Origin: Streptacidiphilus sp. PB12-B1b
GTDB taxonomy: Bacteria > Actinomycetota > Actinomycetes > Streptomycetales > Streptomycetaceae
NCBI RefSeq assembly: GCF_014084125.1
Contig: NZ_CP048405.1
Coordinates: 4,712,001 to 4,776,000 of the forward strand
Direction of reading: 5' to 3'
Length of the DNA: 64,000 bases
This document shows, one piece after another, positions 1-64,000 of this stretch (position 1 is its first letter; every line of letters begins with the position of its first letter). The position numbers and the translations under genes are program-made. Under the pieces are notes generated by a model, which was not told the DNA's origin, made no database searches, and was given only the letters and a program-made list of their open reading frames with translations.

Positions 1-381
1 ACCCGGGCCGCCCTGCGGCACATGGTGCCGCGCGGCAGCGGCGTCATCGTCAACAACGCCTCGGTGCTGGGCTGGCGGGCCCAGCGCGGCCAGGCCCACT
101 ACGCCGCCGCCAAGGCCGGGGTGATGGCGCTCACCCGCTGCGCGGCGGTGGAGGTCGGCCGCTCCGGGGTGCGGGTCAACGCGGTCGCGCCCAGCATCGC
201 CATGCACGAGCACCTGGCCCGGACCACCAGCGACGAGCTGCTGCGGAGGCTCTCCGCCGACGAGGCGTTCGGCCGGGCCGCCGAACCGGCCGAGGTCGCC
301 GACGTGATCGTCTTCCTGGCCAGCGACTACTCCTCGTACATGACCGGCGAGACGGTCTCGGTGAGCAGCCAGCACGCCTGA
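1..381 (+). CDS. ipdF: IpdF-like short-chain dehydrogenase (5' end outside window)
   Basis: The reading frame is open from base 1, so this is the C-terminal part of a short-chain dehydrogenase/reductase whose start lies left of the window. The NNASVLGWRAQ stretch, the catalytic Tyr-x3-Lys (HYAAAKAG) and the end (ASDYSSYMTGE, SVSSQHA) match what I recall of IpdF (Rv3559c) of Mycobacterium tuberculosis. IpdF oxidises a hydroxylated CoA thioester made while steroid rings C and D are dismantled. The Rossmann glycine motif is in the missing part. An EchA20 homologue 57 bases downstream supports the assignment. Family certain, IpdF identity likely, made from memory rather than by a search. Confidence 0.78.
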   Translation, partial: TRAALRHMVPRGSGVIVNNASVLGWRAQRGQAHYAAAKAGVMALTRCAAVEVGRSGVRVNAVAPSIAMHEHLARTTSDELLRRLSADEAFGRAAEPAEVADVIVFLASDYSSYMTGETVSVSSQHA

Positions 382-438
382 ACGCTTGGGCACGTGAGCA
401 CTTGAGCGCCGACGACACGGACGATCACGGGAGGGCAG

Positions 439-1209
439 ATGGCGGAGCAGGGCATCACGGCCGGCGTCGACGGGCGCGGCATCGCCGAGGTGGTGCTGGA
501 CTGCCCGCCGGTCAACGCGCTGCCGGTGGCGGGCTGGTACCGGCTGGCCGAGCTGCTGCGGGAGTTGGGCCGCGACCCGGGGGTGCGGGTGGTGGTGCTG
601 CGCGCCGAGGGCCGGGGTTTCAACGCCGGGGTGGACATCAAGGAGATCCAGGCGGACCGGGGTTTCACCGCGCTGGTCGGCGCCAACCGGGGCTGCTTCG
701 CGGCCTTCGCGGCGGTGTACGACTGCGAGGTGCCGGTGATCGCGGCGGTGCACGGCTTCTGTCTGGGCGGCGGGATCGGCCTGGTCGGCAACGCCGACAT
801 CGTGATCGCCGCCGAGGACGCGGTCTTCGGCCTGCCCGAGGTGGACCGGGGCGCGCTGGGCGCGGCCACCCACCTCTCCCGGCTGGTGCCGCTGCACCGG
901 GCGCGGGCGATGATGTACACCTCGGCCACCGCCACCGCGGCCGAACTGCACGGCTACGGCTCGGTGTTGGAGGTGGTCCCCGGGGAGCGGCTGCGTGCCC
1001 GGGCGCTGGAGCTGGCGGCCGTGGTCGCCGCCAAGGATCCGGCGGTGATCCGCGCCGCCAAGGAGGCGTTCGCCGGGATCGACCTCTGGGACGTCAAGCG
1101 CAGCTACCGTTACGAGCAGGGCTTCACCTTCGAGTTGAACCTGTCCGGCGTGGCCGACCGGGTACGCGACGGCTTCGGCGCCCGGGCCGGGAACGAGCGG
1201 GAGCGCTGA
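439..1209 (+). CDS. echA20: EchA20-type crotonase (steroid ring D hydrolase)
   Basis: 256-residue crotonase-fold protein. In the KstR2 regulon of mycobacteria, EchA20 hydrolytically opens steroid ring D in a CoA thioester intermediate. Signature runs here are FNAGVDIKEIQ, GFTALVGANRGCFAAF, YDCEVPVIAAVHGFC, GGGIGLVGNADIVIA and GLPEVDRGALGAATHLSRL. They agree closely with EchA20 and differ from ordinary enoyl-CoA hydratases. The two oxyanion-hole segments are around residues 62-66 and 111-116. The ATG is preceded by GGGAGGGC. The next gene begins one base after the stop, so the genes form an operon. Confidence 0.83.
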   Translation: MAEQGITAGVDGRGIAEVVLDCPPVNALPVAGWYRLAELLRELGRDPGVRVVVLRAEGRGFNAGVDIKEIQADRGFTALVGANRGCFAAFAAVYDCEVPVIAAVHGFCLGGGIGLVGNADIVIAAEDAVFGLPEVDRGALGAATHLSRLVPLHRARAMMYTSATATAAELHGYGSVLEVVPGERLRARALELAAVVAAKDPAVIRAAKEAFAGIDLWDVKRSYRYEQGFTFELNLSGVADRVRDGFGARAGNERER

Positions 1210-1210
1210 G

Positions 1211-2347
1211 ATGGATCTGCGCTGGAGCGCGGAGGAGCAGGAGTTCCGGCGCGAGGCCCGGACCTGGCTGGAGGCCAACGTCCCCCGGCAGCCGCTGCCG
1301 TCCGGGGACACCCGCGCCGGGTTCGCCGCCCATCTCGCCTGGGAGCAGCGGCTGTTCGCGGCGCGCTGGTCGGTGGTCTCCTGGCCGGAGGCGTACGGCG
1401 GGCGGGACGCCACGTTGTGGCAGTGGCTGATCTTCGAGGAGGAGTACTACCGGGCGGGCGCGCCGCAGCGGGTCACCCAGAACGGCATCTTCCTGCTGGC
1501 GCCCACCCTGTTCGCCTTCGGCACGCCCGAGCAGCAGCAGCGGCTGCTGCCCCGGATGGCCGCCGCCGAGGACGTGTGGGCCCAGGGCTGGTCCGAGCCG
1601 GGTGCGGGCAGCGACCTGGCGGCCATCAGCAGCCGGGCCGTCCGCGACCCGGCCGGCGGCGGCTGGCGGCTCAGCGGCCAGAAGACCTGGACCACCCGCG
1701 GCGCCTTCTGCACCCACCTGTTCGGGCTGTTCCGCACCGATCCCGCCGCCGAGCGGCACCACGGCCTCAGCTACTTGCTGCTGCCGCTGGACGCGCCCGG
1801 CGTCACCGTCCGCGGCTTCCAGCGGCTCGACGGCGACGAGGGTTTCGCCGAGGTCTTCCTCGACGACGTCTTCGTACCGGACGCGGACGTCCTGGGCGGG
1901 GTGGACCAGGGCTGGGCGGTGGCCATGGCGACGACCGGTTCGGAACGCGGACTGACGCTGCGCTCCCCCGGCCGGTTCCTGCACACCGCCGAGCGGCTGG
2001 TGCGGACCGCCCGGGCACACCCGGAGCCGACCGGGGCGCTGCGGGACCGGGTGGTGCAGGGCTGGATCGACGCGCAGGCGTACCGGTTGTTCACCCTGGA
2101 GCAGGTGACCGCGATCAGCGAGGGGCGGCCGGTCGGCGCCGAGTCCAGCCTGAACAAGCTGTTCTGGTCCGAACTGGACGTCAGGCTGCACGAGACCGCA
2201 CTGGAACTGCTCGGGCCGCAGGCCGAGTTGGACTCGCCATGGAGCCGGGGCTTCCTGTTCTCCCTGGCCGGGCCCATCTACGCGGGTACCAACGAGATCC
2301 AGCGCACCATCGTCGCCGAGCGGCTGCTCGGCCTGCCCAGGAAGTGA
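1211..2347 (+). CDS. fadE31: FadE31-type acyl-CoA dehydrogenase
   Basis: 378-residue acyl-CoA dehydrogenase. It shows the N-terminal helical domain, the central motif WAQGWSEPGAGSDLA, and the C-terminal GTNEIQRTIVAERLL that contacts FAD and acyl-CoA in the family. Details such as SWPEAYGGRD, FEEEYYRAGAP, FGLFRTDPAAERH and LRSPGRFL resemble FadE31 (Rv3562), from memory. Mycobacterial FadE31 pairs with FadE32 or FadE33 in an alpha2-beta2 enzyme acting on steroid ring remnants. The following gene is a second, divergent dehydrogenase, as expected for such a pair. Its exact substrate is inferred from the cluster. Confidence 0.75.
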   Translation: MDLRWSAEEQEFRREARTWLEANVPRQPLPSGDTRAGFAAHLAWEQRLFAARWSVVSWPEAYGGRDATLWQWLIFEEEYYRAGAPQRVTQNGIFLLAPTLFAFGTPEQQQRLLPRMAAAEDVWAQGWSEPGAGSDLAAISSRAVRDPAGGGWRLSGQKTWTTRGAFCTHLFGLFRTDPAAERHHGLSYLLLPLDAPGVTVRGFQRLDGDEGFAEVFLDDVFVPDADVLGGVDQGWAVAMATTGSERGLTLRSPGRFLHTAERLVRTARAHPEPTGALRDRVVQGWIDAQAYRLFTLEQVTAISEGRPVGAESSLNKLFWSELDVRLHETALELLGPQAELDSPWSRGFLFSLAGPIYAGTNEIQRTIVAERLLGLPRK

Positions 2348-2355
2348 GGTGCGCG

Positions 2356-3477
2356 ATGCGGTTCCGGATCGCCGAGGACGACGCGGCGCTGGCGGGCGCG
2401 GCGGCCGCACTGCTGGCCAAGGAGGCCACCGCGCGGGAGATCCGGGCGGGCTGGCCGGGCGGCGACACCGGCCGGGTGGACGCGGTGTGGCGCAGGCTCG
2501 CCGCGATCGGCGCCCTGGGGACGCTGGTGCCGGACTCCGCCGATGGTCCTGGTTCGGGTCTGGGTCTGGGCCTGGACGAGAACGCGTTGGTACCGCTGCT
2601 GGTGGAGCTCGGCCGTTCGGGCCTGCCGGTGCCCGCCGTGGAGACGGTGGCGGTGGGCGCGCCGCTACTGGCGGCGGCCGGTTCGCCGCACCTCGCCGAG
2701 GTGCTGGCGGGCCGCCTGCTGCTGACGGCCTCGCTGGACGGCTCCGGGCTAGTGCCCTTCGGCCAACGCGCCCCACTGCTGGTGCTGCGCGCCGACGACG
2801 GCCTGCGGCTGTACGAGCGCGGGGAGTTGGCGCTGGAACCGGTGGAGTCGACCGACGGCTCCCGGGCGTCGGCGCGGCTGCTGCGACCCCCGGACGGCGG
2901 CGGGCAGCTGCTCTGCACGGCTCCCGAGGAGCTGGAACGGGCCTGGCAGCGGGGGGTGTTGGGCACGGCCGCACTGTTGGTCGGGCTGGCCGAGCGGATG
3001 ATCGAGCTGACCGTGGACCACGTACAGCAGCGCCGCCAGTTCGGCGCTCCGGTGGGCTCGTTCCAGGCGGTGCAGCATGCCCTGGCCGACGCCCACCTGG
3101 CCGTACGCTTCGCCCGCCCGGCGGTGCTGGCGGCGGCGTGGTCCCAGGCGTCCTCCGGGACTGCTGCCGAGGCAGCCTCCGAGACTGCTGCCGGGGCGGA
3201 CGCGGCGGTGGTGACCTCGATGGCGAAGGTGCTGGCCTCGGACGCCGCGCGGCTGGTGGCCCGTACCGCGATCCAGTGCCATGGCGCGATCGGCTGCACC
3301 ACCGAGTACGACCTGCACCTGTACGCCAAGCGGGCCTGGGCGCTGGCCGCCGCCTGGGGCGGGCCCGCCGCGCACCGTGAGCTGATTGCCCGTCACCTAC
3401 ATTTGCCGACTGTGGAGATGATCCGTGACCGTATCGAGCAGGGAGCAGGGTTCGGACCAGGGCGTGGTCCGCTATGA
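2356..3477 (+). CDS. FadE32/FadE33-type acyl-CoA dehydrogenase partner subunit
   Basis: 373-residue acyl-CoA dehydrogenase of the shorter, divergent class that partners a second subunit. Recognisable are RRQFGAPVGSFQAVQHALAD (the usual RxQFG..I..FQ motif), TAIQCHGAIGCTTEYDLHLY (the C-terminal helix) and an ARxxIQxHG-like segment. The ATG at 2356 follows TGAGGT and lies 8 bases after the FadE31-type gene. The 3' end overlaps the next gene by 53 bases. By analogy with FadE31-FadE32 and FadE31-FadE33, it probably forms an alpha2-beta2 enzyme with the preceding product. An Ala/Thr/Ser/Glu-rich insert lies at about residues 258-280. Which of FadE32 or FadE33 it corresponds to cannot be told from here. 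Confidence 0.75.
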   Translation: MRFRIAEDDAALAGAAAALLAKEATAREIRAGWPGGDTGRVDAVWRRLAAIGALGTLVPDSADGPGSGLGLGLDENALVPLLVELGRSGLPVPAVETVAVGAPLLAAAGSPHLAEVLAGRLLLTASLDGSGLVPFGQRAPLLVLRADDGLRLYERGELALEPVESTDGSRASARLLRPPDGGGQLLCTAPEELERAWQRGVLGTAALLVGLAERMIELTVDHVQQRRQFGAPVGSFQAVQHALADAHLAVRFARPAVLAAAWSQASSGTAAEAASETAAGADAAVVTSMAKVLASDAARLVARTAIQCHGAIGCTTEYDLHLYAKRAWALAAAWGGPAAHRELIARHLHLPTVEMIRDRIEQGAGFGPGRGPL

Positions 3478-4300
3478 ACGCCGGGGCGACGTGGCCGTGG
3501 TGACCATGAACCGCCCGCAGTACCGCAACGCGCAGAACTCCGCCATGACCTACGCCCTGGACGACGCCTTCTACCGGGCCGCCGACGACCGGCGAGTGAA
3601 GGTGGTGGTGCTGGCCGGGGCCGGGGAGCACTTCTCCGCCGGGCACGACATCGGCACTCCGGAACGGGATGTCGACACCACCTTCGACCGCCGTGCCGGG
3701 CTGTGGTGGGACCATGTCGGCCGACCCGGCGGCGAGAGCCGGTTCGCCCGGGAGCAGGAGGTCTACCTGGGCATGTGCCGCCGCTGGCGCGAGCTGCCCA
3801 AGCCGCTCATCGCCCAGGTCCAGGGGGCCTGTGTGGCAGGCGGGTTGATGCTGGCCTGGGTCTGCGACCTGATCGTCGCCGCCGAGGACGCCTTCTTCGC
3901 CGACCCGGTGGTGCGGATGGGCATTCCCGGGGTGGAGTACTTCGCCCACCCGTGGGTGATGGGGCCCCGGTTCGCCAAGGAGTTCCTGTTCCTCGGCGAA
4001 CGGGTGCCCGCAGCAAGGGCCTTGGCCCTGGGCATGGTCAACCGCGTAGTTCCCCGGGACCAGTTGGAAGCCGAGGTGCTGTCCATTGCCGGGCGGATCG
4101 CGGCGATGCCCGCGCTGGGACTGGCGCTCACCAAGAAGGCGGTGAACCAGGCCGAGGACCAGATGGGCCTGCAGACCGGCATGGACTCGGTGTTCGGGCT
4201 GCACCACTTCGCGCACGCGCACAACGCCGAGGTGGGCCGGGACGCACTGGCGGGCCACGACGCCCGTTCCATGCGCGACGCGCAGCGGAACCGGTCATGA
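3425..4300 (+). CDS. Enoyl-CoA hydratase/isomerase family protein
   Basis: 291-residue crotonase. The oxyanion-hole segments are HFSAGHDIGTP (first) and GACVAGGLMLAWVCD (second), followed by MGIPGVEYFAHPWVMGPR. This subfamily has a conserved insert, RRAGLWWDHVGRPGGESRF, around residues 88-106. It resembles mycobacterial EchA13-like proteins rather than EchA20. The GTG start at 3425 has GTGGAG upstream and lies inside the end of the preceding dehydrogenase gene, so translation is probably coupled. It shares ATGA with the following SDR gene. A hydratase is needed after the dehydrogenase step in ring breakdown, but its precise substrate is unknown. Confidence 0.85.
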   Translation: MTVSSREQGSDQGVVRYERRGDVAVVTMNRPQYRNAQNSAMTYALDDAFYRAADDRRVKVVVLAGAGEHFSAGHDIGTPERDVDTTFDRRAGLWWDHVGRPGGESRFAREQEVYLGMCRRWRELPKPLIAQVQGACVAGGLMLAWVCDLIVAAEDAFFADPVVRMGIPGVEYFAHPWVMGPRFAKEFLFLGERVPAARALALGMVNRVVPRDQLEAEVLSIAGRIAAMPALGLALTKKAVNQAEDQMGLQTGMDSVFGLHHFAHAHNAEVGRDALAGHDARSMRDAQRNRS

Positions 4301-5172
4301 GCGGGGTGTGCGCCGGCCGGGTGATCGTGGTGACCGGCGCGGGCCAGGGGCTGGGCCGGGAGCACGCGTTGGCCCTGGCCGCAGCGGGCGCGCTGGTGGT
4401 GGTCAACGACCTCGGGGCGGCAGCCGCCAAGGTCGCCGAGGAGATCACGGCGGCGGGCGGCACGGCCGTCGCAGACACCGGCGACGTCAGCGACTGGGCC
4501 TACGCCCGGGCACTGGTCGAGCGCGCGGTCGCCGAGTTCGGCGGCCTGGACGCGCTGGTCAACAACGCGGGCCTGAACCGGGACCGGATGCTGGTGTCAA
4601 TGACCGAGGAGGAGTGGGACCTGGTGCTGCGGGTCGATCTCAAGGGCCATGTCGCGCCGTTGCGGCACGCCGCCGGGTACTGGCGTGAACAGCGGCGGCA
4701 GGGACGCCCGGTGGCCGCGCGGATCGTCAACACCAGTTCCGGCGCCGGGCTGATGGGCAGCGTCGGCCAAGGCAACTACGGCGCGGCCAAGGCCGGGATC
4801 GCGGCGCTGACCCAGATCGCGGCGGTGGAGCTGGCCCGCTACGGGGTCACGGTCAACGCCATCGCGCCCTCCGCGCGCACCCCGATGACGGAGGCGGTGT
4901 TCGCCGAGCGGATGCGGGCCCCGGAGTCCGGCTTCGACGCGATGCACCCGGGCAATGTCTCACCGCTGGTGGTGTGGCTGGCCGGGGCAGGCTCGGGCGA
5001 CGTCACCGGGCGGGTGTTCGAGGTGGAGGGCGGCACCATCAGCGTCGCCGACGGCTGGCAGCACGGCCCCCGGATCGCCCGCGAGCGGCGCTGGGAGCCG
5101 ACCGAGGTCGGCCCGGCCGTCCGCGAGCTGCTGCACCGCGCCCCGGCGCCGGCCCCGGTCTACGGCGCCTGA
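4297..5172 (+). CDS. Short-chain dehydrogenase, beta-hydroxyacyl-CoA type (Rv3548c-like)
   Basis: 291-residue SDR. The cofactor motif is TGAGQGLG (about residues 14-21), followed by NNAG and the catalytic NTSSGAG...YGAAKAG (Ser, Tyr, Lys). A long C-terminal extension (GRVFEVEGGTISVADGW...) is typical of the HSD17B4-like SDRs that oxidise 3-hydroxyacyl-CoA in steroid side-chain or ring catabolism. The ATG overlaps the stop of the enoyl-CoA hydratase gene (ATGA), so hydration and dehydrogenation steps are adjacent. Rv3548c, in the mycobacterial KstR2 regulon, is the closest relative I recall. The 3' end overlaps the convergent SDR gene by 13 bases. Confidence 0.78.
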   Translation: MSGVCAGRVIVVTGAGQGLGREHALALAAAGALVVVNDLGAAAAKVAEEITAAGGTAVADTGDVSDWAYARALVERAVAEFGGLDALVNNAGLNRDRMLVSMTEEEWDLVLRVDLKGHVAPLRHAAGYWREQRRQGRPVAARIVNTSSGAGLMGSVGQGNYGAAKAGIAALTQIAAVELARYGVTVNAIAPSARTPMTEAVFAERMRAPESGFDAMHPGNVSPLVVWLAGAGSGDVTGRVFEVEGGTISVADGWQHGPRIARERRWEPTEVGPAVRELLHRAPAPAPVYGA

Positions 5173-6038
5173 GCCGACGGGATCCACGCGGGCGGATGCG
5201 CGTGCGGGTCCGCAGGCGGGTGCGGCTGCGCGGCCAGGTACCGAGCCGGGTGTTCGCCGCCGCCGTGGACGGCGAGGTCGGCGCCGCTGATGTACCCGGC
5301 CAGCGGCCCGGCCAGGAACAGGCAGGCCCCGGCCACGTCGGCGGGGTCGGCCAGCCGCCCCACGGCGATGGTCCCCGCGACCGCCGCATCCCCGTCCGAG
5401 GCGTCCCTCTCCGCAGCATCCCCCTCCGAGGCGTCGCCGCCCGGGCCGTGGCCGTCCGCCGCGCTCCCGGTGCGGACCGGGCCGACGGTGATGTGGTTGA
5501 CCCGGACCGGCGGTGCCCACTCCAGGGCCAGCGCCCGGGTCAGCCCCAACAGCCCGGCCTTGGCGGCGCTGTAGGCGGCGGTGCCGGGCTGCGGGTGGTG
5601 CGCGGAGACGCTGCCGATGTTGACGATGGCGCCGCCCTCCGGCTGACGATGCATCACCGCATAGGCGGCCTGGGCGAGATAGAACGGCGCCAGCAGGTTC
5701 AGTGCGACGATCTTCTCCACAAAGCGCGGGGAGACGGTGGCCGCCTCGGCGTCCGGGGAGCCGCCGGCGTTGTTCACCAGGACGTCCAGCCGCCCGAACC
5801 GGTCGGCAACGGCCCGGACCAACCCGGCGGCCTGGGCCGGGTCGCGGACGTCGCAGGCGTGGAACAGCGCGCTGCGGCCCCCCGCCGAGGGCAGCGACGC
5901 GGGCTCGCCGCGCCCGCACACCAGCACCTCGGCCCCGGCCGCCAGGAAGGCGGCGGCGATACCGGCGCCCACCCCCCGGGTGCCGCCGGTGACCAGGACG
6001 GCCCGGCCGGTGAGGTCCAGCGGCCCGGGGGCGCTCAT
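5160..6038 (-). CDS. Short-chain dehydrogenase (Rv3549c-like) with low-complexity insert
   Basis: 292-residue SDR. It has TGGTRGVG (cofactor), CDVRDP, NNAGGSP, IGSVSAH and YSAAKAG (catalytic Tyr/Lys), ending AGYISGADLAVHGGGEHPA. These features resemble Rv3549c, another KstR2-regulon SDR next to echA20 in mycobacteria. Between the catalytic region and GRLADPADVAGA there is an unusual Asp/Ala/Ser/Glu/Gly stretch encoded by a 30-base-period DNA repeat at 5386-5435. This region is usually the flexible substrate loop. The gene is translationally coupled to fadA6 (ATGA overlap) and transcribed leftward with it. Confidence 0.78.
   Translation of the reverse strand: MSAPGPLDLTGRAVLVTGGTRGVGAGIAAAFLAAGAEVLVCGRGEPASLPSAGGRSALFHACDVRDPAQAAGLVRAVADRFGRLDVLVNNAGGSPDAEAATVSPRFVEKIVALNLLAPFYLAQAAYAVMHRQPEGGAIVNIGSVSAHHPQPGTAAYSAAKAGLLGLTRALALEWAPPVRVNHITVGPVRTGSAADGHGPGGDASEGDAAERDASDGDAAVAGTIAVGRLADPADVAGACLFLAGPLAGYISGADLAVHGGGEHPARYLAAQPHPPADPHAHPPAWIPSAQAP
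5386..5435. repeat. Intragenic direct repeat, 20-base unit at 30-base spacing
   Basis: A 20-base unit beginning GCATCCCC and ending GAGGCGTC occurs at 5386-5405 and again at 5416-5435 with one mismatch. A related sequence fills the gap. It codes for the acidic/alanine insert of the leftward SDR. The 30-base period keeps the frame, so copy number could vary without breaking the gene. Confidence 0.8.
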
Positions 6039-7186
6039 CCGAGCCGCTCCACGATGGTGACGTTGGCCTGGCCGCCGCCCTCGCACATGGTCAGCAGTCC
6101 GTACCGGGCGCCGCGCCGCTCCAGCTCGCCCAGCAGTGAGGTCATCAGCCGGGCCCCGGTCGCGCCCAGCGGGTGCCCCAGGGCGATGGCGCCGCCGTTG
6201 ACGTTGACCCGCTCCGGGTCGGCGCCGGTCTCGGCGGCCCAGGCCAGCACGACGGAGGCGAAGGCCTCGTTGATCTCGACCAGGTCGATGTCGTCCAGGG
6301 TCAGCCCGGTCCGGGCCAGTGCGTGGGCGGTGGCCGGGATGGGCGCGGTGAGCATCCACACCGGGTCGGCGGCGCGGGCCGACAGGTGGTGGATCCGAGC
6401 GCGCGGGGTCAGCCCGTGGTCGCGCAGCCCGCGTTCGTTGACGACCAGCAGCGCGGCGGCGGCGTCGCTGATCTGGCTGGCGCAGGCGGCGGTGGTCCGG
6501 CCGCCGGGGAGCAGCGGCGGCAGCGAGCGGATCTTCTCCCGGTCGGGCGGCCGGGGGCACTCGTCCCGGTCGAGACCCTGGCAGGGCACGGTCTCGGCGC
6601 GGAACAGGCCCTGCTCGCGGGCGCGCAGGGCGCGCTGGTGCGAGCGGATCGCGTACTCCTCCAGCAGTTCGCGCGGCAGCGACCACTTCTCGGCGATCAT
6701 GTCGGCGGAACGGAACTGGGAGACCTCCTGCGTGCCGTAGCGGGCGCGCCAGCCGACCGAGCCGGAGAAGGGGTCCTTGAAGCCGTGGGCCCGACCGGCC
6801 GCCATGGCGGCCGAGATCGGCACCGCGCTCATGCACTGCACCCCGCCCGCGACCACGACGTCGCTGGTGCCGCTCATCACCGCCTGCGCGGCGAAGTGCA
6901 GCGCCTGCTGGGAGGAGCCGCACTGGCGGTCGACGGTCACCCCGGGCACGTGCTCGGGCAGACCGGCGGCGAGCCAGGCGGTGCGGGCGATGTCCCCGGC
7001 CTGCGGGCCGATGGTGTCCACGCAGCCGAGGACGACGTCCTCGACCGCGCCCGGGTCGATGCCGGTGCGCCGCATCAGCTCGGTCAGCGGTACGGCGGCG
7101 AGGTCGGCGGGGTGGACGGCGGCGAGCGAGCCGCCGCGTCGGCCGACGGGCGTGCGGACGGCGTCGACGATGTAGGCCCCGGTCAT
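6035..7186 (-). CDS. fadA6: FadA6-type thiolase of steroid ring catabolism
   Basis: 383-residue thiolase. It has the nucleophile Cys in DRQCGSSQQALHF, the NEAFA motif (VEINEAFASVV), GGAIALGHPLGATGAR with the catalytic His, and the second active-site Cys in TMCEGGG. Runs such as AYIVDAVRTPVGRRGG, ISARAADPVWMLT-like and EVSQFRSADMIAEKW agree with FadA6 (Rv3556c), which cleaves a CoA thioester late in HIP breakdown. I start it at 7186, where GGAGGGCAGCTC precedes the ATG; an in-frame start 12 codons earlier lacks a ribosome site. A KstR2-like palindrome lies 32-45 bases upstream. It is the first gene of a two-gene leftward operon. Confidence 0.83.
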   Translation of the reverse strand: MTGAYIVDAVRTPVGRRGGSLAAVHPADLAAVPLTELMRRTGIDPGAVEDVVLGCVDTIGPQAGDIARTAWLAAGLPEHVPGVTVDRQCGSSQQALHFAAQAVMSGTSDVVVAGGVQCMSAVPISAAMAAGRAHGFKDPFSGSVGWRARYGTQEVSQFRSADMIAEKWSLPRELLEEYAIRSHQRALRAREQGLFRAETVPCQGLDRDECPRPPDREKIRSLPPLLPGGRTTAACASQISDAAAALLVVNERGLRDHGLTPRARIHHLSARAADPVWMLTAPIPATAHALARTGLTLDDIDLVEINEAFASVVLAWAAETGADPERVNVNGGAIALGHPLGATGARLMTSLLGELERRGARYGLLTMCEGGGQANVTIVERLG

Positions 7187-7215
7187 GAGCTGCCCTCCGA
7201 ATCGGTCCCGGAACC

Positions 7216-8151
7216 CTAGCAAGCGCTTGCTTCAGAGGCCAGAGGTGCGGCGCCGCCCGCCGCCCGGTCGCTCCTGGCCTCGATGGCGTGCAGCACCGCG
7301 ACCATGTCGTCCCGGCCGTGCCCGAGGGCCACGGCCTCGCCGAAGAGGGCGTGGCAGACGTCCAGCAGCGGCGAGGCCAGGCCGGACTCCCGGGCCGCCT
7401 CGGCGATCAGCCGGTTGTTCTTCAGCACATCCAGGACGCCGGCCTGGGCGTCGAAGTCGCGGTCCCTCAGCTTGGGGGCCTTCATCCGGGAGACGCCGCT
7501 GGCCATCGGCCCGGCGTCGAGCACGGCCAGGAACTGCCGCCGGTCCAGGCCGTGCCGGTCGGCGAAGTGGAATGCCTCGGCGAGGCCGGTGACCATGGTG
7601 ATCAGGAACAGGTTCACGCTGAGCTTCATCAGCAGCGCGTCCGGCACCGGCCCGCAGTCGAAGACCTCCCGGCAGACCGGCCGCAGCAGCGGACGGACCC
7701 GCGCCACCGCCTCCGGCTCCCCAGCCAGCATGGCCACCAGCTCCCCGGCCTCGGCGGGCCCGCGCGAGCCGGAGACGGGGGCCTCGACGTAGTGGCCCCC
7801 GGCGGCGCGGATGTCGGCCTCGAGCCCGCGCGAGTACTCCGGCTCGGTGGTGCCCATGTGGACGACGGTGCGCCCGGCGAGCCCGGCGGCGAAGTGCGGC
7901 GTGCCGCGCCGCAGGACGGAGTCGACGGCCGCGCCGTCGGCCAGCATCAGGATCACCGTGCGGGCCCGCCGCAGGACGTCCGCCGGGTCGGCGGCGACGG
8001 CGCCCCCGGCCGCCCGCAGCGGCTCGCACCGCTCGGGCGTGCGGTTCCAGACCACCAGCGGGGTGCCCGACCGGGCCAGGTTGAGCGCCATGGGCAGGCC
8101 CATGGTGCCCAGGCCGATGAAGCCTGTGATGTCCGTGCCGCCTGTCTCCAC
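7216..8151 (-). CDS. 3-hydroxyisobutyrate dehydrogenase-type NAD(P)-dependent oxidoreductase
   Basis: 311-residue beta-hydroxyacid dehydrogenase. It has the N-terminal Rossmann motif [16 protein letters not shown], the substrate-binding segment [16 protein letters not shown], and the catalytic-lysine region [10 protein letters not shown] in a helical C-terminal domain. Members oxidise 3-hydroxyisobutyrate, tartronate semialdehyde or similar; the substrate here is unknown. The start is GTG at 8151. The stop codon overlaps the KstR2-like palindrome used by fadA6, so its own 3' end doubles as that promoter. It diverges from the GNAT-TetR operon across twin palindromes and is probably controlled by that TetR. 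Confidence 0.82.
7218..7231. promoter_or_regulatory. KstR2-type operator upstream of fadA6
   Basis: AGCAAGCGCTTGCT is a perfect 14-base palindrome. It matches at every fixed position the published KstR2 consensus as I recall it (AnCAAGnnCTTGnT). It sits 32-45 bases upstream of the fadA6 start and overlaps the last codons of the 3-hydroxyisobutyrate-dehydrogenase-type gene. KstR2 represses HIP catabolism genes until a HIP-CoA ligand is present. Site seen; the binding protein is inferred. Confidence 0.75.
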
Positions 8152-8188
8152 CGTGCACCGCCGCCTTCGCCGATCGTCCTTGCATTTC

Positions 8189-8234
8189 TATGACAGCCGT
8201 CATAATAATGGCCACTATGACAGACGTCATAGTG
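8189..8234. promoter_or_regulatory. Twin palindromic operators in divergent promoter region
   Basis: Two near-identical palindromes lie 27 bases centre to centre: TATGAC-AGCC-GTCATA at 8189-8204 and CACTATGAC-AGAC-GTCATAGTG at 8213-8234. They lie between the leftward gene starting at 8151 and the rightward GNAT-TetR operon. Their form suits a TetR dimer, and the obvious candidate is the TetR product of 8843-9463. The second site overlaps the first usable start codons of the GNAT gene. Confidence 0.75.
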
Positions 8235-8843
8235 CAACCACGCGGCCCCGCCCCGATCCGCACGGGGGCCGGGTGGCGGCTGGAGACACTCCGGCCGGAC
8301 GACCGCCCGGCCCTGGCCGCGCTGTTCGCCGCCTGCTCGCCGGAGAGCGTCCGGCTGCGGTTCTTCGGCCTGCCGCGCGAGTTCCCGCCCGCGTACGCGG
8401 ACAGCCTGCTCGCCTGCCGTCCCGAGCTGCACGACGCCTTGGCCGCCGTCACCGACGACAGCCGGGGCGGCGGGCCGGACGGCGGCCGCAGGCGGTTCGC
8501 CGCGCTGGCCGGGCTGGCCGCACCACAGGCGGCCGGGGCGGCCGGAATGGCCGGGCAGGAGGGCGCGGCGGAGCTGGCGGTCCTGGTCGCCGACGGCTGG
8601 CAACGCCAGGGGCTGGGCACCGCCCTGGTGGAGGAGCTGCTGGTGCGCGCCCGGCGGCGCGGGGTGGAGCGGGTGTCGGCCTGCGTCCTGCCGGGCCGTC
8701 CGCAACTGCTGGCGGCGCTGTCGCGTCGACTCGAGCTGGTCCACTCCTCCCGCAGCCAGGACGGCCTGACGGGTGTCTATAGGCTGGACCGGCCAGCGGG
8801 TGGAGGTCCGCTCCCCCGCTCCGCGTTCTTGGGAGGCCGGTGA
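8217..8843 (+). CDS. GNAT-family N-acetyltransferase
   Basis: About 208 residues. The GNAT fold shows in WRLETLRPDDRPALAALFAACS, RLRFFG, ELAVLVADGWQRQGLGTALVEELL (the acetyl-CoA-binding Q/R-x2-G-x-G/A loop) and a final strand after a ranked-helix segment. The start is uncertain. In-frame ATGs at 8190 and 8217 and a GTG at 8232 all lie in or next to the palindromic operators and none has a Shine-Dalgarno sequence, so the mRNA may be leaderless. An Ala/Gly-rich insert lies around residues 95-120. The acetyl acceptor is unknown. The stop overlaps the TetR start, so the two are one operon. Confidence 0.8.
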   Translation: MTDVIVQPRGPAPIRTGAGWRLETLRPDDRPALAALFAACSPESVRLRFFGLPREFPPAYADSLLACRPELHDALAAVTDDSRGGGPDGGRRRFAALAGLAAPQAAGAAGMAGQEGAAELAVLVADGWQRQGLGTALVEELLVRARRRGVERVSACVLPGRPQLLAALSRRLELVHSSRSQDGLTGVYRLDRPAGGGPLPRSAFLGGR

Positions 8844-9463
8844 TGGCAGCGTCCGAGCGGGGCCCGCGCGAACGCATGGTGGTCAGTGCGGCGCAGCTGA
8901 TCCGCCGCAACGGGGTGGCCGCCACCGGCATGCGGGACGTCGCCGCCCACGCCGGGGCGCCGCGCGGCTCGCTCCAGCACTACTTCCCGGGCGGCAAGGA
9001 CCAGCTGGTCAACGAGGCGGTGCAGTGGGCCGGCCAGTACGCGGGCGGGCGCATCGGCCGGTTCCTGGCCGAGCTGCCCGAGCCCACCCCCAGCGGGCTG
9101 TTCGCCGCGATGGTGCGGCAGTGGACCGACGAGTACCAGGCGGTCGGCTTCGGCGCGGGCTGCCCGGTCGCCGCCGCGGCGGTGGACTGCGCGGACTCCA
9201 CCGAGTCCACCCGGGTCGCCGCCGCAGCCGCGTTCGCGGACTGGAACGGACCGCTGGCGCAGGCGCTGGCCGGGATGGGCGTCCCGGCCGGACGCACCCA
9301 GGCCCTGGCCACGCTCATGATCAGCACCCTGGAGGGAGCCATCCTGATCGCCCGCTCGGAGCGCGACATCCGCGCCCTCACCACCGTCGTCCAGGAGCTC
9401 GGCCCCCTCCTGGACAGCTGCCTACCCACACCCGCAACCCACGAACAGCAGCCCCCGACCTAG
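8843..9463 (+). CDS. TetR-family transcriptional repressor (LmrA/YxaF-like)
   Basis: 206-residue TetR protein. The N-terminal helix-turn-helix is RMVVSAAQLIRRNGVAATGMRDVAAHAGAPRGSLQHYFPGGKDQLV. The C-terminal ligand domain begins RQWTDEYQAVGFGAGCPVAA, as in the LmrA/YxaF subgroup (ligands often aromatic or drug-like). I choose the ATG at 8843, six bases after GGGAGG; a GTG one codon earlier is possible. The start overlaps the GNAT stop. The twin palindromes at 8189-8234 are its most likely operators, giving autoregulation and control of the divergent dehydrogenase. Confidence 0.85.
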   Translation: MAASERGPRERMVVSAAQLIRRNGVAATGMRDVAAHAGAPRGSLQHYFPGGKDQLVNEAVQWAGQYAGGRIGRFLAELPEPTPSGLFAAMVRQWTDEYQAVGFGAGCPVAAAAVDCADSTESTRVAAAAAFADWNGPLAQALAGMGVPAGRTQALATLMISTLEGAILIARSERDIRALTTVVQELGPLLDSCLPTPATHEQQPPT

Positions 9464-9512
9464 CCCCCACAGCGAGCCCGCCCCGCAGCCACGGGCCGCA
9501 CGGGGGCGTCGG

Positions 9513-10046
9513 TCAGCCCAGGCGCATGTGGTGCAGCAGGAGCAGCGCAGCTACAGCGTTCGCGGACCGCACCTCGCCCTTGGCGACCAGCTCAAGCACG
9601 CGGGCCAGTGACACCCACTCGCGGCGCTCCGACTCGAAGTCGTCCTCGGGGTGCCCCACGTACTCCGCCGATGTGGACCAGTAGACGTGGTGCAGCGCAT
9701 CGGTAAGACCGTTCGACGGCTCGACCGTCAGCAGGTGCTGCAACGGCCCCGGACGCCAACCGGTCTCCTCCAGCATCTCCCGCGCAGCCGCCGCCTCCAA
9801 CGACTCCCCCGCCTCCACCACGCCTGCGGCCAGCTCCCAGCCCCACGTGTCCGTGATGAACCGGTGGCGCCACAACAGCAGCACCTCGTCCCGCTCGTTG
9901 ACGACCGTCGCCAGCGCCACGGGCCGCAGACGCATCAGGTAGTGGTCGAGATGCCGACCATCAGGCAGCTCGACGTCGGCAAGGTTGATCCGCAGCCACG
10001 GATTCGAGTACACCTCGTGCTCGCCGAGGTTCTTCCATACCGACAG
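9513..10046 (-). CDS. Nudix hydrolase with a non-canonical (CTG?) start
   Basis: The Nudix box reads GVVEAGESLEAAAAREMLEETGW (matching GX5EX7REUXEEXGU). Before it lie EHEVYSNPWLRINLADVELPDGRHLDHYLMRLRPVALATVV, and the protein ends in a C-terminal LLLLHHMRLG. Homologues begin about MSxWKNLGEHE, which here corresponds to a CTG codon at 10044-10046 preceded by AAGGGG seven bases upstream. No ATG, GTG or TTG occurs in frame until far upstream, in DNA that codes better on the other strand. The likely role is hydrolysis of a nucleoside diphosphate derivative (ADP-ribose pyrophosphatase-like). About 177 residues from this start. The missing normal start is real; whether CTG is used is inference. Confidence 0.72.
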   Translation of the reverse strand: MSVWKNLGEHEVYSNPWLRINLADVELPDGRHLDHYLMRLRPVALATVVNERDEVLLLWRHRFITDTWGWELAAGVVEAGESLEAAAAREMLEETGWRPGPLQHLLTVEPSNGLTDALHHVYWSTSAEYVGHPEDDFESERREWVSLARVLELVAKGEVRSANAVAALLLLHHMRLG

Positions 10047-10199
10047 ATCTGCACCCCTTGCGGTCAGCCCGTGACCGGTACCGCTTCCTGGATCGACCAA
10101 GGCCACCAAGACAAGGGCATCATCGACGTGAGCCACATCGACTGCTACGAGCAGGTTCTCCAAATGCCCATCGCCCTGCGGCACGAGGGTGGGCGGTGA
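10027..10199 (+). pseudogene. Headless coding remnant ending in a GTGA overlap
   Basis: On the + strand an open frame reading CTPCGQPVTGTASWIDQGH, then an Asp/Ile/His/Cys-containing tail to LRHEGGR, ends at 10197-10199. It overlaps the next gene by GTGA. The codons look genuinely coding, with GC-rich wobble positions and balanced amino acids, but the frame continues leftward only as the antisense of the Nudix gene and has no start with a ribosome site. The best reading is the 3' remnant of a lost gene whose 5' part was replaced when the Nudix segment was joined here. A short GTG-initiated peptide from 10071 (42 residues) is the alternative. Family not recognised. Confidence 0.45.
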
Positions 10200-10468
10200 G
10201 CGCTGAAACGGCCCGGGAGCACAAGCGCAGGCTCGTCCGGGAGATCACGGCCACCCCAAGCGCCACCGAGGCTCTCGGGTACTGCACCGACTGCGGAGTC
10301 CGGTGCCGGGGCCGAGTGCTGGGCAGTGTCGAGCAGAACGCAAGCTGCTGCTCCGTCGTCATCTGCGGGCCCTGCGACAAGGCCATGCGAGAACGGCACG
10401 TCGAGCGAGCCCGCTCCGACGGGGTTGCAGCGGAGGCGGTGCGGGCCGCTCGACGGGAGGTCAGGTGA
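10196..10468 (+). CDS. Small cysteine-rich protein, possible zinc ribbon
   Basis: 90 residues from a GTG that overlaps the preceding stop. A basic N-terminus (AREHKRRLVREI) is followed by YCTDCGVRCRG, then NASCCSVVICGPCDKAM: two Cys-x2-Cys knuckles with extra cysteines between, as in small zinc ribbons. A charged helical C-terminus (RERHVERARSDGVAAEAVRAARREVR) follows. I do not recognise the family. It could be an accessory protein of an integrated element or a nucleic-acid-binding protein. It is coupled on both sides by GTGA overlaps to a headless remnant upstream and a 32-codon ORF downstream, so it is the one intact member of a broken operon. Confidence 0.55.
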   Translation: MSAETAREHKRRLVREITATPSATEALGYCTDCGVRCRGRVLGSVEQNASCCSVVICGPCDKAMRERHVERARSDGVAAEAVRAARREVR

Positions 10469-10563
10469 ACACCACGGCCGGACTCGGCCATAGGCGGCGC
10501 GCGGGCGGCCGGCTGCCGGGGTATTGGGGGTCGCGGCGGTCGGCCGGAGGCGGTGTGCGGTGA
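10465..10563 (+). CDS. Tiny arginine/glycine-rich ORF, possible gene fragment
   Basis: 32 codons from a GTG overlapping the previous stop (GTGA). The peptide is rich in Arg and Gly (GHRRRAGGRLPGYWGSRRSAGGGVR). The only support is the coupling pattern. It may be the start of a gene truncated where the convergent NlpC/P60 gene now begins. No function proposed. Confidence 0.3.
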   Translation: MNTTAGLGHRRRAGGRLPGYWGSRRSAGGGVR

Positions 10564-10575
10564 GGGCGCGGCCGA

Positions 10576-12234
10576 TCAGTACTGGTAGTAGCCGATGAGG
10601 TTGCCGCCGGCGGAGACCGTGTTGGTCTGGACGTCGGTGCCGGTGTCGTAGGCGTTGATCATCTCGCCGTTGCCGATGTAGACGCCGACGTGGTCGGTGT
10701 CGGAGGCGCTGCTGCCGAAGAACACCAGGTCGCCCGGGACCGGGGAGCTGACCGGGGTCATCTCGGCGATCTGGTTGGCGGTGCTGCCGGAGCCGAGGAC
10801 GTCCAGCTGACCGTACGCCAGGTAGTAGACCCATCGGGCGAATCCGGAGCAGTCCAGGCCGATGGCGGCCGGATCACTGCAGCTGAGCGACTGCGGATCG
10901 CCGACGCAGGTGCCGGTGGACGGCCCGGGCACGCCGCCGTGGCCGCCGCCCCACACGTACTGGATGTAGCCGCCGGGCCAGCCGGTGTCGTTCCCGGCCT
11001 GGGCGTTGTAGCCGGGTTCGGCCGATCCGTTCTCGATGGCCTGGGCGTAGCCGACGATCTTCGACAGCACGCTGCCGCTGGGCGGCGGTACCGGGGTTCC
11101 GGTACCGCCGCCGTCCAGCGACGCCTTGGTAGCCGGGCCGACGATGCCGTCCACGGACAGGCCGTGGGCGCTCTGGTACGACTTCACCGCCGCCAGCGTC
11201 CCTGCCCCGAAGTCACCGTCCACACTCAGACCCGCGCCGTGCTGGTTCAGCAACTCCTGCAACTCGGTCACACAACCGTCCACCTCCCCTTCGGAGATGT
11301 CCGCCGGGCACTTTGCGGAGGTCAGCGGGACGGGCGCGGGCACGGAACTGCTGCTGCCGCCGAGCGACGCCTTGGTGTTGGGGCCGACGATGCCGTCGGC
11401 GGCGAGGCCGTGGGCGCTCTGGTACGACTTCACCGCCGCCAGCGTGCCCGCCCCGAAGTCACCGTCCACACTCAAGCCCGCGCCGTGCTGGTTCAGCAAC
11501 TCCTGCAGCTCCGTCACACAACCGTCCACCTCCCCTTCGGAGATGTCCGCCGGGCACTTTGCGGAGGTCAGCGGGACGGCGGCGGGGGCGGCCTGGCCGA
11601 GCAGCGCGGCCTTGGTGGCCGGGCCGACGACGCCGTCGGCGGTCAGGCCGTGGGCGCTCTGGTACGCCTTGACGGCCGCCAGCGTCCCGGCGCCGAAGTC
11701 GCCGTCCACGCTCAGGCCGGCGCCCGCGTCGTTGAGGAGTTGCTGCAGTTCGGTGACGCAGCCGTCCTTCTCGCCTTCGGCGATGTCGGTGGGGCACTGG
11801 GCGGAGGTCAGTGCGATCGACCCGGGGGCGGAGGTGCTGGTGTGGTCCAGTTCGGCCTTGGTCAGCGGCCCGACGATGCCGTCGGCGGAGAGGCTGTGGG
11901 CGCTCTGGTAGGTCTTCACGGCGGCCAGCGTGGCCGCGCCGAAGTCCCCGTCGACGCTCAGGCCCGCGCCGTTGGCATTGAGCAGGTCCTGGAGTTCGGT
12001 GACGCAGCCGTCGCTCTCGCCCTGGGCGATGTCGGTGGGGCACTGCGAGGAGGTCAGTGCGATCGGTGCGGGCACGGCGGCCATGGCCGGGGTGGCGACG
12101 GCGATCATTCCGGCCGCGACGACCAGCACGGTGGCGGCGACGGTGATCCGCCGCCGGATGCGGCCCACCGAGCTTCGGGTGAAGGGGAGTTGTTGGCGCG
12201 GTGGCTGCTCGGGGTCGAACTGCCCTGGAGACAT
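10576..12234 (-). CDS. Secreted NlpC/P60 peptidoglycan endopeptidase with four PG-binding repeats
   Basis: 552 residues. A cytoplasmic basic stretch ending RIRRRITVAATVLVVAAGMIAVATPAMA acts as signal peptide. Four peptidoglycan_binding_1 repeats of about 80 residues follow, each with CPxDI.EGExDGCVTELQxLLN and GLSVDGDFGAGTLAAVKxYQSAHxL..DGIVGPxTKA. A C-terminal NlpC/P60 domain has the catalytic Cys in GLDCSGFARW and the His in DHVGVYIG. The start at 12234 follows GAAGGAGC. The product should bind the wall through its repeats and cut peptide stems during growth or division. The repeats nearest the catalytic domain are almost identical in DNA, suggesting recent duplication or gene conversion. 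Confidence 0.87.
   Translation of the reverse strand: MSPGQFDPEQPPRQQLPFTRSSVGRIRRRITVAATVLVVAAGMIAVATPAMAAVPAPIALTSSQCPTDIAQGESDGCVTELQDLLNANGAGLSVDGDFGAATLAAVKTYQSAHSLSADGIVGPLTKAELDHTSTSAPGSIALTSAQCPTDIAEGEKDGCVTELQQLLNDAGAGLSVDGDFGAGTLAAVKAYQSAHGLTADGVVGPATKAALLGQAAPAAVPLTSAKCPADISEGEVDGCVTELQELLNQHGAGLSVDGDFGAGTLAAVKSYQSAHGLAADGIVGPNTKASLGGSSSSVPAPVPLTSAKCPADISEGEVDGCVTELQELLNQHGAGLSVDGDFGAGTLAAVKSYQSAHGLSVDGIVGPATKASLDGGGTGTPVPPPSGSVLSKIVGYAQAIENGSAEPGYNAQAGNDTGWPGGYIQYVWGGGHGGVPGPSTGTCVGDPQSLSCSDPAAIGLDCSGFARWVYYLAYGQLDVLGSGSTANQIAEMTPVSSPVPGDLVFFGSSASDTDHVGVYIGNGEMINAYDTGTDVQTNTVSAGGNLIGYYQY
11116..12060. repeat. Four tandem coding repeats of about 240-246 bases
   Basis: The four peptidoglycan-binding modules of the NlpC/P60 gene repeat at about 240-246 bases. 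The two units at roughly 11116-11345 and 11362-11590 are nearly identical over more than 150 bases; the other two have diverged. This is the sort of repeat that changes number by unequal recombination. Confidence 0.85.
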
Positions 12235-12282
12235 GGGCTCTTGCTCCTTCTGATGACGATGCCGGCGCATGCGCGTGCCTTC

Positions 12283-12312
12283 ATTCGAGAGGTGCATGAC
12301 AAGCCATGTCAA
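12283..12312 (-). promoter_or_regulatory. Promoter of the NlpC/P60 gene with overlapping inverted repeat
   Basis: On the minus strand TTGACA (12307-12312) and TCGAAT (12283-12288) are 18 bases apart, a good vegetative -35 and a fair -10, about 50 bases before the start codon. TGACA-AGCCA-TGTCA (12297-12311) is an inverted repeat covering the -35 and could be an operator. Confidence 0.5.
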
Positions 12313-12400
12313 GGACAATTCCCCACCTCCCGGCGGGCGTTGACCGCCAGGAGGGTCAGCCGGGCCAAGGGGGCTTCCTCGGCCCGGAACTGAGTGCCGG

Positions 12401-14059
12401 TCAGCTTATCGACGGCTCTATCACCGGGAGTTGGGCCGCCTCGGGCGGCGACTGCAGGGTGTAGTCGGCGGCCACCGTCTCGTCCTGGTTGCGCGGAGCC
12501 CTGACCGCCCGCAGCACCAGCGTGGCCACCACGGCGACGGCGAGGTTCAGCACGAAGGCGGTCACCCCGATGTAGCCGATCTGCCCGATCACCGGAATGC
12601 TCGCCGAGCTGCCGCCGAAGTGCGAGTGCGGCTTCCCGGCGACGGCGACGCCGTACGCGGTCCAGGTGCCGTACGCCATGCCCGCGGCCCAGCCCAGCAG
12701 CAGCCCCCAGGGGTGGAACCACCGGCTGCTGTGGCCGCGCAGCACCAGCCCGCCCACCACGGCCGGGAAGGTCTGCAGGATCCAGATCCCGCCCAGCAGT
12801 TGCAAGTTGATCGAGAACTGCTTGTCGATCCCGAGGACGAACCCGAGTGCGCCCAGTTTCACCAGCAGCGACACCACCTTGGCCACCGCCGTCTCCTGCG
12901 CGGGGGTGGCGTCCGGCTTGACGAACTCCCGGTAGACGTTGCGGGTGAACAGGTTGGCGGCGGCGATCGACATGATGGCGGCCGGGACCAGCGCCCCGAT
13001 GCCGATGGCGGCGAAGGCCACCCCCGCGAACCAGGACGGGAACATCTGCTCGAACAGCTGCGGCACCGCGAGCTGGGCGTTGTACCCGGTCACGCCCTTG
13101 CCCACGCCCGCGGCGATGGCCATGAAGCCCAGCAGCGAGAGCAGGCCGAGCATCAGCGAGTACGCGGGCAGCAGCGCCAGGTTGCGCCGGACGGTGTTGC
13201 GGTCCTTGGCGGAGAGCACCCCGGTCGCCGAGTGCGGGTACATGAACAGCGCCATCGCCGAGCCGACGGCCAGCGTGGCGTACGCCCACTGCGCGCTGGG
13301 GCCGGGCACCAGCGAGCCGCGCGGCTTGCCGGTGGCCGGGCTGGTCTTGGCCAGCGCCTGCGCCGCCGAGTGGAAGACGCTGCCGTAGCCGCCGAGCCGG
13401 ATCGGGATGTAGATGACGGCGACGATCACCACCACGTACACCAGGGTGTCCTTGACGAAGGCGATCAGCGCGGGCGCGCGCAGCCCGGAGGAGTAGGTGT
13501 ACGCGGCCAGCACGGCGAACGCGATCAGCAGCGGCAGATCCTTCGCCAGGCCGCTGGAACCGCCCAGGTGCATGGTGTCCAGCACCGCCTGGATGCCCAC
13601 CAGTTGCAGGGCGATGTAGGGCATGGTCGCCAGGATGCCGGTCAGCGCGACCGCCAGCGCCAGCCAGCGGGAGCCGTAGCGGCCCCGGGCGAAGTCGGCC
13701 AGCGTCACGTACCCCCGGCTGCGCGCCACCGACCACAGCCGGGGCAGGAACATGAACACCAGCGGCCAGGCCAGGATGGTGTAGGGCACCGCGTAGAAGC
13801 CGGCCGCGCCCACGCCGTAGATCAGCGCGGGCACCGCGATGAAGGTGTACGCGGTGTAGAGGTCGCCGCCGAGCAGGAACCAGCTGACGACGGTGCCGAA
13901 GCCGCGCCCGCCCAGGCCCCACTCGTCCAGGTGCAGGGCGTCGGAGGCCCGGCGCCAGCGGGCGGCGAGGAAGCCAACGACCGTGACCAGCACGAAGAGC
14001 AGCAGGAAGACGGTGAGCGAGACGGCGTTGACGTGCGTCCCGGCAGCGTTCAGGATCAT
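12401..14059 (-). CDS. Sodium:solute symporter, MctP-like monocarboxylate transporter
   Basis: 552 residues with about 13 hydrophobic helices, in the SSS family. The N-terminus (LDEWGLGGRGFGTVVSWFLLGGDLYTAYTFIAVP) and AIGIGALVPAAIMSIAAANLFTRNVY are typical of the subgroup that includes MctP, which imports lactate, pyruvate or other short monocarboxylates with Na+. The ATG at 14059 overlaps the DUF3311 stop (ATGA) and has GGGGAGG upstream. A DUF3311 small membrane protein encoded immediately before it is the standard arrangement. The substrate is inferred from the family only. Confidence 0.85.
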   Translation of the reverse strand: MILNAAGTHVNAVSLTVFLLLFVLVTVVGFLAARWRRASDALHLDEWGLGGRGFGTVVSWFLLGGDLYTAYTFIAVPALIYGVGAAGFYAVPYTILAWPLVFMFLPRLWSVARSRGYVTLADFARGRYGSRWLALAVALTGILATMPYIALQLVGIQAVLDTMHLGGSSGLAKDLPLLIAFAVLAAYTYSSGLRAPALIAFVKDTLVYVVVIVAVIYIPIRLGGYGSVFHSAAQALAKTSPATGKPRGSLVPGPSAQWAYATLAVGSAMALFMYPHSATGVLSAKDRNTVRRNLALLPAYSLMLGLLSLLGFMAIAAGVGKGVTGYNAQLAVPQLFEQMFPSWFAGVAFAAIGIGALVPAAIMSIAAANLFTRNVYREFVKPDATPAQETAVAKVVSLLVKLGALGFVLGIDKQFSINLQLLGGIWILQTFPAVVGGLVLRGHSSRWFHPWGLLLGWAAGMAYGTWTAYGVAVAGKPHSHFGGSSASIPVIGQIGYIGVTAFVLNLAVAVVATLVLRAVRAPRNQDETVAADYTLQSPPEAAQLPVIEPSIS

Positions 14060-14364
14060 CGTCCGACCTCCCCTGCTCCCGAGCCGACCCCGCGCCGGCT
14101 CTCCTCACGGCGGATCAGCAGATAGGCGATCCCGGTGAAGGCGGCCGACACCACCACCCACAGCAGCTGGTACCAGTAGAAGAAGGGGATGCCGATGAAC
14201 GCCGGGCCGACTCTGGCGTAGGAGTTGACCCACAGCAGGGCCGCGAAGGGCGCCAGCAGCAGCACCGCGCAGACCACGCGGGTCGGGGTGACCAGCGGTA
14301 ACGGCGTCGTCGGTGCGGGCGGTGGTACGGCTGGCGGCGGCGCGGACGGCGCGGTGTCGGCCAT
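14056..14364 (-). CDS. DUF3311 small membrane protein, symporter partner
   Basis: 102 residues. A proline/threonine-rich N-terminus precedes two transmembrane helices (VVCAVLLLAPFAALLWV and FFYWYQLLWVVVSAAFTGIAYLLI), with the conserved aromatic motif IGIPFFYWYQL between them. DUF3311 proteins are encoded next to MctP-type SSS symporters and are thought to be an accessory subunit. GAAAGGAGC precedes the ATG. Overlap with the symporter start by four bases implies coupled synthesis. Confidence 0.85.
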   Translation of the reverse strand: MADTAPSAPPPAVPPPAPTTPLPLVTPTRVVCAVLLLAPFAALLWVNSYARVGPAFIGIPFFYWYQLLWVVVSAAFTGIAYLLIRREESRRGVGSGAGEVGR

Positions 14365-14560
14365 GGTGCGGCTCCTTTCGGTCGGTGGCGGGGCGGTGGC
14401 CCCCGGGCCCGCAAGCCGGTGGCAGGCTCACGTCACCCCGCTCGCGTCACTAGGAACTACCCGGCTTGCCGCCCCGACACCCCGATGCGGACGGGCATAT
14501 GTCGGCGATCGCGGTCCCGCTGCCGTACGCCGGTGGAGCGGTCAACAGCCGGTCGACCAG

Positions 14561-14608
14561 GCGGTCATCCGGGCGGTCAGCCGGGCGGTCAGCCGGGCGG
14601 TCAGCCGG
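14561..14608. repeat. 12-base tandem repeat, four copies
   Basis: Four copies of GCGGTCAGCCGG in a row, the first with one change, run across the stop codon of the DUF998 gene. In the minus-strand reading frame the repeat would continue the protein as LTAR units if the stop were lost. The rest of the 236-base gap between 14365 and 14600 shows nothing I can name. Confidence 0.85.
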
Positions 14609-15209
14609 GCGCCCTGGTCACCCGGGCGGCGGCGAGCGCACAGGCCCCGGCCACCACCAGCGGCCAGATCGACTGACCGGTGGTCAGGATGCGTTCGACC
14701 GTGCCCGCCGGGCCGTGGTCCCACATCTCCACCATGAACCATCCGGCGCAGCAGAACATGGCCGCCGAGGCCAGCAGGGACGCCACGGGCCGCAGCGGCC
14801 AGGGGGTGGCCGGGTCGAGCCGGACGGCCAGCAGCGGCCAGGCCGCCAGCAGCGAGAAGCCCACGGCGGTGGCGGCGGTGTGCTGCGCGCTGGGCCCCCG
14901 GGGCGGCTCGGGGTTCAGCGCCACCGCGATCGACGCGGCCCCGCCGCAGGCCAGGGTGATCCGTCCGGTGAGGGCGGCGGCGCGCAGGCCGAGCGCGGTG
15001 ACCATGTGACAGGCGCCCAGGGCGAACAGAGCCAGCGTCATCACCCAGCGGTCGGTCGCGCCCAGGGATGCCAGCGTGCTGATGGTCTGGTGGACCGGGT
15101 CGTATCCCTGCGTCTGGAGCGTTGCCGCCACCACCCAGCCCACGATCAGCAGCACCGGGGCGGTCGCCGCGGACAGCAGCGCCCACCAGGGGACAATTCG
15201 CATATTCAC
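14601..15209 (-). CDS. DUF998 integral membrane protein
   Basis: 202 residues with six hydrophobic segments. DUF998 features visible are GYDPVHQTISTLASLGATDRWVMT after the first helix and a repeated helix pattern thereafter. The family is uncharacterised. The start is either GTG at 15209 or ATG at 15203; neither has a clear ribosome site, and the choice changes only two residues. It is followed by a tandem repeat and preceded, 91 bases away, by the end of a TetR gene on the same strand. No function can be given. Confidence 0.75.
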   Translation of the reverse strand: MNMRIVPWWALLSAATAPVLLIVGWVVAATLQTQGYDPVHQTISTLASLGATDRWVMTLALFALGACHMVTALGLRAAALTGRITLACGGAASIAVALNPEPPRGPSAQHTAATAVGFSLLAAWPLLAVRLDPATPWPLRPVASLLASAAMFCCAGWFMVEMWDHGPAGTVERILTTGQSIWPLVVAGACALAAARVTRAPG

Positions 15210-15300
15210 ACGGTAACGGCTGGTCAGCCCGGATCAAGCAGCCCCGACCGGGACGGCGTGCCGCCCGTCGGGGGCCGCAGGCGTAGGGGGGTCCGGGGGC

Positions 15301-15942
15301 TCAGACGCCTTCTGCGGAGCGGGGTACTCCGGTCTCGGCCAGGATCTCGAAGGCGCGCGGCAGCTGCCGGGCCAGCCCGCCGGGCAGCCCGCCGCCGCCC
15401 TGGGCGCGGCGGCGGCGCTGGAGCCGCAGCACGGCCCGGACCGCCGACAGCGCCGCCCCGGCGATCACCGCCGCCCGCAGCTCGGCGTCCTCCTGCTGCG
15501 GGCCGAGCCGCCTCAGGACCAGCTGCGTCAGCCGGTCCTCGAACTCGGTGAAGGCTTTCACCAGCCCCACCGTGACCAGCGCCTCGGTGCCCTCCAGCGG
15601 GTGGGTGAGGGCGGTGAGGCTGCTGCCCGCGAACGGCTCGGCCGCCGTCAGCAATGCCGCGCAGACCGCGCTCAGCGGCTCCTCGTCCGCCGGACGCTCG
15701 GCCAGTGCCGCCTCGATGAAGGCGAACAGGTCGATGCTGTCCGGCAGCAGCAGCGCCTCCTTGCTGTCGAAGTAGCGGAAGAAAGTGCGCTCGGACACGT
15801 CCGCGCGGGCGGCGATGTCGGCGACCGTGGTGCCCGCGAAGCCGCGCTCGGCGAAGAGGGCCGCAGCGCAGTCCCGCAGCGCGCGGCGGGTCTGCTCCTT
15901 CTTGCGCTGGCGCAGTCCGGGCGCGCCGCTCTGATGAGGCAT
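15301..15942 (-). CDS. TetR-family transcriptional regulator
   Basis: 213 residues. The N-terminal helix-turn-helix is TRRALRDCAAALFAERGFAGTTVADIAARADVSERTFFRYFDSKEALL. A helical ligand domain follows, with a basic/glycine-rich loop near residues 175-190 and the end LARQLPRAFEILAETG. The ligand is unknown. It diverges from the membrane-protein gene at 16095, and a long inverted repeat between them (15978-16007) is a candidate operator, suggesting that it regulates itself and that gene. Confidence 0.85.
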   Translation of the reverse strand: MPHQSGAPGLRQRKKEQTRRALRDCAAALFAERGFAGTTVADIAARADVSERTFFRYFDSKEALLLPDSIDLFAFIEAALAERPADEEPLSAVCAALLTAAEPFAGSSLTALTHPLEGTEALVTVGLVKAFTEFEDRLTQLVLRRLGPQQEDAELRAAVIAGAALSAVRAVLRLQRRRRAQGGGGLPGGLARQLPRAFEILAETGVPRSAEGV

Positions 15943-15977
15943 GGGCGAAGCCTAGCCAGCCTGGCTCCGGAGTCAAT

Positions 15978-16007
15978 TGTCAGCTGTGCCACATGGCAGT
16001 CCTGACA
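15978..16007. promoter_or_regulatory. Inverted repeat, candidate TetR operator
   Basis: TGTCAG (15978-15983) and CTGACA (16002-16007) are perfect inverted arms. Inside them TGCC-ACAT-GGCA forms a second, nested palindrome. It lies between the leftward TetR gene and the rightward membrane-protein gene, 36 bases from the TetR start. Confidence 0.5.
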
Positions 16008-16094
16008 GCCCGACCGGCTTGTCCCCCGGGCCGTCCGGCCCGAAGGTGCGGCGGTTCGTGGCCCCGGGGGCAGTCGGGCGGATAGGGTCGTCCG

Positions 16095-16682
16095 GTGCTG
16101 AGCGGAAGCTATCAAGACCTGTTCACGGCGGTCTCCAGTTGCGCGGCCGCGCTCACCGGGCTGCTGTTCGTCGCCATGTCCGTGGCCCCGAGCCAGGGCA
16201 CGCCCGAGCGGCCCGCCATCGTCCAGCAGGTGCGGGCCGGTGCGGCCATCCTGTGCTTCACCAATGCGCTGTCGGTCTCGCTGTTCGGCCTGGTGCCCGG
16301 CAACAACCTCGGCTACGCGGCCGTCCCGCTGTCGGTGATCGGCCTGTTCTTCACGGCGGCGGGCGCGCGGTCCATCGTCGCCAACCCCCCGGCGCAGCGG
16401 AAGCACAAGCGCCGGCAGATCAGCTTCATCGTCCTGCTGCTGTGCCTCTTCGGCTCCGAACTCCTCGGCGGCATCCGGCTGCTCGTCCATCGGCACAACA
16501 ACGGCGCCGCCGAGCTGGTCGGCAACCTGCTGGTGGCCATGCTGCTCATCGGGATCGCCCGGGCCTGGGAGATGGTCGGCGACCGGGAGACCGGGATCCT
16601 GGCCTCCATCGCCGTCCTCGCCGGACGCGGGCCCGACACGCCGCCGCCCGGCGAGCAGCCGGACGCGGAGCCCGCGGAGTGA
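16095..16682 (+). CDS. Uncharacterised multi-pass membrane protein
   Basis: 195 residues with about five hydrophobic helices. It begins LSGSYQDLFTAVSSCAAALTGLLFVAMSV; a cytoplasmic KHKRRQ patch sits mid-protein and a proline-rich acidic tail ends it. Similar short proteins are common in streptomycetes, but I know no function. The start is GTG at 16095. It diverges from a TetR gene across an inverted repeat, so it may be that regulator's target. It is convergent with the AraC-type gene, three bases beyond its stop. Confidence 0.65.
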   Translation: MLSGSYQDLFTAVSSCAAALTGLLFVAMSVAPSQGTPERPAIVQQVRAGAAILCFTNALSVSLFGLVPGNNLGYAAVPLSVIGLFFTAAGARSIVANPPAQRKHKRRQISFIVLLLCLFGSELLGGIRLLVHRHNNGAAELVGNLLVAMLLIGIARAWEMVGDRETGILASIAVLAGRGPDTPPPGEQPDAEPAE

Positions 16683-16685
16683 GGG

Positions 16686-17702
16686 TCAGGACCGGCTGCG
16701 GGCGCGGGCGCGCATCCGGCTGGGCGGTTCGCCGAACCAGCGGCGCGCCGCCCGGGACAGCGCCGACTGCTCGGACAGTCCCAGCATGCCGGTGATCTGC
16801 GACAGCGGCAGCTCGGTCTCGGTGAGCAGCTGCCGGGCCCGCTGCCGCCGGACGTCGTCCAGGACCGCCTCGTAGCTGGTGCCCTCGGCCGCCAGGTGGC
16901 GTTGCAGGGTACGCGGGTGCATCCGGTGCCAGCGGGCCACCGCCTCGACCGACAGCTCGGCCGTGCCGACGGCGCGCGCCAGCGTGCCGCGCACCCGGGC
17001 GGTCAGCGTGTGCCCGGGGTCGGCGAAGTGCGTGGCCATGTAGTCGACGGCGATGTCGCGCAGCACGCTGTCCCGGCTGTCCAGCGGCGCGGACATCAGC
17101 GCGGCGGGCAGCCGCAGCAGGGCGGCCTCCTGGTCGAAGCGGACGTCCGCGCCGAAGAAGTCGGTGTAGCGGGCCGACGGCGCCAGCACCGGGTGCGGCA
17201 GGTGCACCGACCGCAGCCCGTAGCCGCCGTGGGCCCGCAGCAGAACCCGGTGCATCAGGCCCATGCCGAGGTCGATCGCCTGCGGCGGGCTGGGCAGCCC
17301 GGGCAGCGAGGCATTGTAGCGCAGGCCGACCACCCCGGCGGCGCCGCGCGGGTCGGGCACCTGGAGCACGCTCAGCGTCGGGCTGTGGATGTACAGGAAG
17401 CGGGAGGCGCAGGCCAGCGCCGCACCGATGGTGGCCGAGCGCTCGACGGCCACGGCCAGCGGCCCGAGAACGCTGATGTCCTGCTGCTCGGCCAGCAGCA
17501 GCCCCAGATCCGGGCGGCGCAACTGCCCGGCGGCGTGCTCCAGCACCCGCGCCGCGGCCACAGCCGGGACGAGCGCGTCGTCGGAGTCGGGGGCGTCCGG
17601 GTCGATCCGGAAGCGGGCCAGCAGAGCCGCGCCGTCACCGCCGAGCGAGTCCACCAGCGGGACCAGGCCGCGCAGTCCGGCGGCCCGCAGCAAGGGTGTC
17701 AT
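16686..17702 (-). CDS. AraC-family transcriptional regulator (OruR/ArgR-like)
   Basis: 338 residues from the ATG at 17702. The N-terminal half is the Arabinose_bd-like ligand domain of the OruR/GliR type (GLLLAEQQDISVLGPLAVAVERSATIGAAL...). The C-terminal half holds the double helix-turn-helix: ELSVEAVARWHRMHPRTLQRHLAAEGTSYEAVLDDVRRQRARQLL, then ISQ-like first helices and LGLSEQSALSRAARRWFGEPP. Such proteins usually activate an adjacent operon. It diverges from the flavin monooxygenase gene, with 10-base direct repeats between them. Longer in-frame starts upstream would translate those repeats and are unlikely. Confidence 0.82.
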   Translation of the reverse strand: MTPLLRAAGLRGLVPLVDSLGGDGAALLARFRIDPDAPDSDDALVPAVAAARVLEHAAGQLRRPDLGLLLAEQQDISVLGPLAVAVERSATIGAALACASRFLYIHSPTLSVLQVPDPRGAAGVVGLRYNASLPGLPSPPQAIDLGMGLMHRVLLRAHGGYGLRSVHLPHPVLAPSARYTDFFGADVRFDQEAALLRLPAALMSAPLDSRDSVLRDIAVDYMATHFADPGHTLTARVRGTLARAVGTAELSVEAVARWHRMHPRTLQRHLAAEGTSYEAVLDDVRRQRARQLLTETELPLSQITGMLGLSEQSALSRAARRWFGEPPSRMRARARSRS

Positions 17703-17707
17703 GTCGC

Positions 17708-17739
17708 CCAAGGGTAAAATTCTGTCGCGTGGTGTCAAG
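17708..17739 (-). promoter_or_regulatory. Possible promoter of the AraC-type gene
   Basis: On the minus strand TTGACA is followed after about 16 bases by a poor -10 (TACCCT), only a few bases before the ATG at 17702. If it is used, the mRNA has almost no leader. The -35 is convincing and the -10 is not. Confidence 0.3.
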
Positions 17740-17780
17740 TGCCGGACGGCTCCCGGGCGCGACACTGGGCGGGTTCGCAG

Positions 17781-17815
17781 CATGCACCGCCATGCACCGC
17801 CATGCACCGCCATGA
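17781..17815. repeat. 10-base direct repeats between AraC-type regulator and monooxygenase
   Basis: CATGCACCGC occurs three times in tandem and a fourth time partially (CATGAACGC), one copy per helical turn. It lies 25-60 bases before the monooxygenase start. AraC-family proteins often bind tandem direct repeats near the -35, so this is a plausible activator site. Confidence 0.6.
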
Positions 17816-17839
17816 ACGCCTGCCGGAAAGGGGCCACCG

Positions 17840-19417
17840 GTGACCGACGCCGCAGAGCCGGAACACGAGTACGTCGACGTGCTGATCGTCGGCGCGGGCC
17901 TGTCCGGGATCGGCGCCGCCAGCCACCTGCGGCGCGCCTGCCCGGACAAGTCCTTCGCCGTGCTGGAGTCGCGCGGGGCGATCGGCGGCACCTGGGACCT
18001 CTTCCGCTACCCCGGCGTCCGCTCGGACTCCGACATGTTCACCCTCGGCTACTCCTTCCGCCCGTGGACCGCCGCCAAGGCCATCGCCGACGGCGAGTCC
18101 ATCCGCACGTACGTCGCCGACACCGCCCGCGAGAACGGGATCGAGCCGCACATCCGCTTCCACCACCGGGTGGTCCGCGCCGACTGGTCGTCCCGGACCG
18201 CACGCTGGACGGTCACCGTGCAGCGCACCGGGCCCGGCGAGCACCCCGGCACGGGCGAGACCCCCGGCACCGGCGAGGCTCCGCAGGACGCCGGGACGAC
18301 CACGCTGAGCTGCTCGTTCCTCCAGGTCTGCTCCGGCTACTACCGCTACGACCAGGGCTACAGCCCGGCCTTCCCCGGGGCCGAGGAGTTCACCGGGCGG
18401 ATCGTCCACCCGCAGCACTGGCCGGCCGACCTGGACTACGCCGGACGGCGGGTCGTGGTCATCGGCAGCGGAGCCACCGCGGTGACCCTGGTCCCCTCCA
18501 TGGCCGCCACCGCCGCCCATGTCACCATGCTCCAGCGCTCCCCCACCTACGTCGCCTCGCTGCCCGCCGGGGACGCCATCGCCGACCGGCTGCGCCGCCG
18601 CCTGCCCGCACAGCACGCCTACCGGCTGATCCGCTGGAAGAACGTGCTGTTCAGCATGGGCAGCTACAGCCTGAGCCGACGCCGGCCCAGGCTGATGAAG
18701 GCCATCCTGCGCCGGGGCGCGGCGGCCGCGCTGCCGCCCGGGTACGACGTGGACACCCACTTCGGGCCCAGCTACGACCCGTGGGACCAGCGGCTGTGCG
18801 TGGTGCCCGACGGCGACCTGTTCGCCGCCGTCCGCGAGGGCCGGGCGGCCGTGGTCACCGACCGGATCGAGCGCTTCACCGCCACCGGCATCGCGCTGGA
18901 GTCCGGCACGGAACTGCCCGCCGACGTCATCGTGACCGCGACCGGGCTGAACCTGCTGGCCATCGGCGGCATACGGCTCCGGGTGGACGGCGCCGAGGTC
19001 GATCTGGCGCAGACCCTGGCCTACAAGGGCATGATGCTGTCCGGCGTGCCGAACTTCTCGCTCACCCTCGGCTACACCAACGCCTCCTGGACGCTCAAGG
19101 CGGACCTGGTCGCGCAGTACGTGTGCCGCCTCCTCCGGCACATGGACGAGCAAGGATTCCACAGCGTCACCCCGGTCGCGCCGGACCTGGGCGGACCGGA
19201 CCGGCTGGCCCCGCTGATCGACCTGGCGTCCGGGTACGTCCGGCGCAGCGTCGACCTGCTGCCCCGGCAGGGGCCCGCCGCGCCCTGGCGGCTGCACCAG
19301 AACTACCTGCGCGACCTGCGCTTGATGCGGCGCGGCCCGGTGACCGACGCCGTCCGCTTCGGCCGCGCCACGGACGCGCCCGCCCCCGCGCCTGTGGCAG
19401 CGCCCGCCGTCAGCTGA
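17840..19417 (+). CDS. Flavin-dependent monooxygenase of Baeyer-Villiger type
   Basis: 525 residues. The FAD motif is VLIVGAGLSGIGAA (about residues 13-26), followed by GGTWDLFRYPGVRSDSDMFTLGYSF. The Baeyer-Villiger-type fingerprint is FTGRIVHPQHWP, and a second Rossmann motif for NADPH is VVVIGSGATAVT. Members insert oxygen into ketones or oxidise S/N atoms. A flexible Gly/Thr/Pro-rich insert lies at about residues 132-152. The start is GTG at 17840 just after AAAGGGGCC. The divergent AraC-type gene is the probable regulator. A ketone substrate linked to the steroid cluster is possible but unsupported. Confidence 0.85.
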   Translation: MTDAAEPEHEYVDVLIVGAGLSGIGAASHLRRACPDKSFAVLESRGAIGGTWDLFRYPGVRSDSDMFTLGYSFRPWTAAKAIADGESIRTYVADTARENGIEPHIRFHHRVVRADWSSRTARWTVTVQRTGPGEHPGTGETPGTGEAPQDAGTTTLSCSFLQVCSGYYRYDQGYSPAFPGAEEFTGRIVHPQHWPADLDYAGRRVVVIGSGATAVTLVPSMAATAAHVTMLQRSPTYVASLPAGDAIADRLRRRLPAQHAYRLIRWKNVLFSMGSYSLSRRRPRLMKAILRRGAAAALPPGYDVDTHFGPSYDPWDQRLCVVPDGDLFAAVREGRAAVVTDRIERFTATGIALESGTELPADVIVTATGLNLLAIGGIRLRVDGAEVDLAQTLAYKGMMLSGVPNFSLTLGYTNASWTLKADLVAQYVCRLLRHMDEQGFHSVTPVAPDLGGPDRLAPLIDLASGYVRRSVDLLPRQGPAAPWRLHQNYLRDLRLMRRGPVTDAVRFGRATDAPAPAPVAAPAVS

Positions 19418-19949
19418 CCCGGCACAGCGCGGCGATCCGCGGCAGCCGGCGGGACATCTCGGCGGCGTCGTCGAAGTCGAAGCCCCACGCGGGGTCGAGC
19501 GCGGGGTAGCGGACGGCGCAGGAGCCGCGCGGTATGTGCGCGCCGGTCGCGGCCAGGTGGGCGTTCCAGGCGATGGCCAGCGCCGCCTCGCACTCCAGCT
19601 CGTGGCCGTGCTGCGCGGCAGTCATCACCGCCGGCAGTTCGGACAGCGAGTCCGGGTCGGCCACCGCGCGCTCGAACACGGCCCGGCCCTGCAGCACCAG
19701 CCAGCCACGGAAGTAGTCGAAGCCGTCGTCCGAGCAGCCGCCGTTCAGCGTGTAGGCGGCCGCCCACAGGGGGCTGCGGTACGAGCGGGTGAGGGCGTCC
19801 CACAGCAGCTGCTGTGCGGCGACGATGTCGGCCGCGGGCAGCTCGCCCAGCAGCGCGGAGGCGCGGGCGGCGACGGCATGGCCGTCGGCCGGGTCCGCGA
19901 CCTCGGCGCGTGCGGTGTCGATGAGTTCCCAGAAGGTTCCCGTGTCCAT
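19410..19949 (-). CDS. DUF4240 protein
   Basis: 179 residues. The DUF4240 pattern is clear: MDTGTFWELIDTAR at the start, WAAAYTLNGGCSDDGFDYFRGWLVLQGRAVFE in the middle, and a C-terminus with WGFDFDDAAEMSRRLPRI. The family is found in actinomycetes and other bacteria and has no known function; it is soluble and acidic. The ATG at 19949 is preferred over an upstream in-frame start that would extend the protein into the TetR promoter region. Its 3' end overlaps the monooxygenase gene by eight bases (convergent). Confidence 0.8.
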   Translation of the reverse strand: MDTGTFWELIDTARAEVADPADGHAVAARASALLGELPAADIVAAQQLLWDALTRSYRSPLWAAAYTLNGGCSDDGFDYFRGWLVLQGRAVFERAVADPDSLSELPAVMTAAQHGHELECEAALAIAWNAHLAATGAHIPRGSCAVRYPALDPAWGFDFDDAAEMSRRLPRIAALCRVS

Positions 19950-20072
19950 GGTGCCGAAGCTAGCGGTCGGCACTGACAGTCCGCCCCGTCTGCCCGCCGG
20001 GCGGAACGCCCCGCCGCACCGCGCCGCCGCACCGCCCCCGCCGCCGGGCGGCGGACCTGGGAGGATGGCGTC

Positions 20073-20717
20073 ATGAGCGCCCCGGATACCGCCGACCTGT
20101 GGCCCGACGTACAGCCGGAGGCCGCCCGGCGGCTGCTGGTCGCGGCGGTGGACTCCTTCGCCCGGCTCGGCTACCACGCCACCACCACCCGGGAGATCGC
20201 CCGGACCGCCGGGATGAGCCCGGCGGCGCTGTACATCCACTACCCGTCCAAGAGCGCGCTGCTGTTCGAGATCAGCCGCAGCGGCCATGAGCAGACCATG
20301 GCCCTGGTGGAGCGCGCGGCGGCCGTCGGCGGCGATCCGGTGGAGCGGGTCCGGGCGCTGGTGGCGGAGTTCACCGCCTGGCACGCCCGGGCCCACACCG
20401 TGGCCCGGATCGTCCAGTACGAGCTGCAGGCCCTGCCGCCGCGGGAGTACGAGGTCGTGGCGGAGCTGCGGCGGCGGATCGAGGCCACGGTCCGCGAGGT
20501 GATCGCGGACGGCGTGGACCAGGGCGTGTTCGCGGTGGCGGACGTACGGACGGCGGCGCGGGCGCTGATCTCGCTGGGCGTGGACGTGGCCCGCTGGTAC
20601 AACGAGCGGTCCGCGACGCCCCCGGACGAGCTGGGCCGGCGCTACGCCGATCTGGTGCTGGGCATGCTCGGGGCCCCGCCCGGCCCGCGCGAGCAGCAGG
20701 AACACGGGCAGGGGTAA
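20073..20717 (+). CDS. TetR-family regulator, acyl-CoA type
   Basis: 214 residues. The N-terminal domain is RRLLVAAVDSFARLGYHATTTREIARTAGMSPAALYIHYPSKSALLFEIS. The C-terminal domain ends ISLGVDVARWYNERSATPPDELGRRYADLVLGML, the layout seen in KstR2-like and other acyl-CoA-responsive TetR repressors. GGGAGG precedes the ATG. The next gene is an acyl-CoA dehydrogenase with a 16-base palindrome in its promoter, so control of lipid oxidation is likely. The palindrome is close to, but not identical with, the KstR2-type site at 7218. It could be the cluster's KstR2 or a paralogue. Confidence 0.8.
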   Translation: MSAPDTADLWPDVQPEAARRLLVAAVDSFARLGYHATTTREIARTAGMSPAALYIHYPSKSALLFEISRSGHEQTMALVERAAAVGGDPVERVRALVAEFTAWHARAHTVARIVQYELQALPPREYEVVAELRRRIEATVREVIADGVDQGVFAVADVRTAARALISLGVDVARWYNERSATPPDELGRRYADLVLGMLGAPPGPREQQEHGQG

Positions 20718-20768
20718 CGGCGTCCGCTGCGCAGCCGGTCCTTGCCTGGTCCCGGTGGCCCACCTAAG

Positions 20769-20784
20769 CTAAGCAAGCGCTTAG
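20769..20784. promoter_or_regulatory. Palindromic operator upstream of the FadE5-like gene
   Basis: CTAAGC-AAGC-GCTTAG is a perfect inverted repeat 30-46 bases before the GTG start at 20815. It is offset by two bases from a 13-of-14 match to the KstR2 consensus. The binding protein is most simply the TetR product encoded just before it. Confidence 0.65.
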
Positions 20785-20814
20785 TCACCTCTGGCGCAGG
20801 CGGAAAGGAAACCC

Positions 20815-22614
20815 GTGTCCTCCCTGATCCTGTCCTCGCGCGACCTGGACTTCCTGCTCCATGAGTGGCTCGACGTCACCGCCCTCACCTCCCGCGACCG
20901 CTTCGCCGAGCACTCCCGCGAGACCTTCGACGCGGTGCTGGAGCTGGCGGAGTCCATCGCCACCGAGCAGTTCGCCCCGCACAACCGCAAGGCCGACGCC
21001 AACGAGCCGCGGATGGACGCCGACGGCCGGGTGGTGCTGATCCCCGAGGTCAAGGCGGCACTGGAGGTCTATGCCAAGGCGGGCCTGCTGGCCGGCCAGT
21101 TGGACGAGGAGCTCGGCGGCATGCAGCTGCCGAACGTGGTCGCCAAGGCGGTGGCGGCCTGGTTCCAGGCGGCCAACCCGGGGACGGCCGCCTATCCCTT
21201 CCTGACCGTGGGCAATGCCAACCTGCTGGTCGCGCACGGCAGCCCGGAGCAGGTGGACACCTGGGTGCGGCCGATGGCCGAGGGCCGGTTCTTCGGCACC
21301 ATGTGCCTGTCCGAGCCGCAGGCGGGCTCCTCGCTGGCGGACATCACCACCCGGGCGGTCCCGCAGCCGGACGGCAGCCACCGGATCACCGGCAGCAAGA
21401 TGTGGATCTCCGGCGGCGACCACGAGCTGACCGAGAACATCGTCCACCTGGTGCTGGCCAAGATCCCCGGCGGTCCGCCCGGGGTGAAGGGCATCTCGCT
21501 GTTCATCGTGCCCAAGTACCTGCCGGGGCCGGACGGCGGCGCGGGCGAGCGCAACGACGTGGTGCTGGCCGGGCTCAACCACAAGATGGGCTTCCGGGGC
21601 ACCACCAACACCCTGCTCAACTTCGGCGAGGGCCGGCACACCCCGCTGGGCGCGCCCGGCGCGGTGGGCTACCTGCTCGGCGAGCCGCACCAGGGCCTGG
21701 CCTACATGTTCCACATGATGAACGAGGCCCGGGTGGGCGTGGGCCTGGGCGCGACCGCGCTGGGCTACACCGGCTACCTGCACGCACTGGAGTACGCCCG
21801 CACCCGCACCCAGGGGCGCCCGATCGGCGAGAAGGACCCGGCCGCGCCGCAGGTGCCGCTGGTCGAGCACCCGGACGTACGGCGGATGCTGCTGGCCCAG
21901 AAGGCGTACGTGGAGGGCGGTCTGGCGCTCGGGCTGTACTGCTCGCTGCTGGTGGACGAGCAGGCCACCGCCCCCGGCGAGGCCGAGCGGGCGCGCGCGG
22001 CGCTGCTGCTGGACGTGCTGACGCCGATCGCCAAGAGCTGGCCCTCGCAGTGGTGCCTGGAGGCCAACAGCCTGGCCATCCAGGTCCACGGCGGCTACGG
22101 CTACACCCGCGACTACGACGTGGAGCAGTTCTACCGGGACAACCGGCTCAACCCCATCCACGAGGGCACCCACGGCATCCAGGGGCTGGACCTGCTGGGA
22201 CGCAAGGTGGTGGCGCAGGGCGGCGCGGGCCTGCGACTGCTGGCCGAGACCCTGTCGGCGACGGCGGCCCGGGCGGTGGCGGCGGGCGGCGAGGCGGCCG
22301 CTCTGGGGGCGCAGCTGCAGGCCGCCGTCGAGCGCACGGTCGAGGTCACCGGGCGGCTGTGGAGCACCGGCGACCCGGTGTCGGCGCTGGCCAACGCCAC
22401 GGTCTACCTGGAGGCGGTCGGCCATGTCGTTGTCGCCTGGGTGTGGCTGGAGCAGCTGCTTGCGGCCGAGGGGCGCAGCGGCGGCTTCTACGACGGCAAG
22501 CGGCAGGCGGCGCGCTACTTCTTCCGCTGCGAACTGCCGAAGACCGGGCCGCAGTTCGATCTGCTGGCGGCGCTGGACCGGACCTCGCTGGAGATGGCGG
22601 ACGCCTGGTTCTGA
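20815..22614 (+). CDS. FadE5/DmdC-like acyl-CoA dehydrogenase (large type)
   Basis: 599 residues, longer than ordinary acyl-CoA dehydrogenases, as in the FadE5/AcdA/DmdC branch with an extra C-terminal domain. It has an N-terminal helical extension, then CLSEPQAGSSLADI and SKMWISGGDHELTENIVHLVLA. FIVPKYLP and HKMGFRGTTNT follow. The C-terminal half has GGYGYTRDYDVEQFYRDNRLNPIHEGTHGIQG with the catalytic glutamate region HEGT, and the end is FYDGKRQAARYFFRCELPKT. Relatives oxidise acyl-CoAs of broad chain length or 3-methylmercaptopropionyl-CoA. The start is GTG at 20815 after GGAAAGG. Confidence 0.87.
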   Translation: MSSLILSSRDLDFLLHEWLDVTALTSRDRFAEHSRETFDAVLELAESIATEQFAPHNRKADANEPRMDADGRVVLIPEVKAALEVYAKAGLLAGQLDEELGGMQLPNVVAKAVAAWFQAANPGTAAYPFLTVGNANLLVAHGSPEQVDTWVRPMAEGRFFGTMCLSEPQAGSSLADITTRAVPQPDGSHRITGSKMWISGGDHELTENIVHLVLAKIPGGPPGVKGISLFIVPKYLPGPDGGAGERNDVVLAGLNHKMGFRGTTNTLLNFGEGRHTPLGAPGAVGYLLGEPHQGLAYMFHMMNEARVGVGLGATALGYTGYLHALEYARTRTQGRPIGEKDPAAPQVPLVEHPDVRRMLLAQKAYVEGGLALGLYCSLLVDEQATAPGEAERARAALLLDVLTPIAKSWPSQWCLEANSLAIQVHGGYGYTRDYDVEQFYRDNRLNPIHEGTHGIQGLDLLGRKVVAQGGAGLRLLAETLSATAARAVAAGGEAAALGAQLQAAVERTVEVTGRLWSTGDPVSALANATVYLEAVGHVVVAWVWLEQLLAAEGRSGGFYDGKRQAARYFFRCELPKTGPQFDLLAALDRTSLEMADAWF

Positions 22615-22692
22615 CGCTGTGTCATCCGGGTGCGCCGGGAGGAGTATGACCATGCACAGTCATGCCCCGTCCGCCGAAACCGGAGACCGCCC

Positions 22693-24480
22693 ATGCGCCG
22701 ACCACGCCTCAAACCCCTCCTCACCTGCCGCGCCGTCGTCGGGGCGGCCCTGCTGGCGCTCGGCGTCGGCCTGGCCGCCGCCCCCACGGCGAGCGCCCGA
22801 CCCGTCGGTGCGGCCGCCCATGCCCACAGCGCCGCCCTGCCCGCCGCCGCGGCGCCGGGCATCGAGATCAACTCGCAGAACCCGGTGACCGCCGAGCCGC
22901 CGGTCACCCGGCCGCGTACGCACTCCTGCACGCAGACCCTGGCCGACGCCTTCCCGTCCAACTCCGCCACCGGCGCGCCGCAGAGCTTCTCCGGCACGCT
23001 GGCCCCGCCGTCCGGCTGCGCCGGGCCCTGGTCCAAGGTGGTGCTCGACTGGACGACCAGCGTGCAGGGCAACCAGTACGACCGCTCGGGCTCGCTGGAC
23101 ATCGGCTCGACCATGGTCTACTTCGGCACCACTTACGAACCCGACCCGGCCGGGAAGACCTACCACGTCGCCAAGGACCTGACCGAGTACAGCGCGCTGC
23201 TGCGGACCGCGCACAGCTACAGCGGCGGCATCGGCAACTACACCAACAGCGTGGACACCGGCGTCTACGTCCAGACCGTGACCCTCACCTACTACCAGGC
23301 CGACCGCGCCGCCCCCGCCCCGGCCGAGCCGGACGCCGTCGTCGGCCTGGGCTCACAGGACGCGGACGCCACCCAGCCCACCGTGCACCTGGCCGCCGCC
23401 GGCCTGCCGCGCAACATCACCCACGCCTACCTCGAGGTCTACATCAAGGGCAACGGCTGCGACGAGCAGTGGTTCACCGACGTGCCCGACGATGTCTCCG
23501 CCGACTTCCCCTCGGCCGGGCTCTGCGGCAGCGGCCCGTACCGCGAGGTGGACGCGGCCGTCGACGGACGGCCGGCGGGCGTGGCGCAGTACTTCCCGTA
23601 CGTCTACACCGGCGGCATCGTGCCCACGCTGTGGCGGCCGATCCCGGCGGTCGGGACCTTCGACATGACCCCGGAGCTGCTGGACGTCACCCCCTTCGCC
23701 GGCGAGCTGGTCGACGGCGGCAGCCACGACGTGGCGCTGACCGTGGCCGACGCCGGGGACGTCTGGAACCTCAGCGCCAACCTGCTGCTCTACACCGACC
23801 ACGGCGCGGCCACCACCTCCGGCGCGCTCACCGAGGACACCATCGCGCCCACGGCCGTGATGACCCAGCACGAGTCGACCGCGCCCGACGGCTCGGTCAC
23901 CGCCGACGTCGGCGCCCGCCGCTCCTGGACCACCAGCGGCTATGTGATCACCTCCGCCGGCCGGGAGACCACCACCGTCAGCCAGCAGGTCGCCTTCGAC
24001 AACGTGGACGTGGTCAGCCGGGGCGGCTCGGCGCAGGACGTCACCGAGCACGACCAGGGCCGCAACGTCTCGGTGACCACCGACGCCCGGGGCAGCAGCC
24101 AGGTCAGCACGCACCAGTGGTCCTACCCGATCACCGTGGACGCCGACTTCCAGGGCACCGACAACGACGACTTCGCGCTGGCCGCCACCGTCGACATGAC
24201 CCGGCAGCTGGCCGACGCGCAGAGCACCCGCCGGGTGCGCGGCGACCGGACCGTCTTCCCCGGCCTGCCCGATCCGTCGCAGGCAGGCCCCCGATCGACC
24301 GACCGGGTGCACTCCACCGGGGTGCTGACCGTGGTCGGCGGCACCGCGACCCAGGCCGGCGGCCAGGCCTGGCAGCGGTACTCCGGCACCGACGACGTCC
24401 CGGGCCAGTGGTACGACCACTACCTGGCCGCCAAGGACGGCGATGTCACCGCCGACGTGCTGCGGGTGTCGGCCGGCTGA
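22693..24480 (+). CDS. Secreted peptide-N4-asparagine amidase A (PNGase A)-like protein
   Basis: 595 residues from the ATG at 22693, which follows GGAG. The signal peptide is MRRPRLKPLLTC...AAPTASA. The mature region begins with an Ala/Pro stretch and the PNGase A-type motifs VLDWTTSVQGNQYDRSGSLDIG and TYHVAKDLTEYSALL. EVYIKGNGCDEQWFTDVP and FDMTPELLDVTPFAGEL follow later. Plant PNGase A releases N-glycans from glycopeptides. Bacterial relatives are secreted and mostly untested, so a role in attacking plant or fungal glycoproteins is inference. A strong hairpin follows the stop. Confidence 0.78.
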   Translation: MRRPRLKPLLTCRAVVGAALLALGVGLAAAPTASARPVGAAAHAHSAALPAAAAPGIEINSQNPVTAEPPVTRPRTHSCTQTLADAFPSNSATGAPQSFSGTLAPPSGCAGPWSKVVLDWTTSVQGNQYDRSGSLDIGSTMVYFGTTYEPDPAGKTYHVAKDLTEYSALLRTAHSYSGGIGNYTNSVDTGVYVQTVTLTYYQADRAAPAPAEPDAVVGLGSQDADATQPTVHLAAAGLPRNITHAYLEVYIKGNGCDEQWFTDVPDDVSADFPSAGLCGSGPYREVDAAVDGRPAGVAQYFPYVYTGGIVPTLWRPIPAVGTFDMTPELLDVTPFAGELVDGGSHDVALTVADAGDVWNLSANLLLYTDHGAATTSGALTEDTIAPTAVMTQHESTAPDGSVTADVGARRSWTTSGYVITSAGRETTTVSQQVAFDNVDVVSRGGSAQDVTEHDQGRNVSVTTDARGSSQVSTHQWSYPITVDADFQGTDNDDFALAATVDMTRQLADAQSTRRVRGDRTVFPGLPDPSQAGPRSTDRVHSTGVLTVVGGTATQAGGQAWQRYSGTDDVPGQWYDHYLAAKDGDVTADVLRVSAG

Positions 24481-24487
24481 CCGGGCC

Positions 24488-24514
24488 GCCCGCCGGGCAG
24501 CCGGCCCGGCGGGC
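24488..24514. terminator. Bidirectional intrinsic terminator hairpin
   Basis: GCCCGCCGGGC (24488-24498), a 5-base loop and GCCCGGCGGGC as reverse arm (24504-24514) form a perfect 11-bp stem between the convergent PNGase A-like and glycosyltransferase genes. No T-run follows, as is usual in this kind of genome. Confidence 0.8.
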
Positions 24515-24516
24515 GC

Positions 24517-25647
24517 TCAGCGGGCGGCGGCCAGCAGCTCCTCGAAGCCGCGCACCAGCCCGGCGGGCGAGGTCAGCGCGGCGACCTCGTCGCGGGTCGA
24601 GACCGCCGCCCGGCGCAGCGCGTCGTCGTGCAGCAGCCGCTCCAGGAGCGCGCCGTCCACGGCCTCGTCGGCGGCGCGCAGCGCGAAGCCGCGGGCCTCG
24701 GCCGCCGCCGCGTTGCCGAAGTGGTCGGCCCCCTGGGGCAGGATCAGCTGCGGCACGCCCGCGACCACGGCCGACATCATCGTCCCCGAGCCGCCGTGGT
24801 GCACGATGGCGTCGCTCGCCGCGAGCAGCCCGGCCAGCGGCACCCAGGGCAGCGGGCGGACGTTGCCGGGCAGGGCGCCCAGCGGTTCGAGGTCGGAGCC
24901 GCCCACGGCCAGCAGGAACTCGGCGTCCACCGAGGCGGCCTCGTCGACCACCCGGCGGATGGAGCGGACGCCGTCGTACGCGGTCAGCACCGTGCCCAGG
25001 GTGACCGCGACCCGCAGCCGCTCCCGGGGGGCGAACAGCTCGGCCGGGATGACGCCGCCACCGTTGTAGGGGATGTAGCGGACCCGCCAGCCGACGCCGT
25101 CGCCGCCGAGGGACTCCGGGACGACGTCCAGCACCGTCCGCTCGGCGGGCGCGGCGGCGTCCAGGCCGTGCTCCCGGTACTCGGCGGCCAGTTCGGTGAC
25201 CAGCCGGTCGGCGATCCGCAGCCCGGACACCACCCCGAAGTTGTGCACCACTGCGGGGATCTTCAGCGTGCGCGCGACCAGCGGCGCGGCGCCCTGGTAG
25301 GCGCCGTGCACGATGACGTCCGGTAACCAGGCCGAGGCCAGCTCGGCGAGCCGGGCCAGGGTGGAGCGGGAGTGCTGGGCGAAGCCCGCCGCCGCCACCC
25401 GCAGCATCTCCTCCTCGGAGCGGCCCTCCGAGCGGTAGCCGGCCCCGGCGGCGGACGTCCGGAAGGCGTCCAGGACGGTGCTGCCGTCGCCGACGTCCAC
25501 GGCCGGCAGCCCGGTGTTGCGGAGCAGCTCCATCGGGGCGGAGCCGGCGAACAGCACGTCGTGCCCGGCGGACAGCAGCGCCTGGGCCGTCGGCACCATG
25601 GGGAAAACGTGGCCGGCCGCGCCCGGGCCGCTGAAGAGAATACGCAC
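24517..25647 (-). CDS. GT1-family (MGT-type) glycosyltransferase
   Basis: 376 residues from GTG at 25647, with AGGGAGC upstream. The N-terminus is RILFSGPGAAGHVFPMVPTAQALLSAGHDV. The C-terminal nucleotide-sugar site reads PWVPLAGLLAASDAIVHHGGSGT, then GVPQLILPQGADHFGNA. This is the pattern of macrolide and natural-product glycosyltransferases. No natural-product genes surround it, so the acceptor is unknown; self-resistance or detoxification by glycosylation is possible. A 10-bp hairpin lies in its 5' leader (25677-25713). In-frame codons upstream of 25647 have no ribosome site and would run through the hairpin. Confidence 0.82.
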   Translation of the reverse strand: MRILFSGPGAAGHVFPMVPTAQALLSAGHDVLFAGSAPMELLRNTGLPAVDVGDGSTVLDAFRTSAAGAGYRSEGRSEEEMLRVAAAGFAQHSRSTLARLAELASAWLPDVIVHGAYQGAAPLVARTLKIPAVVHNFGVVSGLRIADRLVTELAAEYREHGLDAAAPAERTVLDVVPESLGGDGVGWRVRYIPYNGGGVIPAELFAPRERLRVAVTLGTVLTAYDGVRSIRRVVDEAASVDAEFLLAVGGSDLEPLGALPGNVRPLPWVPLAGLLAASDAIVHHGGSGTMMSAVVAGVPQLILPQGADHFGNAAAAEARGFALRAADEAVDGALLERLLHDDALRRAAVSTRDEVAALTSPAGLVRGFEELLAAAR

Positions 25648-25676
25648 GCTGGCTCCCTGTTGGGGTACGAAGTCGA

Positions 25677-25713
25677 GGCGTCCGCACCCCATTCAAGGGG
25701 GAATGCGGACGCC
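25677..25713. promoter_or_regulatory. Stable hairpin in leader of glycosyltransferase gene
   Basis: GGCGTCCGCA (25677-25686) and TGCGGACGCC (25704-25713) are perfect inverted arms separated by 17 bases, 30-66 bases upstream of the GTG. It could be an operator, an attenuator or an mRNA structure. The arms read the same from either strand. Confidence 0.6.
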
Positions 25714-25815
25714 CCAGCAACCAACACGGGAGAACTGTCCTGAATGCGCTTCCCGGTTCCGCACATGGCCGGATCACGGGAGCGCCCGGCTATTCCCGGG
25801 AATTGGGCGCGGCCG

Positions 25816-26631
25816 TCAGCGCAGCCCTGCGAACAGGTCGTCCTCGTGGTCCGGCACCGGCACCGTGCTGAACTGCCGGACGAATGACTCGTAGCCGAAC
25901 ACCCGCTGCTGGCCCTCTTCCGGAAGCCGCAGGAAGAAGATGTTCTCGCCCTGGCTGGCATGCGCCTCCAGCGCCTTGCGCTTCCGCGTGACCTGGGCGG
26001 ATACATCCACCTCGGTGGTGATCAGCTCGTCCGGGGTACCGAAGTCGGCGGGCGGCTCGAAATCGCCGACATCGGCCCCCTGTGCGCGCAGGTCGGCGAA
26101 GAAGGTGGTGAACCGGGAGCGGGAGATGGCCGCGTGGTAGAACTTCGCCGGGATTCCGCTGGTGCGGATCGCCTCCACGGTGATCCGGTGCGCCTGGATG
26201 TGGTCGGGGTGGCCGTAGCCGCCGTTCTCGTCGTAGGTGACCACGACATCCGGCCGGTAGGTCTCCATCAGCGCGGCCAGCCGGGCGGCGGACTGCTCCA
26301 GCGGGACGTTGGCGAACGCGTCCGGACGCCCGTTGGCCTCCCAGCCGACCATGCCCGAGTCGTGGTAGCCGAGCAGCTCGGTGTCGGTGATGCCCAGCAG
26401 CGCCGCCGACGCCTTCAGTTCGGCCAGCCGCACCTCGCGGACCTGCGCCTCGTCATGGCCGGGCTCACCGGGCTTGATGCCTCCGGGCCCGTCCCCCTGC
26501 TCACCGTTGGTACAGGTGACCAGGACGGTTCTGATGCCCTCGGCCGAGGCCGCCGCCAGCACCCCGCCGGTCGACAGCACCTCGTCGTCGGGGTGGGCGT
26601 GCACGGCCATCAGCGTCAGTTGACGATCCAT
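25816..26631 (-). CDS. PIG-L/LmbE-family deacetylase, mycothiol amidase-like
   Basis: 271 residues. The zinc-site motif is HAHPDDE (residues 11-17), and the second histidine pair is in ENGGYGHPDHIQAH. Other family features are TNGEQGD, LGYHDSGM and KRKALEAHASQ. In actinomycetes this family includes MshB (mycothiol synthesis) and Mca (cleavage of mycothiol S-conjugates). The sequence is nearer Mca in length and in the YHDSGM/EANGRPDAFAN region, but I would not fix the substrate. ATG at 26631 has GGAGG upstream. It diverges from the flavoprotein gene over 168 bases in which I see no clear operator. Confidence 0.8.
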   Translation of the reverse strand: MDRQLTLMAVHAHPDDEVLSTGGVLAAASAEGIRTVLVTCTNGEQGDGPGGIKPGEPGHDEAQVREVRLAELKASAALLGITDTELLGYHDSGMVGWEANGRPDAFANVPLEQSAARLAALMETYRPDVVVTYDENGGYGHPDHIQAHRITVEAIRTSGIPAKFYHAAISRSRFTTFFADLRAQGADVGDFEPPADFGTPDELITTEVDVSAQVTRKRKALEAHASQGENIFFLRLPEEGQQRVFGYESFVRQFSTVPVPDHEDDLFAGLR

Positions 26632-26799
26632 CGGTCAGACCTCCGAAGTGAACAGCGGTTCCGGGCTCCGTACCACCCTAAGCGGTCGACCCGCCTCCCG
26701 AACGGCGAGCGGGCCGGACACCCAACCCTGCACGAACGGCCGCTCCCCGGCACACTGATCAGGAACAGCCAGCGCACGCACCCTTGGAAAGGCGACACC

Positions 26800-28239
26800 A
26801 TGCAGCCAGTAGAGGCAGCCGAGTACGACGTCATCGTGATCGGCGGCGGCCCGGCCGGTGAGAACGTCGCCGACCGGGTGGTCAAGGCCGGCCTCAGCGC
26901 CGTGGTGGTGGAGGCCGAGCGGGTCGGCGGGGAGTGCTCCTACTGGGCCTGCATCCCGAGCAAGGCCATGCTGCGCCCGGGCGCCGCGCTGGAGGCGGCG
27001 CGCGCGGTCGCCGGCGCGCGGGAGGCGGTGACCGGCTCCCTGGACGCCGCCGCCGTCCTGGCGCGGCGCGACTCCTTCGTCTCCGACTGGGACGACAGCG
27101 GCCAGGTGCAGTGGCTCAAGGGCGCGGGCATCACCCTGGCCCGGGGCCGGGGCCGACTGGTCGGCGAGCGCCGGGTGGCCGTCACCGCCGACGACGGCAC
27201 CGAGACCGGGCTGACCGCCCGGCACGCCGTGGTACTGGCCACCGGTACCGGCGCGGCGCTGCCGCCGCTGCCCGGCCTGGCCGACATCGGCGCCTGGACC
27301 AGCCGTGAGGCCACCTCGGCGCATGCGGTGCCGCCGCGGCTGAGCATCCTCGGCGGCGGCGTGGTGGCCTGCGAGATGGCCACCGCCTGGAACGCCCTGG
27401 GCACCCAGGTCACCATGCTGGTGCGGGACGACGTCCTGCTCAGCTCCTGGGAGCCGTTCGTGGGCGAGGCCGTGGCCGAGGAGCTGCGTTCCTCCGGGGT
27501 GGACGTCCGCACCGGCGTCACCGTGCAGCGGGTCGGCCGGGAGCGGCCGGACGCGCCGGTCGCCGCCGAGCTGGGCGACGGCTCCACGGTACTGTCGGAG
27601 GAGTTCCTGGTCGCCGTCGGACGCACCCCCAGCACCGCCGAGCTGGGGCTGGAGACGGCCGGTCTGACGCCGGGCAGCTGGCTGGAGGTGGACGACACCT
27701 GCCGGGTCACCGCCGTCGAGCAGGGCTGGCTGTACGCGGTGGGCGACATCAACCGCCGGGCGCCGCTCACCCACATGGGCAAGTACCAGGGCCGGACGTG
27801 CGCAGCGGCGATCGTCGCCCGCGCCGAGGGGCGCTCCACCCCGGCCGAGCCCTGGGCGGCCTGGACCGCCACCGCCGACCACGGCGCGGTGCCGCAGGTG
27901 CTGTTCACCCACCCGGAGGCGGCCTCGGTCGGGCTCACCCTGGCCCGGGCGGAGAGCGCCGGGCTGCCGGTGCGGGCGGTGGACTACCCGATCGGCCAGG
28001 TCTCCGGCGCGGCCCTGTCCGCCGACGGCTACCAGGGGCAGGCCCGGCTGGTGGTGGACGAGGAGCGCTCGCTGGTCCTCGGCTGCACCCTGGTCGGCCC
28101 GGGCGTCGGCGAACTGATCCACGCGGCCACCGTGGCCATCGTCGGCGAAGTACCGCTCCAGCGCCTGTGGCACGCCGTCCCCGCGTTCCCCACCACCAGC
28201 GAACTGTGGCTGCGCCTACTGGAGCAGTACGGCCTGTGA
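26800..28239 (+). CDS. Dihydrolipoamide dehydrogenase-like FAD/NAD(P) oxidoreductase
   Basis: 479 residues. The FAD motif is YDVIVIGGGPAGENVADR, the redox-active disulfide is GGECSYWACIPSKAML (Cys-x4-Cys), and the NAD(P) motif is LSILGGGVVACEMA. The FAD ribityl site is YAVGDINRR, and the C-terminal dimer domain ends VPAFPTTSELWLRLLEQYGL. The usual active-site HPxxSE histidine is absent (FPTTSE). The same absence, as I recall, marks mycobacterial LpdA, which reduces quinones rather than lipoamide. No E2 or mercury-resistance genes are nearby. The ATG follows GGAAAGG. A terminator hairpin lies beyond the stop. Confidence 0.83.
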   Translation: MQPVEAAEYDVIVIGGGPAGENVADRVVKAGLSAVVVEAERVGGECSYWACIPSKAMLRPGAALEAARAVAGAREAVTGSLDAAAVLARRDSFVSDWDDSGQVQWLKGAGITLARGRGRLVGERRVAVTADDGTETGLTARHAVVLATGTGAALPPLPGLADIGAWTSREATSAHAVPPRLSILGGGVVACEMATAWNALGTQVTMLVRDDVLLSSWEPFVGEAVAEELRSSGVDVRTGVTVQRVGRERPDAPVAAELGDGSTVLSEEFLVAVGRTPSTAELGLETAGLTPGSWLEVDDTCRVTAVEQGWLYAVGDINRRAPLTHMGKYQGRTCAAAIVARAEGRSTPAEPWAAWTATADHGAVPQVLFTHPEAASVGLTLARAESAGLPVRAVDYPIGQVSGAALSADGYQGQARLVVDEERSLVLGCTLVGPGVGELIHAATVAIVGEVPLQRLWHAVPAFPTTSELWLRLLEQYGL

Positions 28240-28312
28240 CCGCCCCGGCCCCGCAACCCCGGCACCCCGGGCCCGGACGGCGGTAGCGGACCACCGACCC
28301 GGGCCAGCCGCT

Positions 28313-28343
28313 CGGCCCCGGCCGGACCGTGAGGCCGGGGCCG
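28313..28343. terminator. Bidirectional terminator hairpin
   Basis: CGGCCCCGGCC (28313-28323), a 9-base loop and GGCCGGGGCCG (28333-28343) form a perfect 11-bp stem between the convergent Lpd-like and carboxyltransferase genes. Confidence 0.8.
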
Positions 28344-28347
28344 TGGA

Positions 28348-30525
28348 TCAGCCTGCGGCGAGGTCGCCCAGGCGGCGGTGGCGGGCGACGCGCTCGGCGA
28401 GGCGTGCTGCCTCGGGTTGGGTTGCCAGGGCGGTCAGGGCGGTGCTGACGGCCTGGCCGACCCGGGTGCAGAACGCTGCCGGTTCCTCGGCCGCGTCGGG
28501 GTACTCGGGCAGCACCTGGTCCACCAGGCCGACGGCGGCCAGGTCGTGGGCGCCGATGCCCTGGGCCCGCGCCAGCTCGGCCGCGTGGCCGCCGTCGCGG
28601 TGGACGATCGCGGAGGCGCCCTCCGGCGGCAGCGGCGCCAGCCAGGCGTGCTCGGCGGCCAGTACCCGGTCGGCGGGCAGCAGGGCCAGCGCGCCGCCGC
28701 CGGAACCCTGGCCCAGCAGCACCGCCAGCACCGGACTGCGCAGCGCCACCAGCGTGGACAGGCAGTGGGCGATCTCCAGCGCCACGCCGTCGAGTTCGGC
28801 CTCCGCCGAGAGCTCGGCCCCGGCCGTGTCCACCACCGTGACCAGCGGCAGCCCCAGCTGCTCCGCCATCAGCGCGGTACGGCGGACGGCGCGCAGGTCG
28901 GCGGCGGTGAAGGGGCGTTCCGCCCCGGCCCCGGCACGCTGCTGCCCGACCAGTACGGCGGGCCGCCCGTCGAACACGGCCAGCGCCCGCACCAGCGCGC
29001 CCGCCCCGCCCCCGGGCACGCCCAGCAGCAGCGCGCCACCGTCGGCGTACCGCAGCACTTCCCGCACCCCGGGCCGCTCCGCCTTCCGCGTCCGCAGCAC
29101 CGCCCCCCACGCATCCCCCGTCAGGCCCCGGCCCTCGGCGGAACACGCGGACGCCGCGAGAGCGGGCGACTGGGCCCGCTCATCCGCTACCGACGCGGGG
29201 GACTCACCGGTCCGGGCGGTGAGGTCGGCCGGGGCTGCGCCGACCTCGCAGGCCGGTCCGTCTGCGGGCATCGGAGCCAGGGGTTCGGGCTGGGGCGCAG
29301 CCATTCCAGCGGCGACGTCGGCCGGGGCTGCGCCGGACGCTCCGGTCCGGGCGGTGGCTCGGTGGGATTCGGCGGGGGACGGCTGCGGGGGCGGGGCGGT
29401 GGCGCGCCCTGCGGTGAGGACGGGGAGGGCGCGGAGCAGGAGGTCGCGCAGGTGGTCGGGGGCGACCACCGCGTCGATCAGGCCGCGGGCGGCCAGGGTC
29501 TCGGCGCGTTGCACCTCGGGTGCCAGTGGTTCGCCGCGCAGCTCCTCGTAGACCCGGGGGCCGAGGAAGCCGAGCCTGGCCCCCGGTTCGGCCAGCACCA
29601 GGTGGCCCAGGGTGCCCCAGGAGGCGAAGACCCCGCCCATGGTGGGGTTGCGCAGGTAGGTGAGGTACGGCAGTCCCGCGGCCTGGTGCGCCTGGACCGC
29701 GGCGGTGACCCGGACCATGCACAGGAAGGCGGCCGTGCCCTCCTGCATCCGGGTGCCGCCGGAGACCGGCAGGGCCAGCAGGGGCAGCCGTTCGGCGGTG
29801 GCCCGCTCGACCGCGCGGGTGATCCGCTCGGCGGTGGCTACGCCGATCGAGCCGCCGAGGAAGCCGAACTCGGACGCCACCAGGGCCACCGGGCGGCCGC
29901 CGAGCAGCCCCTGACCGGTGGTCACCGCCTCGTCCCGGCCGGTGCGCTCGCGGGCCCGGGCGAGCGAGGCCCGGTAGGCGGGGTCGGCGGGCCGGGCCGT
30001 CACCGGCCGGTCCCAGCAGCGGAAGCTGCCCGGGTCGAGGATGCGGGCGATCAACTGCCCGGCGTCCAGGCCCGAGACGCCCGCCGCGACGGAAGCCGCG
30101 CCCGCCGGGCCGGAGGCCGCGCCCGCCACGTCGGAGGCCGGACCCACCGGGCCGGAAGCCGGACCCACCGCGCTGGAGGCCGCGCTCACCGCATCGAAGG
30201 CTGGACCCGCCGGGCCGGAGGCCGCGCTCACCGGGCCGGAAGCAGGACTCCCCGCGTCGGAGACCGCACCCACCGGGCCGGAAGCCGGACCCACCGCGCC
30301 GGAAGCCGGACCCACCGCGCCGGAGGCCGCGCTCACCACGCCGGAGGCCGCGCTCACCACGCCGGAGGCCGGACCCGCCACGCCGGAGGCCGCGCCCGCC
30401 GGGCCGGAGGCCGCGCTCACCGGGCCGGAAGCCGCACCCGCCGCGCTGGAGGCCGGACCCGCCGCGCCGGAGGCCGCGCTCACCACGCCGGAGGCCGCGC
30501 CCGCCGGGCCGGAGGCCGCGTTCAT
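28348..30525 (-). CDS. Acetyl/acyl-CoA carboxylase carboxyltransferase with heptad-repeat N-terminus
   Basis: Up to 725 residues. Residues 5-144 are twenty 7-residue repeats of the form Ser-Gly-x-Ala/Val-Gly/Ser-Ala/Pro-Ala. The core starts near LIARILDPGSFRCWDRPV. The beta-type half has GRPVALVASEFGFLGGSIGVATAERI, LPVSGGTRMQEGTAAF and NPTMGGVFASW. An Ala/Pro linker of about 90 residues follows. The alpha-type half has VLRYADGGALLLG, VDTAGAELSAEAE and LLGQGSGGGALALLPADR. It should transfer carboxyl from biotin to an acyl-CoA, yet no biotin carboxylase or carrier gene is near. The ATG at 30525 has no ribosome site; a GTG inside the repeats could be the true start. Confidence 0.75.
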   Translation of the reverse strand: MNAASGPAGAASGVVSAASGAAGPASSAAGAASGPVSAASGPAGAASGVAGPASGVVSAASGVVSAASGAVGPASGAVGPASGPVGAVSDAGSPASGPVSAASGPAGPAFDAVSAASSAVGPASGPVGPASDVAGAASGPAGAASVAAGVSGLDAGQLIARILDPGSFRCWDRPVTARPADPAYRASLARARERTGRDEAVTTGQGLLGGRPVALVASEFGFLGGSIGVATAERITRAVERATAERLPLLALPVSGGTRMQEGTAAFLCMVRVTAAVQAHQAAGLPYLTYLRNPTMGGVFASWGTLGHLVLAEPGARLGFLGPRVYEELRGEPLAPEVQRAETLAARGLIDAVVAPDHLRDLLLRALPVLTAGRATAPPPQPSPAESHRATARTGASGAAPADVAAGMAAPQPEPLAPMPADGPACEVGAAPADLTARTGESPASVADERAQSPALAASACSAEGRGLTGDAWGAVLRTRKAERPGVREVLRYADGGALLLGVPGGGAGALVRALAVFDGRPAVLVGQQRAGAGAERPFTAADLRAVRRTALMAEQLGLPLVTVVDTAGAELSAEAELDGVALEIAHCLSTLVALRSPVLAVLLGQGSGGGALALLPADRVLAAEHAWLAPLPPEGASAIVHRDGGHAAELARAQGIGAHDLAAVGLVDQVLPEYPDAAEEPAAFCTRVGQAVSTALTALATQPEAARLAERVARHRRLGDLAAG
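30094..30513. repeat. 21-base minisatellite, 20 imperfect units
   Basis: A 21-base unit centred on GCCGGAGGCC is repeated 20 times without frame change. On the minus strand it encodes Ser-Gly-x-Ala/Val-Gly/Ser-Ala/Pro-Ala heptads at the start of the carboxyltransferase. On the plus strand it is also open, reading Pro-Glu-Ala-containing heptads. It is too regular and too short for a CRISPR and has no spacers. Confidence 0.85.
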
Positions 30526-30638
30526 CGGGCCGCGCCCGCGGCGGTACCGGTCTGCCGCCGCCAGCGGCCGGGGCCATCGTCACCTGTACGGCCGCCGGGC
30601 CGCACCCGCTCCCGCTCCAAGGCATCCACGCGATCAAG

Positions 30639-30657
30639 CGTACGCACCCCCCGTACG
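30639..30657. promoter_or_regulatory. Inverted repeat upstream of hhyS
   Basis: CGTACG (30639-30644) and CGTACG (30652-30657), separated by 7 bases, lie about 125 bases before the hhyS start, in the 255-base gap between divergent genes. A further TGTACGG occurs near 30587. It is the only clear operator-like element in this gap. I cannot place a -35/-10 pair with confidence. Confidence 0.4.
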
Positions 30658-30780
30658 GCGCAGGCGGCGCACGGCCTGTGACCGGTTTGGCCCCGCTCCT
30701 GTCGCGCGCCCCGCGCGCCGACCGCAGGCTGGTGGCTGACATGCGGGGGCTCGTCCCATCCCTCCCCGAGGAGGATCCCC

Positions 30781-31869
30781 ATGAATGCTTCACCTGCGAC
30801 AGCGGTCGGCGTCTCCGGTGCGACGGCTCTGACGGCCGAGGAGGAGTCGCCGATCCACGTCCTGTGGATCAACGCCGGCCTGAGCTGCGACGGCGACTCC
30901 GTCTCGTTGACCGCGGCCACCCAGCCGAGCATCGAGGAGATCGCGCTCAGCGTGCTGCCCGGCCTGCCCAAGATCGCCGTGCACTGGCCGCTGATCGACT
31001 TCGAGTGCGGCCCGGTGCAGGGCGCGGACAACTTCATCGAGTGGTTCTTCAAGGGCGAGCGGGGCGAGATCGACCCCTTCGTCCTGGTCATCGAGGGGTC
31101 GATCCCCAACGAGGCGATCAAGCCCGAGGGTTACTGGTGCGGTTTCGGCGACAACCCGGAGACCGGCCAGCCGATCACCACCAGCGAGTGGATCGACCGG
31201 CTCGCCCCCAAGGCGCTGGCCGTGGTGGCCATCGGCACCTGCGCGACCTACGGCGGCATCCACGCCATGGCCGGGAACCCCACCGGAGCCATGGGTGTGC
31301 CGGACTACCTGGGCTGGGACTGGAAGTCCAAGGCCGGCATCCCGATCGTCTGCGTGCCGGGCTGCCCGGTCCAGCCGGACAACTTCTCCGAGACCCTGGT
31401 GTACCTGCTGTACCAGGCCACCGGGCAGGCCCCGATGATCCCGCTGGACGACCAGCTGCGTCCCTCCTGGCTGTTCGGCGCGACCGTGCACGAGGGCTGC
31501 GACCGGGCCGGCTACTACGAGCAGGGCCAGTTCGCCACGACCTACGACTCCCCCAAGTGCCTGGTGAAGCTGGGCTGCTGGGGGCCGGTGGTGAAGTGCA
31601 ACGTGCCCAAGCGCGGCTGGATCAACGGCGTCGGCGGCTGCCCGAACGTCGGCGGCATCTGCATCGCCTGCACCATGCCCGGGTTCCCGGACAAGTTCAT
31701 GCCGTTCATGGACGAGCCCCCCGGCGGCAAGGTGTCCAGCACCGCGAGCACGGCCTACGGCTCGGTGATCCGCAAGCTGCGGTCGATCACCGCGCACACC
31801 GTGGACCAGGAGCCGAAGTGGCGGCAGCGGGGCGAGAAGCTCGCCACCGGCTACCGGCCGCCGTGGTGA
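30781..31869 (+). CDS. hhyS: Group 1h [NiFe]-hydrogenase small subunit
   Basis: 362 residues. It carries the iron-sulfur clusters that take electrons from the active site of HhyL. Cluster ligands visible are C36 with D39 (LSCDGDSV, where classical enzymes have Cys-x2-Cys), C154 (GTCATYGG), C195 (CVPGCPVQPD), and the distal set in EGCDRAGYYEQ, SPKCLVKLGCWGPVVKC and GGCPNVGGICIACTMPGFPD. The Asp-for-Cys change is the hallmark of the oxygen-tolerant actinobacterial enzyme. There is no Tat signal and no membrane anchor, so the enzyme is cytoplasmic or membrane-associated through partners. GAGGAGG precedes the ATG. It heads the hydrogenase operon. Confidence 0.95.
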   Translation: MNASPATAVGVSGATALTAEEESPIHVLWINAGLSCDGDSVSLTAATQPSIEEIALSVLPGLPKIAVHWPLIDFECGPVQGADNFIEWFFKGERGEIDPFVLVIEGSIPNEAIKPEGYWCGFGDNPETGQPITTSEWIDRLAPKALAVVAIGTCATYGGIHAMAGNPTGAMGVPDYLGWDWKSKAGIPIVCVPGCPVQPDNFSETLVYLLYQATGQAPMIPLDDQLRPSWLFGATVHEGCDRAGYYEQGQFATTYDSPKCLVKLGCWGPVVKCNVPKRGWINGVGGCPNVGGICIACTMPGFPDKFMPFMDEPPGGKVSSTASTAYGSVIRKLRSITAHTVDQEPKWRQRGEKLATGYRPPW

Positions 31870-31948
31870 CCGCCGCCCGCTAGCGCTGCCCCACCCAGCA
31901 GACCCCACCACCCGCACCACTGGCATCGAGAAGGGCACGGCAGAAACG

Positions 31949-33733
31949 ATGGCACCGACGACGAAGGCGGCCGGAGACGGCAGCGGCCTGGTAGAGATGG
32001 CCTGGGACCCGATCACCCGGATCGTGGGCAGCCTCGGCATCCACACGAAGATCGACTTCAAGCAGAAGAAGGTCGCCGAGTGCTACAGCACCTCGTCGGT
32101 CTTCCGCGGCTACAGCGTCTTCATGCGCGGCAAGGACCCCCGCGACGCGCACTTCATCACCAGCCGCATCTGCGGCATCTGCGGCGACAACCACGCCACC
32201 TGCTCGGTGTACGCGCAGAACATGGCGTACGGGGTGAAGCCGCCGCACCTGGGTGAGTGGATCATCAACCTGGGCGAGGCCGCCGAGTACATGTTCGACC
32301 ACAACATCTTCCAGGAGAACCTGGTCGGGGTCGACTACTGCGAGCGGATGGTCAAGGAGACCAACCCCGGCGTGCTGGAGCTGGCCGAGCGCACCCCGGC
32401 CCCGCACGCCGGGGACCACGGCTACCGGACCATCGCCGACATCATGCGGTCGCTCAACCCGATCGAGGGCGAGTTCTACCGCGAGGCGCTCCAGGTCAGC
32501 CGGTACACCCGGGAGATGTTCTGCCTGATGGAGGGACGCCACGTGCACCCCTCCACGCTCTACCCCGGCGGTGTGGGCACCATCGCCTCGGTGCAGCTGT
32601 TCACCGACTACCTCAGCCGGCTGATGCGCTACGTGGAGTTCATGAAGCGGGTGGTGCCGCTCCACGACGACCTGTTCGACTTCTTCTACGAGGCGCTGCC
32701 CGGGTACGAGGAGGTCGGCCGCCGCCGGGTGCTGCTCGGCTGCTGGGGCGCGCTCAACGACCCCGAGTACTGCGACTTCACCTACCGCAACATGACCGAC
32801 TGGGGACGGCGGATGTTCGTCACCCCCGGCGTCGTGGTCGACGGCAAGCTGGTCACCAACGACCTCACCCAGATCAACCTGGGCATCCGCATCCTGCTCG
32901 GCAGCTCGTACTACCAGGACTGGGAGGGCAAGGAGCAGTTCGTCACGCACGACCCGCTCGGCAACCCGGTCGACCCGCGCCACCCGTGGAACCAGCACAC
33001 CATCCCCGCGCCGCAGAAGCGCGACTTCGACGACAAGTACAGCTGGGTGATGTCCCCGCGCTGGTTCGACGGCAAGGACCACCTGGCGCTGGACACCGGC
33101 GGCGGCCCGATCGCCCGGCTGTGGTCCACCGCGCTGTCCGGGCTGGTCGACTTCGGCTACGTCAAGGCCACCGGCCACAGCGTGGTCATCAACCTGCCGA
33201 AGACCATGACCAAGCCGGAGACCACCTTCGAGTGGAAGATCCCGCAGTGGAGCAACGCGCTGGAGCGCAACCGCGCCCGCACGTACTTCCAGGCGTACGC
33301 CGCCGCCGCGGCGCTGCACTTCGCCGAGGAGGGCCTGGCCGAGGTCCGCGCCGGGCGCACCCAGACCTGGGAGAAGTTCGAGGTGCCGGACGAGGGCCTC
33401 GGCGTGGGCTTCACCGAGGCGGTGCGCGGCGTGCTGTCGCACCACATGGTGATCCGCGACGGCAAGATCGCCAACTACCACCCGTACCCGCCGACCCCGT
33501 GGAACGCCAGCACCCGCGACACCTTCGGGACGCCCGGCCCGTACGAGGACGCGGTGCAGAACACTCCGATCTTCGAGGAGAACTCCCCGGAGAACTTCAA
33601 GGGCATCGACATCATGCGGGCCGTGCGCAGCTTCGACCCCTGCCTGCCCTGCGGCGTGCACATGTACGTCGGCGGCGGCAAGACCGTGCAGACCATGCAC
33701 GTGCCCACCGGACTGAGCGGGATGGGCGGATGA
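31949..33733 (+). CDS. hhyL: Group 1h [NiFe]-hydrogenase large subunit
   Basis: 594 residues holding the Ni-Fe(CN)2CO site. Motif L1 is RICGICGDNH (C75, C78) and L2 is DPCLPCGVHMY (C565, C568). After H571 a 23-residue tail ending GLSGMGG should be removed by the maturation protease encoded at 37149 once nickel is in place. The subunit oxidises H2, and group 1h enzymes use atmospheric traces during starvation or sporulation. The start codon is 79 bases after hhyS, with AGAAGG upstream. The end overlaps the next start (ATGA), beginning a chain of coupled accessory genes. Confidence 0.96.
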   Translation: MAPTTKAAGDGSGLVEMAWDPITRIVGSLGIHTKIDFKQKKVAECYSTSSVFRGYSVFMRGKDPRDAHFITSRICGICGDNHATCSVYAQNMAYGVKPPHLGEWIINLGEAAEYMFDHNIFQENLVGVDYCERMVKETNPGVLELAERTPAPHAGDHGYRTIADIMRSLNPIEGEFYREALQVSRYTREMFCLMEGRHVHPSTLYPGGVGTIASVQLFTDYLSRLMRYVEFMKRVVPLHDDLFDFFYEALPGYEEVGRRRVLLGCWGALNDPEYCDFTYRNMTDWGRRMFVTPGVVVDGKLVTNDLTQINLGIRILLGSSYYQDWEGKEQFVTHDPLGNPVDPRHPWNQHTIPAPQKRDFDDKYSWVMSPRWFDGKDHLALDTGGGPIARLWSTALSGLVDFGYVKATGHSVVINLPKTMTKPETTFEWKIPQWSNALERNRARTYFQAYAAAAALHFAEEGLAEVRAGRTQTWEKFEVPDEGLGVGFTEAVRGVLSHHMVIRDGKIANYHPYPPTPWNASTRDTFGTPGPYEDAVQNTPIFEENSPENFKGIDIMRAVRSFDPCLPCGVHMYVGGGKTVQTMHVPTGLSGMGG

Positions 33734-34332
33734 GCGCCGCAGCGGAGACCGCCGTACCCCCCGCGCCCGCCGCCGCGCGGGCGCGGGCCGCCGACGCCGA
33801 GCAGGCCGGGCGGCGGGTCGAGGAGATCCTCGAGCGGCTCGCCGCCGCCGGCGACCCGGCGGCCGGAGCCGCCGCCGAGGAGCTGGTGCGCACCCTGATG
33901 GACTTCTACGGCGCGGGCCTGGCCCGGGTGGTGGACCTGCTCGGCTCCCCGGCCGCGCAGCAGTCCGGCGGCGCGCCGCTGGAGCAGCTGCTCGGCGACG
34001 AGCTGGTGGCCGGGCTGCTGGTGCTGCACGACCTGCACCCGGAGGACCTGCCCACCCGGATCGGACGGGCGCTGGACGGCCTGCCCGGCCGCCCGGTGGA
34101 GCTGGTCGGCTTCGACGAGGCGACCGGCGTGCTGCGGGTGCGCTCGGCCAATCCGGGCGGCTGCGGCTGCCCGAGCACCAACGCCGCGACCCGGCAGGCG
34201 GTCGAGTCCGCCCTGGCCTGCTTCGCGGCGGAGGTGGAGGCGGTCGAGCTGGAGCCGCCGGGAGGCGCCGGGCAGCCGACGCTGCTGCAGATCACCGCCC
34301 GGCCCGGCCTCGCCCCGGCGGAGGCGCCGTGA
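33730..34332 (+). CDS. Nfu-like iron-sulfur carrier domain protein of the hydrogenase operon
   Basis: 200 residues. An Ala/Arg/Glu helical N-terminal half (ARAADAEQAGRRVEEILERL..., VRTLMDFYGAGLARVVDLL) precedes a NifU/Nfu C-terminal-like domain: PVELVGFDEATGVLRVRSANPGGCGCPST, then a helix with C164. Canonical Nfu domains carry Cys-x2-Cys; here it is Cys-x-Cys (C145, C147). The protein may deliver or hold an iron-sulfur cluster for HhyS, or be an electron carrier. The start overlaps the hhyL stop and the stop overlaps the next start, so it is made in step with the enzyme. The role is inferred from position. Confidence 0.75.
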   Translation: MSAAAETAVPPAPAAARARAADAEQAGRRVEEILERLAAAGDPAAGAAAEELVRTLMDFYGAGLARVVDLLGSPAAQQSGGAPLEQLLGDELVAGLLVLHDLHPEDLPTRIGRALDGLPGRPVELVGFDEATGVLRVRSANPGGCGCPSTNAATRQAVESALACFAAEVEAVELEPPGGAGQPTLLQITARPGLAPAEAP

Positions 34333-35003
34333 GCACTGCGGACACCCGTCAGGCCTGGCCGACCAGGCCGGGCCGGCGCCCGGCCCCGACCGGGCTGCGC
34401 CGATTCGTCGCACCCGCCCCGGAACAGCAGGAGCGCTGCGAGCTGTGCGGCGCCCCGGTCGCCGAGGCCGGACACCGCCATCTGGTGGACGTCGAGAAGC
34501 GGGCGCTGAGCTGCGCCTGCACCCCGTGCGCCCTGCTGTTCGACCGGCAGGGCGCCGCCGGGGGGCGGTTCCGCACCGTCCCCGACCGCTACCTCTGCGA
34601 CCCCACGCACACCCTGGACGACGCCGCCTGGGAGCAGTTGCAGATCCCGGTCAGCGTCGCCTTCTTCTTCCGCAACGCCGCCCTGGACCGGCTGGTCGCG
34701 CTGTACCCCAGCCCGGCCGGGGCCACCGAGAGCGAGCTGGACTCCTCGACCTGGCAGTCCGTCCTCGGCGGCACGCCGCTGGCCGGGCTGCTCCAGCCGG
34801 ACGTGGAGGCGCTGCTGCTGCACCGCACCGAGGGCCGGTACGCGTGCTACCTGGTGCCGATCGACGTCTGCTACGAGCTGGTCGGGCGGATGCGCCTGCA
34901 CTGGCAGGGTTTCGACGGCGGGGCCGAGGCCCGCGCGGACCTGGCGGCGTTCTTCGCGCACGTCTCCGGGCGGGCCCGGGAGCTGCGGGGGGCCGACCAG
35001 TGA
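34329..35003 (+). CDS. DUF5947 metal-binding protein of the hydrogenase operon
   Basis: 224 residues. A proline/arginine-rich start leads to a cysteine cluster: CELC (C37, C40), then CACTPC (C62, C64, C67), with H49 and H51 between. This could hold zinc or an iron-sulfur centre. The rest is an alpha/beta domain (GRFRTVPDRYLCD, LQIPVSVAFFFRNAALDRLVALYPSPAGATE, ACYLVPIDVCYELVGRMR). I recognise it as DUF5947, which travels with group 1h hydrogenases and has no assigned function. GTG start overlapping the Nfu-like stop and GTGA at its end keep it in the coupled chain. Confidence 0.72.
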   Translation: MSTADTRQAWPTRPGRRPAPTGLRRFVAPAPEQQERCELCGAPVAEAGHRHLVDVEKRALSCACTPCALLFDRQGAAGGRFRTVPDRYLCDPTHTLDDAAWEQLQIPVSVAFFFRNAALDRLVALYPSPAGATESELDSSTWQSVLGGTPLAGLLQPDVEALLLHRTEGRYACYLVPIDVCYELVGRMRLHWQGFDGGAEARADLAAFFAHVSGRARELRGADQ

Positions 35004-35686
35004 CCGAGTTCTCCTTCGTCTGCACCGGCGTCCGCGCCGACCGCTACGCGGCCGGGCCGACGCTGCTGTTCCGGCTGCGGATCACCGCCTCCGCCGACAC
35101 CCGGGTGCACGCGCTGGCGCTCCGCTGCCAGTTGCGGATCGAACCGGCGCGGCGCACCTACGACCCGTCCGAGGCCGAGGGCCTGGCGGACCTCTTCGGC
35201 GAGCGCGACCGCTGGGGCAGCTCCATGCAGCCGGTGCAGTTCGCCCAGGTCTCGCTGGTCGTCCCCGGGTTCACCGGGGAGACCGAGGTGGAGCTGCCGG
35301 TGCCGTGCAGCTACGACCTGGACGTCGCGCCGACCCGCTACTTCCACGCGCTGGAGGGCGGCGAGGCGCCGCTGCTGCTGCTGTTCTCCGGCACCGCCTT
35401 CACCGGGCCCGGCGGCTTCCAGGTCGAGCCGGTGCCCTGGGACTGCGAGGCGGCGTACCGGATGCCGGTCGCGGTCTGGCGGGAGATGGTCGAGCAGCAC
35501 TTCCCCGGCTGCGGCTGGCTGCGGCTGGACCGCGACACCATGGACGCCCTGCTCGCCTACCGCTCCCAGCGGGCGCTGCCCTCCTGGGAGGCGACCGTGC
35601 AGGCGCTGCTGGACCCGCCCCCGCACGACCCGGCGGCCCCCGCCGGGCCCGGGCTCCCGCTCACCGCCGAAAGGACGGCCCCGTGA
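35000..35686 (+). CDS. DUF6084 protein of the hydrogenase operon
   Basis: 228 residues, with no signal peptide, membrane helix or metal motif. It begins TEFSFVCTGVRADRYAAGPTLLFRLRITAS and has FAQVSLVVPGFTGETEVELPVPCSYDLDVAPTRYFHALEGGEAPLLLLFSGTAF. This beta-rich pattern is like an immunoglobulin or C2-type sandwich. The C-terminus is helical (ACW-poor; MVEQHFPGCGWLRLDRDTMDALLAYR). I recall it as DUF6084, known only from these operons. The GTG overlaps the preceding stop and its own stop overlaps the next GTG. A structural or scaffolding role for the hydrogenase complex is a guess. Confidence 0.68.
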   Translation: MTEFSFVCTGVRADRYAAGPTLLFRLRITASADTRVHALALRCQLRIEPARRTYDPSEAEGLADLFGERDRWGSSMQPVQFAQVSLVVPGFTGETEVELPVPCSYDLDVAPTRYFHALEGGEAPLLLLFSGTAFTGPGGFQVEPVPWDCEAAYRMPVAVWREMVEQHFPGCGWLRLDRDTMDALLAYRSQRALPSWEATVQALLDPPPHDPAAPAGPGLPLTAERTAP

Positions 35687-37152
35687 CGACGTCCGTGCTC
35701 ACCCCCGAGATCGAGACCCGGTTCGCCGCCGCCCGGCAGGTGGCGGACGCCGTCCTGTTCGAGGGCTACGTGCTGTACCCGTACCGCGCCTCCGCCGCCA
35801 AGAACCGGCTGCGCTGGCAGTTCGGCGTGCTGGTCCCGCCCGCCTGGGGCGCGGACAGCGGCGAGCACGCCTTCCAGCGCACCGAGTGCCTGATGGAGCC
35901 CCGGGCCGAGGCCACGCTCTTCGTGGAGCTGCGCTTCCTGCACGCCCAGCGGCGCACCGTCCAGCGGGCCACGCCGGGCGGCGGCTACGAGACCGTGGCC
36001 GAGCTGGACCTCGCCGACCGGGTGCTCACCCCGTGGGACGAGGGGGTCGAGGAACGGGTGCAGCTGTCCGTCCCGATCGCCGAACTCGCCTCCGGGGCAA
36101 AGGAACTGACGTTCAGTCGGCCGGTCCGCGAGGAGACCGAGACGGTCGCGGACGAGCAGGGGCGGACGGTCGGTCGGCTGCTGCGCCGCCGGGAGGAGGT
36201 GCGCGGGCTGATCCGGCTGACCGCCGCCGACGTGCCCGGGCCCTACCTGGTGCAGCGGCTGACGGCGGTGGTGGAGAACACCAGCGGCTGGGAGCCGCAG
36301 CACACCGGCGCGGACCGGGAGGCGGCCCTGCCGCGCTCGCTGGTCTCCGCGCACCTGATGCTGGGCCTCAGCTCCGGTTCGTTCCTGTCCATGGCCGACC
36401 CGCCGGAGTGGGCCAGGGGAGCCGCCGCGGGCTGCGAGAACCTGCACACCTGGCCGGTGCTGGCCGGGGAGGCCGGGCGTCCGGACGTGGTGCTGTCCTC
36501 CCCGATCATCCTGGAGGACCACCCGGCCATCGCCCCGGAGAGCCCGGGCGCGCTGTACGACGCGACCGAGATCGACGAGATCCTGGCCCTGCGCACGGCC
36601 GCCCTCACCGACCAGGAGAAGCGCGAGGCCAGGGGCACCGACGACCGGGCGGCCGCGGTGATCGACCTGGCCGACTCCATGCCGCCGGAGGTGCTGGAGC
36701 GGCTGCACGGCGCGGTCCGGGCGCTGCGCGAGATCACCGACCCGGCGGCCCCGGCCCCCGTGTCCGGCCCCGACGGCAGCGGCCCGGCCGGGAGCACCGG
36801 ACAGGACTGGGACTGGAACGACTCCTTCGGCCCGCTGGCGCCGGACACCCCCTGGTGGGATCCGGAGAGCGACCGCAGCGTCGATCCGGCCCGGGACCGG
36901 GTGCTGATCGACGGCCGCCACATCGGCGCCGGCAGCCGGGTGCAACTGCGCCCGGGGCTGCGCCGCACCGACGCCCAGGACCTCTTCCTGCACGGCCGCA
37001 ACGCGCTGGTGGAGGCGGTACTGCACGACGTCGACGGCGGGGTGCACCTGGCCGTCACGGTCGAGGGCGATCCGGGCGCGGACATCCGCCGCGAGCAGGG
37101 GCGCTTCCTCTACTTCCAGCCGGACGAGGTCGCCGTGCCGGAGGACGAGTGA
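35683..37152 (+). CDS. Uncharacterised 489-residue protein of the hydrogenase operon
   Basis: 489 residues. The N-terminal two thirds are conserved-looking and beta-rich: ADAVLFEGYVLYPYRASAAKNRLRWQFGVLVPPAWG, FQRTECLMEP, SVPIAELASGAKELTFSRPVRE, SLVSAHLMLGLSSGSFLSMADPPEWA, and VVLSSPIILEDHPAIAPESPGALYDATEIDEIL. This is followed by helical GTDDRAAAVIDLADSMPPEVLERLHGAVRALRE. After a Pro/Gly linker a C-terminal domain (DWDWNDSFGPLAPDTPWWDPE ...) carries VLIDGRHIGAGSRVQLRPGLRRTDAQDLFLHGRNALVEAVLHDVDG. No known catalytic motif is visible. It is locked into the hydrogenase chain by GTGA overlaps at both ends. Function unknown. Confidence 0.7.
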   Translation: MTTSVLTPEIETRFAAARQVADAVLFEGYVLYPYRASAAKNRLRWQFGVLVPPAWGADSGEHAFQRTECLMEPRAEATLFVELRFLHAQRRTVQRATPGGGYETVAELDLADRVLTPWDEGVEERVQLSVPIAELASGAKELTFSRPVREETETVADEQGRTVGRLLRRREEVRGLIRLTAADVPGPYLVQRLTAVVENTSGWEPQHTGADREAALPRSLVSAHLMLGLSSGSFLSMADPPEWARGAAAGCENLHTWPVLAGEAGRPDVVLSSPIILEDHPAIAPESPGALYDATEIDEILALRTAALTDQEKREARGTDDRAAAVIDLADSMPPEVLERLHGAVRALREITDPAAPAPVSGPDGSGPAGSTGQDWDWNDSFGPLAPDTPWWDPESDRSVDPARDRVLIDGRHIGAGSRVQLRPGLRRTDAQDLFLHGRNALVEAVLHDVDGGVHLAVTVEGDPGADIRREQGRFLYFQPDEVAVPEDE

Positions 37153-37778
37153 ACGCCGCACCCGCCGCCGCACCCGCAGGCCGGACGCTGGTGGCCGGCG
37201 TCGGCAACATCTTCCTCGGCGACGACGGCTTCGGTGTGGAGGCGGTGCGCGCCCTGGCCGCCGGACCGCTGCCGGAGCAGGTGGAGGCGGTGGACGTGGG
37301 CGTGCGCGGCGTCCACCTCGCCTACCAACTGCTGGACGGCTACGACACCTTCGTCCTGCTGGACGCCACCGCACGCGGCGGCGAACCGGGGACGCTGTAC
37401 CTGATCGAGGTCGGCGCCCCCGACGCGGACCCGGCTCCCGGCGGCGCCCCGACCGCTCCCGTCGCCTCACCGCAGCAGCCGCTGCTGGACGGGCACCGGA
37501 TGTCCCCCGACTCGGTGCTGGCGCTGCTGGGCACCCTGTGCGCCGGAACCGGCGGCAGCCCGCCCCGGCGGACCGTGGTCGTCGGCTGCGAACCGGCCGA
37601 CCTGGAGGAGGGCATGGGGCTCAGCCCCCAGGTGGCCGAGGCGGTGCCGGTCGCCGTCCGGATGGTCCGCGGGCTGATCGGAACCCCCGGGCCGGACGGC
37701 GCGGCCGTTGCCGACGCAACCGACGACGAGCGGTGCGAACCCGCGCCGCGAACCGATGAGAGGACCCCAGCATCATGA
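37149..37778 (+). CDS. [NiFe]-hydrogenase maturation protease
   Basis: 209 residues of the HyaD/HybD/HoxM family. The N-terminus shows LVAGVGNIFLGDDGFGVEAV; the Asp/Glu/His ligands that sense nickel in the large subunit are expected at DDGFG, the VDVGVRG region and DGHRMSP. It should cleave HhyL after H571 when the metal centre is complete. A flexible Pro/Ala insert lies at about residues 96-116, and the C-terminal 30 residues are an acidic tail beyond the family core. Start GTG overlaps the previous stop; the stop overlaps the start of the 34-residue gene. Confidence 0.85.
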   Translation: MNAAPAAAPAGRTLVAGVGNIFLGDDGFGVEAVRALAAGPLPEQVEAVDVGVRGVHLAYQLLDGYDTFVLLDATARGGEPGTLYLIEVGAPDADPAPGGAPTAPVASPQQPLLDGHRMSPDSVLALLGTLCAGTGGSPPRRTVVVGCEPADLEEGMGLSPQVAEAVPVAVRMVRGLIGTPGPDGAAVADATDDERCEPAPRTDERTPAS

Positions 37779-37879
37779 AGAAGCTCATCTTCGGCGGAGC
37801 GGCCCTGGCCGTGGTCTGCGCCGTCACCGCGCAGGTGCTGCCGGACATCCGGCGTTACCTGCGCATCCGCTCCATGTGA
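37775..37879 (+). CDS. DUF6893-like 34-residue protein
   Basis: 34 codons starting at an ATG that overlaps the protease stop (ATGA). The peptide has a Lys-Lys start, one hydrophobic helix (LIFGGAALAVVCAVTAQVL) and a basic end (DIRRYLRIRSM). It fits the small DUF6893 family as I remember it: a single-pass or peripheral membrane peptide. As the last member of the coupled hydrogenase chain it might anchor the enzyme at the membrane. No other membrane helix is encoded in the chain, which makes that idea attractive. Function unproven. Confidence 0.7.
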   Translation: MKKLIFGGAALAVVCAVTAQVLPDIRRYLRIRSM

Positions 37880-37917
37880 TCATCCGTCAGCAGCCGAACG
37901 GGCTAAAGGGATCACGC

Positions 37918-37943
37918 GCGGCGGCGTGGCAGTGCGCCGCCGC
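37918..37943. terminator. Hairpin between the 34-residue gene and hypA
   Basis: Nine-base perfect arms (37918-37926 and 37935-37943) around an 8-base loop lie in the 131-base gap before hypA. It may end or attenuate the hhy transcript, so that hyp genes are partly read from their own promoter. No T-run follows. Confidence 0.45.
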
Positions 37944-38010
37944 CCGCACACCGGCCTGTAATGGGCGACAACGCAACCGGCCCGCACCGGGCGGCAGGGA
38001 GGGAATCTCC

Positions 38011-38409
38011 ATGCACGAGATGTCCATCGCGCTGGCCGTCGTCGGCCAGGTGGAGGAGGCGGCGCAGGCCGCCGGTGCCACCGCCGTCCGGTCGGTCCGG
38101 CTCCAGGTGGGCGAACTCGCCGGAGTGGTACCGGACTCGCTCGCCTTCTGCTTCGAACTGGCCTGCGCCGGAACGCTGTTGGAGGGCTGCGAGCTGGTCG
38201 CCGAGCCCGTACCGGCCCGGGCCAGGTGCGAGCCGTGCGCCGACGAGTGGGCCGTGGGCATGCCGCCCGAGCTGTGCTGCCCGGCCTGCGGCACGGCCGC
38301 CGCGGAACTGCTCTCCGGCCGCGAGCTGCAGATCGCCGACGTGCAGTGGCAGGACGGCCCGGCGCCCGCCCCCGCCCCCTCCCGCGAACCGATCCACCAG
38401 GAGCGCTGA
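38011..38409 (+). CDS. hypA: Hydrogenase nickel incorporation protein HypA
   Basis: 132 residues. The invariant N-terminal MHEMSIA contains the nickel ligand His2. The zinc site is C73-x2-C76 and C90-x2-C93, with an extra Cys at 89. The C-terminus has the usual ELxIxDVxW-like end followed by a proline-rich tail. HypA works with HypB to place nickel in HhyL. GGAGGGAA precedes the ATG. It begins the hypABFCDE block, three bases before hypB. Confidence 0.93.
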   Translation: MHEMSIALAVVGQVEEAAQAAGATAVRSVRLQVGELAGVVPDSLAFCFELACAGTLLEGCELVAEPVPARARCEPCADEWAVGMPPELCCPACGTAAAELLSGRELQIADVQWQDGPAPAPAPSREPIHQER

Positions 38410-38412
38410 ACC

Positions 38413-39255
38413 ATGTGTCGTGTGGTCGACCTGCAGCAGGCGGTACTCGCCAAGAACAACGTCTGCGCCGACGATCTGCGGTCCGGCCTCGCGGCCCGCG
38501 GCACCGTCGTGATCAACCTGCTCTCCAGCCCCGGCAGCGGCAAGACCGCCCTGCTGGAGCAGGAGTTGGCGCTGGCCCGGCGGCGCGGCGTGCCGGTCGC
38601 GGCGCTCACCGCCGACCTGGCCACCGAGAACGACGCGCGGCGGCTGGCCCGCTCCGGCGTCCCGGTCAAGCAGGTGCTCACCGACGGCCTGTGCCACCTG
38701 GAGGCCGGGATGCTCGGCGGCCACCTGGAGGGCTGGCTGCCGGACGACACCCGGCTGCTGTTCGTGGAGAACGTCGGCAACCTGGTCTGCCCCGCCTCCT
38801 ACGACCTGGGCGAGACGCTGCGGGTGGTGCTGGCCTCGGTCACCGAGGGCGAGGACAAGCCGCTGAAGTACCCGACCGCCTTCGGCCTGGCCCAGCTGGT
38901 GCTGGTGACCAAGAGCGACATCGCCGGGGCCGTCGAGTTCGACGAGGCCGCGTTCCGGCGCAACGTCGACCAGGTCAACCCCGGTGTGGAGACCCTGCTG
39001 ACCTCGGCCAAGACCGGGGACGGCATCGGCGCACTGCTGGACCGGGCGCTGGCCGCGGCGCAGGGCAGCCCCACGCACACCCCGGTCATGGCCACGCACC
39101 ACACCCACCACGACCACCACGGCCAGGACCGCGGCCAGGACCACGATGGTCAGGACCGGCCGCACAGCCACGACCACGACCGGCACGGCGGCGGGGCGCA
39201 CGGACACCACCGCCCCACCGCAGCCGCCGCTTCCATGGCGCAGCACCGGTCGTGA
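38413..39255 (+). CDS. hypB: Hydrogenase nickel incorporation GTPase HypB
   Basis: 280 residues. The P-loop is SSPGSGKTALLEQ (about 38-50). Other GTPase motifs are LTADLATENDARRL, FVENVGNLVCPASYDLG and LVTKSDIAG. It hydrolyses GTP while nickel passes to the large subunit. The nickel-storage histidine tract, usually at the N-terminus, is at the C-terminus here: about 16 His in the last 60 residues. The stop overlaps the GTG of hypF (GTGA). Confidence 0.94.
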   Translation: MCRVVDLQQAVLAKNNVCADDLRSGLAARGTVVINLLSSPGSGKTALLEQELALARRRGVPVAALTADLATENDARRLARSGVPVKQVLTDGLCHLEAGMLGGHLEGWLPDDTRLLFVENVGNLVCPASYDLGETLRVVLASVTEGEDKPLKYPTAFGLAQLVLVTKSDIAGAVEFDEAAFRRNVDQVNPGVETLLTSAKTGDGIGALLDRALAAAQGSPTHTPVMATHHTHHDHHGQDRGQDHDGQDRPHSHDHDRHGGGAHGHHRPTAAAASMAQHRS

Positions 39256-41681
39256 CCGCTCCGCCGACCAGTCCGCCCGGCCCGGGCGTCGCCGACGGCA
39301 CCCGGCGGCGCCGGGTCACCGTCCGGGGCGTGGTGCAGGGCGTGGGCTTCCGTCCCTTCGTCTACACCCTGGCCACCGGGCTCGGCCTCGCCGGGCACGT
39401 GACCAACTCCGCCGAGGGCGTCCTCGTCGAGGTCGAGGGCGACCGGCGGGCCGTGGACGCCTTCTGTGCGCGGATCGGCGCGGAGGCCCCGCCGCTGGCG
39501 GTGGTGGAGTCGGTGCAGCACGACGAGGTGGCCCCGGCCGGGGGGACCGGCTTCACCATCCTCGCCTCGCGCGGCGGCGGACCGGCCGCCACCCTGGTCT
39601 CCCCCGACGTGGCCACTTGCGCCGACTGCCTGGCCGAGCTGGCCGACCCGGCGGACCGCCGGCACCGGCACCCCTTCATCACCTGCACCAACTGCGGGCC
39701 GCGCTTCACCATCGTCACCGGGCTCCCCTACGACCGGGAGCACACCACCATGGCCCGGTTCGCCCTGTGCCCGGCCTGCGCCGCCGAGTACGCCGATCCG
39801 GCCGACCGGCGGTTCCACGCCCAGCCGGTGGCCTGCCACGACTGCGGCCCCACGCTGCGGCTGGTGCCCGGCTCCGGCCTGCCGTCGGGCGGCGCGCAGG
39901 AGCCGGTCGCGCCGGAGCCGGTCGCCGAGGCCCGGCGGCTGCTGGCGGACGGCGCGATCCTGGCCGTCAAGGGCATCGGCGGCTACCACCTGGCCTGCGA
40001 CGCCACCGATCCGGCGGCCGTCGCCCGGCTGCGGCAGCGCAAGAACCGGGGGCGCAAGCCCTTCGCGCTGATGGCCGCCGAGACCGCCGAGGTCGAGCGG
40101 CTGGCACTGCTCTGCCCCGAGGAGCGGGCCGTGCTCACCGGCGGGCTGCGCCCGATCGTGCTGCTGCGCCGCCGCCCGGAGTCGGAGCAGGCACTGCCGG
40201 GCGTCGCCCCCGGCAGCCCCGACCTGGGCTTCATGCTGCCCTACACCCCAGTGCACCAGCTGCTGCTGGGGCTGCCCGGCGACCCGCCCGGCCCCCGGCT
40301 GCTGGTGATGACCAGCGGCAACCTGTCCGGCGAGCCGATCGTCACCGACGACGACGAGGCGCTGGCCCGGCTGGCGCCGCTCGCCGACGCCTGGCTCACC
40401 CACGACCGTCCGATCCACGTGCCCTGCGACGACTCGGTGGTGCGGATCTGCGATGGGCAGCAGCTCACCCTGCGCCGCTCGCGCGGCTACGCCCCGCTGC
40501 CGGTCGCGCTGCCGCTGCCGGTCCCGGCCTCGCTGGCGGTCGGCGGCGACCTGAAGAACGTCTTCTGCCTGGGCGAGGGGCGGCGCGCCTGGCTGTCCGC
40601 GCACATCGGCGACATGGACGACCTGGCCACCCAGCAGGCGTTGACCGGCGCCGAGCGGCAGCTGGAGTCCATCACCGGGGTCCGCCCCGGGCTGCTCGCC
40701 GCCGACCTGCACCCGCGCTACCGCTCCGGCCAGTGGGCCGAGCGCCACCGGGACGGCCGACCGCTGGCCCGGGTGCAGCACCACCACGCCCATGTCGCCT
40801 CGGCCATGGCCGAGCACGGCCTGGACGGCGCCCGCCGGGTCATCGGCGTGGCCTTCGACGGCACCGGCTACGGCGACGACGGCGCGGTCTGGGGCGGGGA
40901 GACCCTGCTCGCCGACTACGGCGGCTACCACCGCTTCGCCCAGCTGGCGTACGTACCGCTGCCGGGCGGCGACGCCGCGGTCCGGCGGCCGTACCGGATG
41001 GCGCTGGCGCACCTGCGCGCGGCCGGTCTCGACTGGGCCCCGGAGCTGCCCTGTGTCCGGGCCTGCCCGCCTGATGAACTTCAGCCTCTGGCACGACAGT
41101 TGGAGCGCGGTTTGAACTGCGTGCCGACCTCCGGCATGGGCCGGCTGTTCGACGCGGTCTCCTCGCTGGCGGGGGTGTGCCAGCTCGCCGAGTACGAGGC
41201 GCAGGCCGCGATCGAGCTGGAGGCCGCCGCGCTGCGGGCCGGGGACGGGACCGTGGACGGCGCCGGGGACGGCTACCGGTTCGCGCTGCGCCCGGCCGAG
41301 CCCGCCGCCGAGCAGTCCGGCAGGAGCGGCGGGGCGGAGCTGGTCGCCGATCCGGCGCCGGTGCTGGCGGCGGTCACCGCCGACCTGGGCCGGGGCGTCC
41401 CGGTGGAGTTGATCGCGGCCCGGTTCCACGCGGCCGTCGCCGAGCTGGTCCGGCGGACCTGCGGGCTGGCCCGGGAGCGGCACGGCCTGGACACGGTCGC
41501 GCTGACCGGCGGGGTGTTCGCCAACACCCTGCTCACCGCCGCCTGCGCCGCCGACCTGCGCCGGGACGGCTTCACGGTACTGCGGCACCGCTTGGTCCCG
41601 CCCAACGACGGGGGCCTGGCCCTCGGCCAGCTGATGGTCGCCGCGGCGGCCCGCCGACCGGGTCCGCCGACCGCCCCCTGA
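39252..41681 (+). CDS. hypF: Carbamoyltransferase HypF
   Basis: 809 residues. The N-terminal acylphosphatase domain is VTVRGVVQGVGFRPFVYTLA. Two zinc fingers (CADCLAEL... CTNCGPRF and CPACAAEY... CHDCGP) follow. The YrdC-like domain contains KGIGGYHLACDA and KPFALMA, and the Kae1-like C-terminal domain has HHHAHVASAMAEHG and GGVFANTLL. HypF makes the carbamoyl adenylate and passes the group to HypE, the source of the cyanide ligands. It starts at the GTG overlapping hypB. The encoded domain order and length are normal. Confidence 0.95.
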   Translation: MTAPPTSPPGPGVADGTRRRRVTVRGVVQGVGFRPFVYTLATGLGLAGHVTNSAEGVLVEVEGDRRAVDAFCARIGAEAPPLAVVESVQHDEVAPAGGTGFTILASRGGGPAATLVSPDVATCADCLAELADPADRRHRHPFITCTNCGPRFTIVTGLPYDREHTTMARFALCPACAAEYADPADRRFHAQPVACHDCGPTLRLVPGSGLPSGGAQEPVAPEPVAEARRLLADGAILAVKGIGGYHLACDATDPAAVARLRQRKNRGRKPFALMAAETAEVERLALLCPEERAVLTGGLRPIVLLRRRPESEQALPGVAPGSPDLGFMLPYTPVHQLLLGLPGDPPGPRLLVMTSGNLSGEPIVTDDDEALARLAPLADAWLTHDRPIHVPCDDSVVRICDGQQLTLRRSRGYAPLPVALPLPVPASLAVGGDLKNVFCLGEGRRAWLSAHIGDMDDLATQQALTGAERQLESITGVRPGLLAADLHPRYRSGQWAERHRDGRPLARVQHHHAHVASAMAEHGLDGARRVIGVAFDGTGYGDDGAVWGGETLLADYGGYHRFAQLAYVPLPGGDAAVRRPYRMALAHLRAAGLDWAPELPCVRACPPDELQPLARQLERGLNCVPTSGMGRLFDAVSSLAGVCQLAEYEAQAAIELEAAALRAGDGTVDGAGDGYRFALRPAEPAAEQSGRSGGAELVADPAPVLAAVTADLGRGVPVELIAARFHAAVAELVRRTCGLARERHGLDTVALTGGVFANTLLTAACAADLRRDGFTVLRHRLVPPNDGGLALGQLMVAAAARRPGPPTAP

Positions 41682-41727
41682 CGACACACCGACAGACCGA
41701 CAGGTCGACATATCGAGGAGAACACCC

Positions 41728-42044
41728 ATGTGCCTAGCGGTGCCCGGCAGAGTGCTGGAGATCGAGGAACGGGACGGTACCCGAATGGCCAGCGTCGACT
41801 TCGGCGGCGTGGTCAAGGACGTGTGCCTGGAGTACCTGCCGGACCTCCAGGTGGGCGAGTACGCCATCGTCCACGTCGGCTTCGCCCTGCAACGGCTGGA
41901 CGAGGAGTCGGCGCTGCGCACCCTGGAGCTGTTCGCCGATCTGGGGATGCTGCAGGAGGAGTTCGGCGACCCGTGGGCGCTCGCCGCCGAGGCCCAGGGC
42001 CACTCCTGGTCGGACGAGGACGGCGCACCGCAGGAGGCGCGGCA

Positions 42045-42048
<4 letters not shown>
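41728..42048 (+). CDS. hypC: Hydrogenase maturation chaperone HypC
   Basis: 106 residues. It starts [12 protein letters not shown] with the essential Cys2 that binds the iron centre, and has [38 protein letters not shown]. It carries Fe(CN)2CO with HypD to the large subunit. It is slightly longer than usual, ending in an acidic tail. GAGGAG precedes the ATG. It overlaps hypD by GTGA. Confidence 0.94.
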
Positions 42049-43161
<1,113 letters not shown>

Positions 43162-43169
<8 letters not shown>

Positions 43170-44253
43170 CATCACCGAGACCGTCACCGGGCCCCTGCCC
43201 CCGCCGGTGGACCCGGCGGCGTGGAGCTGCCCCGCCCCGCTGCGCGACCAGCCCCGGGTGGTGATGGGCCACGGCGGCGGCGGCGCGATGTCCGCCGAGC
43301 TGGTCCAGCACATCTTCGCGCCCGCCTTCGGAGGCGAGGTGCTCGCGCAGCTCGGCGACGCGGCCGCGGTCACCCTCGGCGGGGCCCGGCTGGCGTTCTC
43401 CACCGACTCCTTCGTGGTCCGCCCGCTGTTCTTCCCCGGCGGCTGCATCGGCGACCTGGCGGTCAACGGCACCGTCAACGACCTGGCCATGAGCGGCGCC
43501 CGGGCGGCCTACCTGTCCTGCGGGTTCATCCTGGAGGAGGGCGTGGAGATGCCGGTGGTCGCCCGCATCGCCCAGGCGCTCGGCGACGCCGCGCGCGCCG
43601 CCGGGGTGGAGGTGGCGACCGGCGACACCAAGGTGGTGGAGTCCGGCCACGGCGACGGCGTCTACATCAACACGGCCGGCATCGGCCTGATCCCGGCCGG
43701 GGTGGACCTGCGCCCGCAGCGGGTCGTCCCGGGCGACGTGGTGATCGTCAGCGGGGACATCGGCGTCCACGGCGTGGCCATCATGAGCGTCCGCGAGGGG
43801 CTGGAGTTCGGCGTCGCCATCCAGAGCGACTGTGCCCCGCTGGGCGGCCTGGTGGACGCCATGCTGGCGGTCACCCCCGACCTGCACGTGCTGCGCGACC
43901 CCACCCGGGGCGGCCTGGCGGCCTCGCTGAACGAGATCGCCGCGGCCTCGGGCACCGGCGTGGTCGTCCAGGAGCGCAGCGTGCCCGTCCCGGACGGCGT
44001 CGCCAACGCCTGCGCCATCCTCGGCCTGGACCCGATGTACGTCGCCAACGAGGGCAAACTGGTCGCCTTCGTCCCGCGCGAGCACGCGGACGCCGTCCTG
44101 GCCGCGATGCGCGCCCACCCCCTGGGCGCGGCCGCCCGCGTCATCGGCGAGGCCGTCCCGGACCACCCCGGCATGGTCGTCGCCCGCACCGCCCTCGGCG
44201 GCACCCGCGTCGTCGACCTCCCCATCGGCGAACAGCTCCCCCGTATCTGCTGA
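43162..44253 (+). CDS. hypE: Hydrogenase maturation protein HypE (carbamoyl dehydratase)
   Basis: 363 residues from a TTG at 43162, nine bases after GGAGG. The PurM-like ATP-binding motifs are [47 protein letters not shown] and [13 protein letters not shown]. The C-terminal PRIC ends with the Cys (C363) that accepts carbamoyl from HypF and dehydrates it to thiocyanate. It is the last gene of the locus; a strong hairpin follows. Confidence 0.95.
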
Positions 44254-44274
44254 CCGCCCGCCGGGGCCGCCCCC

Positions 44275-44314
44275 AGACCGCCCCGGGCCCGCCGTGCCGG
44301 GCCCCGGGCGGTCT
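44275..44314. terminator. Terminator after hypE
   Basis: A 17-base stem with a single mismatch (arms 44275-44291 and 44298-44314, small loop) ends the hydrogenase locus. The remaining 163 bases to the phosphatase start contain no clear promoter I can define. Confidence 0.8.
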
Positions 44315-44477
44315 GTCGGGCGGGTGGGGCGGGGCGGAAATAGGATGGAATGGCTGAGTGCTGCTCGGTTCGGGCCCGGTGCGGGCGCGGGCCGGTCGGT
44401 TGGGGAGCCCCTGGGGCCGACTCCGGGCAGGTGACGGGGAGGAGGACGCCGGGGGTTCGACGCACCTCGGAGGGTCG

Positions 44478-45365
44478 ATGACCCGACGCCATCCCGTTAG
44501 TGCCGACGACCTGCTGAGCGAGCTGGGACGGCTCACCGCCCAGGCGCTGGAGCGCGCCGAGTTCCAGCAGGCCCGGGTGGAGCTGGCCGAGGCCCTCCAG
44601 CGCGGGCTGCTGCCGGGCGCGCTGCCGCAGCTGCCGGGGCTCCGGACCGCCGCCCGCTACGCGCCCGCCCGGCACGGTCTGGACATCGGCGGCGACTGGT
44701 ACGACGGCTTCGCGCTGCCGGGCGGCTCGCTGGGCTTCTCCATCGGCGACGTCCAGGGCCACGACGTGGAGGCGGCGGCCTTCATGGGGCAGGTCAGGAT
44801 CGTGCTGCGGGCGGTGGCGGCCACCGCCGCCGATCCGGGGGAGGTCCTCAGCCGGGCCAACGACCTGCTGCTCTCGATGGACTCCGCCCTCTTCGCCACC
44901 TGCAGCTTCCTGTGCTTCGACCCGGTCGCCTGGGAGCTGTCGGACGCCCGGGCCGGCCATGTGCCGGCCGTCTGGGCCACCGCGGACGGCCGCAGCGGCA
45001 TCGTCCAGGACGAGGGCGGCCTGCCGATCGGCATCCTGCCGGGCGAGGGCTACCCGGTGACCCGGCACCGGCTGCCGCAGCCGGGGGCGTTCGTGCTGCT
45101 GACCGACGGGGTGGTCGAGGGCCCCGCGTTCCCGATCGAGGCCGGGCTGGAGCAGGTGGCGCAGGTGGTCCGGGCCGGGGTGGGCGGCGGCGCCGGGGCA
45201 GACCCGGCGCAGCTGGCCGCCGAGGTGATCAAGGTGGCCGACCTCACCGGGCACACCGACGACGCCGCGGTCCTGGTCCTGTGCCACGACGCACCGCACG
45301 ACGCACGGCCGGACGTACCGCCCGACGCACCGCCCGACGCGGCCTCGGGGCCCGGCGCGGGGTGA
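44478..45365 (+). CDS. PP2C/SpoIIE-type serine phosphatase
   Basis: 295 residues from an ATG preceded by GGAGGG. A short N-terminal coiled segment (LGRLTAQALERAEFQQARVELAEALQRGLLP) leads to the SpoIIE/RsbU domain: DIGGDWYDGF, FSIGDVQGHDVEA, LLLTDGVVEGP-like and LTGHTDDAAVLVL hold the metal-binding aspartates. Such enzymes dephosphorylate anti-anti-sigma factors. No sensor domain is present, but the next gene encodes a MASE1 membrane sensor without an output domain, so the two may form one split receptor. A C-terminal Asp/Ala/Pro repeat follows. Confidence 0.83.
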   Translation: MTRRHPVSADDLLSELGRLTAQALERAEFQQARVELAEALQRGLLPGALPQLPGLRTAARYAPARHGLDIGGDWYDGFALPGGSLGFSIGDVQGHDVEAAAFMGQVRIVLRAVAATAADPGEVLSRANDLLLSMDSALFATCSFLCFDPVAWELSDARAGHVPAVWATADGRSGIVQDEGGLPIGILPGEGYPVTRHRLPQPGAFVLLTDGVVEGPAFPIEAGLEQVAQVVRAGVGGGAGADPAQLAAEVIKVADLTGHTDDAAVLVLCHDAPHDARPDVPPDAPPDAASGPGAG

Positions 45366-45384
45366 CAGGCGGGGGCCGCTGCGC

Positions 45385-46392
45385 GTGTCACGGCCGGTGT
45401 CGGCCGCCGGTCGTTGTCTCATGGCTGCTGTGCTGCGCTACCAGGAACTCCCGCGTCCGGTCAGGACAGGGCTCCTGGTCGTCGCGGTCGCCGCCGGCTA
45501 CTTCGCCGCCGGCCGGCTCGGCCTGCTGCGGCAGGTGGTCGTGGACGGGGCCCGGGTGACCCCGCTGTGGCCGCCGACCGGCATCGCCCTGGTCTGCCTG
45601 CTCACGCTGGGGCTGCGGATCTGGCCCGGCATCGCGCTGGGCGAGCTGCTGGTCATCGTCTCCATCGGGCCGTTCGGGCCGTCGTCGGTGGCGATCGTGG
45701 CCGGCAGCACCCTGGCGCCGGTCTGCTCGTACCTGCTGCTGCGCCGCGCGGGCTTCCGGATCGAGCTGGACCGGCTGCGGGACGGGGTGGCGCTGGTCTT
45801 CCTCGGCGCCCTGTGCGGCATGCTGCTGAGCGCCACCGCGGGCAGCTCGGCCCTGGTGCTGGACGGGTCGCTGCCGCTGAGCCAGTTCTGGAACACCTGG
45901 TGGCCGTGGTGGGCCGGGGACGCCATGGGCGTGCTGGTGGTGGCGCCGCTGCTGCTGGTGGTGCTCACGGTACGGCTGCAGCGGGGCGTGGGCGCGGCCC
46001 GCTGGGCGGAGGGCGCGCTGGTGCTGACCGGCACCGCCTTCCTCACCGTGCTGGTCACCCGCACCACGCTCGACCTGCTGTTCCTGGTCTTCCCGCTGCT
46101 GATCTGGTCGGCCATCCGGTTCCAGCTGGTGGGCGCGGTGCTGTCGGTGCTGCTGGTGTCGGTGCTGGTGATCGGGGCGGCCAGGGAGGGCACCGGCCCG
46201 TTCGAGCACCAGAGCACGGTCGGCATCATGGTCACCCTGCAGGCACTGAACGGCACCGCGGCGCTGACCACGCTGCTGCTGGCGGCGGTGGTCACCGAGC
46301 GCCGGAACACCTATCTGAAGATCGAGCAGGCATGCCAGGCGCTGACCGAGGTGGTGGCCCGGCTGGCCCACGGCGACGAGCCGGAGGACTGA
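45385..46392 (+). CDS. MASE1-domain membrane protein without output domain
   Basis: Up to 335 residues with about nine transmembrane helices. MASE1 features are VTPLWPPTGIALVCLLTLGLRIWPGIALGELLV, WWAGDAMGVLVVAPLLL and LLFLVFPLLIWSAIRFQLVGA. MASE1 is normally the membrane sensor of a histidine kinase, cyclase or phosphatase, yet here the protein ends after a short helix (ERRNTYLKIEQACQALTEVVARLAHG). It lies 19 bases after the PP2C gene. GTG at 45385 has a G-rich site upstream; ATG at 45421 is an alternative without one. Confidence 0.8.
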   Translation: MSRPVSAAGRCLMAAVLRYQELPRPVRTGLLVVAVAAGYFAAGRLGLLRQVVVDGARVTPLWPPTGIALVCLLTLGLRIWPGIALGELLVIVSIGPFGPSSVAIVAGSTLAPVCSYLLLRRAGFRIELDRLRDGVALVFLGALCGMLLSATAGSSALVLDGSLPLSQFWNTWWPWWAGDAMGVLVVAPLLLVVLTVRLQRGVGAARWAEGALVLTGTAFLTVLVTRTTLDLLFLVFPLLIWSAIRFQLVGAVLSVLLVSVLVIGAAREGTGPFEHQSTVGIMVTLQALNGTAALTTLLLAAVVTERRNTYLKIEQACQALTEVVARLAHGDEPED

Positions 46393-46396
46393 CCGC

Positions 46397-47374
46397 TCAG
46401 CTCCACTCCCAGCGCACGCCGACCACGCCCGGCGGCAGGTCCAGCGCGACCACGTGGGCGGTCCCCGAGGGCCCGATCCACAGTGGTCTTCGCAGCCGGT
46501 CCTCGTCCGCGCCGGGGTCGCGCTCGTAGTGGTAGCAGTGGGCGGGCACGGCGGCCGGGTCGAAGTGCACCTGCAGCACGTACTCGCGCACCGGGGTGGC
46601 GAACCTCCGGTCGCCGTTGGTCGCCACCTCGCCGTTCTGCAGCAGCAGCTCGTAGTCGAAGACCGCCGTGTCGCCGGTGTTCAGCGGGGCGTCCAGGAGC
46701 AGCTCGGCCAGGACGAAGCCGGAGTCGGGCCGGTGGCGCAGCCGTCCGACCCGGGCGTTGCGGACCAGGTTGAAGACGGCCGGGTCCTCCCGGGCCTCGT
46801 TGGTGCGGAAGCCGACCACGCAGCGGGAGACCCGGTCGGTCGTGGCCCGGACGACCTGGCGCACCCGCAGCAGGTACCGTCCGCGCTCGGCGTCCACGTG
46901 GTAGGTGTCGTGGACGCTCAGCCGTTCCAGCGACTCCGGCGGCGGCGCCTCCAGCTCGTCCAGGACCTCCAGCAGCCAGGGGTCCTCCGGCCAGAGCTCG
47001 TCGAAGCGGCGGACCTCGGGCTTGGGCGGCTGGGCGGCCCAGCGGCCGCGCAGCCGGGGCGAGCCGAGCAGCCCGGTCAGGGCCTGTTCGGGCAGGCCCA
47101 GCAGCTCCTCCAGCAGCGTGACGGCGCGCAGCGAGACCATGCGCTCGGGCTGGCTGCGGCCCCGGCGCCAGTAGCTGAGCGTGGTCACGCTGACGGTGGC
47201 GCCGCGGGCGGACAGGTGCTGCTGGATGGTGTAGAGGCTCATGCCGCTGGCCTCGACGGCGGCATGCAGCCCTTCCGCAAAGGTGCCGGGCACAGCCCCC
47301 TCGTTGGGGCCGGCGGCGGAGCCACGCCCCGGCATGGTGGCCAGGGCTGACAGGTCGTCACTGTACTGCGTCAT
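46397..47374 (-). CDS. XRE-type helix-turn-helix regulator
   Basis: 325 residues. The N-terminal helix-turn-helix is FAEGLHAAVEASGMSLYTIQQHLSARGATVSVTTLSYWRRGRSQPER. A large C-terminal domain has no motif I know (ERLSVHDTYHVDAERGRYLLRVRQVVRATTDRVSRCVVGFRT, then VREYVLQVHFDP and VVALDLPPGVVGVRWEW), probably a beta-rich sensor. The ATG at 47374 follows GACGGGGC; another ATG eight codons upstream has no ribosome site. It diverges from the secreted S53 protease gene and may regulate it. It is convergent with the MASE1 gene (4-base gap). Confidence 0.75.
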   Translation of the reverse strand: MTQYSDDLSALATMPGRGSAAGPNEGAVPGTFAEGLHAAVEASGMSLYTIQQHLSARGATVSVTTLSYWRRGRSQPERMVSLRAVTLLEELLGLPEQALTGLLGSPRLRGRWAAQPPKPEVRRFDELWPEDPWLLEVLDELEAPPPESLERLSVHDTYHVDAERGRYLLRVRQVVRATTDRVSRCVVGFRTNEAREDPAVFNLVRNARVGRLRHRPDSGFVLAELLLDAPLNTGDTAVFDYELLLQNGEVATNGDRRFATPVREYVLQVHFDPAAVPAHCYHYERDPGADEDRLRRPLWIGPSGTAHVVALDLPPGVVGVRWEWS

Positions 47375-47720
47375 GGTGCTGCCCCGTCTTGCCGACATGG
47401 CGCATCGCGCTGAACGGCACCATCGTGCCCGGCGTTCGGCTGCATGTCACTGGCCAGTAGCTTTGCGAACGCTGTGAGGCATGCCACGTCCGTGCGGACG
47501 CTACGCGCAGAGATCATTCATCCGTGACGGCGCGCACACGGTGTGCAGCGAATCGCCTTCCGTCCGTGAACAGTTTCTTAACATTTGAAAGTTCATGGAC
47601 AATATATGGGCTTCTCCTTGCCTACTGGGCGGTCACCTTCTGCCAGGTTGCGTCTGGACGCTCCAAGACCTGGAGTGCGAGGCCCCTTCCTGGTGTGCGG
47701 CCAGGACGAGGAGGTTCAAC
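47375..47720. other. 346-base divergent intergenic region
   Basis: This gap separates the XRE regulator from the S53 protease. It holds an AT-rich pocket at about 47570-47610, striking in DNA this GC-rich, and no open frame with coding character. The protease ribosome site GAGGAGG lies at its right end. Apart from the promoter noted separately I see no repeats or RNA gene. Confidence 0.6.
47578..47606 (+). promoter_or_regulatory. Likely promoter of the S53 protease
   Basis: TTAACA (47578-47583) and AATATA (47601-47606) are 17 bases apart in the AT-rich pocket, about 115 bases before the TTG start. The -10 is imperfect and could be shifted a few bases (TATATG). The long leader leaves room for regulation. 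Confidence 0.4.
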
Positions 47721-50120
47721 TTGAGGTACCGCTCCATTGCAGCAGCCGCTGCGTTCGCGCTGCTCACCCCCGCGGTGGCCATCCTGGGCGCACCCATCGC
47801 CCAGGCTGCCGCGCAGCCCGGCACGGTGCAGCTGGCAGGCACCACCACCCCGGCCCTGGGCTACTCCCACCGGGTCGGCGCTCTCCCGGCGACACAGCGC
47901 CTGTCCGTGGCCGTCACGCTCAAGCTGCGCAACACCGCCCAGCTGTCCCACTTCGTCGCGGCGGCCAGCACGCCCGGCACCGCGGCCTACGGCCACTACC
48001 TGACGGCGGCCCAGTTCGCCGCGGGCTACGCCCCGACCCAGGCCGAGGTGGCCACCGTCGAGGCGTACCTCAAGAGCAAGGGCCTGAGCGTCACCGGAGT
48101 CAGCGGCAACCGCGAGTCCATCGACGTCAGCGGCACCGACGCGAAGATCCAGACCGCTTTCGGCACCACCGAGAGCACCTACCTGGACCCGAGCACCCGC
48201 CGCCAGTTCTACGCCAACGACCACGCGGTGGTGCTGCCGTCGGCCGTGGCCGGGCTGGTCGCCGCCGTCAGCGGTCTGGACGACCACACGGTGCGCACCC
48301 CCGAGCTCGTCCGCAAGGCGAACTCCACGCCCCACTCGTCGCCGTCCGGTGTCTCCCCCAGCCAGATCGACACCGCCTACCGGATCAACCAGACCGGTGA
48401 GAACGGCAGCGGCGAGACCGTGGCGCTGTGGGAGTTCGACGGCTACAAGTCCTCGGACCTGAGCACCTACAACTCGCAGTACGGCCTGTCCGGCCCGGCG
48501 GCGTCCACCGTCTCGGTGGACAGCGCCAACTACGACTCCAACCCCGGCCAGGGCGAGGGCGAGGTCGAGCTGGACAGCGAGGTCGTCCGCGCCGTGGCGC
48601 CGCAGGCGTCGCAGCTGGTCTACGAGGCCCCCAACTCGGACCAGGGCGAGATCGACATAGCCAACGCGATCGTCTCCGCCGACAAGGTCTCGGTCATCTC
48701 CATCTCCTGGGGCTCCTGCGAGCAGGACACCACCCCGTCGGTGATGACGGCCGTGAACAACACCTTCGAGCAGGCCGCCGCCGAGGGCATCAGCATCTAC
48801 AGCGCGGCCGGCGACAGCGGCTCGCGCGACTGCACCGGCAGCACCAGCGGCTCCGGCGTCAAGGCGGTCGACTTCCCTGGCAGCAGCGTCTACGACACCA
48901 GCGTCGGCGGCACCACGCTGACCACGGGCAGCGGCAACGCCTACTCCTCCGAGAGCGCCTGGAGCGACGGCGGCGGCGGCGTGTCCACGCTGTACACCCG
49001 CCCGAGCTGGCAGCCCGGCAGCGGCACCTACCGCACCGTGCCGGACGTCGCCTCCAACGCCGACCCGAACAGCGGCTACGCCATCTACACCGGCGGCTCC
49101 TGGCAGCAGATCGGCGGCACCAGCGCCGCCGCCCCGCTGTGGGCCGGCTTCACCTCGCTCTACAACGAGAAGGCCGCCGCCTCCGGCAAGGCCGCCCTCG
49201 GCTTCGCCGACCCGGCCGTCTACCAGGTGGGCGCAGGCAGCAGCTACACCTCGGTGATGCACGACGTCACCACCGGCGGCAACCAGGACTACAAGGCCGG
49301 CACCGGCTACGACGAGGCCACCGGCTGGGGCAGCCCGGTCGCCGACGGCCTGATCACCACCCTGCTCGGCACCGGCGGCACCACCGGCGGCAACACCGTC
49401 ACGGTGACCAACCCGGGCAGCGAGAGCGGCAAGGTCGGCACCGCCGCCTCGCTGCAGATCGCCGCGAGCGACTCGGCCTCCGGCCAGACCCTGGCGTACA
49501 GCGCCACCGGCCTGCCCGCCGGTCTGTCGATCAACGCCTCCACCGGCCTGATCTCCGGCACCCCCACCGCGGCCGGCACCTCCTCGGTGACCGTGACCGT
49601 CAAGGACGGCACTGGCGCCACCGGCAGCACCTCCTTCAGCTGGACCGTCACCGGCAGCAGCAGCTGCACCGCCGCCCAGCTGATCGGCAACCCCGGCTTC
49701 GAGACCGGCACCGCCACCCCGTGGACGGCCAGCTCCGGCGTCGTCAACAACGACACCAGCGACGAGCCCACCCACTCGGGCTCGTGGGACGCGTGGCTGG
49801 ACGGCTACGGCTCCAGCCACACCGACACGCTGTCGCAGACGGTCAGCGTCCCGGCCGGCTGCGGCGCGACGTTCAGCTTCTGGCTGCACGTCGACACGGA
49901 CAAGACCACCACCAAGGCGTCGGACAAGCTCACCGTCACGGCGAACTCCACCACCCTGGCCACCTACTCCAACCTGAACGCGGCCGACGGCTACGTCCAG
50001 GAGAGCTACAACCTGGCGTCCTTCGCGGGACAGACGGTGACCCTGAAGTTCAGCGGGGTCGAGGGCAGCGGCGCGCAGACCAGCTTCGTCATCGACGACA
50101 CGGCCCTGAACGTCTCCTGA
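47721..50120 (+). CDS. Secreted S53 (sedolisin/kumamolisin-like) protease with C-terminal binding domains
   Basis: 799 residues from a TTG seven bases after GAGGAGG. The signal peptide is [28 protein letters not shown]. An S53 propeptide follows ([23 protein letters not shown]...). The catalytic domain has Glu and Asp in [10 protein letters not shown], the oxyanion Asp in SAAGDSG and the nucleophile Ser in [12 protein letters not shown]. It ends in the calcium loop HDVTTGGN...[11 protein letters not shown] putative Ig-fold ([23 protein letters not shown]) and a jelly-roll domain ([15 protein letters not shown] ... [10 protein letters not shown]) follow. It is an acid-active secreted peptidase. 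A perfect terminator lies downstream. Confidence 0.9.
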
Positions 50121-50170
50121 CCCACGGTCGGCAGCACCCCTGAGACACCCCGCACCACCCGCACCACGCC

Positions 50171-50202
50171 CGGCCCCCGGCGGACTCGTCCGCCGGGGGC
50201 CG
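50171..50202. terminator. Terminator after the S53 protease
   Basis: A perfect 14-bp stem (arms 50171-50184 and 50189-50202) with a CTCG tetraloop, 51 bases after the stop codon. Confidence 0.88.
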
Positions 50203-50285
50203 TCGGCGTTCCCGGTCCGACCCCTTGTCCGGGGAGCTACTCATCGGTAATCCTTATTGACACTTACTCTCATACAAGGGGCGTC

Positions 50286-51170
50286 ATGGCTGCCGAGGTC
50301 TCCTTTCCGATCGACACACCGCACGGCCGACGCACCGTCTCGGCCGTCTACCACCGCGAGGGGAGCGGCAGTCCGCTGCTGCTGCTCCACGGCATCGGCC
50401 ACCACTGGCAGGCGTGGCAGCCAGTGCTTCCGGCCCTCGCCGAACGGCACGACGTCATCGCCGTCGATCTGCCCGGCTTCGGCGCCTCGCCCGCCCTGCC
50501 CGCCGGGGCCTCGTACCAGCTGGGCTCGGTGGTGCCGCTGCTGGGCCGGGTCTGCGCCGACCTCGGCATCGAGCGTCCGCACGTCGCGGGCAACTCCCTG
50601 GGCGGGCTGCTGGCGCTGGAGCTGGGACGCAGCGGCCTGGCCCGCTCGGTCACCGCGCTCTCCCCGGCCGGATTCTGGAAGCCCTGGGAGCGGCGCTACG
50701 CCTTCGCCGTGCTGCTGTCGATGCGGGCCGGTGCGCGCACCCTGCCGGTCGGCGTGGCCGAGCGGCTGGCGGACCGCCCGGGCGGCCGGGCGGTCCTGCT
50801 CGGCAGCATCTACGCCCGCCCCGGACGCCGCACCCGGGCCGAGGCCCTGGCGGAGACCGCCGCGCTGCGCTCGGCCACCGGCTTCGGGCCGACCCTGGCG
50901 GCCGGGCGCGATGTCCGCTTCACCGGCGACGTCCCCGACGTCCCGGTGACCATCGGCTGGGGCACCGGCGACCGGCTGCTGCTCCCCCGCCAGGCCGCCC
51001 GCACCCTGCTCGAGATCCCCCGGGCCCGACTGGTCCCCCTGCCCGGCTGCGGCCATGTGCCGATGAACGACGACCCGGGCCTGGTCGCCGACACCATCCT
51101 CACCACCTGCGCCGAGGCCGAGGCGGCCGAGACGCGCGCCCGGGCCGCCCGCACCCCGGCCCAGGGCTAG
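50286..51170 (+). CDS. Alpha/beta hydrolase
   Basis: 294 residues. The oxyanion motif is LLLLHGIGHHWQAW, the nucleophile elbow is VAGNSLGGLLALELG (Ser), the acid is in GTGDRLLLPRQA (Asp), and the His is in LPGCGHVPMNDDP. The triad is complete. The substrate could be an ester, an epoxide-like compound or a ring-cleavage product; the sequence does not decide. AAGGGG precedes the ATG. A lone TTGACA at 50257-50262 lies upstream, but no -10 fits it. It stands alone on this strand. Confidence 0.85.
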   Translation: MAAEVSFPIDTPHGRRTVSAVYHREGSGSPLLLLHGIGHHWQAWQPVLPALAERHDVIAVDLPGFGASPALPAGASYQLGSVVPLLGRVCADLGIERPHVAGNSLGGLLALELGRSGLARSVTALSPAGFWKPWERRYAFAVLLSMRAGARTLPVGVAERLADRPGGRAVLLGSIYARPGRRTRAEALAETAALRSATGFGPTLAAGRDVRFTGDVPDVPVTIGWGTGDRLLLPRQAARTLLEIPRARLVPLPGCGHVPMNDDPGLVADTILTTCAEAEAAETRARAARTPAQG

Positions 51171-51181
51171 AGAAGTCCGCG

Positions 51182-51628
51182 TCAGCCCGGCTGGGCGCCG
51201 AGCGGGGCGGCTACCGTGCGCCGGGCCAGCGTCCGGGCGCACCGGTCGCGGAGGGCGACGAGACCTCCGCCGGTCGCCGCGCCCGACCCGAGCCTGCGGG
51301 CAGGCGGGAGTTGACGCGCGGCGGCGGCGGCGCCGCCGGCCAGGGCCGCCGCCGCTCCGGCCTCCCACAGCGCCAGGCCGCGCCAACGGGGGGCGACCGC
51401 GGCCAGGGCCAGCATGCTGGCCGCGTGCAGCAGATCCACCTCGACGCCCAGGGCGAGCACCGCGCCGGTCGGCGCGGGCGCCGTCACCGCCGCCTGCACC
51501 AGCTGCCGGGCGCCGAGGACCTGGATCGTGCGCAGCGCCGTCGCATCCTTCGTCCGCCGGAACACCACCGGCGCGCAGGCGAGTTGCAGCAGGCCGTAGC
51601 CGGCGCGGGCCAGCGCCGGGCGGTTCAC
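51182..51628 (-). CDS. Small hydrophobic protein, unknown
   Basis: 148 residues, alanine-rich, with three or four hydrophobic stretches (LQLACAPVVF, VQAAVTAPAPTGAVLALGVEVDLLHAASMLALAAVA, LALWEAGAAAALAGGAAAAA). It resembles small actinomycete membrane proteins of unknown role. GTG start overlaps the stop of the upstream SDR gene (GTGA), so the two are co-translated. The SDR also ends in a hydrophobic helix, so they may meet at the membrane. Confidence 0.55.
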   Translation of the reverse strand: MNRPALARAGYGLLQLACAPVVFRRTKDATALRTIQVLGARQLVQAAVTAPAPTGAVLALGVEVDLLHAASMLALAAVAPRWRGLALWEAGAAAALAGGAAAAARQLPPARRLGSGAATGGGLVALRDRCARTLARRTVAAPLGAQPG

Positions 51629-52644
51629 CGCCGCGACCTCAGCGCGGCGGTGGCGGCGGCGAGGAGGCCCGCGGCGGCCACCGCCGCGATGGCGCCGTGG
51701 TGCTGGGAGGCCCAGAGCTGGGGGCTGCGGTGGGTGGCCCGGTCGTCGAAGCTGCCGTGGGCGGTGTAGTCGTGGCCGTCCTTGCCGTCGGCCGGCTCCC
51801 AGAGGTTGACCGGGTGGTCCTTGTCCTGGGGGCGGTCGTCCTGCTGGGAGGAGAAGCCGGTCCGCGCGAGGTAGCGGTCCAGCAGGCCGGGGGCGACCGC
51901 GTTGGCCATCAGCGTGCCCACGGTGCTGCCGCCGACCCAGTACTCGCGGCGCCCGGGGTGGTCGGCGGCGTAGACCACGCCCCGGGCGGCGACCTCGGGC
52001 TGGTAGATCGGCGGGACCGGCTGGGCGGGCTTGGGCAGGCGCGAGAGGACCCAGTCGAACTGCGGGGTGTTGACCGCGGGCATCTGCACCATGGTGGTGC
52101 GGACACCGCTCCGGTCGTGCAGCAGCTCGCAGCGCAGGGCCTCGTGGAAGCCCTGGATGGCGTGCTTGGAGCCGCAGTACGGGGTCTGCAGCGGGATGCC
52201 CCGGTAGGCCAGGGCGGAGCCGACCTGGACGATCGTCCCGGCGTCGCGCGGCTTCATGCGCTTCAGGGCCGCCATCGTGCCGTAGACGTAGCCGAGGTAG
52301 TTGACCTCGGTCACCCGCTTGTACTCGGCGGCGGTGATCTCGGTGAAGGGGGAGAACACCGAGGTGAAGGCGACATTGATCCAGACGTCGATCGGGCCGA
52401 GCTCCTCCTCGACGCGCTCGGCGGCGGCCTCCACCTGCTCGGGGTCGGCCACGTCGGTCGGCACGGCCAGTGCCCGGCCGCCGAGGCGCTCGACGTCGGC
52501 GACGGCGCCGGCCAGTCCCTCCTCGCCCCGGGCGAGCAGGGCGACCCTGGCGCCGCGGGCGGCGAAGGCCTGGGCGGTGGCGCGGCCGATGCCGCCGCTC
52601 GCCCCGGTGATCACGACGACCTGTTCGGACTTGGCTGCACTCAT
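51625..52644 (-). CDS. Short-chain dehydrogenase with C-terminal membrane helix
   Basis: 339 residues. The cofactor motif is VVITGASGGIGRATA, and the catalytic residues are in VQVGSALAYRGIPLQTPYCGSKHA (Ser, Tyr, Lys). The usual NNAG is changed to INVAFTSVFSPF, as in one SDR subgroup. A long C-terminal extension ends in a hydrophobic helix (IAAVAAAGLLAAATAAL) that could tether it to the membrane. AAGGAG precedes the ATG. It is coupled to the small hydrophobic protein gene. The substrate is unknown. Confidence 0.82.
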   Translation of the reverse strand: MSAAKSEQVVVITGASGGIGRATAQAFAARGARVALLARGEEGLAGAVADVERLGGRALAVPTDVADPEQVEAAAERVEEELGPIDVWINVAFTSVFSPFTEITAAEYKRVTEVNYLGYVYGTMAALKRMKPRDAGTIVQVGSALAYRGIPLQTPYCGSKHAIQGFHEALRCELLHDRSGVRTTMVQMPAVNTPQFDWVLSRLPKPAQPVPPIYQPEVAARGVVYAADHPGRREYWVGGSTVGTLMANAVAPGLLDRYLARTGFSSQQDDRPQDKDHPVNLWEPADGKDGHDYTAHGSFDDRATHRSPQLWASQHHGAIAAVAAAGLLAAATAALRSRR

Positions 52645-52690
52645 CGGATCTCCTTGGAACTGCGTTGAAGGAAGCGGATGTCGAGAACGG

Positions 52691-54466
52691 TCAGGGCCCG
52701 GGCCAGGGGGCGGTGAGGCGCTGGGCGGTCTCCAGCAGCAGGGCGTGCACGAACGCCTGGGGCAGGTTGCCGCGCAGTTGGCGCTGGGTGATGTCGTACT
52801 CCTCGGCGAACAGCCCGGGCGTCCCGCAGGCGGTGCGGTTGCGTTCGAACCAGCGGTTGGCCTCGACCTCGCGGCCCTGCTGGTGCAGGGCCAGGCTGGT
52901 CGTGAAGCCGCACAGCAGGAAGGCGCCCTCGGCCTGGTGCAGCGGGCGCTCGTCCTGGCGGAAGCGGTAGACGAAGCCGTCGCGCCCCAGCTCCTCCAGC
53001 ACCGCCGCGAGGGTGGCGCGGGTGCGCGGGTCCTCGGGCGGGACGGCGCCGCGGATCGCCGGGATCAGCAGGGACGCGTCCACCCGCGGGTCGCCCGGGG
53101 CCCGCTGCCAGCGGCCGGTGGGGTGCAGGCAGTCCTTGGCGGTGTCGGCCAGGATCCCGTCGGCCAGGGCGCTCCAGCGCGCGCCCTCGGCGGCCGGGGC
53201 GTGGGCGGAGATCGCCCGCAGACCGGCCACGCAGGCCAGCCGGGAGTGGGCCCAGCGCTGGTTGTCCAGCTCCCACAGACCGGCGTCGGGCTCCTGCCCG
53301 CGCGTGACGATGGCCTCGACGGTGGTCTCCACCGCCCGCCAGTGGTCGGCGTCCAGCCGGTCGTGGCCCCCGGCGGCGGCGAACAGGGACAGCGCCTCGC
53401 CCAGGGCGTCGAGCTGGAACTGGTCGTTGACCCAGTTCCCGACCTTGTCCGAGCCGCCGGGGTAGCCCGCCAGGTCCAGTCGGCGCTCGTCGGGGACGGC
53501 GCCGCCGGACACGGTGTACGCCGGTCTGAGGTTCGGCCCGTCCGCCAGGATGCGCTCGGCGACGAAGCCCACCGCGTTGTCCAGCAGCGGATGGGGGCCC
53601 ACCGCGGCGACGGCCTGGCCGGTGTAGCACTGGTCCCGGATCCAGGCGTAGCGGTAGTCGTAGTTGCGGTTCTGTTCGGCCCGTTCCGGCAGGCTGGTGG
53701 TGGCGCCGGCGACCATGCCGCCGCCCTGGCTGGTCATGCCGCGCATGACGGTGTAGGCGTGCCGGGAGTCGCGGTCGGCGATGGTCCCGGTGATCACCGG
53801 CACGGCGCGCCGCCAGGCCTGCTCGGTCGCCGCCCAGCAGGCGTCCGGGTCCGGGGGCCGTTCCGGCAGCCGCTCCTCGGAGATCTCCAGGACCAGGTCG
53901 TGGTGGTGGCCGTCGGGGACGGTGACGACCGTCTCCAGGCCGCCTTCGGCGCGTTCGGTCGCGTCGGGCGCGCCGGTCCAGCGCAGGTACAGCGGTCCGC
54001 AGCGGGCCGTCCATACCCCGTCGTCGCTGCGGCGCAGCCGGCTCAGCTTGAAGCGGCCGAAGCCGGCCCGCGGATCCAGCACCACCCGCACCCGGGTCTC
54101 CTCACCACCGGCCAGGACCCGGCGCAGGATGCGGGTGACCGACGGGTCGCCGGGAAAGGCGAGGGCGTCATGGCACTCCACCAGCTGGGTGGTGGTGGTC
54201 CAGCGGTTGCGCCAGATCAGTGAACCCTCCTCGTAGGAGCCGCCCCAGACGAACGGCTCCTGGGCGGGGGTCACGGCGTACAGGCCCTCGCCGCCGATCA
54301 GGGTGGAGAGCACCGCGTCCGAATCCCAGCGCGGTGCGCACATCCACGCGATGTCGCCGCGCGGCCCGATCAGCGCGCCCCGTTCCCCGTCCGCGACCAG
54401 GGCGTAGTCCCGCAGGACGTGCAGCGGGAAGCGGGCCGTCTCCGCGGCGAGTGTGCTGTCTGCCAT
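52691..54466 (-). CDS. Glycoside hydrolase family 15 protein (trehalase/glucoamylase-like)
   Basis: 591 residues from ATG at 54466. The N-terminal beta domain is ALIGPRGDIAWMCAPRWDSDAVLSTLIGG...GSYEEGSLIWRNRW. The catalytic alpha/alpha barrel includes QNRNYDYRYAWIRDQCYT, YPGGSDKVGNWVNDQFQLDALGE and GLWELDNQRWAHSRLACVAGL. It ends FAEEYDITQRQLRGNLPQAFVHALLL. Actinomycete relatives are often trehalases. GGAGG lies somewhat far upstream of the ATG; a GTG 18 codons earlier is possible. It diverges from a FAD oxidoreductase gene. Confidence 0.85.
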   Translation of the reverse strand: MADSTLAAETARFPLHVLRDYALVADGERGALIGPRGDIAWMCAPRWDSDAVLSTLIGGEGLYAVTPAQEPFVWGGSYEEGSLIWRNRWTTTTQLVECHDALAFPGDPSVTRILRRVLAGGEETRVRVVLDPRAGFGRFKLSRLRRSDDGVWTARCGPLYLRWTGAPDATERAEGGLETVVTVPDGHHHDLVLEISEERLPERPPDPDACWAATEQAWRRAVPVITGTIADRDSRHAYTVMRGMTSQGGGMVAGATTSLPERAEQNRNYDYRYAWIRDQCYTGQAVAAVGPHPLLDNAVGFVAERILADGPNLRPAYTVSGGAVPDERRLDLAGYPGGSDKVGNWVNDQFQLDALGEALSLFAAAGGHDRLDADHWRAVETTVEAIVTRGQEPDAGLWELDNQRWAHSRLACVAGLRAISAHAPAAEGARWSALADGILADTAKDCLHPTGRWQRAPGDPRVDASLLIPAIRGAVPPEDPRTRATLAAVLEELGRDGFVYRFRQDERPLHQAEGAFLLCGFTTSLALHQQGREVEANRWFERNRTACGTPGLFAEEYDITQRQLRGNLPQAFVHALLLETAQRLTAPWPGP

Positions 54467-54705
54467 CGAACTGTCCGATCCTCCACCACGCCCGGTTGCC
54501 GCGTCCCGGCTCCGGGACACCCTGCCTATCGGCTACCCCGGGGACGGACGATCACCCCGCCGCGGGGTGAGGGCCCGCAGGTCCGCGCTGTCGGCCGCGC
54601 CGTTTCCGGGCTCCGGGCCATTGATCCATTAATGTGTCGATTCGGGGTAGGCGGCTCCGCACTGCTCCGACCGCAGTGGCGGGGCACCATGAGGCGAGGA
54701 TTTCC

Positions 54706-56337
54706 ATGCCGGATGCGATCGTCATCGGTTCGGGCCCGAACGGCCTGGTGGCCGCCAACGTACTGGCCGACGCGGGCTGGCAGGTCCTGGTCCTGGAGGC
54801 CCAGCCGGAACCGGGCGGCGCCGTGCGCAGCGACCGGGGCGCCGACCCGGAGTTCGTCAGCGACGTCTTCTCCGCGTTCTACCCCCTGGCCGTGGCCTCA
54901 CCGGTGATCAGCGCCCTGGAGCTGGAGCGGTTCGGCCTGCGCTGGAGCCACGCCCCCACGGTGATGGCCCACCCGCTGCCGGACGGGCGCTGCGCCACGC
55001 TGCACCGCAGCGCCGAAGCCACCATGGCCGACCTGGAGAGCACCTTCGGCGCCCAGGACGCCCTGGCCTGGGGACGGCTGTCGGGGCTGTGGGAGCACCT
55101 GGAGCCGCACCTGGTCCAGTCCCTGTTCACGCCGTTCCCCCCGGTGAAGTCCGGGCTGGCGCTGGCGGCCAGGCTGCGCGCGGCCGGCGGGCTGCGGGCG
55201 GCCCGGTTCATGACGCTGCCGGTGCGCCGGCTGGCCCAGGAGGAGTTCACCCAGCCCGGCGCCGGGCTGCTGCTGGCGGGCTGCGCGCTGCACGCGGACC
55301 TGCTGCCGGAGTCGGCGGGCAGTTCGGCGTTCGGATGGCTGATGGCCATGCTCGGGCAGCAGGTCGGCTGGCCGGTGCCGGTGGGCGGGGCCGGCCGGCT
55401 CACCGACGCGCTCGTCCGCCGGCTGGAGTCGCTGGGCGGGACGGTGCAGTGCGGCGCCCGGGTGGCGGAGGTCGTCGTCCGGGGCGGCAAGGCCCTCGGG
55501 GTGCGCACCGCCGACGGCCAGGCGCACCGCGCCACCCGGGCCGTCCTGGCCGACGTGCCCGCCACCAGCCTCTACGGCTCCCTGGTCGGCTGGGACGACC
55601 TGCCCGCCCAGGTGCGGGCCGACATGCACCGCTTCCAGTGGGACTTCTCCACCTTCAAGGTCGACTGGGCCCTGGACGGCGCCATCCCCTGGACCTCCCC
55701 GGCGGCGGCCGGCGCCGGCACGGTGCACCTGGGCGCGGACATGGACGAGCTGAGCGACTACGCGCTGCAGGTCTCCACCGGGCGCCTGCCCCGGCGGCCG
55801 TTCACCCTGCTCGGGCAGATGACCACCGCCGACCCCAGCCGCTCCCCGGCCGGTACCGAGTCGGCCTGGGCCTACACCCACGTACCCCAGCACATCACCG
55901 GCGACCTGGGCGGGGACGGCATCACCGGACGCTGGGACGCCCGCGAGGCGGAGGCCATGGCCGACCGCGTCGAGGAGCAGGTCGAGCGCTTCGCCCCGGG
56001 CTTCCGCGGCCTCGTCCGCAGCCGGCGCATCCTGACCCCGCCGCTGTTCCAGTCCCTGGACGAGAGCCTGGTCGGCGGAGCCCTCAACGGCGGCACCACC
56101 GCCGTCCACCAACAGCTGGTCTTCCGGCCCGTCCCCGGCACCGGCCGCCCCGAGACGCCGATCCCGCGCCTCTACCTCGCCTCGGCCTCGGCCCACCCCG
56201 GCGGCGGCGTGCACGGGGCCTGCGGGGCCAACGCGGCCCGCGCCGCGCTGCGCGCCCACTCCCGCGCCGCCGCCCGCGTCCTGTCCCCGGGCCTGGCAGC
56301 CGCCCAGCGCCTGCTGTCCGGCCCCGCACCCCAGTAG
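54706..56337 (+). CDS. FAD-dependent oxidoreductase, phytoene desaturase/PYROXD2-like
   Basis: 543 residues. The N-terminal dinucleotide motif is AIVIGSGPNGLVAANVLADAGWQVLVLEAQPEPGGAVRS; the middle has GWPVPVGGAGRLTDALVRRLESLGG. The C-terminal FAD contact is LYLASASAHPGGGVHGACGANAARAAL. This is the amino-oxidase/carotenoid-desaturase superfamily, PYROXD2 branch, of unclear substrate. ATG at 54706 is preferred over an in-frame start at 54634, which lacks a ribosome site. The SRPBCC gene follows after ten bases and may handle the same ligand. Confidence 0.82.
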   Translation: MPDAIVIGSGPNGLVAANVLADAGWQVLVLEAQPEPGGAVRSDRGADPEFVSDVFSAFYPLAVASPVISALELERFGLRWSHAPTVMAHPLPDGRCATLHRSAEATMADLESTFGAQDALAWGRLSGLWEHLEPHLVQSLFTPFPPVKSGLALAARLRAAGGLRAARFMTLPVRRLAQEEFTQPGAGLLLAGCALHADLLPESAGSSAFGWLMAMLGQQVGWPVPVGGAGRLTDALVRRLESLGGTVQCGARVAEVVVRGGKALGVRTADGQAHRATRAVLADVPATSLYGSLVGWDDLPAQVRADMHRFQWDFSTFKVDWALDGAIPWTSPAAAGAGTVHLGADMDELSDYALQVSTGRLPRRPFTLLGQMTTADPSRSPAGTESAWAYTHVPQHITGDLGGDGITGRWDAREAEAMADRVEEQVERFAPGFRGLVRSRRILTPPLFQSLDESLVGGALNGGTTAVHQQLVFRPVPGTGRPETPIPRLYLASASAHPGGGVHGACGANAARAALRAHSRAAARVLSPGLAAAQRLLSGPAPQ

Positions 56338-56347
56338 AGGAGTTCCC

Positions 56348-56833
56348 GTGGCCAAGCGCCAACAGCTGATCACCTGCCCGCCGGACCAGGTCTGGGCGGT
56401 GCTGGCCGACGCCACCGGCTACGCCCGGTGGGTCGTGGGCACCCAGGACATCCTGCACGCCGACGCCGCCTGGCCCGCCGTCGGCGCCGAACTGCGGTTC
56501 CGCGTCGGCCTCGGCCCGGTCCACTTCACCGACTCCTGCGTGGTCCGGATCTGCGAGCCCGGGCACCGCCTCGAACTGGAGGCCAAGGCGGAGCCGTTCG
56601 GCACCGCCCGCATCGCCATCGAACTCATCCCCTGGGGCCGGAACACCCTGGTCCTGCTGGACGAGCACCCGCTCCTCGGCCCCGGGGCCCGGCTGCAGGG
56701 ACCGCCCAGCGAACTCCTGCTGCACCTGCGCAACCGCCGGATGCTCGGCAACCTCGCCCGCACCGCCCTCGACGCCCACCGGCGCTCCCCGACGAAGGCC
56801 AAGGCGACGGCGACGGCCCGGCCAGCGGACTGA
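56348..56833 (+). CDS. SRPBCC (START-like) family protein
   Basis: 161 residues. It has the SRPBCC pattern: ITCPPDQVWAVLADATGYARWVVGTQDI, then beta strands LRFRVGLGPVHFTDSCVVRI and RLELEAKAEPFGTARIAIELIPWG, and a C-terminal helix LLLHLRNRRMLGNLARTALDA. The fold binds hydrophobic ligands in a deep pocket. GTG start after GAGGAG. It is in an operon with the PYROXD2-like oxidase. No catalytic residues can be picked out. Confidence 0.82.
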   Translation: MAKRQQLITCPPDQVWAVLADATGYARWVVGTQDILHADAAWPAVGAELRFRVGLGPVHFTDSCVVRICEPGHRLELEAKAEPFGTARIAIELIPWGRNTLVLLDEHPLLGPGARLQGPPSELLLHLRNRRMLGNLARTALDAHRRSPTKAKATATARPAD

Positions 56834-56946
56834 CGCCCGGGCACGGACGCGCCGTGGGCGGGGGGCGGCCGTATCGTGGAAGGCGGACGGCGGCGACGGG
56901 CGGGGGCGCCGCGCCGGGACACGCCTTCTGCTGGTTGGAGCCCGCC

Positions 56947-58440
56947 ATGGCCGATCCCTGGGGCTTTCTCACCACTCCACGCCGGGACTGGCCGCTGCGC
57001 CCGGTGCCGGAGCGGGTCCGGGACTGGGCGGACGTGCACCGGCCCGGGGCGCTGCTGCCGATCGTCGGCGCGCAGGCCGGACGGTGCATGGACTGCGGGA
57101 TCCCGTTCTGCCACAGCAGCTGCCCGCTGGGCAACCTCGTCCCCGAATGGAACCAGCTGGTCGAGCAGGACGACTGGGCGGCGGCCGGCGAACGGCTGCA
57201 CGCCACCAACAACTTCCCCGAGTTCACCGGGCTGACCTGCCCCGCCCCCTGCGAGACCGGGTGCGTGCTGGCCATCAACGCGGAGCCGGTGGCCATCAAG
57301 AACGTCGAGGCGGCCATCGCCGAGTACGCCTGGGAGCACGGCTGGGTACGGCCGCTGCCGCCGGAGCGGCTGTCCGGCCGGACGGTGGCGGTGGTCGGCT
57401 CCGGGCCCGCCGGGCTGGCCTGCGCGCAGCAGCTGACCCGGGCCGGGCACACCGTGGCGGTGTACGAGCGGGACGACCGGCCGGGCGGGCTGCTGCGCTA
57501 CGGGATACCGGCGTTCAAGCTGGAGAAGCACCAGGTGGACCGGCGGATCCAGCAGATGCGGGCGGAGGGGACGGTCTTCCGTCCGGGGGTGGCGGTCGGC
57601 TCCGACGTGGACGGCGCGGAGCTGCTGGCCCGCTACGACGCCGTGGTGGTGGCGGTCGGCGCGACGGCCGCCCGGGAACTGCCGGTGCCCGGGGGCGACC
57701 TGGCCGGGATCCACCAGGCGATGGAGTTCCTGCCGCTGGCCAACCGGGTCCAGGAGGGCGACTACCCGGAGCCGCCGCTGAACGCGCGCGGCAGGCACGT
57801 GGTGATCGTCGGCGGCGGCGACACCGGCGCGGACTGCCTGGGCACGGTGCTGCGGCAGGGCGCGGCCTCGGTGGTGCAGCTGGACATCCGGCCGCAGCCC
57901 GGCGCGGAGCGCTCGGAGCAGGACCCGTGGCCCACCTATCCGCGGGTGCGCCGGGACTCCCCCGCGCACCAGGAGGGCCGCGAGCTGGCGTACGGCCCGG
58001 ACGCCGAGGAGGGGCAGGACGTGCGGGTCTTCTCTGCCTCGACGGTGGAGTTCGAGGGCGACGCGCAGGGGCGGGTGCGGGCGCTGCGGGCGGCCGACGC
58101 CGAACCGGGCACGCGCCGCCCGCTGCCCGGCACCGAGCGGCGGCTGCCGGCCGATCTGGTGCTGCTGGCGCTGGGCTTCTCCGGGCCGGAGCAGGACAGC
58201 GGGCTGGTCCGGCAGCTGGGCCTGGAACCGGCCGCCGGCGGCGGCTACGCCCGCGACCCGGACTTCGGCTGCGCCGTGCCGGGGGTGTTCGTCACCGGCG
58301 ACGCGGGCCGCGGTCAGTCGGTGATCGTCTGGGCCATCGCCGAGGGCCGCTCGGCCGCCGCCGCCGTGGACCGCTACCTGACCGGCGCCACCGCGCTGCC
58401 CGCCCCGGTCCGCGCCACCGACCGGATGCTCGCGGTCTGA
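56947..58440 (+). CDS. Glutamate synthase small-subunit-like protein (GltD), without GltB
   Basis: 497 residues, the normal GltD length. The N-terminal iron-sulfur cysteines are GRCMDCGIPFCHSSCPLGN and LTCPAPCETGCVLAI. The FAD motif is VAVVGSGPAGLACAQQL, the NADPH motif VVIVGGGDTGADCLGT, and a late FAD contact VFVTGDAGRGQSVIVWAIAEGR. It should pass electrons from NADPH. No glutamate synthase large subunit is adjacent, so it either serves a distant GltB or reduces something else. ATG at 56947 follows TTGGAG. Confidence 0.87.
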   Translation: MADPWGFLTTPRRDWPLRPVPERVRDWADVHRPGALLPIVGAQAGRCMDCGIPFCHSSCPLGNLVPEWNQLVEQDDWAAAGERLHATNNFPEFTGLTCPAPCETGCVLAINAEPVAIKNVEAAIAEYAWEHGWVRPLPPERLSGRTVAVVGSGPAGLACAQQLTRAGHTVAVYERDDRPGGLLRYGIPAFKLEKHQVDRRIQQMRAEGTVFRPGVAVGSDVDGAELLARYDAVVVAVGATAARELPVPGGDLAGIHQAMEFLPLANRVQEGDYPEPPLNARGRHVVIVGGGDTGADCLGTVLRQGAASVVQLDIRPQPGAERSEQDPWPTYPRVRRDSPAHQEGRELAYGPDAEEGQDVRVFSASTVEFEGDAQGRVRALRAADAEPGTRRPLPGTERRLPADLVLLALGFSGPEQDSGLVRQLGLEPAAGGGYARDPDFGCAVPGVFVTGDAGRGQSVIVWAIAEGRSAAAAVDRYLTGATALPAPVRATDRMLAV

Positions 58441-58547
58441 GCGGGGCGGGGCGCGGCCGGGCGGGATGGCCGGTTCCGGGGCGACTGCGGGTGCGGCCGA
58501 GCGGGTACGCTGGCGCGTCGCAGTCCGTACGGGGGAAGGAACACCAG

Positions 58548-59621
58548 ATGGCCGCAGTCGCGGAGGCCGCTGATCCGGGGGCCGCCACCGGCTCCGGCGT
58601 GCAGGCGTGGGGACGGCTGCTGGAGGACGTCGCCAGGAGCGGGCGGCGGCTGCGCCGGGAGGAGTTGGAGTCGCTGCGGCAGTGCGGCGACCGGGCGGCC
58701 GAGGACGGCCGCGCCCTGGCCGAGCTGATCGACGAGCGGCTGGCCGAGATCGGCCGGGTCTGGGCCGGGCAGCCGGTGGACGGGGCGTCCATGGCGGCGC
58801 TGCGGGCGGCGGTGGCCGCGCTCGCCGCCGGGCACGGCCGGGCCTACCGGCAGCGGTTGCAGCGCGAGGAGGCCGGGCGGCGGGAGTTCGTCGCCGACCT
58901 GCTGAGCAGCCGCAGCGACCTGGGCCGACTGGCCGAGCACGCCGAGCGCTTCGGGCTGAACCTGGCCTGCGCGCACGTGGTGGCGGTCGCCGACGGCGAC
59001 GGCTACGACCTGGAGGACCCGCTGGTGCGCGGGGTGGAGCGGCAGCTGCTCGGCCGCTTCGGCGAGCAGGACGTGCTGCTGGCGGTGAAGCACGGGCGGC
59101 TGGTGTGCATCGTGCCCGGCGGCCCGGGCGAGGCGGCGGCGGTGAAGGCGTTCGCCGAGCTGACCGAGGGCCGCCGGGTGGTGGTCGGCCGCCCGCACAG
59201 CGGGCCCGGCGGGGTCGTCCACTCGTACGAGGAGGCGCGGGCCGCGCTGGAGCAGGCCAACCGGCTGCGGCTGCCCGGGCGGCTGCTGCACTCGGCGGAC
59301 CTGCTGGTCCTGCCGGTGCTGCTGCGGGACCGGGACGCGCTGGAGGAGCTGGTGCACGGGGTGCTCGGCCCGCTGCGCGAGGCGCGCGGCGGCGCGCAGC
59401 CGCTGCTGGAGACCCTGGCCGCCTACGCCGACTCGCGCTACGTCTCGGCGGAGGCGGCCCGGCGGCTGGGACTGAGCGTCCGGGCGCTGTCCTACCGGCT
59501 GGAGCGCATCATCCGGCTGACCGGGCTCGATCCGGACGACGCGCTGCAGCGCTACACCCTGGAGACGGCGGCGTTCGGCGCCAGGCTGCTGGGCTGGCCG
59601 GACCAGGAGGACGGGGCGTAG
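58548..59621 (+). CDS. PucR/CdaR-type helix-turn-helix regulator
   Basis: 357 residues. A helical N-terminal sensor half (LLEDVARSGRRLRREELESLRQCGDRAAEDG..., EFVADLLSSRSDLGRLAEHAERFGL) precedes a GGDEF-like fold segment. The C-terminal PucR-type helix-turn-helix is LLETLAAYADSRYVSAEAARRLGLSVRALSYRLERIIRLTGLDPDDALQRYTLETA. Such proteins activate nearby catabolic genes. GGGGGAAGGA precedes the ATG. Its last 70 bases overlap the 3' end of the leftward AAA ATPase gene. Confidence 0.84.
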   Translation: MAAVAEAADPGAATGSGVQAWGRLLEDVARSGRRLRREELESLRQCGDRAAEDGRALAELIDERLAEIGRVWAGQPVDGASMAALRAAVAALAAGHGRAYRQRLQREEAGRREFVADLLSSRSDLGRLAEHAERFGLNLACAHVVAVADGDGYDLEDPLVRGVERQLLGRFGEQDVLLAVKHGRLVCIVPGGPGEAAAVKAFAELTEGRRVVVGRPHSGPGGVVHSYEEARAALEQANRLRLPGRLLHSADLLVLPVLLRDRDALEELVHGVLGPLREARGGAQPLLETLAAYADSRYVSAEAARRLGLSVRALSYRLERIIRLTGLDPDDALQRYTLETAAFGARLLGWPDQEDGA

Positions 59622-62600
59622 CCGGGGGCCGGGCAGCCCGCGCACAGGGCCTGCCAGCGGGCGGTCTGGGCCGGGGTGGCCCGGCCGCGCAGCTGGGCGA
59701 GCTTCAGCAGGTTGGCCTCGGCGGCGCTGCCGAGGGTCTGCGCCTCGGCCAGGTAGTGGTCGTCCAGCAGCGCCTCCAGCTCGGCCTCGTTCAGCACCGG
59801 GTCGATCCGGGCGGCGAGTCGGGCCATGGTCCGGTAGGAGCCCTGGAGCAGGAACGGCGGCTCGGTGCGGGCGGAGTCCTCCTGGGCGGCCGAGGCGATG
59901 TAGGCGCGGTTGACGGCCAGGACGGTCCGCTGCACGCGGCGCAGCCGGGCGAGGGCGGCCAGCACCCGGTCCAGGTCGGGCACCGGCCGGGTGAGCTGGT
60001 CGGCCTGGGCGGCCGGGTCGCCGTCGGCGAGCGCGACCAGCAGCCGCAGCTGCTCCGGTTCGCTCCCGGCGAGCGGGGCCAGCACCGGATTGGCGGCCAG
60101 CGAGTTCTCCAGGAAGGAGAGCGCGAACAGCTCCTGACGGCTCGTCAGAACCTCGCCGAGGTTCCACACGTCGGCGCGGTTGGCCAGCATGTCCGGGACC
60201 TGGAAGCGCTGCCCGCCGGCGGTGTACGGGTTTCCGGCGAGGCAGACCGCGAAGCGGCGGCCGCGCAGGTCGAAGCTGCGGGCCCGGCCGTCGCTGACCG
60301 CCTCGATCCGGCGCTGGGCGTCGCACAGCGGGATGAACCGCTGCAGCAGCTCGGCGGAGACGTGCTGGATGTCGTCCAGGTGGAGCAGGACGTTGCTGCC
60401 CGCCTCCAGCTCGAAGACGATCTTCTCGACCTCGCGCCGGGCGGCGGCGTCCGGGGCCCGGTCCGGGTCGAGCGAGGTGGTGCCCGCGCCCAGCGCCGGG
60501 CCGTCGACCCGGACCATCAGCAGCCCGAGCCGGTCCGCGACGTACTCCAGCAGCGTGGTCTTGCCGTAGCCGGGCGGGGAGAGCAGCAGCAGGACGCCGC
60601 TGCGGTCCGCCCCCGAGTCCAGCGAGCCGAGCTGCTTGGCCAGGTTGTCCCCGATGAGCGGCAGGTAGACCTGGTCGATGAGCTGGTTGCGGACGAATCC
60701 GGCGAGGGGGCGGGGGCGGTGCTCGTCCAGCCGCAGCCGGCTGCGTTCAGCTGCCAGGACGTCCGCGCGCTGTCGCTGGAAGGCGCGGAAGGCCGGGACT
60801 CGCTGATCTCTGAACGTGCTTGCCTCGTACGGGAGTCGGTCGATCCGGACGGTGAGGCGGCCGTCGCTGATCCGGGGGTGGGAGCCGAGCAGGCCGGTGA
60901 CGGTCTCGCTGAGCGGGGCGGAGACGTCGTAGCGCGGCAGGGCGGGGGCGCAGAGCTGGGCGACGGCCTCGGGCAGGCCGTCGTGGAATCCTTCTTGGGT
61001 TCCTCCTTCGGGGGTTCCTCCTTCGGGGGTTCCTCCTTCGGTTTTTTGGGGGTCGGCGCCGGCGTAGGACTGCAGCCAGGCGGTGGCGAGTTGGTGGCGC
61101 GCCGGGAGGTCGGTGACCAGGGCGGTCAGGTCGGCGGCCAACTGCGGGGCGGCGGCGGTGCGGCGGAAGCCGTCGAGCAGCGCGCGGGAGGAGGCGGAGG
61201 AGGCGAAGCCGGGGTGCGGGTCGGCGAGCTCCGCCAGCAGGTAGCCGCCGGTCGGCGGGGTCGCGGGCAGGCCCGCGGCGGCGGTGAACGCGGCTACGGC
61301 GTCGGACAGTTCGGCTGCCAGCGCGTCCAGCGCGGCGCCCGCGCCGGGGCGGGCGGGCGTTCCCGGGCCGGTGGCGGGCGCTCCCGGGCCGGTGGCGGGC
61401 GCGAAGGCGGTGCGGGCGTGGGTGAGCGAGCGGGCGCGGCGCTGCCAGGCGGAGCGGGCGGACTCGCCGGCGCCGTGCGCCCAGAACAGCTGGGCGGCGG
61501 CGCGGACCTCGGCCGGGTGCTCCAGCAGCCCGGCCCCGGCGCGCAGCCGCAGCAGCGCCTCCAGGATCAGTGCGGCGTCGTGGTCGTGCACGCCGCGCTC
61601 GTAGCCCTCGTCGTACGCCTGCTCCGCCGCCCGGCGCGCCTGCACCGCCGCGGGCTCGCCGGTCGCGGCCGACAGCAGGCCGGTGGCCAGGTACTCGCCG
61701 CGGTAGAGCGCGGGCGACTCGCTGACCAGCGGCTGGGTCCAGAACGCGAGTCCGGCCGGCAGCGCGGGCAGCTCCGCCGGGCGGCGGTAGCCGGTGCCGG
61801 TGACCACGAAGGCCAGACCGTCGCCGTCCGGTTGCAGGGTCAGCTCGACCGGCTCGCGGCGGACGGCGAAGCGGTGGCGGCCGAACCGGACGCTCGCGCC
61901 GCCGTCGTCGGACAGCTCGGCCCGGTCGCGCAGGGCGCGCACCGCCGTCTGCCCGGCCCCGGTCAGGGCGTCCTCCAGCTCCTGGGCGCGCACTTGGTCG
62001 TCCAGGGCGCGCAGCTCCCCGGCGGCGGCGCGGACCCGCACCGCCATCGGGTCGACGGCCAGGGCGGCGTGGACGTCCTCCACGGCGGCTGCCGAGGCGA
62101 GCCTGCGGCGCAGCGCCTCCAGTGCGCGCCGCGCGGAGGCGGCGATCCGGTCGGCGCGGGCGGCGGCCTCGTCCAGCAGGGCCTGCCGCCGGGCGGCGAA
62201 CGCCTGCCGGACCTCCTCGCGGCGGAGCGCGAGGTCGGCGGCGAGGTCCTCGGCCTCGGCGAAGCGGGCCTCCAGGCCGTCCAGCCGCAACAGCAGCCGG
62301 GCCAGCTGGTCGTCGCAGGCGGCCGGGGTGGTGGCGGCGGTCAGCGCGGCGGTGGTGGCCTGGGCCAGCAGCGCGGACTCGGCGGCGTGGGCGGCGCGGT
62401 GCTCGCTGTCCAGCAGCGCCCGGCGGCGGGCCTCCAGTACGGCCCGGGCGCGGTTGACGGCGGCCAGCACCTCGCCGATGGCGAGCAGCACGGCGGTGCC
62501 CTTGCCCGGGTCGGCGGTGACCGCGCCGGTGACCAGGTCGGTGACGGTGGCCAGGGCGTCGGCCTGGTCGGCCAGCTGTCCGGCCAGCTGCGCGGCCTCG

Positions 62601-64000
62601 GCGGCGCTCGCGGTCCCGGCGGCAGCGTCGGCGGCCTCGCGGGCGGCGGCCAGCGGGGCGGCGAAGGCGTCCGGTCCGGCGAAGTAGCCGAAGGCGCGCT
62701 CGGTGGCGGCGGCCAGCTCGGCGGTGAGCGTCTGCTCGACCGCCTCCAGCGCGGCCGGGTCGTGCTGTGGCAGCTCGCGCAGGGTGCGGGTGCGGCCGTG
62801 GGCCCGGCGCAGCTCGGCCAGCAGCGCGGTCCAGCCGTCGGCGTCGGCCGGGGGCTCGCCGTGCGAGCGCCGGACCAGCGCCGCGGCCTGCTCCCGGGCC
62901 TGTTCCAGCGCCTCGGCGGCGCGATCGGCCAGCGCCGCCGTCCGGGCCTGCTCGGCGGCCAGCTGCTCGGCGGCGGAGCGCAGTTCGGCGAGGGGTTCGG
63001 CGAGTCCGGCGTCGCCGAGCCAGTAGTGCCGGTCGGCCGCCTTGGCGCAGCCGTCCAGGATCAGCGCGGGCGCGGCGGCGGCCCGGTCGGCGGTGGGGGC
63101 CGCGGCGGCGGTGGCGGTGCGGACGACGTCCAGCAGGTCGGCGATGCCGCGCACCAGGTCGGCGTTGCCGATGCGTTCCAGCGGGCCGTCGCCGACCGGC
63201 TGGGCGGCGGCGTACTCGGCGGAGGTGAAGGGGGTGCTCCACAGCTGCAGCTCGTGGGTGCGGACCGGTTCGCGGTCCGGTTTGAGCAGCGCCAGCGTGC
63301 CGTCCGGCAGCAGCGCGTGGGCGGCGCCGTGCAGCGCGGCGGCGGCCTCGCGGCGGACGGTGTTCCACGGCAGCAGCAGCGTCCGGGCGCTGCCGGGGCG
63401 ACGCAGCACGTACAGCAGGTCCTCGCCGTTGGGCGCGGCGAGCACCGCGTCGAAGCGCAGCTCCTGGGCGTCCGGGCCGCCGTCGACGCGGAAGGCGCGG
63501 TGGCTGCCGTCGGCCAGTTCGTAGCCGCCGGGGAAGATCAGGCCCTGCTCGGCCGGCAGCAGCCGGACGCCGAGCCCGAGCGAGTCCTGGCGGCGCACCG
63601 ACCAGGTGCGGGTGTTGACGACCAGGTAGCGGTCGGCGGCCTCGTTGTAGGGCCGGATCCGGAGCAGCAGCAGCGGTCCGGCCGAGGCGTGGGCGACGGC
63701 GGCGTCGGCCAGGCTCTGCAGCGGGTCGTCGACCGGCTCCTGGAACAGCGTCCGGTCGCCGGGGACGGCCCGGACGGTGAGGCTGCCGCCGGTGGCGGCC
63801 ACCGTGACCGCGCCCTCGCCGCCGTCGATCCGGATCCGGCCCCGGTCGTGCTGGTCGCGGCCGGTGGCGGCCCAGGGCAGTTCGAAGGCCGGGGGCCGGG
63901 GCAGGTCGCGCTCGCCGTGATTGTCCAGGTACTCGGCCTGACGTTCCGTCAACTGCCAGCGCAGGACCCGGATGTCGCCCTCGTTCTCGCCGGTGCGGAA
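59552..64000 (-). CDS. Large AAA ATPase, DNA repair ATPase type (5' end outside window)
   Basis: 1482 residues are visible and the frame stays open to the right edge (FRTGENEGDIRVLRWQLTERQ is in frame before 63952), so the start is outside. The N-terminal part is beta-rich (TWSVRRQDSLGLGVRLLPAEQG, LLYVLRRPGSARTLLLPWNTV). A very long Ala/Arg/Glu helical middle suggests coiled coils. The C-terminal AAA module has LLLSPPGYGKTTLLEYVADRL (Walker A) and VLLHLDDIQHVSAELLQRF (Walker B). The layout matches DUF3686/AAA proteins annotated as DNA repair ATPases; the function is poorly known. A 15-base repeat codes a Gly-Gly-Thr-Pro-Glu linker. Confidence 0.78.
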   Translation of the reverse strand, partial: FRTGENEGDIRVLRWQLTERQAEYLDNHGERDLPRPPAFELPWAATGRDQHDRGRIRIDGGEGAVTVAATGGSLTVRAVPGDRTLFQEPVDDPLQSLADAAVAHASAGPLLLLRIRPYNEAADRYLVVNTRTWSVRRQDSLGLGVRLLPAEQGLIFPGGYELADGSHRAFRVDGGPDAQELRFDAVLAAPNGEDLLYVLRRPGSARTLLLPWNTVRREAAAALHGAAHALLPDGTLALLKPDREPVRTHELQLWSTPFTSAEYAAAQPVGDGPLERIGNADLVRGIADLLDVVRTATAAAAPTADRAAAAPALILDGCAKAADRHYWLGDAGLAEPLAELRSAAEQLAAEQARTAALADRAAEALEQAREQAAALVRRSHGEPPADADGWTALLAELRRAHGRTRTLRELPQHDPAALEAVEQTLTAELAAATERAFGYFAGPDAFAAPLAAAREAADAAAGTASAAEAAQLAGQLADQADALATVTDLVTGAVTADPGKGTAVLLAIGEVLAAVNRARAVLEARRRALLDSEHRAAHAAESALLAQATTAALTAATTPAACDDQLARLLLRLDGLEARFAEAEDLAADLALRREEVRQAFAARRQALLDEAAARADRIAASARRALEALRRRLASAAAVEDVHAALAVDPMAVRVRAAAGELRALDDQVRAQELEDALTGAGQTAVRALRDRAELSDDGGASVRFGRHRFAVRREPVELTLQPDGDGLAFVVTGTGYRRPAELPALPAGLAFWTQPLVSESPALYRGEYLATGLLSAATGEPAAVQARRAAEQAYDEGYERGVHDHDAALILEALLRLRAGAGLLEHPAEVRAAAQLFWAHGAGESARSAWQRRARSLTHARTAFAPATGPGAPATGPGTPARPGAGAALDALAAELSDAVAAFTAAAGLPATPPTGGYLLAELADPHPGFASSASSRALLDGFRRTAAAPQLAADLTALVTDLPARHQLATAWLQSYAGADPQKTEGGTPEGGTPEGGTQEGFHDGLPEAVAQLCAPALPRYDVSAPLSETVTGLLGSHPRISDGRLTVRIDRLPYEASTFRDQRVPAFRAFQRQRADVLAAERSRLRLDEHRPRPLAGFVRNQLIDQVYLPLIGDNLAKQLGSLDSGADRSGVLLLLSPPGYGKTTLLEYVADRLGLLMVRVDGPALGAGTTSLDPDRAPDAAARREVEKIVFELEAGSNVLLHLDDIQHVSAELLQRFIPLCDAQRRIEAVSDGRARSFDLRGRRFAVCLAGNPYTAGGQRFQVPDMLANRADVWNLGEVLTSRQELFALSFLENSLAANPVLAPLAGSEPEQLRLLVALADGDPAAQADQLTRPVPDLDRVLAALARLRRVQRTVLAVNRAYIASAAQEDSARTEPPFLLQGSYRTMARLAARIDPVLNEAELEALLDDHYLAEAQTLGSAAEANLLKLAQLRGRATPAQTARWQALCAGCPAPGYAPSSWSGQPSSLAPNAAVSRV
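60998..61042. repeat. 15-base tandem repeat in the AAA ATPase gene
   Basis: Three exact or near-exact copies of GGTTCCTCCTTCGGG, with a decayed fourth to the left, encode repeated Gly-Gly-Thr-Pro-Glu in a linker before the AAA module. The period keeps the frame. Confidence 0.85.

Follow-up and report, generated by a model that had tools for sequence, protein, structure and literature searches.

The accessory genes of the group 1h [NiFe]-hydrogenase operon of Streptacidiphilus sp. PB12-B1b form a group-1h-specific module that travels with the large-subunit gene hhyL. The last member of this module, a microprotein of the DUF6893 family, is, judged from its sequence, the best candidate tether for group 1h enzymes. 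High-affinity hydrogenases, such as those of group 1h, drive the main atmospheric H2 sink, and PMC6883350 and PMC7174314 treat the way they connect to respiration as an unsettled question. The operon itself is known; the current survey narrows the list of candidates for that link, disfavoring the cysteines of the Nfu-like protein as a general conduit, singling out one conserved metal-type site in the DUF5947 protein, and proposing the conserved microprotein as a candidate anchor that lends itself to direct testing.

A complete group 1h hydrogenase operon

The window (the whole stretch of 64,000 nucleotides that was analyzed) encodes the following genes, for which the gene assignments and coordinates of the original prediction were borne out.

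30781..31869, + strand: hhyS, group 1h [NiFe]-hydrogenase small subunit, 362 aa
31949..33733, + strand: hhyL, large subunit, 594 aa, with the group 1h motifs TSRICGICGDNH and SFDPCLPCGVH
33730..34332, + strand: Nfu-like protein, 200 aa, from its position an HhyE orthologue of the short form, with a CxC motif
34329..35003, + strand: DUF5947 protein, 224 aa, with a metal-type site (C37 C40 H49 H51 C62 C64 C67)
35000..35686, + strand: DUF6084 protein, 228 aa, Pfam score 321.4 bits against a cut-off of 25
35683..37152, + strand: 489-aa protein (p489), no Pfam family
37149..37778, + strand: hydrogenase maturation protease, 209 aa, TIGR00072 score 106 bits
37775..37879, + strand: DUF6893 microprotein, 34 aa, with a single hydrophobic helix and a conserved C-terminal tail, PDIRRYLRIRSM
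38011..38409, + strand: hypA
after hypA, to about 44250: hypB, hypF, hypC, hypD, and hypE, in this order

The first eight of these genes, hhyS to the peptide, belong to an operon for a high-affinity (group 1h) [NiFe]-hydrogenase that is complete and ordinary, its type being already known from plasmid pHG1 of Cupriavidus necator. Both motifs found in the hhyL translation, TSRICGICGDNH (L1) and SFDPCLPCGVH (L2), are printed as group 1h large-subunit motifs in PMC10080006. By sequence comparison, the closest relatives of hhyL are group 1h enzymes, and its best solved relative is the large subunit in PDB entry 5aa5 (1093 bits versus 164 for the next one). HhyS has no RR within its first 40 residues and no stretch with membrane-helix hydropathy. 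The protease scores above the TIGR00072 cut-off of 47.45 bits and, with a HycI score of 46.1 bits, also above the Pfam cut-off. As predicted, a scan of the nine proteins encoded from hhyS through hypA found no cytochrome b, Rieske protein, or ferredoxin family. The original assignment of a textbook role to the protease alone needs to be amended, as the Nfu-like gene occupies the place of hhyE, which is needed for activity in Mycobacterium smegmatis (PMC6883350).

The 4-base overlaps predicted from hhyL onward are seen by coordinates at all six junctions (hhyL-nfu, nfu-DUF5947, DUF5947-DUF6084, DUF6084-p489, p489-protease, and protease-peptide); hhyS and hhyL are separated by a 79-base gap. This arrangement was followed in 80 Streptomycetaceae-type loci, the best 80 of 536 relatives picked by their DUF5947, all Streptomycetaceae-like by title except for two records labeled Actinobacteria bacterium. 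In-frame 4-base overlaps were present, in the same order of junctions, at 70 of 75, 73 of 75, 80 of 80, 77 of 78, 75 of 78, and 41 of 76 testable sites, and the exact nine-gene order was found in 67 of these 80 loci. Five of the loci start at DUF5947, which is the contig start, others have split matches, and one (L130) is broken into fragments, with DUF6084 reading into hypE. The overlaps are not universal: in C. necator, they measure 1, 4, 8, 4, and 4 bases by annotated coordinates, and in Mycobacterium chimaera there is no overlap between hhyL and nfu. Promoter and terminator scans returned no promoter-like sites and a single terminator-like site, a chance-level outcome.

Association of the accessory block with hhyL

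The tie between the accessory block and the enzyme, claimed in the original prediction, was surveyed in 396 genomes, which do not count as independent samples. Group-1h-like hhyL genes, counted at 65% identity or more with fragments included, were found in 40 genomes, and of these, 36 encode DUF5947, 33 encode DUF6084, and 35 encode p489. None of these three families was detected in the 15 genomes that have only hydrogenases with 37 to 46% identity. The families also occur without hhyL, all three of them in G189 and G371, DUF6084 and p489 in G216 and G290. Occurrences free of hhySL, looked for in the same 396 genomes, amounted to three contig-end cases, the draft genome G290, and a truncated orphan copy of the p489 gene, so that the claimed tie holds. 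In G290, DUF6084, p489, and the peptide are encoded away from the contig end, and an unrelated frame replaces the upstream genes.

The order of the accessory block is kept in Actinomycetota and in one beta- and one alphaproteobacterium, its range beyond the phylum being given by plasmid records from two organisms. A second type of hhy cluster, represented in G128, G171, G369, and Streptomyces cattleyicolor, has no DUF6084, so this protein is not required by every group 1h enzyme.

Sequence features of the accessory proteins

The Nfu-like protein, encoded directly after hhyL, scores 18.5 bits with NifU, under the Pfam cut-off of 27, and its M. chimaera HhyE counterpart scores 74.2 bits. It has CxC instead of CxxC and, unlike HhyE of M. 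chimaera, no C-terminal CxxC/CxxC domain; shortened HhyE forms have also been described (PMC6883350). In M. smegmatis, where HhyE was proposed to accept electrons directly from the hydrogenase, Hhy staining is lost when hhyE is deleted and returns on complementation (PMC6883350). The CxxC motif together with the C-terminal pair is kept in 27 of 41 loci. However, 10 of the 41 loci, including those of the window, C. necator, Methylocystis, and Kitasatospora, have no CxxC in Nfu, and 4 more have CxxC but miss the C-terminal pair. The motif is CxC in 70 of 75 Streptomycetaceae copies, and 4 others have just one Cys; the cysteine pair is absent from C. necator and Methylocystis altogether. Because its cysteines are not conserved, the Nfu-like protein is a poor general electron conduit, contrary to what had been suggested for it. 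Besides, an artificial acceptor gave no rescue of the M. smegmatis deletion (PMC6883350), so an assembly role fits HhyE better, and its action as the immediate acceptor appears quite unlikely.

A metal-type site that is universal is found, among the accessory proteins, only in the DUF5947 protein (250.6 bits against the Pfam cut-off of 25), whose translation contains eight cysteines and not the five counted originally. The CxxC/HxH/CxCxxC site supplies seven Cys/His ligands and is kept in every full-length copy read. By strict pattern, it is present in 125 of 128 rows, a set in which some loci were fetched twice and matches starting past profile position 45 were left out; the other three rows are one longer-spacer copy and one contig-truncated copy counted twice. 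In a 40-row alignment, all rows have the ligands. Given this conservation, DUF5947 seems more promising than originally thought. Judging from gene order, it would be the counterpart of C. necator PHG067, which is named as a proposed acceptor in PMC6883350, and by the same proposal DUF5947 would carry electrons between HhyS and the membrane. Such a role is possible but somewhat doubtful: the protein shows a weak zinc-finger resemblance (zf-RING, E value of 0.016, below the cut-off), its ligands could hold structural zinc, and in the draft genome G042 a repeat-rich stretch is found at the place expected for DUF5947. For DUF5947, no PDB match came out of sequence and profile searches, and no relation to DUF6084 was detectable (probability 0.2%).

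DUF6084 and p489 likewise had no convincing match in PDB sequence and profile searches (best E values of 0.46 and 0.087, respectively) and no detectable relation to each other (probability 0.3%). Pfam searches across 39 members of the p489 family gave no consistent match, and PADLOC returned nothing for three proteins. In other lineages, the core of p489 (about 340 aa) and its C-terminal domain (about 100 aa) each have a frame of their own. The truncated orphan copy of the p489 gene mentioned above resides in the window's own genome.

The DUF6893 microprotein (51.4 bits against the Pfam cut-off of 24.6) is the only one of the eight proteins from hhyS to the peptide with membrane-type hydropathy (maximum of 2.21 over 19 residues; 1.45 or less in the others). 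It consists of a loosely constrained helix and an almost fixed tail. In the 35 ungapped Streptomycetaceae peptides (out of 56 whose match starts at model position 1, that of the window among them), dN/dS is 0.22 for residues 23 to 34 versus 0.80 for residues 2 to 22, and P23, D24, R27, Y28, and M34 are invariant. The survey detected 41 copies in 36 of the 396 genomes. By coordinates, 36 of the 41 copies lie inside hhy or hyp gene clusters, including four sites where hhySL is not seen: a decayed hhy locus in G150, one site each in G195 and G205:C61, and a site at a contig end in G269. In most loci, the peptide adjoins the protease or the p489 gene: it is encoded between p489 and the protease in M. 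chimaera and genus g4 and after the protease in Streptomycetaceae. Since its place varies, it is no leader peptide of a particular gene. Homologs that the gene table used does not list are also present in C. necator, M. chimaera, and Methylocystis. The single-sequence model gave no peptide match in 4 of the 80 loci: L112 and L154 (contig ends), L130 (broken), and L136, where the peptide was found by a pattern written after the peptides had been seen and controlled by a plain base shuffle. In open-licence literature, no mention of DUF6893 was found, and the three DUF names taken jointly led to a paper on an antibiotic cluster. With its conserved tail and neighborhood, the peptide appears to be an under-noticed part of the block, more promising than originally assumed.

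Proposed roles and comparison with known systems

Taken together, these features suggest a block of putative partners specific to group 1h enzymes. HhyE/Nfu and DUF5947 would serve the iron-sulfur side, either assembling clusters or relaying electrons; DUF6084 and p489 would be devoted to the catalytic dimer as its assembly or scaffold partners; and the microprotein would tether the cytoplasmic enzyme to the membrane. This joint view is given an even chance. Alternatively, the soluble accessory proteins could be maturation factors only, with mature HhySL passing electrons directly to quinone, like Huc, and the peptide alone, if anything, touching the membrane. The C. necator large subunit has been solved (5aa5) in an entry that is not known to contain any of the accessory proteins. 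According to PMC10017518, Huc is built as an oligomer from HucS, HucL, and a scaffold, HucM, and reduces menaquinone internally. However, HhyL, HhyS, and HhyE co-localize on native gels, according to a report cited in PMC6883350, and the maturation-only explanation is regarded as tenable but somewhat doubtful.

As for the microprotein, its helix would lie in the bilayer with the conserved C-terminal tail towards the cytoplasm, where the tail could bind the enzyme or a scaffold protein, allowing electrons to reach the quinone pool. DUF6893 might then be the missing group 1h membrane anchor of about 34 residues, its near-invariant tail docking the enzyme and helping its high apparent affinity, and related or unrelated short transmembrane proteins might be used likewise in groups 1l and 1m; this proposal falls a little short of an even chance. 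Against a tether count the three genomes with no recognizable peptide beside the protease (G100, G103, and G124), the three copies away from hhy or hyp genes (two in G189 and one in G092), the G290 case, and the presence of the peptide in C. necator, whose enzyme is reported to be cytoplasmic and low-affinity. The three outlying copies would suit a regulatory peptide, acting, for example, on a respiratory complex or the protease, and small membrane proteins are often regulators. Nevertheless, the clustering of most copies with hydrogenase genes, at shifting positions within the same block, argues against this role, and regulation is considered unlikely.

The actinobacterial-type hydrogenase operon on pHG1 of C. 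necator H16, around PHG064-070, has the gene order of the window: small subunit, large subunit (77.7% identical to hhyL), NifU, DUF5947, DUF6084, a large hypothetical protein, and the protease, followed by a DUF6893-like peptide. Unlike in the window, its Nfu has no cysteine motif and hypF comes next instead of hypA. In the Hhy structural operon of M. smegmatis, the Nfu-like gene is hhyE (MSMEG_2718), found with MSMEG_2717; its product, in contrast to the window protein, has a CxxC and two C-terminal CxxC motifs (PMC6883350). For strain SolV, PMC7174314 describes a group 1h enzyme that is membrane-associated, with neither a transmembrane helix nor a known anchor. In the group 2a enzyme Huc, a dedicated noncatalytic subunit, HucM, links a cytoplasmic hydrogenase to the membrane, which offers a functional parallel to the peptide; however, PMC10017518 describes HucM as a tetrameric coiled-coil tube with 188 residues, and the peptide has 34 residues and one helix. 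Judged by length only, the peptide does not match a HucM-like stalk. Short membrane proteins are also reported for sister high-affinity clusters in PMC9561532: HylTM1-5 in group 1l, encoded between the small- and large-subunit genes, and single-transmembrane proteins of 82 to 92 aa in group 1m.

Gene order and junctions of the hydrogenase operon

In the window (positions 4712001-4776000 of the 7.67-Mb one-contig genome), hhyS and hhyL are followed by genes for an Nfu-like protein, DUF5947, DUF6084, a 489-aa protein (p489), the maturation protease, and a 34-aa peptide, and then by hypA, hypB, hypF, hypC, hypD, and hypE. This locus is a new example of an already known operon: the same gene order is found on the C. 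necator megaplasmid pHG1 and on plasmids of Methylocystis, M. chimaera, and Kitasatospora. Among the 80 dense Streptomycetaceae-type loci (the best 80 of 536 relatives, chosen by their DUF5947), 67 have the exact order hhyS-hhyL-nfu-DUF5947-DUF6084-p489-protease-peptide-hypA. Of the other 13, 5 start at DUF5947, where the contig itself starts, and the remainder have split or missing pieces; in the broken locus L130, DUF6084 breaks off into hypE.

As the original prediction stated, the genes from hhyL through the peptide overlap by 4 bases, at 6/6 junctions in the window. In the same best 80 of 536 loci, such overlaps were seen at 70/75 (hhyL-nfu), 73/75 (nfu-DUF5947), 80/80 (DUF5947-DUF6084), 77/78 (DUF6084-p489), 75/78 (p489-protease), and 41/76 (protease-peptide) testable junctions, so that coupling is conserved among those loci; it is looser in C. 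necator and M. chimaera. On either side of the operon, window 30041-30540 (minus strand, upstream of hhyS) holds low-complexity repeats within an acyl-CoA carboxylase-like gene, and window 44358-46389 (downstream of hypE) holds genes for a SpoIIE-type phosphatase and a MASE1 sensor.

Some Streptomycetaceae carry a second hhy cluster type (loci L038, L039, L040, and L170), with p489 upstream, hhyL 71-74% identical, no DUF6084, and, in 3 of the 4 loci, an altered peptide. This type is found in genomes G128 and G171, both with p489 upstream of hhySL, and in G369, in which hhyL directly follows p489 and the 19 kb examined showed no hhyS; S. cattleyicolor pSCATT is a further case.

Co-occurrence with group 1h hydrogenases

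Within the phylum, a sample of 396 genomes was searched with hhyL (E<=1e-50), and matches of at least 65% identity were taken as group-1h-like, those of only 37-46% as other hydrogenases. There were 56 genomes with matches, 40 group-1h-like and 16 of the other kind. DUF5947 was found in 38 genomes, DUF6084 in 37, the p489 family in 39, and DUF6893, the family of the 34-aa peptide, in 36; these carriers include 36, 33, 35, and 27, respectively, of the 40 group-1h-like genomes. DUF5947, DUF6084, and p489 were all absent from 15 of the 16 other-hydrogenase genomes (all besides G216). The corresponding Fisher p-values are tiny, but with related genomes treated as independent.

Members of the DUF5947, DUF6084, or p489 families without hhyL were found in four genomes. 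In G189, G371, and G216, the contig stops inside the locus. G290, a 75% complete draft, has an unrelated frame in the 941 bases upstream of DUF6084 (L167:1-941), where neither DUF5947 nor Nfu was found; this locus is therefore rearranged or chimeric and counted as an exception. The group-1h genomes without DUF6084 represent the second cluster type (G128, G171, and G369), contig ends (G299 and G317), or damaged loci (G107, with fragments alone remaining, and G184). In G042, a repeat-rich stretch, possibly an assembly fault, occupies the expected place of DUF5947. Co-occurrence with group-1h-like hhyL thus bears out the proposal of a dedicated accessory module; families free of hhySL, which would speak against it, were looked for in these 396 genomes, and no such pattern emerged.

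Other individual loci are broken or decayed. In G184, hhyL breaks off near residue 322 and continues into hypE (L172:11752-13642), an internal deletion or assembly join that resembles the break from DUF6084 into hypE in L130. In the decayed locus of G150 (L157:9293-9912), the hyp genes, protease, and DUF6893 peptide persist around fragments of hhyS and p489.

Candidate electron carriers and the 489-aa protein

Among 41 loci, the Nfu-like protein combines a CxxC motif with a C-terminal domain bearing two further CxxC motifs in 27 and has CxxC alone in 4. The remaining 10 (the window, C. necator, Methylocystis, Kitasatospora, G023, G352, G128, G171, G369, and G140) lack it; 75 Streptomycetaceae-type copies from the best 80 of 536 loci have CxC (70), a single cysteine (4), or CxxC (1). 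The Nfu-like protein, put forward as a conduit, is therefore unlikely to serve as one generally and is not a good general answer for electron carriage. Its M. smegmatis counterpart by position is HhyE, whose loss, according to PMC6883350, abolished Hhy in-gel activity and lowered H2 uptake 8.4-fold, equal to hhyL loss.

DUF5947, in contrast, retains C37, C40, H49, H51, C62, C64, and C67 in 40/40 aligned copies, and the strict ligand pattern is matched in 125/128 rows, the misses being one longer-spacer copy and one contig-truncated copy entered twice. The window protein has 8 cysteines, not the five originally counted. Its putative metal site may be iron-sulfur, iron, or zinc; the sole outside resemblance is a weak zinc-finger match. 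MSMEG_2717, a relative of C. necator PHG067, has been proposed as an electron-acceptor candidate (PMC6883350), and gene order suggests DUF5947 as the counterpart.

Pfam and PDB searches returned no family and no structural relative for p489. It is split into two adjacent frames of ∼340 and ∼100 aa in several lineages and is therefore made up of a core plus a C-terminal domain that can separate from it. The window's own genome encodes a truncated orphan paralogue (L037:6684-7610; G000:C1:4294683-4295609), with 60% identity across 280 aa and with the conserved N-terminal motif EGYxLYPYRxSAxKNRxRW mostly gone. This copy adjoins DUF6879 genes.

The DUF6893 microprotein as a candidate membrane tether

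Among the eight proteins, membrane-type hydropathy is seen in the peptide alone (19-residue value, 2.21; <=1.45 in the others). By coordinates, 36 of the 41 DUF6893 copies lie within hhy or hyp clusters; the other five are two extra copies on short G189 contigs (L159 and L160), where no hhy/hyp genes were found, one extra copy in G092, and two weak matches inside long frames (G214 and G262). The G092 copy (L164:9045-9140) is on the strand opposite to hhyS, ∼3.6 kb upstream of it. DUF6893 was matched in 31 of the 37 DUF6084 genomes, and G264 adds an evident weak copy. G042 stops at a contig edge, G182 has a truncated p489 gene and no protease found at the locus, and no copy was found beside the protease in G100, G103, and G124. 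The peptide gene follows the protease gene in Streptomycetaceae and lies between p489 and the protease in M. chimaera and genus g4. Three copies correspond to open reading frames without a gene in the PLSDB table:

L003:11658-11759, C. necator, DUF6893 peptide; no gene in the table, itself stated to be incomplete
L004:10973-11092, M. chimaera, DUF6893 peptide; no gene in the table save a 13-base overlap with p489
L005:11391-11489, Methylocystis, DUF6893 peptide; no gene in the table, itself stated to be incomplete

Shuffled sequence (556,711 bases) gave 0 matches to the peptide pattern.

Across 35 ungapped Streptomycetaceae peptides, dN/dS was 0.80 for the helix and 0.22 for the tail; such a combination of a generic membrane helix and a constrained tail is what a tether would be expected to show. 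Judging from its positive charge, the tail would lie in the cytoplasm. The clusters of G128, G171, and S. cattleyicolor, which lack DUF6084, encode a longer peptide whose tail is altered (E[LFI]PxLxRExRIWRM, with an extension), as would fit co-divergence of the tail with its partner; no peptide was seen at the DUF6084-less cluster of G369. Against a tether, C. necator encodes the peptide, yet its enzyme is reportedly cytoplasmic, and three loci have no peptide. The peptide merits the first experiment.

Tethering of the hydrogenase to the membrane is nonetheless the best guess for the peptide because of what is described for related enzymes. In Methylacidiphilum SolV, the group 1h enzyme lacks both a transmembrane helix and a signal peptide, but its membrane activity is 2.5-fold higher than the soluble one; according to PMC7174314, its authors suggest a partner not yet known and tie membrane association to high affinity. 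In M. smegmatis, activity is mainly in the membrane fraction, as cited in PMC4767420. The clusters of the sister groups 1l and 1m encode short transmembrane proteins (PMC9561532), and the group 2a enzyme Huc uses HucM (PMC10017518).
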